Source: Candidatus Meridianibacter frigidus
GTDB taxonomy: Bacteria; Vulcanimicrobiota; Vulcanimicrobiia; Vulcanimicrobiales; Vulcanimicrobiaceae
Length of the DNA: 35,923 nucleotides
Assembly: GCA_003243975.1 (NCBI GenBank)
Contig: QHBJ01000019.1
Location: 1-35,923 of the forward strand
Direction of reading: 5' to 3'
In this document: one piece after another, positions 1-35,923 of the stretch
Layout: every line of letters begins with the position of its first letter
How positions within the stretch are numbered: position 1 is the stretch's first letter
Translations under genes and position numbers: made by a program
Notes under the pieces: model-generated
The model's database searches: none
What the model was told of the DNA's origin: nothing
The model's input: only the letters and a program-made list of their open reading frames with translations

Positions 1-1
1 C

Positions 2-31
2 AAAAAACCGGCGCCACCTCTAGGTCGGCCG
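2..31 (-). terminator. Putative Rho-independent terminator of the macroglobulin gene
   Basis: Read on the minus strand, 14 bases after the macroglobulin stop codon, a GC-rich imperfect hairpin (CGGCC...GCGCCG outer arm with one bulge, ACC/GGT inner arm, TAGA loop) is followed by G and then six T residues. This is the expected form of an intrinsic terminator. The stem has one mismatch and one bulge, so its strength is uncertain. Confidence 0.5.
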
Positions 32-44
32 CTGCCCTGCCGAC

Positions 45-3000
45 TTACTGTGTAATCGTCAATAACGATGCTGCCGTGCGCGCAAACTCTTCGGGTGCAT
101 ACTGCAAGTGGGCTTCGGCGCCCGGCCACCGGAAGCGGCCCGGCGTTACGGAACGCACCAAGTAGTGGAACTGGTAAAGGCCCGCACCCAAATGGTCGGC
201 AAATGCGACGATCCGGTCTTTGTAAATGGTTTGGTAATCGATTTCCCAACTGTCGCCGGGTGTTTGAACGGTGGGAACCGATGTTGCAAACGCACTGTCC
301 ACTGCTTCCAAGCCGGATGGAAGAGGGTCGGTGATTAGCACGTGGTCCACCGGGTGGTCGGCGATGAGTTCGATCTCAACGTCGTAAACCGCTCCGGCCG
401 AGAGCGTCGCGCCCGCGGCGTGCGATAGGCCGGCCGTCACTAAGACCGGGGCTTCATTTGCGGCGCGCACCATTCGCGTGACGCGCAGCCCGTTTAGCAT
501 TCCGGGGGCATCCACCGGCAGCTTATAGCTGTACACAAGACTGTAACGCAGCGTGCCGGTCCCGGTTTTCTGCAATTTGAGCGTAGGGTTCTTCTGCAAG
601 GCCGAACCGGTAAGCATAAACCGCTTGGACGGATCCCTATAGCCCGTAAACTTCCCTTGAGCGAGGATGGTCGAGCCCGCGGTCGCGCTTGCTGTGAAGT
701 TCGGGTTTCGTGGCTGAGACCGCGCATAGTCCGCAAGGGCCGTTACGCGCTGTGCCGCATCGTACGTGTCCGCAAATGAACAGGCGCAGTGATCAACGCC
801 CAGCGTGCGGACTACATTGTCGGTTAAGTCAGCGGGTGCGTGAGCGGCCACCAAGAGCCGCAGCATCTGCGCTTGGGCGGCACTCTTGGAATCGAACCAG
901 GCAATTTCGTACGGTTCGTTTACCGCCGCGTTGCGCGCGGTCAGATACAGATCCTGCTGCAGAGATTTTGCCAGGGCTGCGCCCTGCGATTGCCAGGCGG
1001 GAAGCGCGAGGAGGTAGCGCGCCAGGCGTGCCTGCCAAGAAATACCGAAGTGGTCGCGCGCCGCGTAGATATCGGCGACGTGTTCGCTGCGAACCTCTCC
1101 CAGCTCCGCGAGGGCCATGAGCGCGTTCAAGCGCAGCGTCGCCTTGCAATCTTGGGAACTGCACCATAGGTTGCGCGCCGGATTCTGCAGTGTCGCCTGA
1201 AGATACGTTTTCAAGTGCGAGCGAACTGCAGCGTCATCCGGAAAACCGGCGGCGGACGCTCGTGCGAGCGCCAGACCTGCGTAGGCGCTCAAGATGGGAT
1301 CCGATTTTCCGTTTGGCCAGCCGGCGATTCCGCCATCTGGCTGTTGCAACTTACGAATGACGGCATGATCCGAACGAATCTCGGCGCCCAGATCGGCCTT
1401 TACCATTTGCCCGTAGAGCGCGCTCAAGGACTTGAGGGCAGCAGCAATCATCATGCGGCTGGCCGCCGGTTCTAGAAAATCGCCAGTTTCTTCTTGGAAT
1501 GCGCGCCGCGCCGGTGCAACTATCTGGGGCATGACGGAGCTGCCCAGCCACAGTTCTAACGCATCCCCCGAAGAGATTCCTTGGACCGGCAGACTCGCTG
1601 AGCCATCGGTGGCTCCGCTGAGTGCGACGGTTTCACTTATGCCGGTGTTGCGCAGCTCAAACGGCAATGAAAATGCATCGCTAAAGGCATCTAGGCGCGT
1701 TCCAAAGCGCACCGTGGCTGCATTGCCGTTGGATAACGCGATCATTGGATAACGGTATGCGGAGCTGCCCGAACCGATTGTCTGCGAACTCTGCAGAGTG
1801 TTGCGTTCGCCGTTTTGGTCGAACTGCAGCGCGCCCCCGAGCGCACCGTCGATGGATCCGGCTCCGGCCCTCCCGGTGGTATTCGTAAGCGCAACGCCGC
1901 CTTGGAAACGGTCGCCGCTGCGCGCAAACTGTGGGAGCAACGGATTGGCCAACAGCGGCTTGGTCGAAACGAACGTGTCGTCAGCGGTTCCGAAGTGGAA
2001 GTCGTCGCCCGAGCTACCTGCTGCCACCGCCATAACGCGCCAAGTCGTGACGTCATCCGGCAGTTTAAACTGCACCGACGCGTTGCCCACCGAATCGGCA
2101 CTCAGTGTTCCATTGTAGTACGCGAGCGGCAGAAACTGCGTGCGCACGCGCGTGCTCCCCGCCCCTTGCATGAATCCGCCGCCGAAACCGAAGCCCTTGG
2201 CGATCGGCGAAGCCAGCCGCGAGAGCACGACCTTCGGCCGGTTGTCGGAAATGCGCACAGAGATCGGTTGGTCGGCGTATACGGTTTTAACAAGGTCGGG
2301 TAGCCGGTATCCGGTGAGCTGCAAGATGGCATCGTTCACCACCATGACTACTAAGCGTCCGGAAACCGGATGATCCTTCGAATCGCGCACCGACAGTCTG
2401 ACCGTCTGCTCGTCACCCGGTTGCAACCGAGCGTGCAGCGGCGTAATGCCAACTTTCAGATACTTGTCGTCGAGGTTCACGTTGAAACCGACCAAGCCGA
2501 TGCGAACCAGGCTGTCCAGCGCTCCCGGCGCAACCTTCCCCAAAGGCTTCCCGCGTCGCACGAGGATGGCATGTACCGCGGCATTGGGTAGCATCTCTTT
2601 GGTGATCCGGAAACTTGCTCGTGGAGCCCCGCCGATAACATGCAGCAAGGTCTTATAGAGCGTGCGCTCTCGAACGACGCTCAGGTAGAGATCAGCTTGC
2701 GGATACGGCGATTGCACCAGCACGGTTGCCCGGTCCCCGGTCCGGTAGCGCGTTTTGTCCAGCTCCACGTTGAGCTGATCTTTATTTTGGCTGCCCCACC
2801 CCACCGGTTGCGGCCCGGCAATCCAAATTTGGGTGTCGGTCTCATCCGCGTCGTTCTTGATATCCGCGAAAGTTGCGCGGATTCGGTATACGCCCGCTTT
2901 CGACGCTTTGAGCGCTGCCGTTTGCGCAGTTGCGGCCGACGTTAGGTTTCGGCTGTCGACCGTCGTGTACTTGACGCTATTGCGTGCGTTCTCGCCCCCT

Positions 3001-5702
3001 TCAATGATCTGCGTAGCGCTTCCGAAATCCATCGATTGCAATTCCAAATGAACGGGACGCCCGCTTTGCACTTTTCCGGTTGGATCGGTGACGATGACTC
3101 CGACGGGAACCGGCTCCCCGGCACCTCCGACGAAATCATTCTTCAGACCGATTACGGCGTCGCCGGGCGTGGCGGTAAACGTCTGCGTGTCCGCCACGGA
3201 CAGGTTCGACTGATCGGTGACCTCGGCGCTAACTTGGTAGCTCATCGGAAACGGAAGATCGGCGGCCACCGGGATGTCTTGTGTGGCGTTGCCGTTTTGA
3301 TCGAGCGTCGCTGTGTGCTGCAAGACGTCGGCCGGCACCGCCGGCGCTTCTTCGGGCCAAAACCACTGGCGCCCGAACTGAAATGCGTCCCAACCCTGAG
3401 GCGTGAGCGCAACCTGCGAGCGCGTGACCGTAAAACGAACGTTCGCGCCGGCGAGCGTGGAGCCGAAAAGGTACGAACTCTTCGCTTGCGCGCGAATGTC
3501 CTGGCCGCTCGTAGCAGTGTGATGATCTAAACTCAACACAACTTTGAAGTTCGGGGGCTTAAACTCAGCGACTCGAAAGTATCCGCTTATCGTATTGCCC
3601 CCGGAACCCGTAGCCGCCACCGTGTAATCACCGAGCGGCTGATTCTTCTTGAGCGTTAGCCGAATCGGAAAGAAACCGAATGCGTCGGCCTTCTGCATGC
3701 CCAGATCGGTAGCCATTCCGTTGGCGTCCTTGAGCGTTACGTGGTAACTAGCGTTTCGGTCGGCTTTCAGCGCGCCGTTCTGCAAATAGTAAGCAACCGC
3801 GGTAAGGGCTACGGATTCCCCGGGCTGATAGAGCTGCCGGTCGGAGAAGATCGTCCCGCGCGACTCGGGCTTTCCATTGCTCCACCCCAGATACAACCCG
3901 TACCCATATCCCGAGTCATCGCTCAGCCGGGTATAGGCCCAATCGCCTGCCGTGCGTGCCACTACGAGCAACGTCGGCGCAATGTCCGGCCCTTGCGCGC
4001 TGCCGGCCGAGCAGCGCTGGATGTCCAAGCCCGAAAGTTCTGCGAACCCATCGGCTGAAGTCCGCCTGCTCGCGCACGGCGTCGCGCTCTTCGCGCGAAA
4101 GACGTCAACCGTAGCGCCGGAAACGGGGGCACCGTCCGAAAGCCGTTGCACGGCCACTGCAGCGTTCTGCGGAAACCACTGCGCATTGACTCCGAGATTC
4201 GTGAGCTGAACGGTTCCAAAGTACTGTGCGGTACGCACGCGCGCTTTGCCATTCTCATCGGTGTACGCATTCGTGCGGGCCTGGACGCCGTAGGCAAGAA
4301 CGCCGGCGCTTGCGCCGAGTTGCGCGCGAACCGGAACGGCAATCGAACCCACTTGGTTATGTGCTAGTCTGACGGGAATGCCGGGCCACGATGAAGCTGC
4401 GGGCACGAGCGCGCTGGTATCGGCGTAATCGGTATCGATAGCGGCCAGCTCCTGCGGATTGAGGCGCCGATAGGCGGCTTGATAGCGCGAATTGGGCAAA
4501 TTCACTGCGGAGTATTCGAGCGCGATGTTGTTGCTGGACGCGAAGATATTTGTGCCCGACGGCGACCAGAAGTCGGGGGCTAGATCACCGGTTGTAAAGG
4601 TCGCGCTCTTGGCGCTCCCGAGCGACTGTCCGAACTTGTCCTTAAGGGTCGTCGCGACCGTAACTGTATACGAATGGTTTGGGCTGAGCTGAAACGGGTT
4701 GAGCGTGACGGTTTGGTCGCCGTCGCTTAGGCTGAAAAGCCGCGAAGGGTCGGAAACTTGCGGCGCTACCGTGATGGCGCCCTGTGCACTCGCGGCATCC
4801 AGCCCGTTATTGAAAGTGAGCTGCGGAGCGCCGTTGACGAAGCGGCCCGAATTTCCCGTACTATCGGGCGCGCCGGTGGTCTGTAATCCCGTGAACTGCA
4901 GGGGCCCGTAGGTCTGGATCGTTCCGGAGTACGCGCGTTCGCTCGGCAGGTTTCCCTCACTCGGCTGAACGCCCGATGCGACGGCAACCCGGTAGGTTAC
5001 CCCGTGGTCGAGCGCCTGCGTGGGTTTGATTGTATAGACGAAACTCCGCAACGAGGGATCGAAGCTTTCCGCGGCTCCCGAACCCGGCGCTGGAGTGGCA
5101 TCTTTGTCCAATTGTGCGGTTGCTCCAACGCTCGAATGCGAGCTATCCTTCGGAACGAACGTAACGTGTGACCCAAGAGAGTCGGGATCGGCTGCCACGT
5201 TTGCGGTGAACTTTAGCGCGGGGTTGACGTCCACGGGGCCGCTATCGTTGTAGGCGTCGTCGTTGCCGGGCAGATTCGCGAAGTGCAGCGCTTCGGTGCG
5301 AAACGTCCACGCGAACTCGCGATCCAAGCGCGAGTTCGCTACGTCCGCGAGCCCGGCATCCACGCTAATCCGAATGCGGGTGGCTTTGGGAAGCGCCCGA
5401 TCGGCCTGAAAGCCAACCATGCGTGGCGTGAGAAAGCGAAAGTGTCCGGGCACCGCCGGCGCAATGTGAAAAGACGCGAGCTTCGCCGCCTCGTCCGCGC
5501 TCTCCAGACGCTCCAGCGCGATCAGCGGGTTCTTGAAGATAATGCGGATCTGCGCGAGCGTCGTGGCGGCCGATTTTGGCGAGTAATCCGTAATCTGGGC
5601 CGGCAGGCCCGGCGCGGGAAGGCCGCTTACCGCTTCTAAATGTGGCGATTGCGGGCTACATGCCGCCAGCGCGCATCCAAAGAGCAGCATGGCTCGCTTC
5701 AT
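45..5702 (-). CDS. Alpha-2-macroglobulin family lipoprotein lacking the thioester
   Basis: Bacterial alpha-2-macroglobulin of the YfhM/YfaS type, 1885 aa, the usual size for this family. It is thought to guard the periplasm against foreign proteases and is often linked to PBP1C. I start it at the second Met (5702), giving a lipoprotein signal MKRAMLLFGCALAAC with lipobox Cys15, rather than 12 codons upstream. The macroglobulin repeat motif SDRQLYQPGESV lies near the middle. Towards the C-terminus the thioester-domain helices are recognisable (PDGGIAGWPNG), but the place of the CxEQ thioester reads GDFLEPAAS: Cys is Phe1409 and Gln is Pro1412. The fold is kept but covalent trapping of proteases is not possible, as in YfaS-like thioester-free members. 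Its start codon is 14 bp from the divergent pbpC start, supporting a functional pairing. The family call is firm; the role is from family knowledge. Confidence 0.93.
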   Translation of the reverse strand: MKRAMLLFGCALAACSPQSPHLEAVSGLPAPGLPAQITDYSPKSAATTLAQIRIIFKNPLIALERLESADEAAKLASFHIAPAVPGHFRFLTPRMVGFQADRALPKATRIRISVDAGLADVANSRLDREFAWTFRTEALHFANLPGNDDAYNDSGPVDVNPALKFTANVAADPDSLGSHVTFVPKDSSHSSVGATAQLDKDATPAPGSGAAESFDPSLRSFVYTIKPTQALDHGVTYRVAVASGVQPSEGNLPSERAYSGTIQTYGPLQFTGLQTTGAPDSTGNSGRFVNGAPQLTFNNGLDAASAQGAITVAPQVSDPSRLFSLSDGDQTVTLNPFQLSPNHSYTVTVATTLKDKFGQSLGSAKSATFTTGDLAPDFWSPSGTNIFASSNNIALEYSAVNLPNSRYQAAYRRLNPQELAAIDTDYADTSALVPAASSWPGIPVRLAHNQVGSIAVPVRAQLGASAGVLAYGVQARTNAYTDENGKARVRTAQYFGTVQLTNLGVNAQWFPQNAAVAVQRLSDGAPVSGATVDVFRAKSATPCASRRTSADGFAELSGLDIQRCSAGSAQGPDIAPTLLVVARTAGDWAYTRLSDDSGYGYGLYLGWSNGKPESRGTIFSDRQLYQPGESVALTAVAYYLQNGALKADRNASYHVTLKDANGMATDLGMQKADAFGFFPIRLTLKKNQPLGDYTVAATGSGGNTISGYFRVAEFKPPNFKVVLSLDHHTATSGQDIRAQAKSSYLFGSTLAGANVRFTVTRSQVALTPQGWDAFQFGRQWFWPEEAPAVPADVLQHTATLDQNGNATQDIPVAADLPFPMSYQVSAEVTDQSNLSVADTQTFTATPGDAVIGLKNDFVGGAGEPVPVGVIVTDPTGKVQSGRPVHLELQSMDFGSATQIIEGGENARNSVKYTTVDSRNLTSAATAQTAALKASKAGVYRIRATFADIKNDADETDTQIWIAGPQPVGWGSQNKDQLNVELDKTRYRTGDRATVLVQSPYPQADLYLSVVRERTLYKTLLHVIGGAPRASFRITKEMLPNAAVHAILVRRGKPLGKVAPGALDSLVRIGLVGFNVNLDDKYLKVGITPLHARLQPGDEQTVRLSVRDSKDHPVSGRLVVMVVNDAILQLTGYRLPDLVKTVYADQPISVRISDNRPKVVLSRLASPIAKGFGFGGGFMQGAGSTRVRTQFLPLAYYNGTLSADSVGNASVQFKLPDDVTTWRVMAVAAGSSGDDFHFGTADDTFVSTKPLLANPLLPQFARSGDRFQGGVALTNTTGRAGAGSIDGALGGALQFDQNGERNTLQSSQTIGSGSSAYRYPMIALSNGNAATVRFGTRLDAFSDAFSLPFELRNTGISETVALSGATDGSASLPVQGISSGDALELWLGSSVMPQIVAPARRAFQEETGDFLEPAASRMMIAAALKSLSALYGQMVKADLGAEIRSDHAVIRKLQQPDGGIAGWPNGKSDPILSAYAGLALARASAAGFPDDAAVRSHLKTYLQATLQNPARNLWCSSQDCKATLRLNALMALAELGEVRSEHVADIYAARDHFGISWQARLARYLLALPAWQSQGAALAKSLQQDLYLTARNAAVNEPYEIAWFDSKSAAQAQMLRLLVAAHAPADLTDNVVRTLGVDHCACSFADTYDAAQRVTALADYARSQPRNPNFTASATAGSTILAQGKFTGYRDPSKRFMLTGSALQKNPTLKLQKTGTGTLRYSLVYSYKLPVDAPGMLNGLRVTRMVRAANEAPVLVTAGLSHAAGATLSAGAVYDVEIELIADHPVDHVLITDPLPSGLEAVDSAFATSVPTVQTPGDSWEIDYQTIYKDRIVAFADHLGAGLYQFHYLVRSVTPGRFRWPGAEAHLQYAPEEFARTAASLLTITQ

Positions 5703-5716
5703 GGACTGCGAATTCC

Positions 5717-7981
5717 ATGCACGTGCGCAAAAATCCACTGCGCTCGACCATTATCGCTGTGCTCGCTGCGGCTGCGGTCGGTACGCTGTGGCAGCATGTG
5801 TTCGCGTTGCGGTTGGATGAGCCGGGATCATCGCCATCGGCGGTCGTCTTCACCGACCGCAACGGCTTGCCGTTAGGAACATTGTTGCCTACAAACCGCG
5901 AAGACCGGGCGCCCGTACCTTGGGCGGAGGTTTCGCCCCATTTCATCGCCGCCATCGTCGCCGCTGAAGATCACCGTTTTTTCGATCATCGCGGCGTCGA
6001 CGGGCTGGCCGCCGCGCGTGCCATTCGCGATGCCGCGCTGACAGGGAGCCTACGCAGCGGCGCTTCGACGATTACCATGCAGGTTGCACGTCTTCGCTAT
6101 CACATCCCCAGCACTTGGCACGGCAAACTGCGCGAAGCCTGGCTGGCTCTCCGTCTCGAAGCCGGCAATTCGAAACAGCGTATCCTTGCCGCCTATATCA
6201 ATGACATGCCGATGGGCGGCAACATCCGGGGAGTGCAGGCCGCCTCGCTGCGGTACTTTGGCACGCCGGCTGCGGATTTGGACCTCGCGCAGGCCACCCT
6301 CCTAGCGGCGATTCCGAACGATCCGACACGTTTGAACCCGCGGCGCAACCTTCCCGCGCTTCGTATGCGGCAAGCCTACGTCTTGCACCGGATGGCGCTT
6401 GCGGGCGCCATTTCCTCGGGCGATGAGAACACTGCGCGGCGAGAACCGCTCACCATACTGCCGCCGGCACAAAGTGTAATGTGGGCGCCGCATTTTTTGG
6501 AATGGCTCGCCCCGCAGCTCGATGGACGAACTGCGGTCGTGCAAACCACCATTGACCGGCCGCTGCAAGATTTCGTGCAAACCGAAATTCGGGTGGTCCT
6601 GGCTCAACTGGCCTCGCGCAACGTGCACGATGCCGCTGCGCTGGTTGTCGACAATGCGACCGGAGGCGTCCTTGCGTACGCGGGTTCGCCGGATTTTGCG
6701 GAATCCCGATCCGGGCAAAACGATGGCGTCCAGGCGTTGCGCCAACCGGGGTCGGCACTCAAACCATTCATGTATGAGTTGGCGTTAGAGCGCGGAGCGA
6801 TCGCTCCCAACACCATCTTAGCCGATGTGCCGACGACGTATGCGGTCGGCGCGGGCCAACTTTACCAGCCGGCGGATTACTCCAACTCCTATGCGGGACC
6901 GGTGCGCGTTCGCGCGGCGCTGGCGAACTCGCTAAACGTTCCGGCCGTGCGCGTGCTCTCGCGAGTGGGAGTTGAACATTTCCTGCACCGCTTGCGCGAA
7001 TTGGGCTTCCTGCATTTGCGACACCAGGCCGGCTATTACGGGCTGGGTCTAACGCTGGGTGGCGGCGAGGTCAGTCTGTGGGAGCTCGTGCAGGGCTACC
7101 TCGCCATGGCGCGCGCGGGACGAATGCTGCCCCTGCGCGTGCGAAAGGATCGCGGCGTGGAAAGCTCCGCCGAGGTCGGTTCGGGAAATTTATGGACGCT
7201 GGTGACCGACATGCTGTCCGATTCGAGCGCACGGGCGGCTTCCTTCGGCGTCGGATCGATCTTGGACTTACCATTCGATGCTGCCGTCAAGACGGGAACC
7301 TCTTCCGACTTTCGTGATACGTGGACCGTCGGTTTTTCGTCACGGTATACGGTTGGGGTTTGGGTCGGAAACTTCAACGGGCAGCCGATGCGGCACGTCT
7401 CCGGCGTCAGCGGGGCGGGTCCGCTTTGGAACCGCATCATGCTGCATTTGCATGAAGCGCGCGATCCGGAGCGTTTCCGCGCGCCCGAAGGAATGGTCCG
7501 CCGTTCGATTTGCGCGACGACCGGATGGAAGCCGGCGCACGACTGCCTCGCACGCGTCGAGGAGTATCTCTATGCGGGCCAGCTTGGGGAGTACGAACGC
7601 CCGCATCGCGTGACGCTGTCCAGAGAGTATGACGAGTGGCTTGCGGCGCAAGGCGGAGCGGCGCGCTCGCCAGCGCAGGCGCGAATCTTGTTTCCGCACG
7701 ATCACGATGTGTTTGCGCTCAACGTCGCACCTGCGGCCGACCTCGCGGTAGCTGCGCCGCAAGCACTGCTCTTCACCGCGCAACTCGCCCCAAATGTGCC
7801 GGTGCGCTGGACGCTCAACGGAGCGGTTCTCGCTGTGGGCGCCGTTTCGAAAATCCAATGGCCTCTGCGCACCGGTCACTGGCATTTGGCGCTGGACGGA
7901 TCAGGAATTCACGATGCTTTGGAGTTCACCGTGCTGAGGACGCGGCCGGTAACGCCGCGCGGATTTACGTTCTTGCGCTAA
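5717..7981 (+). CDS. pbpC: Penicillin-binding protein 1C
   Basis: Bifunctional class A PBP of the 1C type, 754 aa. A short N-terminal segment (residues about 8-25) is the membrane anchor. The GT51 glycosyltransferase domain follows, with catalytic Glu84 in AAEDHRFFDHRGVD, then GASTITMQVARL, KLREAWLALRLE and a KQRILAAYIND motif. The transpeptidase domain has SALK (Ser346/Lys349), an SLN motif in ANSLNVPAV and KTGT (Lys525). The last 90 residues resemble the PBP1C-specific C-terminal domain (WTLNG, GHWHLALDG). It polymerises and possibly crosslinks peptidoglycan at the inner membrane. I chose the ATG at 5717 because it precedes the anchor; an earlier in-frame ATG would run into the macroglobulin gene. 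No clear Shine-Dalgarno is visible. Its 3' end overlaps the convergent msrB by 17 bp. Confidence 0.95.
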   Translation: MHVRKNPLRSTIIAVLAAAAVGTLWQHVFALRLDEPGSSPSAVVFTDRNGLPLGTLLPTNREDRAPVPWAEVSPHFIAAIVAAEDHRFFDHRGVDGLAAARAIRDAALTGSLRSGASTITMQVARLRYHIPSTWHGKLREAWLALRLEAGNSKQRILAAYINDMPMGGNIRGVQAASLRYFGTPAADLDLAQATLLAAIPNDPTRLNPRRNLPALRMRQAYVLHRMALAGAISSGDENTARREPLTILPPAQSVMWAPHFLEWLAPQLDGRTAVVQTTIDRPLQDFVQTEIRVVLAQLASRNVHDAAALVVDNATGGVLAYAGSPDFAESRSGQNDGVQALRQPGSALKPFMYELALERGAIAPNTILADVPTTYAVGAGQLYQPADYSNSYAGPVRVRAALANSLNVPAVRVLSRVGVEHFLHRLRELGFLHLRHQAGYYGLGLTLGGGEVSLWELVQGYLAMARAGRMLPLRVRKDRGVESSAEVGSGNLWTLVTDMLSDSSARAASFGVGSILDLPFDAAVKTGTSSDFRDTWTVGFSSRYTVGVWVGNFNGQPMRHVSGVSGAGPLWNRIMLHLHEARDPERFRAPEGMVRRSICATTGWKPAHDCLARVEEYLYAGQLGEYERPHRVTLSREYDEWLAAQGGAARSPAQARILFPHDHDVFALNVAPAADLAVAAPQALLFTAQLAPNVPVRWTLNGAVLAVGAVSKIQWPLRTGHWHLALDGSGIHDALEFTVLRTRPVTPRGFTFLR

Positions 7982-8474
7982 TCTTACCGGCATGGAACTG
8001 AAGCGCCAGGCCATTCATGCAATAGCGTAAGCCGGTCGGCGGCGGGCCATCATTGAAGAGGTGGCCCAAGTGTCCGCCGCAGCGGCGGCAGTGCACTTCA
8101 GTGCGCACGTCGCCCAGCGATGCATCCGTCTGCGTCTGCACTGCATTGCGCAGCGGCGCATAGAACGACGGCCAACCCGTTCCGCTCTCGAACTTGGTTT
8201 TAGAAGAAAAGAGTGCCAGGTCGCAGCCCGCGCAAACGTAGATGCCCGCGCGGTGCTCGTATTCCAACGGCGAGCTCCAGGGCGCTTCGGTATCTTGCCG
8301 GCGAAGAACGGCGTAGCGTTTCGCACCCAGACGAGCCAGCCATTGCGCGTCGGTATATTGCACTCCAAAACGGCCTGTGCTCGCGCGCGAAGCGCCGCAT
8401 CCCGCCAGTCCGAGGGCGGCGAACCCTCCGAAAGCCGCGAGCGCGGCGCGCCGGCTTACACGGTGATGTGGCAC
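7965..8474 (-). CDS. msrB: Peptide-methionine (R)-S-oxide reductase, Tat-exported lipoprotein form
   Basis: MsrB, 169 aa, reduces the R-sulfoxide of protein methionines. The N-terminus has a twin-arginine signal (RR at 8-9 followed by a hydrophobic stretch) ending in a lipobox, LAGC with Cys26. This predicts export by Tat and anchoring to a membrane rather than a cytosolic enzyme. The two zinc-binding CxxC pairs are present (Cys81/Cys84 and Cys129/Cys132), and the catalytic cysteine is Cys152 in RYCMNG (RYCIN in most relatives). Its start overlaps the end of msrA by 19 bp, so the two are translated from one message, msrA first. The 3' end overlaps pbpC on the other strand. An exported MsrB next to a non-exported MsrA is slightly odd: the pair would act in different compartments unless MsrA is also delivered. 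Confidence 0.95.
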
Positions 8475-8938
8475 GATACGCCGTTTTTCTCAAAGTAACG
8501 CTGGTGATAGTCTTCGGCCGGATGAAACTGCGGCGCAGCTTCGATCTGCGTCACAACGGGGCGCCCGCCGTGCGCGCCGGTGGTTTCCAGGCGCGCCTTC
8601 GAGGCTGAGGCCTGGGCTTGTTGCTCGGGAGTGTGATAGAAGATCACCGAACGGTATTGCGTACCGGTGTCTGGCCCCTGGCGGTTAAGCGTCGTCGGGT
8701 CGTGCATGCGCCAAAAGAGATCCAGCAGGGCATCGTATGAAACGCGCGCAGGATCGTAGCGGACTTGAACCACTTCGGCATGGCCGGTGCGATCGGTGCA
8801 GACATCGCGGTAGGTAGGCTGCAGCGTGGAGCCGCCCATGTATCCCGCGGTCGCATCGATTACCCCGGGCAGTTGCCGGAAGGCCGCTTCGACGCCCCAG
8901 AAACAGCCCGCGCCGAAGGTGGCCAGTTCTTCATTCAT
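8456..8938 (-). CDS. msrA: Peptide-methionine (S)-S-oxide reductase
   Basis: MsrA, about 160 aa from the preferred start, reduces the S-sulfoxide of methionine. The catalytic motif GAGCFWG (Cys12) sits near the N-terminus. Other family landmarks visible are DATAGYMGG, the [12 protein letters not shown] segment, GTQYRSVIF and the final YHQRYFEKN. An ATG two codons upstream (8944) touches the AGAGG Shine-Dalgarno directly, whereas the ATG at 8938 has a 6-base gap, so I take 8938 as the start. No signal peptide is visible, in contrast with its operon partner msrB. The promoter must lie in the roughly 80 bp between this gene and the end of the insertion element, so the element may have replaced its original upstream region. 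Confidence 0.95.
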
Positions 8939-8944
8939 TGTCAT

Positions 8945-8949
8945 CCTCT
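8945..8949 (-). promoter_or_regulatory. Ribosome binding site deciding the msrA start
   Basis: AGAGG read on the minus strand. It directly abuts the ATG at 8944, leaving no room for initiation there, and lies six bases from the ATG at 8938, a normal spacing. It therefore favours the shorter MsrA. Confidence 0.65.
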
Positions 8950-9025
8950 AAGGAACGCCCGGAGCCATGATATGGATGCACCGTTGTAAAATGAATGGAC
9001 GTATTCCAAGCATTTTTTCCTGTTT

Positions 9026-10219
9026 CTACGCGGCAGGTTTCACGACGGTCTGAAGACCGTCGCCAGCGCCGTCCGCTCCACAGGCTACCCCGGCCCAACT
9101 CTCCGGGTATCGCGCAAGATTACGCGCCGCGTTGATATCGCGGTCGTGGGACGTACCGCACGCACGTCCAAATACGCTCACCAAGAGTTAGCTTCGCATT
9201 CTTAACCGCGCATACCGAACACAATTTCGAGGATGCAAACCAGCGGTTGGCCACGATCACGGTCGATCCAGCCATTGCTGCTTTGTAGTCCAACTGCCGC
9301 CGAACTCGCAGAAGCCAACATCGGCAATCGCTCGCGAAAGACAGCGGTTCGCGAGCATCCTTGTGACGTTGAGATCTTCGATCACGATGGTGCGGTATCG
9401 CGTGAGGGAGGAGGTGAGTTTGTGCAAGGCGTCGGCCCGAATATCGGCAATCCGCCAATGCAGTCGTGCAAGCTTGGTTTTCGCTTTGACACGATTGCGC
9501 GAGCCGCGAACCTTGCGGGAAAGGGCACGAGAGGCCCGTTTGAGTTTGCGCAGGTACCTCCGTAAGGGTTTGGGAGCAAAAGTCTTCGGTGTATCATCGC
9601 TAAAGGTTGCAAGCGCGGTAATTCCAAGGTCGACGCCGACAATGGTTGCGTCGGTACGAATCGGAACCTCGTACGGTACCTCGATGGAAAAGCTCGCAAA
9701 CCACGCGTCGGCATGACGTGAGATCGTTACCGAGAGGAGACGGCCGGCAAAGCGGACTTCTTCGCGCATTTTCGCCCAGCCAATGACCGGTAGCCTTATC
9801 CGCGCACCGTCGGTTTGCACGGCGTCTGGGTGTTTCTTGTCGGGACCGTTATCGGCGCGGAAGCTATAGTGCTGGCCCTTTTTCTTAAACGTCGGCACCC
9901 GCACGCGCTTCCAACGGATCTCCTTACGTCGATACTTTTTGAGGTCCTCGAACAAGTTGGTATATGCGCGGCCTAGGTTCTTGATCGCCTGCTGAGGCGC
10001 GTTCTTCGTCACTTCTGACATCCACGGAAATTGCTCTGCCTTGACTGCGTTGAGCGCTTTGCGTAAGGCAACCTCCGAAGGCTTTCCTCCGGCCTTGTAC
10101 TGCTGTTTCCATTCTGCTAGCGCCCAATTATACGCAAAGCGCGCAACACCGCACGCTCGCAAGAAATACGTTTCTTGCTCGCATGTGGGAACCAAGCGAA
10201 TCCGATGCGCAAGAATCAT
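9026..10219 (-). pseudogene. tnpB: tnpB, RNA-guided nuclease of IS607 element, two frameshifts
   Basis: TnpB remnant. The first frame gives 320 residues, with the N-terminal region and the first RuvC aspartate in GVDLGIT, then the glutamate in IVIEDLNV, and stops at 9257 after GFCEF. One missing base near 9300 puts the next segment (RQLDYKAAMAGSTVIVANRW, then the zinc-finger CSVC) in another frame. A second shift (two bases missing or one added) near 9155, between the third and fourth zinc cysteines, moves the C-terminal RuvC motif CGTSHDRDINAARNL and the last 30 residues, ending at the stop at 9026-9028. Every catalytic and zinc residue is still encoded, so inactivation is recent, or the indels are assembly errors. 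The RNA guide usually overlaps the 3' end of tnpB and the element's end; I could not define it by eye. Confidence 0.88.
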
Positions 10220-10795
10220 GCTTGGACCGACTCGCGCGCTAAGGCGCGTTCGATACTGATCGCGCGATTGCGCGCTGAGCGGCGACCGTAAAGCCGGGCG
10301 CAGAAACTCGTGAGCACGGCGATCATATCTTGCACGAGATCATCGTTTATTTCACTTGCATCCATAACAATGAGCCGACGCCCGGATGCCGCCAGGGGAT
10401 GCTTCTAGATACTCCGACCCAAAGCGTGCGAATCGGTCGCGGTGCTCGACAACGATTGCACCGATCTTGGCATCCGACAGCAGCTGCAGGAGCTTGCGAC
10501 GCTTGCCATTTAGGCCTGAGCCGACTTCGGCAACCGACTCCACCACATGAAGCTTTTGCTCCGCAGCGTATTGAGAGAGGCGCGCTAATTGTCGGGCGAG
10601 ATCGCCGCGCTGATCGTGGCTGCTCACGCGCGAATACAGCGCAACGGATGTCGGCTTTTCTTCAATGGGTGCTTCGACCAGAATGGTTCCGCCGGGCATC
10701 TGCCGCCACGGAACGGGCATGGCGTCTTCCTTCACCCAGCGCCATGCCGTTTTGTAGGAAATGCCTTGCCGCCGGGCCCAATCGACGAGTTTCAT
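10216..10795 (-). pseudogene. tnpA: tnpA, IS607-type serine recombinase, frameshifted
   Basis: IS607 transposase of about 193 residues if repaired. The N-terminus is a small MerR-like helix-turn-helix (DWARRQGISYKTAWRWVKE). The resolvase domain follows with the nucleophile serine in VALYSRVSSHDQ and conserved AIVVEHRDRFARFG. A run of four G on the plus strand (10395-10398; CCCC in the coding strand) appears to hold one extra base: removing it joins GSEYLEAS to LAASGRRLIVMDASEIND and keeps the frame to a TGA at 10216-10218 that overlaps the tnpB ATG. As it stands the gene stops early, at 10352, after 147 residues. An AAGGA sits right against the ATG at 10795. Confidence 0.88.
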
Positions 10796-10896
10796 TCCTT
10801 GTAGTATAAGCTACGAACACCTGTTTGGCTATACATGGCCATCTCGGCCGCAGCACTTACCGCACCCCGCGAGCGCTGCCGCGGGTTTACAAGGAA

Positions 10897-11478
10897 GTGG
10901 CGCAGCAATTGGGATTCTTCGCCCAGGCCGAGCTTACCTTAGCGCGGACGCGAGCCGGAGATATCCGTTATCTTCCGGGAGTGTTTAGCGCGATCGAGGC
11001 TACTCGATTGTTCGAACGCTTGCTCGCTATTGCGCCGTGGTCCAAAGAGACGATGCGCATGTACGACAAGATGGTCGAGGTGCCGCGTTTGGTGGCTTGG
11101 TATCGCGACCCGGAACCGCTTCCAGCAGAGCTGCAGATGGTGCGGGAACGCGTGGGTGCGCTTCTGAGCGTAAAGTTTAATGCCGTTTCGCTGAACTACT
11201 ATCGCGACGGGAACGATTCGGTTGCGTGGCATAGCGACCACGACGAAGAGCTGACGGCTCGGCCGGTTGTCGCGCTTCTGAGCCTGGGCGCTATTCGTGA
11301 GATGCTCCTGCGGACCAAGGTTTTGCCGCGGCGACAGTTGCGATGCGATTTGGAACCGGGCAGCATTCTCGTTATGCGGGGCGACGTCCAAGAGCATTGG
11401 GAACATCATATTCCAAAGGTGCACCGGCCCACCAGCGCGCGAATCAGTGTGGCGTTGCGCACAAAGATCTCCCCCTAA
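10897..11478 (+). CDS. AlkB-type 2-oxoglutarate/Fe(II) dioxygenase
   Basis: DNA/RNA demethylation dioxygenase of the AlkB (ALKBH2/3-like) family, about 190 aa. The substrate-binding NYYRDGNDSVAWHSDHDE contains the iron ligands His and Asp of WHSD. The distal His lies in EHHIPK and the 2-oxoglutarate-binding arginines in SARISVALR. It removes methyl groups from 1-methyladenine or 3-methylcytosine by oxidation. The start is uncertain: the frame is open from a TTG at 10825, but family alignment begins near GFFAQAELTLA, so GTG at 10897 or TTG at 10909 is likelier. The 70 bases before it abut the IS607 element. The 3' end overlaps the convergent secreted-protein gene by 4 bp. AlkB homologues occur both as repair enzymes and RNA demethylases; which applies cannot be told here. 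Confidence 0.88.
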   Translation: MAQQLGFFAQAELTLARTRAGDIRYLPGVFSAIEATRLFERLLAIAPWSKETMRMYDKMVEVPRLVAWYRDPEPLPAELQMVRERVGALLSVKFNAVSLNYYRDGNDSVAWHSDHDEELTARPVVALLSLGAIREMLLRTKVLPRRQLRCDLEPGSILVMRGDVQEHWEHHIPKVHRPTSARISVALRTKISP

Positions 11479-12968
11479 TTCCACGGGTAGCCGGCGATCG
11501 CGTCCCACTGCGGAGCGCTCGTTCCGCTCCAGTCGAAGAAACTCTCGCCGATCGCTCCCAGTGCCCGTGCTTCTTGCAGACTGGCAGAGATTTCGTCCGG
11601 CGCGGTTGCACCGCGCGCACCTTCTGGCGTGGTTTGGCCGCCGATGTTGATCGGACGGCGGACCGTCGAAAGCGCGGCGAGCGTGCGGTACGAGTCCGCG
11701 AGCAAGCGCTGCACCTGGGCAGCGTTCGTGGGACCCTTGGAGAGCATGCGCCAGTAGGTCATCGGCTGCAACACATCTGAGTACTGCGCGATAACGCGAT
11801 AGGGGTACTTGTCATTGTCGAGATGTTCCAAAAACGGATCTTCGACGGTCGCAATGACCGTATAATTCGGCCCGACCGCAGCCCGAAGATTGCGAATGTA
11901 GGTTTCCATGGCCGAGCAGCCCTGCGGGCAGTCGTGCATGAACTCATCGCCGCGCTCGAGATCGACCGCCAGCGCGCTCATCGCCGTTCCGTGCGCGGTT
12001 CGATACATGGCGGCGTGCACGGCCTGCGCCAGATCTTCGAAGGTTGCGGCTCGCGGAACGGTCCACGCGACCGTCTTAATTCCGCGCGCCGCCAGGCCAT
12101 CCACAAGGGCGTCGAGGCGCACTTTAATATCCGGGGAGAGTTGCCAGTAGGCGCCGTAGGCCAAGCGTAATTCGACGTAGTGCAATCCGGCGCGGGCGGC
12201 CTGATCCACGACGGCTGACGGATCGAGCTCGCCCGCATAATGATCGTCGTATGGATTGGTGCCGAACGATAGCCACATTCCTTTTCCGGAAATTGCGGTG
12301 CGCGACGTCGTCGGCATTTCCGGCGGCGTGCGTATCCACGCCGTGTTTGAAGCGTGCGTTGCCACGCGTACCACGTAGCGATACATTCGTGCGGGACGAA
12401 CGGTGGCATCCAAATAGTTCGAGCTTGGCGGTGACACCACCGCCACGTGTTCGTTTCCTCGTGCGTCGAAACGGGTTATGCGCACCTCTGCGCTCGCGCG
12501 CGGGAACCACCCGATTTGAATGGCGTGCGGGCCGAGGGGCGCCGCTACGGTACGGGCGAGTTTCCAAACCCGCGGGTCGGTTCGCGCGCGGGCCTCGCCG
12601 AGCCGCGGCATCGTGCACACCGCAGTTAGCGAAATTCGACCTTCGCGATTACTCGAAACGATGGCCGCCGGCTGGCCGAAGCGCATGCGGGGTTGCCACT
12701 GTGTCGTGCCGCCGGTTGCGCGATAGTCTACGTTGCTCCCGAGCATGATACGAGTCGGCGCGTTCTGTGCGTCCAGAAAACGTACCACCACCAGCCAGCG
12801 TGCATTCCCATCCGGGTCGAAGCCCAGCGGCCGCGATTCCAGCACGAAGCGCGTGGCTGGATTTCCAACGTAGATCGGGCCGCTGCCAGAGGACACGGGC
12901 AGCGCCGGCAGCGGGGGCGGCGCTTCGGTGCGCGAGAGCAGCAGCGCGATCCAGAATGCTAAGTTCAC
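11475..12968 (-). CDS. Secreted protein, predicted TIM-barrel (glycoside-hydrolase-like), function unknown
   Basis: A 497-residue protein that I do not recognise as a named family. A short hydrophobic N-terminus followed by a proline-rich linker (PPPLPALP) looks like a signal sequence. Residues about 35-215 look like beta-rich modules. The C-terminal half alternates strands and helices as in a (beta/alpha)8 barrel: GMWLSFGTNPYDD, then HYVELRLAYGAYW, GIKTVAWTVP, SALAVDLERGDEF, YTVIATVEDPF, LQPMTYWRM and GESFFDW at the last strand. Acidic residues at strand ends (VDLERGDE, VEDP) are placed as in glycoside hydrolases of the GH18/GH25 type. It is translated from the same message as the DUF2079 protein upstream, with a 4-base gap. 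The barrel call is inference from pattern only. Confidence 0.72.
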   Translation of the reverse strand: MNLAFWIALLLSRTEAPPPLPALPVSSGSGPIYVGNPATRFVLESRPLGFDPDGNARWLVVVRFLDAQNAPTRIMLGSNVDYRATGGTTQWQPRMRFGQPAAIVSSNREGRISLTAVCTMPRLGEARARTDPRVWKLARTVAAPLGPHAIQIGWFPRASAEVRITRFDARGNEHVAVVSPPSSNYLDATVRPARMYRYVVRVATHASNTAWIRTPPEMPTTSRTAISGKGMWLSFGTNPYDDHYAGELDPSAVVDQAARAGLHYVELRLAYGAYWQLSPDIKVRLDALVDGLAARGIKTVAWTVPRAATFEDLAQAVHAAMYRTAHGTAMSALAVDLERGDEFMHDCPQGCSAMETYIRNLRAAVGPNYTVIATVEDPFLEHLDNDKYPYRVIAQYSDVLQPMTYWRMLSKGPTNAAQVQRLLADSYRTLAALSTVRRPINIGGQTTPEGARGATAPDEISASLQEARALGAIGESFFDWSGTSAPQWDAIAGYPWN

Positions 12969-12972
12969 TTCA

Positions 12973-14340
12973 TTACCATGCCGGACTCACGGTGGGAGTA
13001 TTCGCCGGTTTTGCTCCATTGCGCTCGTAGAGCGTAATATTCGCCTCCGACCGCACCAGCCGGTACTTTCCGCGCTTGGCCGCGGCTTTGATTTTGGGCC
13101 CGTCTCGTATAAGCCAGTTGGAGTCTGGATAACTCCAGTCGAAGAGTGCAAAACGCGGATACGTTTCCATTCCAAGTGTCGCGTGCGGGAAGAAACCCAT
13201 ATGCGTGTACGCCTCTTCCTGCGTCCCGATCTCCGCGGTCGCGGGCAGCCTAGCGATGAACGCATCCAGCTGGGCATCGCGCGGCTGCGGCAAGCGCAAA
13301 AAGTAACGCGGATGCAGAGGATTGGCGACAATGAAGGTCAGTGCGGCCAGCCCATATGCAACGACGAGCGCTGTACGCGCCGTGTTCGGTCTGTCACGCG
13401 TGAGCGAACACGCGCCAAGCACGAACGCAACCATGACGTATGGAATCCAAACCGCGGCATAGTGTTGTCCCATCGTGTACGTCACGGGCGCGCGTGAAAG
13501 CAAGACCTCGGCAAAAGGAAAAAGGGCTAAGAGCAACAGGCGCGATCGAAATGGAAGAAAGGCGAGCGGTGCAAATGCCAACACAAGGTACCCGGCGCGA
13601 TCCGTTACCGCCCGAAGCGGCGAGACATGTGCCGCTACCGCCGTGTGCGTATAGAAGACGAGGGGATGCCATGCGCCGGAGCCTCCCGCCAGAGGCCCTA
13701 CGACCAGAAAATATCCGGCTAGCACGGCGAGGCAGCAAACAATAATCGCGAGTGACCATGCAACGCCGCGCATTTCGTTGCGTTCGCGAAAGAAAAAAAG
13801 CGCAGCAGCGGCGGTAATACAGATGAAAATCGCCTCGTCTTCTTTCGTGGCCAAGGCCGCGATCGCACAGAGTGAAGCCAATGCGAATTTGCGCGCATCC
13901 AACGCGTAGAGTAGCCAGACAACTTCCCCGGCGGCCAGCCCGTTTTCGTGAAAGTCCGTGAAGGTGAGACCGCACAACGGCGGATAGATGAACCCCAGGG
14001 AGCCGATGGCCGCAGCCGGCCGTTCGCCCACACGCCGGCGGGCTATTAAGTAGAGAGCCGGCCCGATGGATGCGTTGACGGCTGCCTGCACGATGGTCAG
14101 CGGGAGCGCCGAGTGAGCGAGCCAGACCAGGGGCGCTAGCAAATACAGAATCGGCGAGAAGTGAACGGCGAAGTGGCTCCCGCCCTCGATGGTGTTGGAG
14201 AAGCCTGAAAAAGCGCTCGCAATGGTTTGAAAGAAGATGCCGAGGTCTTCAGCGGAACGGTGGACGACGTAGCGGTCGGTCCCCAAGATACTAAAGAGCA
14301 GAAAGTAGACGGCCGCCCCAGTCCACATTCGCGCCAGCAT
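12973..14340 (-). CDS. DUF2079 multi-pass membrane protein
   Basis: A 455-residue integral membrane protein with about ten hydrophobic segments and the DUF2079 hallmarks: an N-terminal DLGIFFQTI, SHFAVHFSPILYL and LTFTDFHENGLA. The family has the architecture of GT-C glycosyltransferases and mannosyltransferases, but its activity is not established. The last 120 residues are a soluble, probably periplasmic domain. A strong AAGGAGG (minus strand, about 14375-14369) lies 28 bases upstream of this ATG and directly touches another ATG (14368) in a different frame, which opens a 25-codon reading frame overlapping the gene start. The true start may therefore be coupled to a leader, or a base may be missing here. 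The secreted barrel protein follows 4 bp downstream, so both probably act on surface glycans. Confidence 0.85.
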   Translation of the reverse strand: MLARMWTGAAVYFLLFSILGTDRYVVHRSAEDLGIFFQTIASAFSGFSNTIEGGSHFAVHFSPILYLLAPLVWLAHSALPLTIVQAAVNASIGPALYLIARRRVGERPAAAIGSLGFIYPPLCGLTFTDFHENGLAAGEVVWLLYALDARKFALASLCAIAALATKEDEAIFICITAAAALFFFRERNEMRGVAWSLAIIVCCLAVLAGYFLVVGPLAGGSGAWHPLVFYTHTAVAAHVSPLRAVTDRAGYLVLAFAPLAFLPFRSRLLLLALFPFAEVLLSRAPVTYTMGQHYAAVWIPYVMVAFVLGACSLTRDRPNTARTALVVAYGLAALTFIVANPLHPRYFLRLPQPRDAQLDAFIARLPATAEIGTQEEAYTHMGFFPHATLGMETYPRFALFDWSYPDSNWLIRDGPKIKAAAKRGKYRLVRSEANITLYERNGAKPANTPTVSPAW

Positions 14341-14415
14341 GCCGGGCGCTTTGGCCCGAAATTTTCATCCTCCTTTTAGCATTTCAACGTGCGCAATGCG
14401 TTATAAGGAGTAGTG

Positions 14416-15801
14416 ATGGTGAGAAATGCAGCAATCCTGGTGTTCATAATTGCGCTCGCGTTCTTCAGAAGTGCGGCCCAACCTGACAGCGGAATTCACA
14501 AGATCAAGCACATCGTGATCATCATGCAAGAGAACCGCTCCTTCGATAGTTACTTCGGGACGTTTCCGGGCGCAGACGGAATTCCGGTGAGGAATGGCGT
14601 TCCAGCGCCATGCCTTCCGCAACCGCAAGGTCCGTGCGTGCGCCCGTACCATGACGGCTACGACCTGAATGCCGGCGGCCCGCACTCTGCGCGCAATGCA
14701 GTTTCCGATATCGACGGTGGCCGCATGGACGGATTCATTCTGAATGCGCAGCGCGGCCGCCGCGGGTGCGCTGAATTGGACAATCCGGCCTGCACGAACG
14801 GCGGCACTCGCATCGATTCGGTCGGCTACCATGATGGGCGCGAGCTTCCCAACTACTGGGCCTACGCCCGCAACTTCGTTTTGCAGGACCGTCTGTTTCA
14901 GCCCAACGCTTCTTGGAGTTTGCCTCAGCATCTGTTCCTGGTGTCCGAATGGTCGGCGAAATGTTCGCGCATCGGTGATCCCGCTAGCTGCGTGAATGAG
15001 TTACAAAATCCCGACCGGCCGCGTGACTTTGGCCGGCGCCGCGCGCCCGGCCAGCCCGGGCGGCCCGACTACGCGTGGACCGATTTGACCTACCTGCTTC
15101 ACAAAGCGGGCGTCTCGTGGGCCTACTACGTTATGGGCGGAAACGAACCCGACTGCGCGGACGATGCGATGGCCTGCGCGCCCCGCCGCCAGACCGTGCG
15201 AACGCCGGGGATCTGGAATCCGCTGCCGGCCTTCGACACGGTCAAAGAGGACAACCAACGGCAGAATGTTCGCGACATCACTCAGTTTTTTGCCGCCGCT
15301 CGGAATGGTACGCTGCCCTCGGTGGTTTGGCTAGCTCCCGCCGGACGCTACAGCGAACATCCGCCGGGCCTTGTGAGTGCGGGGCAGGCGTACGTAACGG
15401 GAGTTGTTAACGCGCTCATGCAGAGTCCGGACTGGAAATCGACCGCGATTTTTGTGTCGTGGGATGACTGGGGCGGATTCTACGATCACGTCGCGCCGCC
15501 CAAAGTCGATGAAAACGGGTACGGCTTACGCGTTCCGGGACTGGTGATCAGTCCGTACGCGCGCCGTGGTTACGTGGACCATCAAGTGCTCAGTCACGAC
15601 GCATACGTCAAATTTATCGAGGATGACTTCCTCAGCGGCGCGCGCATCGATCCGAGAACCGACGGGCGCTTCGACCCACGCCCCGACGTTCGCGAGAGTA
15701 TGCCGCAACTGGGCGACTTGCGCAACGATTTCGATTTCTCCCAGCCCCCGCGCACTCCGCTGGTGCTCCCCAACGGAATCACACCCCCATACGCCAATTG
15801 A
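14416..15801 (+). CDS. Secreted phosphoesterase (phospholipase C / acid phosphatase family)
   Basis: A 461-residue enzyme of the bacterial phospholipase C/AcpA family (PF04185 type), which hydrolyses phosphodiester or phosphomonoester bonds outside the cytoplasm. The N-terminus is a Sec-type signal peptide of about 22 residues. The catalytic N-terminal motif [17 protein letters not shown] is followed by [45 protein letters not shown] and [13 protein letters not shown], all in the family order. The ATG at 14416 is five bases from AAGGAG (14405-14410) and is preferred to the GTG one codon upstream. The gene is shorter than the 650-700 aa haemolytic PLCs because it lacks their two C-terminal repeat domains, so it is closer to the acid-phosphatase/short PLC branch. 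It stands alone, followed by an IS200 remnant. Confidence 0.92.
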
Positions 15802-15804
15802 AAT

Positions 15805-15898
15805 ACTCCCCGGCCTGAGCTACTTCGCTGCACCCTGCGGCGGAGCGCCGCTCTCGATCATTAAACGGTACATCGAAAACCAGCGCACGCCATTGTAG
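15805..15898 (+). pseudogene. 3' remnant of an IS200-type Y1 transposase gene
   Basis: Only the last 30 or so codons remain. The frame reads LPGLSYFAAPCGGAPL then SIIKRYIENQRTPL and a stop at 15896-15898, matching the conserved end of IS200/REP-associated Y1 transposases (SYF-x-CGGAP-x-IIxxYIENQ). Nothing of the HUH or tyrosine motifs is left. It begins almost at the phosphoesterase stop codon and is followed by the GC hairpin usual at the right end of such elements. This is recognition by pattern without an alignment. Confidence 0.72.
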
Positions 15899-15922
15899 GG
15901 GCTCTCGCCTAGCGCCTTTTAT

Positions 15923-15942
15923 CCCCGGCCTGAACGCCGGGG
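15923..15942. repeat. Right-end hairpin of the IS200-type remnant
   Basis: Perfect 7-bp inverted repeat CCCCGGC/GCCGGGG with a 6-base loop, 24 bases after the transposase-remnant stop. IS200/IS605 elements carry such subterminal hairpins for their transposase to bind. No T-run follows on either strand, so it is a poor intrinsic terminator, though it could still separate the convergent phosphoesterase and manA messages. Confidence 0.6.
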
Positions 15943-15951
15943 CTTTACGGG

Positions 15952-17016
15952 TCACCCGGTAAATTGCCGCAGGAACGCATCGATGCGTGCTGGCTCGATG
16001 CCGGCGGTTTGTAACCGTTCTTCCATGGCGTCGGCGCGAGCGGGCGGGGTGACAAACATGACCGGCGCTTCCGCACCGGACGCCTGAATCTCAAGGTCTT
16101 GGGCCAATGCGGGCACGAGCGCGGTCTGATACGGTTCCAAATGCGCGGCTCCGTCGGCGGAACGTATGTCGATACCGCCATCGAGCGTCATGAAGATCAG
16201 CGGCCGGCCCTCGGTAGTGAGGCGCCGTAGGGATGTGGGTACTTGGATGCGTTCGACGATAAAACGCGGATCTGCGATGAGCGCTTGTCGCTCCACTCCT
16301 TCGAGCGTGTATCGCAATCCCACGATCGCGCCGGCGCTCGATGCGTGAAAATCTAAGACGTCTCCGGCTTTCTGCACGTGCAGTTCGCGCGGCTTGCCGT
16401 GCGCGTCCACGCGGCTCCAGTCGTAGATGCGATAGGTCAAGTCGCTGGCCTGCTGCGTTTCGAAAATGATTATTCCGGCGCCGATCGCGTGCAGCGTGCC
16501 GGCCGGCAGGTAGAATGTCTGCCCGACGCTGACTGGGACGCGTCGTAAGATGTCGCCGAGCGTGCCGTCGGCTACTCGCCGCTCGTACTCCTCGCGCGAA
16601 GTGTCTTGCGACCATCCGAGCACCAACTCAGCGTGCGCCTGCGCATCCAGCACGAACCAGCATTCTGTCTTGCCGTTGGGCTGGTGCTCGACGCGCTGCG
16701 CGTACGCGTCGCCCGGGTGAACTTGAACCGAAAGCGCATCGCGTGCATCGATGATCTTGGTGAGAACCGGAAAAATTTGCGCGGGATCCAGATTTCCCAA
16801 AAGCTCTGCACCTAGGCGCGCGCGTAGCTGCGCCACGCTTTCTCCTCGCAGCGGGCCGTTTGCCACGCAGTTTTCGTCCCAGCATTCCCACGATTCGCCC
16901 AGCTTTGCGTGCGGATCGCCGGGTTTGTGGAAACGACGCACCAAAGCATCGCCGCCCCAAATCGCCGGCACGGTCTTGGGAGCAAGGACGTACGGATATA
17001 ATAGTGCGTCGGGCAA
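15952..17016 (-). CDS. manA: Mannose-6-phosphate isomerase, class I
   Basis: A 354-residue type I phosphomannose isomerase, the length of the short Bacillus-type enzymes. It interconverts fructose-6-phosphate and mannose-6-phosphate in the cytoplasm and feeds GDP-mannose and surface glycan synthesis. The zinc ligands are in VQVHP (Gln98, His100), KTECW (Glu118) and GTLHAIG (His176); the catalytic-loop region reads QASDLTYRIYDWSR. The start is a TTG at 17016: an in-frame stop lies shortly upstream and the N-terminus LYPYVLAPKTVPAIWGG matches family starts. There is no strong ribosome site, only a GGGG three bases before. It diverges from the folK-folE2 gene, whose probable promoter lies inside the first codons of manA, so the two may affect each other's transcription. 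Confidence 0.94.
   Translation of the reverse strand: MPDALLYPYVLAPKTVPAIWGGDALVRRFHKPGDPHAKLGESWECWDENCVANGPLRGESVAQLRARLGAELLGNLDPAQIFPVLTKIIDARDALSVQVHPGDAYAQRVEHQPNGKTECWFVLDAQAHAELVLGWSQDTSREEYERRVADGTLGDILRRVPVSVGQTFYLPAGTLHAIGAGIIIFETQQASDLTYRIYDWSRVDAHGKPRELHVQKAGDVLDFHASSAGAIVGLRYTLEGVERQALIADPRFIVERIQVPTSLRRLTTEGRPLIFMTLDGGIDIRSADGAAHLEPYQTALVPALAQDLEIQASGAEAPVMFVTPPARADAMEERLQTAGIEPARIDAFLRQFTG
16976..17002 (+). promoter_or_regulatory. Candidate sigma-70-type promoter for the folK-folE2 gene
   Basis: TTGGGA (16976-16981), a 15-base spacer and a perfect TATAAT (16997-17002) point towards the fusion gene, with a predicted transcript start near 17009 and a leader of about 88 bases. 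The spacer is two bases shorter than ideal. It lies within the 5' end of manA on the opposite strand. Confidence 0.5.
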
Positions 17017-17096
17017 GACCCCGACGCTTCACGGCGACGTCGAGTGATCCATTCTCGGATGCAGGCGCACGCTGCGACCGGTACAAAAGCTACGGC

Positions 17097-18611
17097 GTGC
17101 GAGTACTCTACATTGGGCTGGGTTCCAACCTCGGCGACCGGCAGGCCAACGTTCTGGCTGCGCTTCAGCGCCTACGCGCGAAAGGCAAGATCGTGTCGAC
17201 CTCAGGTCTATACGCGACGGTCCCGGAGCAAGGCGCCGAGGGACCCGAGTTCTTGAACGCGGCGGCAATCTTCGAAACCGAATTGGGGGCCGCCGCATTT
17301 GAAGAGTTCGCGCGCGAAGTTGAGCGCTCGGTCGGACGAACATTGGTCCGCAAACTGAGCGCGCGCCTCATCGATATCGACCTCCTCGGTGTTGCCGGGG
17401 AGTTCGTGCGCGACGACTTGCCCCTCCGACCGTTCAACCTGGTTCCGCTAGCCGAGATCGCCGGCGATCTCACGCTGGCCAGCGGTTCACGCCTTGCCGA
17501 CTTGGCCGGAGCGTTGCAGGGCGACGGTATCCGAAAAAAAGTGCGCGCGCTGCAGTTCAGTTCGAATCGTCAAGAAGACGAGCCGGAGATCCGGCTTTCC
17601 GTCAACCGCGCGGGCGTCTCGTCGCTGCGAAGAGTGATCCATTTGGAAATCGACGGCCGGCAGCGTGTCTACAATGCCGAGTTTGCCATGGTCGCGGATT
17701 TGGCGCCGGATAAAGCGGGTGTGCACATGTCGCGCTTCAGCGAGATTCTAGAAGAAGCGACGCTCGAAGTTCTGGCACGCCCTCACTCACCCTCGCGCAT
17801 CGAAACTCTAGTGGAATCCATTGCGCTTCAAATCGTGAGAAATCACGCGGCGGTGCGCGCCGATGTTCGATTACGCGCGCAGTTCGCGCTCGAACGGTGG
17901 ACGCCCGTCAGCGGTAAGCGCGGCGAGGAGACCTATACGCTGGTCGGCATCGCGCACGCGGGAAGGCACGGCGCGCGCCGCGTCATCGGCATAGAGGCCG
18001 AGGGCATGACGGCGTGTCCGTGCGCCCAATCGATGGTGCGCGAACACAGTATGCACGAATTAAAAGATGCTGGATTCTCGCCAGCGCAAGCGCAGCGCGC
18101 GCTCGATGTCTTACCGGGAGCCACGCACAACCAGCGTGGGCGCGGCAGCATACTGCTCGGTGTCGAAAAGGAGCACGAGGGTGCCGTCCGCCTCGAAGAT
18201 CTGGTGGAGATCGTGGAAAACTCAATGTCCAGTGAAACCTACGATTTACTCAAGCGCTCCGACGAGTTCTTCGTGGTGAACAAGGCCCACCGCAATCCGA
18301 AATTCGTGGAGGACGTCGTGCGCGGAATCTTGGCCCGCACGTTGGACTCGTACGGCGATTTGCCGGACGGCACGTTTGTGTCTGCGAGCCAAGTGAATTA
18401 CGAGTCGATTCACAAGCACGATGCCTTTGCGGAAGCATTTGGCACCTTTGGGGAGCTGCGCGCGGAACTCGCCACCGCAACGTATCAAAGCGAGCGCACC
18501 GGTCTTGCGGCTTGGCTTGGAACGCGCCACTCTGCGGTTCTGGCGGCCGCCACTCGGTTGCCCAGCGATGGATGCGATGCAAAGAGTATTTCGTACCATG
18601 CCGGAATCTGA
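17097..18611 (+). CDS. Fusion of HPPK (FolK) and GTP cyclohydrolase IB (FolE2/MptA-like)
   Basis: A 504-residue bifunctional folate-pathway protein. Residues 1-145 are 6-hydroxymethyl-dihydropterin pyrophosphokinase: YIGLGSNLGDR, PEQGAEGPEFLNAA and the magnesium aspartates Asp93/Asp95 in LIDIDLL. Residues about 152-470 are GTP cyclohydrolase IB: SVNRAGV, VHMSRFSEILEEA, then the active-site MTACPCAQ (Cys307), GATHNQRGRG and NPKFVEDVVRG. The MTACPCAQ form resembles archaeal MptA more than the bacterial FolE2 form (MTLCPCSK). The fusion joins the first and a later step of pterin synthesis. In the HPPK half the usual PHP/PHY-x-x-x-R loop before the FxLxPL motif is shortened to DLPLRPFNLVPL, so the catalytic His is absent. 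I start at GTG 17097, just before the HPPK domain; the open frame extends to 16860 only as antisense of manA. The last 40 residues run past the normal FolE2 end and overlap the convergent M48 gene by 127 bp. Confidence 0.9.
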   Translation: MRVLYIGLGSNLGDRQANVLAALQRLRAKGKIVSTSGLYATVPEQGAEGPEFLNAAAIFETELGAAAFEEFAREVERSVGRTLVRKLSARLIDIDLLGVAGEFVRDDLPLRPFNLVPLAEIAGDLTLASGSRLADLAGALQGDGIRKKVRALQFSSNRQEDEPEIRLSVNRAGVSSLRRVIHLEIDGRQRVYNAEFAMVADLAPDKAGVHMSRFSEILEEATLEVLARPHSPSRIETLVESIALQIVRNHAAVRADVRLRAQFALERWTPVSGKRGEETYTLVGIAHAGRHGARRVIGIEAEGMTACPCAQSMVREHSMHELKDAGFSPAQAQRALDVLPGATHNQRGRGSILLGVEKEHEGAVRLEDLVEIVENSMSSETYDLLKRSDEFFVVNKAHRNPKFVEDVVRGILARTLDSYGDLPDGTFVSASQVNYESIHKHDAFAEAFGTFGELRAELATATYQSERTGLAAWLGTRHSAVLAAATRLPSDGCDAKSISYHAGI

Positions 18612-19690
18612 TCCTCGGCCAGGTTTTGATCCCGCAAGCGTTCCAGGGCACTCACCGCGCTCGCCGGGTCGCACGTCGCCGCCAGCGCAAAACCGTCGGC
18701 CGCCCATTCGCGGGACCGGGAGAATGTGGCCACCAGCGGGCGCATTAATGCGGATAAGAGCGTGACGCGCGCGGAGATCTGCACGAAGCGTGCCGTTGGC
18801 GAAAGCCGCTCCGTCGCTCCGAGATTTGCAAGCCGAAACGTTAGTCCGCCCGCCAGCATAGCCAAGAACGTCATTCGCCACACGTCTTTGGCAATGTAGT
18901 GCCCAAGTTCGTGGGCGACCACAAACTCGATTTCATCGGATGCAAAGGATTCGATGAGCGTATCGCCGAGCACGATACGGTGGGTGCGGAACATGCCGGT
19001 AACGTACGCGTTGGCCTTCTTCGTTTGACGGCTCATATCCACGCGCAGAATGTCGACGTCATCCACGCCGAAACGTTTCGCGAGACGACGCAGGCGTTTC
19101 TCCACCGGGCCCTCCAAGGGCGTAAATTCGTTAAAGAGCGGCGCGAGATACACCGGCACAACGAGTGCCGTTAAAATCATTAGCGGAAGCGTTCCAGCGG
19201 TAGCCAACAGCGGCCAAGTTTTTGGCTTGCGCGCGATCACGGTGGAGAAAGCGGCGCTCAAAGCCGTCAGCACCAGAGCACCGATCAGCGATGCTTTCAC
19301 GTGATCGCGCATCCATGCGCCGAAGGGCTGGTCGCTCAAATCATAGCGGCGTTCCAGCTCGTATCCCTCGATGTAGTCGGCGGGGAAATCGAGGACCATC
19401 CCCGCGGCCGACGCAGCGAGGACCAGCGTTGGGGGTTGTAGCCAGCCGGGAAGCCGTTCGGCGACCCGCACGATGGATGCTGCGACCTTGCCGTCGCTCA
19501 AGGCAAGCGCGAATGCAACCGAACGGGCTAAGGCGGCTACTTCAAGCTTGCGACGCAGTCTGCCGTATGAGGCGGGATCCTTGCGCAGGCGCGTGCGCGG
19601 TTTGCGCATCGCATCCAACGTCTGCGCGGCCCGCACGAGCGCGTACCCGGCCGTCAGGCCGCATGCCATAGCGGCAAAGAACTTGCGCAT
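18485..19690 (-). CDS. M48-family membrane zinc metallopeptidase (Ste24/HtpX-like)
   Basis: A 401-residue integral membrane protease of the M48 (CAAX-prenyl-protease-like) family. The zinc site is HELGH (His260, Glu261, His264), with the third ligand in REWAADGFAL. Several hydrophobic segments precede the active site, and the N-terminal half has the DFPADYIEGYELERRYDLS element found in Ste24-type members. The C-terminus FASHPSLGNRVAAAR is the typical family end. Members degrade misfolded or modified membrane proteins. It begins five bases after the Mrp ATPase stop, so the two form one operon with Mrp first. Its 3' end overlaps the folK-folE2 gene on the other strand by 127 bp; the peptidase's end is the better supported of the two. 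Confidence 0.93.
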   Translation of the reverse strand: MRKFFAAMACGLTAGYALVRAAQTLDAMRKPRTRLRKDPASYGRLRRKLEVAALARSVAFALALSDGKVAASIVRVAERLPGWLQPPTLVLAASAAGMVLDFPADYIEGYELERRYDLSDQPFGAWMRDHVKASLIGALVLTALSAAFSTVIARKPKTWPLLATAGTLPLMILTALVVPVYLAPLFNEFTPLEGPVEKRLRRLAKRFGVDDVDILRVDMSRQTKKANAYVTGMFRTHRIVLGDTLIESFASDEIEFVVAHELGHYIAKDVWRMTFLAMLAGGLTFRLANLGATERLSPTARFVQISARVTLLSALMRPLVATFSRSREWAADGFALAATCDPASAVSALERLRDQNLAEDQIPAWYEILFASHPSLGNRVAAARTAEWRVPSQAARPVRSL

Positions 19691-19695
19691 GCGAT

Positions 19696-20772
19696 TCAGA
19701 TCAGCGAGATGGTTTCTTTGGGTTTAGGGCGCGCTTCCACCGCAGCTAGAAGCGCGTCGGCCAGCTCTTCGCAGATCGGATCGTCGATCTCTTCGATCCG
19801 GCCTTCATCGGCCAGCAGAGCCTTTTGGGGATCGATCGGCAACTTCGCAAAGAGCGGCGCCTGCGCAAGTTCGGCGACACGCTGCGCGTAGGAAGGACCG
19901 AAGACTTCATACTTCGCTCCCGTGTCCGGCGCAATGAAGTACGACATGTTCTCGATCACTCCCAGGATTGGTTTCTTGAGCTGATGCACGAGGTTGGCCG
20001 CTTTGCGCACGATCATCGTCGCGAGCGCCTGCGGCATGGTGACGAGTACGACGCCGTCGATTGCCAGCGATTGCAGCACCGTGAGCGGCGCGTCGGAAGT
20101 TCCGGGCGGCAGATCGATCAGCAGATAATCGAGGTTGCTCCAGAGCACCTGCTCGTAGAATTGGCGGATGACTCCCGAGAGAATCGGTCCGCGCCAAATC
20201 ATCGCCGTGTCTTCTTTGTCGGTCAGCAGATTCGAGCTTACGATTTCGATGGCGCTTCGCGATTGGGCCGGAACCATCAGCGGCCTGGTTTGGCCTGCGG
20301 GCGCGCCGGGATCCTGTTCGATTGCCAGCGGTTTGCGCAGCCCGAAGATTTTTGGAATTGATGGTCCGGTAATGTCGCCATCCAGAATGCCGACCTTCAA
20401 ATTGCGCCGGCGCAGACCGATGGCAAGTAGCGCGGTTACGAGGGACTTTCCCACGCCTCCCTTGCCGGACATAATCGCCACAACGGCTTTGAAAACCGCC
20501 CGTCGCGCGAACTCGCCCGGTGCGCGCCGCAGCGGCTGCTTGTCTTCATTGTTGATGGTTGGAACGCGTCCCGACAGGCGCGCTTGTGCGAGCGCCGCGA
20601 TAATTGGCTCGGCGCGCAGCCCGTGTGCTTTGGCGCCCTGTTCGATGGTCTCGTATTTGTTGACGCCGCAGCCCGCACAGTGCAGGCCGAACTGCGAAAG
20701 AACGTCTTCGGCGATCGGCAGATCGGCGACCAACTCGCGAATATTGGTGTCAGGTCCAAGCTGGGCGGGCAT
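19696..20772 (-). CDS. Mrp/ApbC-type P-loop ATPase with N-terminal DUF1858 domain
   Basis: A 358-residue protein in two parts. Residues 1-65 are a DUF1858 (ScdA-N-like redox) domain: TNIRELVADLPIAEDVL followed by LHCAGCG with Cys32 and Cys35. The rest is a Mrp/NBP35-family ATPase with the deviant Walker A motif SGKGGVGKS, the LDGDITGPSIPKIFGL switch and DLPPGTSDAPLT. Mrp proteins carry and deliver iron-sulfur clusters in the cytoplasm. The CPxC that binds the shared cluster, normally after ENMSYF, reads ENMSYFIAPDTG here, without cysteines. The N-terminal CxxC may substitute. I start at ATG 20772, just ahead of the DUF1858 domain; the open frame begins 24 codons earlier without homology. It diverges from hemL with 34 bp between starts and precedes the M48 peptidase. 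Confidence 0.92.
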   Translation of the reverse strand: MPAQLGPDTNIRELVADLPIAEDVLSQFGLHCAGCGVNKYETIEQGAKAHGLRAEPIIAALAQARLSGRVPTINNEDKQPLRRAPGEFARRAVFKAVVAIMSGKGGVGKSLVTALLAIGLRRRNLKVGILDGDITGPSIPKIFGLRKPLAIEQDPGAPAGQTRPLMVPAQSRSAIEIVSSNLLTDKEDTAMIWRGPILSGVIRQFYEQVLWSNLDYLLIDLPPGTSDAPLTVLQSLAIDGVVLVTMPQALATMIVRKAANLVHQLKKPILGVIENMSYFIAPDTGAKYEVFGPSYAQRVAELAQAPLFAKLPIDPQKALLADEGRIEEIDDPICEELADALLAAVEARPKPKETISLI

Positions 20773-20806
20773 GGCCCCAGGGTTCGCGCACGGAAGGTGA
20801 CTCCCC

Positions 20807-22081
20807 GTGCAAACGATTTCGAACGTAGAGCGAGCGCAAGGCATACTTGCCGGTGGCTGCGATTCGCCGGTTCGAGCCGGCCACGCGGTGGGTGGCGAGC
20901 CATTTATCCAATCGCGTGGTCAGGGCGCGTATGCTTACGACGACCGAGGCGCCCGCTACATTGACTACGTCATGGCCTACGGTCCGTTGCTCTTCGGGCA
21001 CGCGCATCCGGCGTTGTGCACCAACCTCGACGAAGCGGCGGCTCGCGGCACGTTGTTCGGCTGCACGCACGACGAAGAAGTGCGCCTCGCGGAGCGCATT
21101 CGCCGCCATCTGCCCACAATGGAGCGCCTGCGTTTTGTAACCACGGGAACCGAAGCCGTCATGAGCGCCGTGCGCGTCGCCCGCGCATTCACCGGCCGCG
21201 ATCTCATTGTGAAGTTTGGCGGAAATTATCATGGACACTTTGATCTGGCTCTGCTGGGGGCCGGAGCTTCCGCGCACACATCAGATGCGGGCCGCGGCGG
21301 CATTCCATTCGGTGTGATGCAAGACGTGCTGGTCGCGCGCTACAACGATCTGGACGTACTGGACGGCATGCTGCACAGGCGCTGGGGCGAGGTTGCAGCG
21401 ATCATCGTCGAACCGGTCGTTGGCAACATGGGGCTCGTGCAGCCAATGCCGGGGTTCTTGGAGGGCCTGCGCAGCCGGGCAGACGCGCACGGCGCCGTTC
21501 TGATCTTCGATGAAGTAATCACGTGGCTGAGGTTGGGTTTAGGCGGGGCGCAAGAGCGCCAGGGCATCGTTCCGGACATGACGGCCATTGGGAAAATAAT
21601 GGGAGGTGGTTATCCGATTGCGGCTTTTGGCGGACGCGCGGAGATCATGCGCGTGCTGGCACCCGCCGGCGCAACCTTTACCGGCGGGACGCACGCGGGA
21701 AACCCCTTTTGCGTTGCGATGGCGCATCGCACGCTCGATCTTCTGGAGTCAAACCCGTGGTTCTACGGTGAAATGCAGCGCAACGCACGAGCGCTGGCCG
21801 AGGGGATCGGCGCGATCTTCGCGCGGCTGTCGCTGCCGTTTTCGGTAGTTCATTTGGAGAGCATCGTCGACTTCAAATTTCGCGCCGGAGCCACGCGCAA
21901 CTATGAAGATGCTTGCGCTGCCGACGCCCGGCGCTACGCGCGATACTACCACGAGATGCGCGGGCGCGGCATTCTGCTCGCTCCGTCGCAGAATGAAGTG
22001 ATGTTTCTCTCGACCGCGCACAGCGCCGCCGACATCGCTCAAACGCTCTGCGCGATCGAGCAGTCGCTGGGCGCGGTGTAG
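20807..22081 (+). CDS. hemL: Glutamate-1-semialdehyde 2,1-aminomutase
   Basis: A 424-residue PLP enzyme of class III aminotransferases that makes 5-aminolevulinate for haem from glutamate-1-semialdehyde. Hallmarks are SPVRAG near the start, DYVMAYGPLLFGHAHP, TTGTEAVMSAVRVARAFTGR, the NYHGHFD loop and the PLP lysine Lys263 in AIGKIMGGGYPIAAFGG. The segment LIFDEVITWLRLGLGGAQ replaces the more usual LIFDEVMTGFRV, so a side activity on other semialdehyde or amino substrates cannot be excluded. The start is GTG 20807, six bases after AAGGTGA. hemL is monocistronic, sharing a 34-bp divergent region with the Mrp gene, which is a sensible pairing of cofactor genes (Fe-S and haem). Confidence 0.9.
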   Translation: MQTISNVERAQGILAGGCDSPVRAGHAVGGEPFIQSRGQGAYAYDDRGARYIDYVMAYGPLLFGHAHPALCTNLDEAAARGTLFGCTHDEEVRLAERIRRHLPTMERLRFVTTGTEAVMSAVRVARAFTGRDLIVKFGGNYHGHFDLALLGAGASAHTSDAGRGGIPFGVMQDVLVARYNDLDVLDGMLHRRWGEVAAIIVEPVVGNMGLVQPMPGFLEGLRSRADAHGAVLIFDEVITWLRLGLGGAQERQGIVPDMTAIGKIMGGGYPIAAFGGRAEIMRVLAPAGATFTGGTHAGNPFCVAMAHRTLDLLESNPWFYGEMQRNARALAEGIGAIFARLSLPFSVVHLESIVDFKFRAGATRNYEDACAADARRYARYYHEMRGRGILLAPSQNEVMFLSTAHSAADIAQTLCAIEQSLGAV

Positions 22082-22087
22082 CGCAGT

Positions 22088-23434
22088 CTATTGCCGGACG
22101 GGGACAGGAAAGACCGCTGGTGACCGGTGTCCGCGCGCATCGACCGCGCGGACGGCGAAAATTGATTCGTCCTTATTTACCGGCACCGTGAACTGAGTGA
22201 CGTTCCCCACGTTACGCACGTGCTGCCAAACGGGTGCAGTGGTGGCACGCCAGACGATTTCGTAGCTGCTGGCCTGCGAAACGATATTCCACCGCAGCGT
22301 CGCGCTGTATCCGAGTGCGCTGTTCACCATTTCAACGCGTCCGGGACGGGCTGGGCCGAGCGCTAGCTCAGCCAGCGCAGCGACGTTCATGCGCGTCACC
22401 CCTGCGAGAAAATCGAAGTCCATAAACTTCTGCAAATCACCGTACTGAATGCCGTTTTCGACGCGGATATCTTGGTGCTGATGATCGTAGTTTTCGTGCG
22501 GTTCGACAAACCGCACAGCGGGAAATCCTTGATCGGTGAACGACATCTGGTCCCCGCCCCGCAGAAAGCGGTCTGCGCGGTAGATGAGGTTTGCATGCAT
22601 CGGGACGTACGCTTCAGCCACGCTCTTCACGAAACGGGCCAGCTCGCGGGATGGCGAATCGTTTTCGCTTCCAGTTAGGTTGACCCGCGCGATCGCGGCG
22701 TCGCGGGAAAGGGCCTCGCTAAATAGCCGAACGCTGTACGGCTCGGCCGGTCCCTCGTGCCCACGTGAGGCACCGATGATGTCGTTGTTCAGATCACCTT
22801 CCACCGGGACGCCTGCATCGCGCAACGTCTTCGCGTGGTGAGCGGATCCGAAGAGCCCCTGCTCCTCCCCGTCGTACGTAGCGAAGATAATGGTTCCGTG
22901 AAAGGCCGTGGCGGCCATAACCTTGGCAGCTTCGATGACGCATGCCACTCCCGAACCGTTGTCGTCCGCTCCCGGCGCGTCTTTGATTGTGTCGTTGCCG
23001 TCACTGTTGCGCGAATCGTAGTGGCTGGAAATGACGTATGTCCGGCCGCTGGGGTCGTCTCCGCGAAGGGTCGCGATGACGCTGGAGATGCGGACGGCGC
23101 GTGGCGTGTTCTCGGTTTTGGGCTGGGTGTATTCATCGAACGACACGGTCATGCGCCCACCGCTGCGCGTGGCTATGGATTCGAATTGCGTGCGGATCCA
23201 ATCGCGCGCTGCAAAGACGCCGCGCTTCGGGTTATCAATCTGTTCGGAGAATGCGTTGCGCGTACCAAACTGCAGCAAGCCGGAATCGATGGAACGCAAA
23301 TCGGAGGCCGATACCGCGGCCAGCATCGAGGAGATTTGAGGATCTAAGACAATGCGCTCGGCGGTCGTTGCGCGCGCTTGCGATGTCGTAAGAAGGGCGA
23401 AAGAAAGAAGACAGGAGCGAAAGCAGCGGGTCAT
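22088..23434 (-). CDS. Secreted M28-family zinc aminopeptidase
   Basis: A 448-residue exported metallopeptidase of the M28 family. The N-terminus is a Sec signal peptide (about 1-22, ending QARA). The two-zinc site is seen as SSHYDSR (His138), APGADDNGSG (Asp157), YDGEEQGL (Glu190/Glu191), NNDIIG (Asp218) and a late HENYDHQHQ histidine. Residues about 360-448 form a beta-rich, fibronectin-III-like C-terminal domain (LRWNIVSQASSYEIVWR). It trims N-terminal residues from peptides outside the cytoplasm. It is three bases downstream of the anti-sigma-type ATPase gene, so the two are co-transcribed, and it converges on hemL with a 6-bp gap. Confidence 0.93.
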   Translation of the reverse strand: MTRCFRSCLLSFALLTTSQARATTAERIVLDPQISSMLAAVSASDLRSIDSGLLQFGTRNAFSEQIDNPKRGVFAARDWIRTQFESIATRSGGRMTVSFDEYTQPKTENTPRAVRISSVIATLRGDDPSGRTYVISSHYDSRNSDGNDTIKDAPGADDNGSGVACVIEAAKVMAATAFHGTIIFATYDGEEQGLFGSAHHAKTLRDAGVPVEGDLNNDIIGASRGHEGPAEPYSVRLFSEALSRDAAIARVNLTGSENDSPSRELARFVKSVAEAYVPMHANLIYRADRFLRGGDQMSFTDQGFPAVRFVEPHENYDHQHQDIRVENGIQYGDLQKFMDFDFLAGVTRMNVAALAELALGPARPGRVEMVNSALGYSATLRWNIVSQASSYEIVWRATTAPVWQHVRNVGNVTQFTVPVNKDESIFAVRAVDARGHRSPAVFPVPVRQ

Positions 23435-23437
23435 GCG

Positions 23438-23884
23438 CTAGGAATTCTTGCGCTGCAGATAGCGTCCGAGCACTACGGCCGTTCCTTTGCCGGGAGCACT
23501 GCGAACGGCGAAGATATCGGTGCAACGCTCCATGATGGGCAGTCCGCGGCCCCGTTCGGAAAGGACCTCGGGAAACGGACGGCCGGTTTGAGGATTGAAA
23601 CCGCATCCCGAATCGGTGATCGTCGCCACGATCTTGTCGGACTCGATGCGGCAGTGGACCTCGATGACGTCGCCGGTGCCCGAATGTTCGATCGCATTGG
23701 CCAGCGCTTCGCCCACGGCGAAAGTGAACTCATCCAGTTCGGCATGGGCGATGCGATTGGCGAGTGCAAAAGAAACGACTTCGTCGCGCGCGCGTTTTCC
23801 AAACTGCGCCCGGGAAGGTATGCGCATGCTGAAGCCCACCTCGCGGGGCCCGCGAGTTCGGGCAGGGGCTTGCTTCTTTGTCAT
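23438..23884 (-). CDS. Anti-sigma regulatory factor, RsbW/SpoIIAB-type HATPase
   Basis: A 148-residue GHKL-type ATPase domain protein of the RsbW/serine-kinase group. The N box is GEALANAIEHS, the G1 box ITDSGCGFN and the G2 box ERGRGLPIM. Such proteins bind and phosphorylate an anti-sigma antagonist or hold a sigma factor; no partner (STAS antagonist, PP2C phosphatase or sigma factor) is next to it. I begin at ATG 23884 (TKKQAPARTRG...); the open frame extends to a TTG at 23953 without conserved content. No ribosome site is visible, but a perfect 6-bp inverted repeat lies five bases upstream and may be an operator. The M28 peptidase gene follows after 3 bases. Confidence 0.9.
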   Translation of the reverse strand: MTKKQAPARTRGPREVGFSMRIPSRAQFGKRARDEVVSFALANRIAHAELDEFTFAVGEALANAIEHSGTGDVIEVHCRIESDKIVATITDSGCGFNPQTGRPFPEVLSERGRGLPIMERCTDIFAVRSAPGKGTAVVLGRYLQRKNS

Positions 23885-23888
23885 CTGC

Positions 23889-23907
23889 GTTACAGTTGGA
23901 ATGTAAC
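23889..23907. promoter_or_regulatory. Inverted repeat, possible operator of the anti-sigma gene
   Basis: GTTACA, seven spacer bases, then TGTAAC: a perfect 6-bp dyad in the roughly 100-bp divergent gap between the anti-sigma-type gene and the GIY-YIG-cyclophilin gene. It starts five bases upstream of the anti-sigma ATG, where a repressor would block the ribosome or the promoter. A 6-bp dyad can arise by chance. Confidence 0.35.
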
Positions 23908-23986
23908 CGGTTGCGGCGTGCGCCAAACCTCCGGCAAAGACGCTAGCGGGCAAGCCGGTGTGCCGTCGCCGACGAACTTAAGGCCG

Positions 23987-24814
23987 ATGTCCGCTCAGCG
24001 GTGCCCGGTCGTCTACGTCTTAGCATGCCGCGATGGTTCGTTTTATGCCGGCTGGACCTTGGAACTCCGGAAGCGTTTGGAGGCGCATGCCCGCGGGGCC
24101 GGCGCCAAGTACGTGCGCAGCCGGCTGCCGTTTGCACTGGCAGCTTGGTGGCCAGCGGCGGATGCGACAGCGGCGCGTCGGCTTGAGACGGTCTTCAAAG
24201 CGCTATCTCGCGCGGGAAAGTTGGAGGTCTTGAGCGGGCGCCGGGGCATCGGTGCCGGAATGCGCAAGGCCCCGCTTTTTTTCGAGCCCCCAACTGCAGA
24301 AAGGCGTGCAATGTCGCACACCCCACCCACCGGAAATGAACTCGCCACGCTGGTCGATGAGGCGCGCCAAAGCCAAGCGCGCATTCGAACCGTAAAGGGC
24401 GACATCGTTTTCGCTTTCTATCCCGGCGATGCGCCGCAACATTGCGCCGCCTTTATCAAACTTGCGAACGCGGGCTTTTATGATGGCCTGACCTTTCACC
24501 GCGTCGAGCCGGGATTCGTCATTCAAGGGGGTGACCCGCAAGGCGACGGCACGGGAGGCCCCGGTTACCAGTTGGACGCAGAGTTCAGCAATCAGCCGCA
24601 CGTGCGTGGCACCGTCGCAATGGCACGCTCGGCCAATCCCAACTCTGCCGGATCGCAGTTTTATATGTGTCTTGCTGATGCCCGTTTTTTGGATAAGCAG
24701 TACACGGTATTCGGGCAGACGCGAGAGGGTCTGGATGTCTTGGATCAAATCCGGCGCGGGGACGCGATCGAATCCGTTCGTATCGAGCCCCTTGCAGCGC
24801 AAGGGGACCTATAA
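23987..24814 (+). CDS. GIY-YIG endonuclease domain fused to cyclophilin peptidyl-prolyl isomerase
   Basis: A continuous 275-codon frame with two unrelated domains. Residues 1-85 are a small UPF0213/YhbQ-like GIY-YIG nuclease: VYV (9-11), YAG (20-22), the arginine helix ELRKRLEAH and the catalytic Glu67 in ARRLETVFKAL. Residues about 118-275 are a cyclophilin: GFYDGLTFHRVEPGFVIQGGDPQGDGTG, VAMARSANPNSAGSQFYM and a YTVFGQTREGLDVLDQI tail. No stop codon separates them. An internal ATG (24311) with AAAGG 6-7 bases before it could start the isomerase separately, so the locus may make a fusion, two proteins, or both. The start at 23987 has a weak AAGG three bases away. The frame stays open to 23378 only as antisense of the anti-sigma gene. 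It overlaps the convergent serine hydrolase gene by 6 bp. Confidence 0.88.
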   Translation: MSAQRCPVVYVLACRDGSFYAGWTLELRKRLEAHARGAGAKYVRSRLPFALAAWWPAADATAARRLETVFKALSRAGKLEVLSGRRGIGAGMRKAPLFFEPPTAERRAMSHTPPTGNELATLVDEARQSQARIRTVKGDIVFAFYPGDAPQHCAAFIKLANAGFYDGLTFHRVEPGFVIQGGDPQGDGTGGPGYQLDAEFSNQPHVRGTVAMARSANPNSAGSQFYMCLADARFLDKQYTVFGQTREGLDVLDQIRRGDAIESVRIEPLAAQGDL

Positions 24815-25684
24815 GTTCGATCCTGCAACTGAGTTAAACACATCGGACGCGATTGCGGCGATGGCGCGGCGCGCGAGCTCGTAGCTTGAGAGATTCTTCG
24901 TAAACACGGTAAGCACGAACGGGGAGTCGCCGAAGGGGTCCACGATCGCAATGTCGTTGCGCACTCCGTCGACCTCTCCGGTCTTATTTGCTACGGGAGT
25001 TCCAGCGGGTAGGCCGGCTGGAATCTTGTCGCGATCGGTCTGGTGCAGCATGATGGCGACCATTCGGCGGCAGAACATTGGGTGCGCAACCGTGGTTATC
25101 TCCTCGCGCGCGCCGCGCTCGAGGGAGAAAAGCAAGCGTCCCATGTCGCCTGCCGTCGTGACATTCTCGTGATGATGAACGATCGCGCTGTAGTCTAGAA
25201 AGTGGCGCCGCAGGTACGTATTCGACAGTCCGGCGCGCCGGGCGCTGGCATTAATCGCGTCGAAGCCAAAATGCGTGATGAGAGCGTTGGCCGCGCTGTT
25301 ATCGCTGAGCGTAATCATCGGCGTAACGAGTTGCGCGACGGTATAGGTTTCTCCAGCGGACGCGCGCGCTAAGTAGGGAGAGCCACCGACGAAATCCGAC
25401 GAGCGCAGACGGACAGGCGCCTGCAGTGATCCGGGGGCGGTTTCTTCCCGGTGAAAGGCCGTAAGCATGATAAGCATCTTAATGGTCGATGCGGCGGGAA
25501 ACGACTCTTCTGTATTATAGGTGAAAAGAGCTGGTCCACTCTGCATCGTACGCACATAGACGCCGGCCGTGCCCGGAACGCGGCGAATCCGGTCTGCAAG
25601 CGCTTCCTGCAAGCTCGAGGCGCGCGCGTACCGTGGCAGCACTGCGAGCGCTGCCGTGCCCAGCAAGAACCCGGACCGCTTCAT
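24809..25684 (-). CDS. Class-A beta-lactamase-like serine hydrolase
   Basis: A 291-residue exported protein of the beta-lactamase-2/class A fold. After a signal peptide (KRSGFLLGTAALAVLPRYARA) come the active-site STIK (Ser66, Lys69), SDN (127-129) and KTG (234-236), spaced exactly as in class A beta-lactamases. The omega-loop ExxLN motif with the deacylating glutamate (Glu166) is absent: the region reads FLDYSAIVHHHENVTT. Without it, beta-lactam turnover should be poor, so a peptidase or D,D-peptidase-like role is as likely as resistance. I start at ATG 25684, whose A is shared with the last base of the permease stop (TGATG) with GGGAAG upstream; an earlier in-frame start would lie within the permease gene. 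Confidence 0.9.
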   Translation of the reverse strand: MKRSGFLLGTAALAVLPRYARASSLQEALADRIRRVPGTAGVYVRTMQSGPALFTYNTEESFPAASTIKMLIMLTAFHREETAPGSLQAPVRLRSSDFVGGSPYLARASAGETYTVAQLVTPMITLSDNSAANALITHFGFDAINASARRAGLSNTYLRRHFLDYSAIVHHHENVTTAGDMGRLLFSLERGAREEITTVAHPMFCRRMVAIMLHQTDRDKIPAGLPAGTPVANKTGEVDGVRNDIAIVDPFGDSPFVLTVFTKNLSSYELARRAIAAIASDVFNSVAGSNL

Positions 25685-26478
25685 CAGCTTCCCGTTCCCT
25701 GGTAGTGGTTTATTCCGACACGCCAGAAGGCGTAGGCCGCACAAAACCACACTAGTCCGACGAGCGGCGTAAGCAGCCCAACCGAGGCCGAGAGTGCAAG
25801 CCCGGTATCGGCTTTATGCAAGAAGTATGCCGCCGGAAAGTAGTTCATGAAGGCAAACGGCACGATGAACGTGAGCAACAAACGCACCCCGCGTGTGTAG
25901 ATGCTGATCGGATAGCGGGTGAAATCCTGCTCGAGGGATTGCACCATCCACGTGAGCGTGTCAACGCGGATAAACCAGAACGACGCGGTCGCTACCGCTA
26001 GGGAAATACCGAAGTCGATCAGTGCACCGCCGACCGCGATGAGGGGTACCATAAGAATGAAGACCGCATCCACATGCACGCCGCTGAAGCGGGTGGCCAC
26101 GATGAAGTACGCGATGGCCAGTACCATGCCGTCGATGGAAGTTTGATTCGGTACGGTAAGCGTTTGAAAGAGCGTATCGAGCGGCCGCACGAGAAAGCGG
26201 TCGAACCGCCCTTCGCGCACGAACTCCGGTACGTTCATGACCGAAAAGAAGAACGCATAGTTGATTCCGTTGGCGAGCATCCACAATCCATAGAGAAATG
26301 CCATCTGCCGGAAATCCCAGCCATTCATCGATGGAAATTGGCGCAGCGTCACCCATAGGGCGGCAATGGCGGTGCCGTGGTAGACAATGGAAAAGCCGGC
26401 CCACATGAAAAAGTTGCTGCGGTATTCGATCATGGTGAGGAACTCGAGGCGCCAGTATTGACGATAGGCCGCAAGCAT
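25684..26478 (-). CDS. ABC-2 type transporter permease (COG3694-like)
   Basis: A 264-residue membrane protein with six hydrophobic segments and the family features LEFLTMIEYRSNFFMW near the N-terminus and EGRFDRFLVRPLDTLFQ in the first cytoplasmic loop. This family works with a second permease and a COG4586-type ATPase as an exporter of unknown substrate. Its two natural partners are not adjacent but lie in the six-gene operon 5-7 kb away (31275-32069 and 32839-33858). It is followed by the serine hydrolase with a 1-base overlap. Its ATG touches the GTG start of the divergent alkA with no base between, so promoters for both must lie inside the opposite gene. Confidence 0.9.
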   Translation of the reverse strand: MLAAYRQYWRLEFLTMIEYRSNFFMWAGFSIVYHGTAIAALWVTLRQFPSMNGWDFRQMAFLYGLWMLANGINYAFFFSVMNVPEFVREGRFDRFLVRPLDTLFQTLTVPNQTSIDGMVLAIAYFIVATRFSGVHVDAVFILMVPLIAVGGALIDFGISLAVATASFWFIRVDTLTWMVQSLEQDFTRYPISIYTRGVRLLLTFIVPFAFMNYFPAAYFLHKADTGLALSASVGLLTPLVGLVWFCAAYAFWRVGINHYQGTGS

Positions 26479-27387
26479 GTGCGAAAAACTTCACCTTGGC
26501 TGGAGCAAGTCCCCGTCGCGCGGCCGTTCCGTCTTGACCTTACCGTTAACGCCCTACGGCGCCTCAGCACCAACATTGTGGATGTGGTTGGCGAGGATGG
26601 CACGTACCGGCGCGTCTTGGAAAGGGGCCACAATTGTGCGTTGCTATCCGTGCGCCAGCTCAGCGCTGATCTTGTGGAGATCCGCATTCAGGGTGCAAAC
26701 GCGGAAAAATTTTCCGGCGTGGCGCAACGTATGCTGGGGCTGCAGCGCGACCTGCGTTCGTGGGAACGCCACGCAGCGGGCGTCCCTTGGGTTGCGCGGC
26801 TAGCGCGCGCGCTGCGCGGGCTGAAGCCGCCGCGCTATCCGACGCTCTGGGAGGCGCTGGCGCATGCGATCATCTTTCAGCAGATCAGCATTCACGCGGC
26901 TTCGGCAATCATGCGGCGCACCATCGAGGCGCTCGCGCAGCCCGTCCGAGGACTCTATCCATTTCCAACGCCGCAGCAGATATGGGATGCGCCGCAATCG
27001 GTACTGGTTACCGCAGGCCTGAGTGCCAATAAAGTCGCGTCGCTGCGCGCGGCCGCGGCGGCAATCCTTGCGGGCGTGATCGATGAAGCCGCATTGGAAC
27101 GGCTCGATTCGGAATCGGCGATAGGTATGCTTACGGCCTTGCGCGGGATCGGGCCTTGGAGCGCGGCGGTCGTCCTGTTGCGGGGTCTGGGGCGCCTCGA
27201 TGTTTTTCCGCGCAAGGATTCGGGAGTAGCGGCTGCTATTGCGCTGCTCTCGGATGGAACAGAAGAAGACCCCGAAGGCCTGCCCGCGCGCCTTGGGCCG
27301 CAGCGGGGCATGCTCTACTTTCATCTGCTGCTGGGCAAGCTGGCGCGCGTCGAAAACCCATTGCAACCGCGCGTGGGTTATGAATAG
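26479..27387 (+). CDS. DNA-3-methyladenine glycosylase II (AlkA-like)
   Basis: A 302-residue base-excision repair glycosylase of the HhH-GPD superfamily. The helix-hairpin-helix is LRGIGPWSAAVVLL and the catalytic aspartate is Asp247 in DVFPRKDSG. HAIIFQQISIHAASAI is the usual glycosylase core helix. The N-terminal 100 residues match the AlkA-type beta domain in position. It removes alkylated purines from DNA. The GTG at 26479 directly abuts the permease ATG on the other strand; no better start is seen, and family length fits. The pirin gene begins inside its last codons, so the two are co-translated. A second alkylation-repair gene (AlkB-type) is 15 kb away, not in the same unit. Confidence 0.9.
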   Translation: MRKTSPWLEQVPVARPFRLDLTVNALRRLSTNIVDVVGEDGTYRRVLERGHNCALLSVRQLSADLVEIRIQGANAEKFSGVAQRMLGLQRDLRSWERHAAGVPWVARLARALRGLKPPRYPTLWEALAHAIIFQQISIHAASAIMRRTIEALAQPVRGLYPFPTPQQIWDAPQSVLVTAGLSANKVASLRAAAAAILAGVIDEAALERLDSESAIGMLTALRGIGPWSAAVVLLRGLGRLDVFPRKDSGVAAAIALLSDGTEEDPEGLPARLGPQRGMLYFHLLLGKLARVENPLQPRVGYE

Positions 27388-28087
27388 TATGTTTACCATT
27401 GTTCGAAGCGCGGAGCGCTACCACGCGCAGCACGGCTGGCTTGACACGTACCACTCGTTCAGCTTTGCCGACTACTTCGATCCCAACAACGTGAGCTGGG
27501 GTGCGCTGCGCGTCTTCAACGACGATACGATCGCACCCGCTCAAGGATTCCCAACGCATCCGCACCGCGACATGGAGATCATCACGTACATCTTTTCGGG
27601 AGAACTGGAGCACCGCGACAGTTTAGGCAATCACGGTGTGGTTTCGGATGGCGGCGTACAGTTTATGAGCGCGGGCACTGGTGTCCGGCATTCGGAATTC
27701 AATGGGTCGGCGGAACAACCGCTGCATCTGGTCCAAATGTGGGTGCTGCCGGGAAAACTCGGCGTTCGCCCCACCTACGGTCAGATCGACTTTAGCAAAG
27801 CAGATCGCACCAATCGCTGGCTGCCGGTTGCGAGCGGCCAGCCCGCTGTAGTGGCGCCGATTGCGCTCACGCAGGGAGCGACGCTGCGCGTAGCGCGCTT
27901 GGAGAGTGGCGCATTGCGGCACGAGTTTGCGCCCGAGCGATTCGGCTTTCTCTTCGTCGGCGCCGGCAGCATCGAGGTCAATGAGCATGGTTTGGAACAG
28001 GGCGACGCCTTCCGGACGCACGGTCGTGAGTCGCTTAAAATCTCAGGAAAGGGTGAGGTCGTGCTTTGGGACACGCCTCGCGCTTAG
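27380..28087 (+). CDS. Pirin family protein (YhhW-like, possible quercetinase)
   Basis: A 235-residue bicupin of the pirin family. The N-terminal RSAERYHAQHGWLDTYHSFSF and the metal ligands in FPTHPHRDMEI and GTGVRHSEFN (three His and a Glu) are intact; the C-terminal cupin is shorter. YhhW and human pirin bind iron and can oxidise quercetin, but the bacterial role is usually unknown. The ATG at 27380 overlaps the alkA stop by 8 bp; another ATG three codons later (27389) fits the family N-terminus equally well and there is no distinctive ribosome site to choose. It converges on the TonB-domain gene with a 10-bp gap. Confidence 0.92.
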   Translation: MNSMFTIVRSAERYHAQHGWLDTYHSFSFADYFDPNNVSWGALRVFNDDTIAPAQGFPTHPHRDMEIITYIFSGELEHRDSLGNHGVVSDGGVQFMSAGTGVRHSEFNGSAEQPLHLVQMWVLPGKLGVRPTYGQIDFSKADRTNRWLPVASGQPAVVAPIALTQGATLRVARLESGALRHEFAPERFGFLFVGAGSIEVNEHGLEQGDAFRTHGRESLKISGKGEVVLWDTPRA

Positions 28088-28097
28088 CGTCTGCGCG

Positions 28098-28937
28098 TCA
28101 AAAGCGTTGGACGTAGATGAAGACAGATGGGACATGCTGGCACAGAAAGGTTGCCGATCGATACTTGGAGTGAGCAGCGGCTCGCAGTCCCTCCGCGTCG
28201 AAAGCGACGTAACCGCTACCGCCGAAAAGCCATGCATCGCGCACTTGTCTGTCTGGGCCCACGAGAACCTTACTGATGACGTCAATCGGGCCGTTGGATG
28301 AGTAATTCAGGTTCTGCGGATAGGAAGCCGGCTGCGCTTGCGCGAGCGCGGGCGGTGTGTAAGCGGCGCCGCACCCCCGCTCCGGCATCGGAACCGCCGA
28401 CGCAGCGGGCAGCGCCGGTGGTGCACCGCCTCGAATGGCGGATGGGTTCGCACCGCCTTCGTTTCGCAGCGTTTCGACCAACGATTGCCGCGCTTCGGCG
28501 AGGTCGTACGGCGAAGCCGGACATTCAACGTCGGGACTCTTCTCGAATTTGGCATGACCAACCCAGACATCGCTGATGGCCGCCTTCAGCGGCAAGGAAA
28601 AATACAATGGCGCCGATTCGTAGTCCACATATCGTAAGAACGGCGCACTATCGGAGCGATAGAGCTGATGAACCGCGCGGTGCAGCTCGACGTTTTGAAA
28701 GGCGACCTCGTACCCAGTCGTCGATCCGGCGTAGATTTCCAAGTGCCCGCTAACCGTACGCGGAGCGCTGGCATGCAGCACGTAACCGTAGGCGTCGTCG
28801 CTTGCGGTTCGGTGAAGCGGCACCAGCAAGGCGGGCTCGGCAGCGCAAACGTCGGTAGCCGCAAACGCGCGGGCGGGGCAGAGCAAAGACAGCAGCAGCG
28901 CGGCGGCCGCCAACCAAAAGGGGCGCAAGAACGTCAC
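28098..28937 (-). CDS. Exported protein with C-terminal TonB domain
   Basis: A 279-residue protein starting with a cleavable-looking signal peptide (WLAAAALLLSLLCPARAFA). Residues about 25-160 are a beta-rich region that I do not recognise. A proline/alanine-rich stretch follows, and the last 65 residues (VISKVLVGPDRQVRDAWLFGGSG, then FDAEGLRAAAHSKYRSA) match the TonB C-terminal fold that contacts outer-membrane receptors. Classical TonB has an N-terminal anchor without cleavage; this one may be fully periplasmic. Its GTG start overlaps the APC permease stop (GTGA), making it the last gene of the six-gene operon. No TonB-dependent receptor, ExbB or ExbD is in the window. Confidence 0.8.
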   Translation of the reverse strand: MTFLRPFWLAAAALLLSLLCPARAFAATDVCAAEPALLVPLHRTASDDAYGYVLHASAPRTVSGHLEIYAGSTTGYEVAFQNVELHRAVHQLYRSDSAPFLRYVDYESAPLYFSLPLKAAISDVWVGHAKFEKSPDVECPASPYDLAEARQSLVETLRNEGGANPSAIRGGAPPALPAASAVPMPERGCGAAYTPPALAQAQPASYPQNLNYSSNGPIDVISKVLVGPDRQVRDAWLFGGSGYVAFDAEGLRAAAHSKYRSATFLCQHVPSVFIYVQRF

Positions 28938-30241
28938 GTGAGCGGCGTACTACGCGCGAAACGCTCGCGCATCCCGTACGCGGCCGCTCCGGCCGACAGA
29001 ACGATAAGCGTGAAGAGCGCGTTCGTGGGGCCGGCTGAAACGATTACGGCAACACCGGCCACGATGAAGAACACCGTAGTGATCGGGTGCCCCGGCACGC
29101 GCATTCCGCCCACCCCATGCACGCCGCGCGAGCGAAAGACGAAAATGGCTAGAGCCGCCAGCGAGAGGAAGACGAAATCCATTGCGGTTACGTAGCCGAT
29201 AATCTCGTAGTAGCCCTTCCAAAGCGTGATCGCGCAGGCGAAGGCCGCCTGCAGCACGATCGCCACGACCGGCGCTTGCGTGCGCGGATGCACGGATCCC
29301 ACCGAGCGGAAGAACAGCCTGTCGCGCGCCATCGCGTAGTAAATGCGAGGCGATGTCAAGATATTATTGCTCAAGAAGCCGAGGGTGGATAGCGCGATGC
29401 CGACGGCGATCACGCGCTGGCCGAGCGTTCCGAAGACCGCGCGCATGATGTCCGACGCTGGTGTCGACGTAGCGGCAAGCCCTTGGGCGCCAAGCACGCG
29501 CAGGCCGACGATCGTTACGGCGAGGTAGAGCACCACGACCGCGCTCACTCCGCCAATCATGCCGATCGGCAGAGCCCGACCCGTATCGCGCAGCTCGTGA
29601 TCGACGAACGGTGCGGTTTGCCATCCATCGTACGCGAAGAGCACGGGAATGAGTGCGGCGCCAATCATTGCCCAGAGAGCAGTTGGCGGTACGCTTGGCG
29701 CGGTCGCACCAGCTGCCGAAGCCGGCGCGCCGAAGATGCCCGCGGCGATCAGTGCTCCGATCGCGGCGATCTTCAGGAGCATGATGACGTTCTGCGTGGT
29801 ACTGCCTTCGCGCACACCCAGACAATTGATTGCGCTGAGGATAATGATGGTGCTCACGGCTACCATCGGCGGCGATGCGTTTAGATGAACCAGCGGTCCG
29901 AAATAATTTGCAAATACGATGCCCGCAGCCGCCAAACCGCCGCTTTGCGAGATGAGCAGCGCCGTCCAGCCGTACTCGAATGCGACCAGTGGATGAAATG
30001 CATCGCGCAGATAACCGTAGAGGCCGCCTGAATCGGGCCGGCGCCACGCCAATTCGGCGAAGATGAAGCCGCCGGTAAGCGCAATGAGTCCGCCCAAGAG
30101 CCAGACCGACACGATGAGCGCGGGCGTATGTGCGACTTGCGCAACCACGGAAGGGTTTGCGAAGATCCCGGCTCCGATAATGCCGCCCATGACGATGAGC
30201 GTCGCATCGACGGTGTTCAGCTTGCGGGCGAGCTTGTTCAA
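28934..30241 (-). CDS. APC-superfamily amino acid permease
   Basis: A 435-residue, roughly 12-TM transporter of the amino acid-polyamine-organocation family. The first helix motif MGGIIGAGIFANP and the FAELAWRRPDSGGLYGYLRDAF segment are characteristic, as is the middle ALIPVLFAYDGWQ. It brings amino acids or similar amines across the inner membrane, often by exchange. I start at TTG 30241, which overlaps the Rieske gene stop (TTGA); the open frame continues upstream to 30436 only inside the Rieske coding region. The downstream TonB-domain gene overlaps by four bases. Linked to a betaine/carnitine-type oxygenase, the substrate could be a quaternary amine or an amino acid derived from it (inference). 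Confidence 0.9.
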   Translation of the reverse strand: MNKLARKLNTVDATLIVMGGIIGAGIFANPSVVAQVAHTPALIVSVWLLGGLIALTGGFIFAELAWRRPDSGGLYGYLRDAFHPLVAFEYGWTALLISQSGGLAAAGIVFANYFGPLVHLNASPPMVAVSTIIILSAINCLGVREGSTTQNVIMLLKIAAIGALIAAGIFGAPASAAGATAPSVPPTALWAMIGAALIPVLFAYDGWQTAPFVDHELRDTGRALPIGMIGGVSAVVVLYLAVTIVGLRVLGAQGLAATSTPASDIMRAVFGTLGQRVIAVGIALSTLGFLSNNILTSPRIYYAMARDRLFFRSVGSVHPRTQAPVVAIVLQAAFACAITLWKGYYEIIGYVTAMDFVFLSLAALAIFVFRSRGVHGVGGMRVPGHPITTVFFIVAGVAVIVSAGPTNALFTLIVLSAGAAAYGMRERFARSTPLT

Positions 30242-31272
30242 ACTTGATTCAGCGTTGCCAGATAATGCCGGTCGAATGCATAGAGCAAGCCTTCCGACTG
30301 GGCGTAGGGTCCGGGCTCGTAGGCACGCGATGCGACGCCGAGTTGCGTGCGCTCGTTCACGGCCCAATCTTGGCGGTTGGTCAAATCCCAGAAGTCCACA
30401 TGGCTTGCAACCTCTTTGGAGGAGAGCCATTCGCACACTACTTCGGTGCGGTCGGCTGCAAGCGGTTGCACGTAGTGAACCATAATGTAGTCGGGATGAA
30501 AGCTCAGCAGAAGCGACGGAAAAACGGTGTAGTAATAAACGCGGTTTTCATTCAACGGGGCGTCGCGCAGCACTGAATAGCCGCCCAGCACGGGACCTTC
30601 TAGCAGATCGTTGCGCCCGCTGTCCCAGGCCGAGATCTTCTCGAGCTGGGGGTGGATGACCGGGCAGTGGTAACACTCGGAGTAGTTTTGAAACACGAGC
30701 TTCCAGTTGCAGGCCACGTGGTACGTGATACGGGCAACGGTCGGCAGTTGCGCTGGCTTCCAGGGCGCGCACTTCTCACCGATGATTGTTAAACTCGCGT
30801 CGAGCGGCGCTGCGTGCGGCTCGAGATTTGCGAACAAGAAGCCGTGCAGTTCGCAGATCCGGGCCTCGCGCAGCCGGCATTCCGACGTGCGAAAATCGTC
30901 GACTTCCGCCATATTCCGGGCGAAACGCAGCGTCCCGTCTAAGGCGTAGGTCCACGCGTGGTACGGACACTGGATGGTGGCTTTGAACTCCCCCGAGGAA
31001 TCCGTGCAAAGGCGCGTCCCGCGATGCCGGCAGACATTATAGAACGCACGGATTTGGGCGTCGTCGCCCCGCACGACGATCAAACTCTCGTCCGCGACGC
31101 TGCACGTGAAGAATTGGCCGGCGCGCGCCAGCTGCGCGCTCCGTCCCACGCAGATCCAATGGTGCGCGAAGAGCCGTTCCCGTTCCCGTTTGAAAATTTC
31201 TGCGGATACGTAGTAGGATTGCGCGAGCGTTCTCGCACCCTTGGGAACCGAGGCCTTCGTGAACCCGTCCAC
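30238..31272 (-). CDS. Rieske non-heme iron oxygenase, alpha subunit
   Basis: A 344-residue oxygenase. The Rieske [2Fe-2S] site is CRHRGTRLC (Cys81, His83) and CPYHAWTY (Cys102, His105). The catalytic iron site is NYSECYHCPVIHP (His202, His207), with Glu199 where many ring-hydroxylating enzymes have an aspartate bridge. That form is known in glycine betaine/carnitine and related Rieske monooxygenases as well as in uncharacterised members. GTG 31272 is chosen because an AAGGCGG lies six bases upstream, and the permease stop is two bases before it. No reductase or ferredoxin gene is in the operon, so electrons must come from elsewhere. The gene sits between an exporter permease and an APC permease, suggesting it modifies a transported compound. 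Confidence 0.92.
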   Translation of the reverse strand: MDGFTKASVPKGARTLAQSYYVSAEIFKRERERLFAHHWICVGRSAQLARAGQFFTCSVADESLIVVRGDDAQIRAFYNVCRHRGTRLCTDSSGEFKATIQCPYHAWTYALDGTLRFARNMAEVDDFRTSECRLREARICELHGFLFANLEPHAAPLDASLTIIGEKCAPWKPAQLPTVARITYHVACNWKLVFQNYSECYHCPVIHPQLEKISAWDSGRNDLLEGPVLGGYSVLRDAPLNENRVYYYTVFPSLLLSFHPDYIMVHYVQPLAADRTEVVCEWLSSKEVASHVDFWDLTNRQDWAVNERTQLGVASRAYEPGPYAQSEGLLYAFDRHYLATLNQV

Positions 31273-31274
31273 CC

Positions 31275-32069
31275 CTAGCCGCCTTGAACGACCACTCGCG
31301 TAGAGGCGGCGCGCCACATGAATGCCGACAGCAGCCCGAAGAAGGACAGCCACGCCGCTTGGACGGTGAAGTAGTGGCCGTACTCCGCCGGACGGATGAT
31401 GCCGACGTAGATGAGCAGCGGAGTCGAATAGATGGCCGCAAAGGGCAGCGCGAAGACCACGCGGCCTAGGATTCCCGGAAAGAAGGTGAGGGGGATGATC
31501 TGCCCGCTGAGCAGATCGGAAACCCAGCGCACGATGAGCTGGATCGCGAATGTTTCCAGGGTCCAGAATGCGATCGTATTCATCAGAAAGTTTAGAAAGA
31601 AGTTGACCAGATAACCGAGCAGAAAAGAGAAGGCGAATGCCGCAAGAACGTCGGGTGATGGGACGTCGATGTGGACGAGCAGCAAGGCGAAAAGCACGGA
31701 GGGAATAACCAGCAGCGCGTGCAGCCCCGTTTGGCCCACTCCATCACTAAAGAAGTAGGCCGGCAGACTGATGGGTTTCATTAGGTCGGTCGCTATGCTA
31801 CCCTCGCGAATTTTCTGCCGGATGACGCGGGTGCCGTCGACTTCCAGCACGAGCGACATCAAGAGCGCGACCGTCGCATAGGTAATCATCGCGTGCAGCG
31901 GGAGGTTGAAGGGGGTCACGTTTTGCGCGTAGAGCGCGGTCCAAAGCGAGCGGAGCAGGTACACGCGTAGGATCAGCGAGGCGATTTCCGTGAAGACTTC
32001 GATGCGGTAGGTGGCCTCTCGCGCGAAGGCCTTGCGTGCGAACTCGGCGTACGGCGCGAGCCGGAGCAT
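31275..32069 (-). CDS. ABC-2 type transporter permease (COG4587-like)
   Basis: A 264-residue membrane protein with about six hydrophobic segments, the second permease type of the COG4586/4587/3694 exporters. EATYRIEVFTEIASLILRVY in the N-terminus and KIREGSIATDLMKPISLP in the first loop are family features. With the ATPase in the same operon and the permease at 25684-26478 it would make a complete transporter. It starts two bases after the beta-helix gene's stop and ends two bases before the Rieske GTG. The substrate of this family is not established. Confidence 0.9.
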   Translation of the reverse strand: MLRLAPYAEFARKAFAREATYRIEVFTEIASLILRVYLLRSLWTALYAQNVTPFNLPLHAMITYATVALLMSLVLEVDGTRVIRQKIREGSIATDLMKPISLPAYFFSDGVGQTGLHALLVIPSVLFALLLVHIDVPSPDVLAAFAFSFLLGYLVNFFLNFLMNTIAFWTLETFAIQLIVRWVSDLLSGQIIPLTFFPGILGRVVFALPFAAIYSTPLLIYVGIIRPAEYGHYFTVQAAWLSFFGLLSAFMWRAASTRVVVQGG

Positions 32070-32071
32070 CG

Positions 32072-32842
32072 CTACTTCTTGCCGCGCTTCTCTCGCTCGA
32101 TCGCGGCTTCGCGGCGGAGCCGCGCCTCCTCGAGCTCAGCGAACATAACGTCGACCACCTTGCCCACGTCCGCCGCTTGCGTCGGCGGCGGCTCTTCGAG
32201 TTTGGAGCGTGATTTGGGCGGCGCGGGTTTCTTGTCTTTTTCCGCGATGACGGCATCTTGTGCGTGGCGCTTGCGCAAGAACTTCGAGTACGATTCGGCG
32301 GCCTTCGCGCGCACGTCATCGCTCGGCTCGAGATTGAAGACCGTTTCAAAGAAGTTCATCGCCTCGTGCACGGCGGGCGCCTCCCGCGGGGGATGGATTA
32401 CCGCGGGATCCCCATAGGCAATATGCTGCATGGGCACGTGCTGGCCGGCGCGCACCCGGGTGTTGATATGCACGATGCCGCCGATGGCAACCGAAACGCC
32501 TTGCTCGACCGTCGCTCCATTGAACACTTTCGCGCCGGCCGCAATGAAGGCACCGGGCTCGATGGTGGCGCCGACAACGTATGCGCCCGGCCCGACGATG
32601 CAGCTCTCGCCGATCTCGAGCGGGAATAGCAGGGCGCTCCCGCCGCTCGATTTGAGCACGGCATTCTCCATGACGACCGTGTTGGCACCGATGGTGATGG
32701 GCGCGCCCTCCGCCGTAACGACCGATCCGAAAAGGATCGCGCACCCTTCTTCGATGGTGACGTCGCCACTTATGGTGGCGGTCGGCGCCACGTAGGCAGA
32801 ACCGTGCACGGTGGGTTTCTTTGCATTGCTCGATACGATCAT
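32072..32842 (-). CDS. Left-handed beta-helix protein, gamma-carbonic-anhydrase fold without zinc ligands
   Basis: A 256-residue protein. Residues 10-160 are hexapeptide repeats of a left-handed beta helix closest to the gamma-carbonic-anhydrase/YrdA/PaaY group (PTVHGSAYVAPTATISGDV, then IGANTVVMENAVL and AYGDPAVIHPP). The three zinc histidines of that group are replaced: VLH is VLK (Lys64), the GH is GP (Pro85) and the LHG His is Val90. It should therefore be structural, not a carbonic anhydrase. Residues about 175-256 are a charged tail with a proline/lysine linker (KKPAPPKSRSK) and a terminal helix (EEARLRREAAIEREK), probably a coiled coil for protein contact. It overlaps the ATPase stop by four bases (ATGA) and precedes the permease by two. 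Confidence 0.9.
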   Translation of the reverse strand: MIVSSNAKKPTVHGSAYVAPTATISGDVTIEEGCAILFGSVVTAEGAPITIGANTVVMENAVLKSSGGSALLFPLEIGESCIVGPGAYVVGATIEPGAFIAAGAKVFNGATVEQGVSVAIGGIVHINTRVRAGQHVPMQHIAYGDPAVIHPPREAPAVHEAMNFFETVFNLEPSDDVRAKAAESYSKFLRKRHAQDAVIAEKDKKPAPPKSRSKLEEPPPTQAADVGKVVDVMFAELEEARLRREAAIEREKRGKK

Positions 32843-33858
32843 GTCGGAACCTCACGCGGTGCTTTGGACGATGGCTCTTGGTAGCCCTCGACATAGATGC
32901 GGCGGATAATCGTCTCGAGGTCCGGTTCCTCGATTGAAACGTCGAGCAGCGGGTAGCGTTCGGCCGCTTCGCGTATGAGCGCGTCCGCGCGCACCAGCGT
33001 GCGGTCGAAGCGAAATCGCGCAATGTTCGCTTCGTTTTCGATGAGCTCTGCCTCGGGCAGGGAGAGCTCGCGCTGCGGTTCACTGAAGGTGACCACGAGC
33101 GTGCGGTGGGTGCCGTACTGCTCCTTGATGCGCTCGATCGGACCATCGTAGATGATCGTTCCGCGATCGATGAGGACGATGCGCTTGGAAAGGCGTTCGA
33201 CGTCCGCCAGATCGTGCGTGGTCAGGATGATAGTCGTCCCCCGCTCGGCGTTGATGGTGCTGACGAAGTCGCGAATCGCTTCCTTCGCGACGACGTCGAG
33301 GCCGATGGTTGGTTCGTCGAGGTACACGATCTGCGGATCGTGCAGCATGGCGGCGGCGAAATCTCCACGCATGCGCTGTCCGAGCGAGAGCTGGCGAACG
33401 GGCGTGCGCAGGAACTCCGCCATCTCCAGCCGCGCGATAAAGTCGTCCAGGTTACGGCGGTAGCGCGTCGCCGGAACGGCGTAAATCGCTCGCAAGAGTT
33501 CGAACGACTCGATCAGCGGCAAATCCCAGTACAATTGCGAGCGTTGCCCGAACACAACGCCGATGTTGCGTGCGTTCTCCTTGCGGCGTTGATACGGGAC
33601 GATGCCCGCAACCTCGATCGACCCGGAGGTCGGCACCAAGATGCCCGTCAGCATCTTGATCGTGGTTGATTTTCCCGCGCCGTTCGGACCGATGTAGCCC
33701 ACCAGTTCGCCGGGTTCAAGCGACATATTGACATTTCGCACAGCCATCTTTTCATCGTATTGGCGTGAGAAGAGCGTGCGCAGCGCGCCGCCCGCGCCGC
33801 TTTGGCGGCGCACCGAGCGGAAACTCTTGCAAAGGTCGCGAGTTTGGATTATCGGCAT
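32839..33858 (-). CDS. ABC transporter ATP-binding protein (COG4586-like)
   Basis: A 339-residue ATPase and the first gene of the six-gene operon. Walker A is GPNGAGKST (57-65), the signature is LSLGQ (157-161) and Walker B IVYLDEPT (177-184), with a QR Q-loop region before. The N-terminal insert RQSGAGGALRTLFSRQYDEK and a C-terminal extension of about 90 residues are usual in this subfamily. It would power the ABC-2 permeases at 31275-32069 and 25684-26478. The ATG at 33858 is 26 bp from the divergent kinase-like gene; its TGA overlaps the next ATG. Confidence 0.94.
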   Translation of the reverse strand: MPIIQTRDLCKSFRSVRRQSGAGGALRTLFSRQYDEKMAVRNVNMSLEPGELVGYIGPNGAGKSTTIKMLTGILVPTSGSIEVAGIVPYQRRKENARNIGVVFGQRSQLYWDLPLIESFELLRAIYAVPATRYRRNLDDFIARLEMAEFLRTPVRQLSLGQRMRGDFAAAMLHDPQIVYLDEPTIGLDVVAKEAIRDFVSTINAERGTTIILTTHDLADVERLSKRIVLIDRGTIIYDGPIERIKEQYGTHRTLVVTFSEPQRELSLPEAELIENEANIARFRFDRTLVRADALIREAAERYPLLDVSIEEPDLETIIRRIYVEGYQEPSSKAPREVPT

Positions 33859-33884
33859 GCAGGAGGCGCACTTCCACGCGCGGC

Positions 33885-34502
33885 ATGGCGGTTCTTGGAA
33901 TGATCGTCACGATTTCCAATCAGTACGGGTGCGGGGCTCTGGCAATCGCGCGCAGCGTAGCCGAGAAACTCCGCTACGCGTTGGTGGACGAACAGTTGCC
34001 GGTGGTGGTTGCAAAACGACTGCGGACCTCGCCCGAGGCGGTCGATGCGGCGGAAGATTCCGTGCGCAACCTAGGCGAGCGAATGATGACCGGTTTGGAG
34101 CGGGCGACCCCGGAGGTCGTGATGAGCGCGCCGGCGGAGAACTTCGATGAAGATTGTTTTCGCGAGGTGCAGCAGGCCGTACGCGAGTATGCGGCCCGCG
34201 GGAACGCGGTCATCTTCGGTCGCGGGGCAAACTTGATACTCGGGCGCCGCGAAGACGTTCTGCGCGTATTCATGCACGCTCCCAAGGAGTGGCGCATCGG
34301 CCACGTGAGCGCGAGCATCGGGGTTGCGCTAAATGATGCCGCTGCCGAAATTGAGCGTATCGACCGCGCACGCAAAGGATACGTGCGCGAACGGTATGGC
34401 GCGGACTGGGGAGTGCCCGAGAATTACGATCTCTCGTTGGATGTTGCGCGCTTGGGCGCGGAGCGTTGTGCGCAGTTGATCGTAACCGCCGCGGGCGGTT
34501 GA
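33885..34502 (+). CDS. Cytidylate-kinase-like protein
   Basis: A 205-residue protein of the cytidylate-kinase-like family (PF13189 type). The N-terminus GMIVTISNQYGCGALAIARSVAEKL corresponds to the P-loop region (SREYGSGG in relatives), here with a GCGA loop. Later NAVIFGRGANLIL and VRERYGADW match family positions. Family members occur beside transporters but their substrate is usually untested; CMP phosphorylation is not assured. ATG 33885 is used; an alternative is ATG 33900, directly before the first beta strand. An AGGAGG at 33861-33866 is too far (18 bases) to serve this start. The MFS exporter begins in the stop codon (TGATG), so the two are co-translated. Confidence 0.85.
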   Translation: MAVLGMIVTISNQYGCGALAIARSVAEKLRYALVDEQLPVVVAKRLRTSPEAVDAAEDSVRNLGERMMTGLERATPEVVMSAPAENFDEDCFREVQQAVREYAARGNAVIFGRGANLILGRREDVLRVFMHAPKEWRIGHVSASIGVALNDAAAEIERIDRARKGYVRERYGADWGVPENYDLSLDVARLGAERCAQLIVTAAGG

Positions 34503-35740
34503 TGCTCGAACGGCCCATCCCCCGGCGCGCGCCCTCTCTGCTGGGCGCTCTGCGATTTCGCGACTTTCGCCTGCTATGGTTCGGCCTGCTCGTTTCGAAT
34601 CTCGGGACCTGGATGCAGTTTACCGCCAGCAGCTATCTGATCGTAAAGCTGGCGGGATCACCGGCCGCCGGTTCGCTGTACGTCGGCATTCTTGGCGGAG
34701 CTCGCGCCATTCCAGTGCTGCTCTTTTCGCCGCTGGCGGGCGTCCTCGCGGATACGTGGCCGCGACGGCGGCTGCTGTTCGCGACCAACATTGCGGTCTC
34801 GTTGCTTGCGCTTCTGCTGGCGGTGCTGACGACCGCGGGCTGGATCACGATATGGGGACTGATCGCGATCTCGATGTGCAATGCGGCAGCGCAGGCCTTC
34901 GATACGCCTGCCCGTCAAAGCTGGGTTCCGTTGTTGGTAGACCGGGAGTACATCGGAAATGCCATTGGTTTGAATTCGGTTGCCTTTAATGCGCCTTCAG
35001 TTATCGGACCCGTCATTGCCGGGTTCTTGATCCTCATCAGCATTCCGGTGTCCTTTTACGTCAATGCTGCCGCGACGCTGGCCGTCGTGCTCGCCCTTAT
35101 CTTTATGAAACCGGTCGCGCCGAGCAGCCGCGCACGCGAACCGATGCTCGTAGCGATTTTGGGCGGAATCCGCTTTCTTCTTACGCACGGCGTATTGCGG
35201 GCGGTCATGGTGTTCTTCATCTTGAGCGCGCTTTTGGCGCGGCCGTACACGTTGCTTCTGCCCGCTTATGCGCTCAATTATCTGCACACCGACGCGAAAG
35301 GGCTAGGCCTCGCTTTGGGGGCCGTCGGCTTAGGCGCGTTCGGCGGTGCGCTGGTTACGGCGATGTTCGGTTCCCACGAAAACCGCGGCGTCTTTTGGAT
35401 TGCTTCGGCCGCCTTGACGGCGCTGGGCGTCATGATGTTGGGCCTCATTAAAAATCTGCTTATCGCGATGCCGCTACTGGTAATCATCGGGCTCGCGGTC
35501 ATGACGTTCATGGGCATGACCAACACGCTGATCCAAACGCTTTCCGGCGATGAAGTTCGAGGCCGCGCTATCGCCGTCTATTCGATGGTTGCACTTGGGG
35601 TCGTACCCCTAGGGGCGTTCCTGTTGGGCGGCCTGGGCGCGGTCGCCGGTCTGCACGTTGCTTTCATCGTTGCCGGTGCGCTCACGTTTGTCGTGCTGAT
35701 CTGGATCGTATTGAACAACCCACGCTTGCGCACGGCATAA
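34502..35740 (+). CDS. MFS transporter, EntS-like (MFS_3) exporter
   Basis: A 412-residue, 12-TM major facilitator of the EntS/MFS_3 group, which exports siderophores, drugs or lipids using proton flux. The first helix FRLLWFGLLVSNLGTWMQ, the loop motif LADTWPRRRLLF and AFDTPARQSWVPLLV are family signatures; the central SGDEVRGRAIAVYSM is the usual second-half motif. The ATG at 34502 shares a base with the kinase-like gene's stop codon and is preceded by GGGCGG. The reading frame ends at the edge of the adjacent terminator, whose T-tract lies over its stop codon on the minus strand. Confidence 0.93.
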   Translation: MLERPIPRRAPSLLGALRFRDFRLLWFGLLVSNLGTWMQFTASSYLIVKLAGSPAAGSLYVGILGGARAIPVLLFSPLAGVLADTWPRRRLLFATNIAVSLLALLLAVLTTAGWITIWGLIAISMCNAAAQAFDTPARQSWVPLLVDREYIGNAIGLNSVAFNAPSVIGPVIAGFLILISIPVSFYVNAAATLAVVLALIFMKPVAPSSRAREPMLVAILGGIRFLLTHGVLRAVMVFFILSALLARPYTLLLPAYALNYLHTDAKGLGLALGAVGLGAFGGALVTAMFGSHENRGVFWIASAALTALGVMMLGLIKNLLIAMPLLVIIGLAVMTFMGMTNTLIQTLSGDEVRGRAIAVYSMVALGVVPLGAFLLGGLGAVAGLHVAFIVAGALTFVVLIWIVLNNPRLRTA

Positions 35741-35768
35741 AAAAAAGCGAGCCGCGGCGCGGCTCGCT
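35738..35768 (-). terminator. Strong intrinsic terminator for the histone-like gene (bidirectional hairpin)
   Basis: A perfect 10-bp stem, AGCGAGCCGC (35746-35755) and GCGGCTCGCT (35759-35768), with a 3-base loop. On the minus strand it is followed by eight T residues (A 35739-35746 on plus). It lies 19 bases after the stop of the basic histone-like gene. In the other direction it can also close the MFS message, but lacks a T-run there. Confidence 0.88.
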
Positions 35769-35786
35769 AAGCGTAAAAAACGCCGG

Positions 35787-35923
35787 TTAGGCAGCGGCCT
35801 TCTTCCGGCGACTTGATTTACGACGGCCGCCCGCTTTTCTCGTAGTCTTGCGAGCTCCGGTCTTACGGGTGGCTTTGCGGCGCGTAGCTTTACGCGATGT
35901 TTTCTTGCGTCCGCCGGCTTTCT
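35787..35923 (-). CDS. Histone-H1-like basic protein, C-terminal part only
   Basis: The last 45 codons of a gene whose start lies beyond the window. The frame reads almost only Lys, Arg, Ala, Thr and Gly with repeats of the type KAT/RKTxRKA, ending RRKKAAA. This resembles the lysine/alanine-rich tails of bacterial histone H1-like or HU-extension proteins, which bind and compact DNA. Without the N-terminus I cannot tell whether an HU domain or another fold comes first; ribosomal proteins also have basic tails. A strong terminator follows its stop. Confidence 0.7.
   Translation of the reverse strand, partial: KAGGRKKTSRKATRRKATRKTGARKTTRKAGGRRKSSRRKKAAA

Follow-up and report, generated by a model that had tools for sequence, protein, structure and literature searches.

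Group V Rieske non-heme iron oxygenases, among them CntA, the stachydrine demethylase Stc2, GbcA and choline monooxygenase, carry recognisable marks around their metal centres. In CntA a bridging glutamate, E205, lies between the two metal sites (PMC7948474), and a Cys-x-x-Cys pair sits by the iron in some group V members (C206/C209 in CntA; PMC10952381). The aromatic Tyr203, involved in cation-pi binding, is found in CntA and choline monooxygenase and not in Stc2 or GbcA (PMC7948474). The bridging Glu, the Cys pair and the Tyr are marks of the quaternary-ammonium enzymes of the group (PMC7948474, PMC10952381). Three further described systems are relevant here: exporters with a DrrA-type ATPase and paired PF06182 permeases; the gamma-class carbonic anhydrases, CcmM and the carbonic anhydrase subunits of complex I, built as left-handed beta-helices of hexapeptide repeats; and the TonB energy transducers, held by an uncleaved N-terminal anchor that contacts ExbB/ExbD. 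Relatives of all four are encoded by a single run of genes in the window, the whole stretch of 35,923 nucleotides analysed here, which is a contig of a 1.95 Mb genome (96% complete, 43 contigs) with relatives among the Eremiobacterota. Our literature search found no description of this six-gene combination.

The run comprises six open reading frames, all on the minus strand, between positions 28098 and 33858. An earlier note had described them as coupled by overlaps of four bases or gaps of two, and both coordinates and junctions were confirmed from the sequence: the ATPase and left-handed beta-helix (LbH) genes overlap by four bases, gaps of two bases separate the LbH gene from permease 1 and permease 1 from the Rieske gene, and overlaps of four bases join Rieske to APC and APC to the TonB-domain gene. 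Two of these values depend on the choice of starts further downstream, a GTG at 31272 for Rieske and a TTG at 30241 for APC; an independent codon-usage gene caller picked both as well. For the first five genes, the protein families named in that note were likewise recovered by Pfam (as ABC_tran, Hexapep, ABC2_membrane_6 or PF06182, Rieske with Ring_hydroxyl_A, and AA_permease_2). The tight packing is genuine, though common in these genomes: of 319 same-strand neighbour pairs counted in the window together with 40 related loci, 34% are spaced at -4 to +5 bases. It supports a presumed co-transcription of the six genes and says little about shared function. The run is likely to be a lineage-specific composite operon, in which a conserved ABC-2 exporter and a cassette for quaternary-amine uptake and oxidation have been joined. 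It would then be a clear case of four-base overlaps extending over six genes without marking one ancient functional unit.

The substrate class of the cassette is suggested by its oxygenase. The Rieske gene (30238-31272, minus strand) encodes a protein of 344 aa with PF00355 and PF00848 matches, whose closest solved relatives are CntA, the putative oxygenase 3n0q and Stc2, at 148-161 bits against about 90 bits or less for ring-hydroxylating dioxygenases. With CntA, Stc2, GbcA and choline monooxygenase it shares the CxH/CxxH cluster, the ExxHxxxxH motif with its bridging Glu, and the Cys-x-x-Cys. The [2Fe-2S] ligands (CRH at 81-83, CPYH at 102-105) are invariant in 20 sequences; the mononuclear iron ligands, His202, His207 and an Asp of DFWDLTNRQDW, are invariant or nearly so, and the choice of the iron-binding Asp within that motif is a provisional reading. 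The bridging Glu199 in NYSECYHC aligns with the ECYHC of CntA, Cys200 and Cys203 form the pair beside the iron, and Tyr197, two residues before the Glu, is equivalent to CntA Tyr203. The predicted model (pLDDT 87.6) has CntA with carnitine bound as its best fold match (TM 0.83). Unlike CntA, with which it shares ~27-29% identity, the window protein is missing two loops: ~22 residues after GGYS and ~8 residues before DFWDLTNRQDW are absent, both through in-frame deletions private to this protein among the aligned homologues. Judging from these residues and the model, the enzyme is probably of the group V, quaternary-ammonium type, with a substrate that is probably choline- or carnitine-like.

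The surroundings of the gene differ from those of other group V oxygenases in that it adjoins an APC permease, and a reductase gene is neither beside it nor recognisable in the genome. No gene for a flavin/[2Fe-2S] reductase partner lies near the Rieske gene, and no protein of the whole genome, at 96% completeness, combines PF00175 with PF00111 as a CntB/GbcB-type reductase. The two best DAO matches of the genome are dissimilar to the sarcosine-oxidase-like flavoprotein gene found beside a Rieske gene in a related locus (L149), and a local breakdown route through sarcosine oxidase is thus not supported. With neither the reductase nor the sarcosine-oxidase homologue found, the steps that would follow the oxygenase cannot be made out. 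Could the Rieske gene then be decaying, carried along as a long-branch copy that has shed loops and is left with no partner reductase or pathway? Its end branch in the maximum-likelihood tree is indeed long (0.6), the two deletions are unseen in the aligned homologues and no CntB-type reductase was found, yet the frame is intact, as is that of the APC gene, the protein retains every cluster and iron ligand together with the bridging Glu and the Cys pair, and the confident model still matches CntA. We regard decay as unlikely.

The composite-operon reading draws much of its weight from the occurrence of the two halves elsewhere. Directly downstream of the Rieske gene, the APC-family gene (28934-30241, minus strand, TTG start) encodes a permease of 435 aa of the amino acid/polyamine type (PF13520, E 1.4e-47). 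The APC family moves mainly amino acids, and sequence does not tell the substrate; the best solved relative is annotated as 'Putative amino acid/polyamine transport protein' (9h76/6f2g). The Rieske gene is present in 51 of the 117 class genomes, and a direct succession of Rieske and APC genes, away from the exporter, was found in G033, G024, G013 and G031, with a four-base overlap in G033 and G013. The pair also occurs in L033, L034, L037 and L044; overall, no fewer than four other genomes of the family in the sample, plus four more genome records, carry it. In the maximum-likelihood tree the window Rieske forms a clade with eight other Rieske sequences, all of them APC-paired (support 97/84). 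The APC tree, which places the window gene without strong support, is too weak to confirm co-inheritance of the two genes and does not contradict it. The pair thus recurs, and the group V marks fit quaternary amine oxidation, which comes close to the oxidised or demethylated amine of the earlier note and partly supports its reading. The findings suggest that Eremiobacterota harbour a group V Rieske lineage paired with an APC transporter of its own, whose substrate is open to testing.

Several Rieske relatives adjoin a gene for a sarcosine-oxidase-like flavoprotein (L149:7229-10747, L155:6579-11597, L148:86-8862, L151:4626-8179), and several of these loci also hold a divergent second Rieske gene and another APC permease. 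Such loci in other Eremiobacterota likely represent a betaine or N-methyl amine pathway, and the presence of the flavoprotein beside the Rieske gene in relatives fits N-methyl amine breakdown as well. In two loci (L144:3947-4444, L145:6676-7278) the Rieske-APC pair is immediately preceded by a homologue of the window gene at 8456-8938, which by eye is methionine sulfoxide reductase-like.

The other half of the run is a conserved exporter. Its ATPase gene (32839-33858, minus strand) encodes a DrrA-like protein of 339 aa (PF00005, E 3.7e-26; drrA as best NCBIfam relative) and is syntenic in relatives, and permease 1 (31275-32069, minus strand) is an ABC-2 permease of 264 aa (PF06182, E 1.4e-17). 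Permease 1 is present in 53 of 60 relatives and, under a strict cut, in 104 of the 117 class (Eremiobacterota) genomes, with identities usually of 65-82% within the family. Wherever its locus was read, it comes after the ATPase, mostly with the LbH gene between the two; the LbH gene is absent from this position in several relatives (L137, L139 and L142) and is thus an optional part. The exporter as drawn in the earlier note, with a single permease, proved incomplete: a second PF06182 permease, also of 264 aa (25684-26478, minus strand; E 2e-41), lies outside the six-gene run, 4.8 kb beyond permease 1 and past two genes on the opposite strand. Like the DrrA-type exporters, the window thus has an ATPase and two permeases; it differs from them in the zinc-less gamma-carbonic-anhydrase-like gene between ATPase and permease 1 and in having its permease genes split by five genes. 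The stop of permease 2 is overlapped by one base by a gene for a class A beta-lactamase-like serine hydrolase (24809-25684, minus strand; PF13354, E 5.3e-54), which follows permease 2 in relatives as well. By eye, this protein has SxxK, SDN and KTG and no obvious ExxLN. The hydrolase gene is kept with the exporter in many relatives and is coupled to permease 2 in the window.

What lies between the two permeases (26478-31275 in the window; L124-L143 in relatives) is variable. Permease 2 and the beta-lactamase-like gene stand directly behind permease 1 in L130, L135 and L141, where the permeases are 5-27 bases apart, and in L142 and L143 permease 2 is again directly behind permease 1, with no hydrolase gene called. 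Other relatives have permease 1, then opposite-strand pirin and HhH-GPD genes, then permease 2 and the hydrolase gene. The window retains both of these opposite-strand genes: the convergent pirin-like gene (27389-28087, plus strand; PF02678), whose identity is also backed by synteny and which adjoins permease 1 on that side in many relatives, and an HhH-GPD DNA glycosylase-like frame with a tentative start (26377-27387, plus strand; PF00730), present in relatives too. Between permease 1 and pirin it holds exactly the Rieske, APC and TonB_C genes, which were found between permease 1 and permease 2 or pirin in none of the relatives' loci read. Slot contents elsewhere include an aspartyl protease/PDZ protein, a transglutaminase with a solute-binding protein, a HAD hydrolase and an acyl-CoA dehydrogenase. 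The slot is thus empty in some genera, filled by pirin and HhH-GPD genes in many, and occupied by unrelated enzymes in others. A pyridine nucleotide-disulphide oxidoreductase is encoded behind permease 1 in three relatives (L137:6631-7983, L139:5518-7748, L142:6927-8276), although in L139 an intradiol catechol dioxygenase intervenes between permease 1 and the oxidoreductase; redox enzymes thus recur at this position.

We also considered artefactual and recent origins of the insertion. The insert lies 2 bases from permease 1 at one end and 10 bases from pirin at the other, so that the sequence runs back into syntenic genes on both sides, and for this reason misassembly of the metagenome is considered unlikely. 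No sign of recent transfer was seen in base composition, the GC3 of the Rieske/APC/TonB cassette (0.69-0.75) being like that of its neighbours (0.68-0.79). When a plasmid origin was tested by DNA similarity, the matches were confined to short pieces of the Rieske gene.

Under the composite-operon reading, the first module would be an Eremiobacterial ABC-2 exporter consisting of the ATPase, the zinc-less gamma-carbonic-anhydrase-like protein, both permeases and the beta-lactamase-like hydrolase. The cassette of Rieske, APC and TonB_C genes would have entered the slot behind permease 1 in this lineage, and would now be read through from permease 1 across tight and overlapping junctions. Most likely the APC permease would import a small quaternary-ammonium compound of the choline, carnitine or betaine type, which the group V Rieske would hydroxylate with electrons from an unlinked reductase, leading to N-demethylation or C-N cleavage. 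The exporter, for which permease 2 is encoded at a distance of 4.8 kb, would perform an envelope export task of its own, presumably with no functional link to the cassette; the directions of transport are likewise predictions.

The earlier note had read the six genes as one module, in which a compound imported by APC and oxidised by Rieske is exported as a product by the ABC transporter and the TonB-domain protein, with the LbH protein as a putative scaffold. In favour of such an integrated system, every junction is close enough to permit co-translation, a lineage-specific join can persist because its parts cooperate, and oxidative enzymes stand behind permease 1 elsewhere (the catechol dioxygenase in L139, the oxidoreductase in L137 and L142). 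The distribution of the genes speaks against it. The exporter permease is found with no Rieske gene next to it in 103 further genomes of the class, the cassette is seen in places with no exporter close by, the second permease lies outside the run, and the TonB_C gene is unlinked to Rieske in L160, the only genome where a close homologue is present. When coordinates were compared across the 117 class genomes, Rieske and permease 1 were found within 10 kb of each other in the window genome only; they are about 42 kb apart in G013, share a contig in G066 and G120 but at a distance of about 1.5 Mb, and lie on different large contigs in the near-complete genomes G024 (C2 and C6) and G102 (C1 and C2). 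The result by which the earlier note said its reading would be refuted, a lack of conserved neighbours even in close relatives, was obtained for the combination: the full six-gene set occurs together in one of the 117 class genomes, that of the window, which is also the only representative of its genus among them. Since the exporter is kept without the cassette and the Rieske-APC pair stands away from the exporter, this is not a conserved six-gene system, and we consider an integrated system quite improbable.

With other genomes of the genus absent from the sample, it is harder to judge how old or how useful the join is. It is conceivable that the join is functional within the genus, the cassette having been recruited into the exporter operon and the product of the trimmed Rieske enzyme being handled by the exporter or the TonB_C protein, which would constitute a transport-oxidation-export pathway not described before; we consider this very improbable. 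An ancestral six-gene order, later lost from every other lineage sampled, is formally possible but found no support, would require dozens of independent losses, and is rejected on synteny as extremely improbable. Permeases 1 and 2 stand next to each other in L143, from the sister family, and in L130, L135, L141 and L142, from several genera, so that an empty slot is likely to be the older state.

The two remaining proteins of the run each depart from the families they resemble. The LbH protein (32072-32842, minus strand; 256 aa; Hexapep, E 7.2e-11) has the gamma-carbonic-anhydrase subunits of complex I as its nearest solved relatives, and shares the left-handed beta-helix and hexapeptide repeats with gamma-class carbonic anhydrases, CcmM and these subunits. 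It differs from them by an additional C-terminal extension of ~100 residues and by the replacement of all three zinc histidines: K, P and V occupy the aligned columns, which, from established knowledge of the Cam family, we take to be the zinc ligands. No aligned LbH relative has all three histidines. Gamma-carbonic anhydrase activity is rejected, the zinc ligands being absent. The zinc-less gene sits between the ATPase and permease of the exporter, and its presence varies among relatives.

For the last gene of the run (28098-28937, minus strand; 279 aa), the TonB assignment of the earlier note holds at the level of family and fold and finds no Pfam match for the window protein alone, even at E 10. 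Eight of 12 scanned family members match TonB_C (PF03544), and a search of the PDB with the family profile brings up TonB C-terminal domains. Domains of this kind are also the best fold matches of the predicted model (mean pLDDT 75), with Foldseek probability 1.00 but E-values above 0.001. The protein shares this C-terminal fold with TonB energy transducers and differs from them in an extra N-terminal beta domain and in an N-terminus that resembles a cleavable signal rather than an anchor with a stalk; by eye it reads as a signal peptide, and the protein is probably secreted. One close relative of the gene was found (49%, in G031), and it is not beside the Rieske pair. In Eremiobacterota, probably secreted TonB_C-domain proteins form a many-copy family (L113-L123) with conserved cysteines and an N-terminal beta domain that has no Pfam match.
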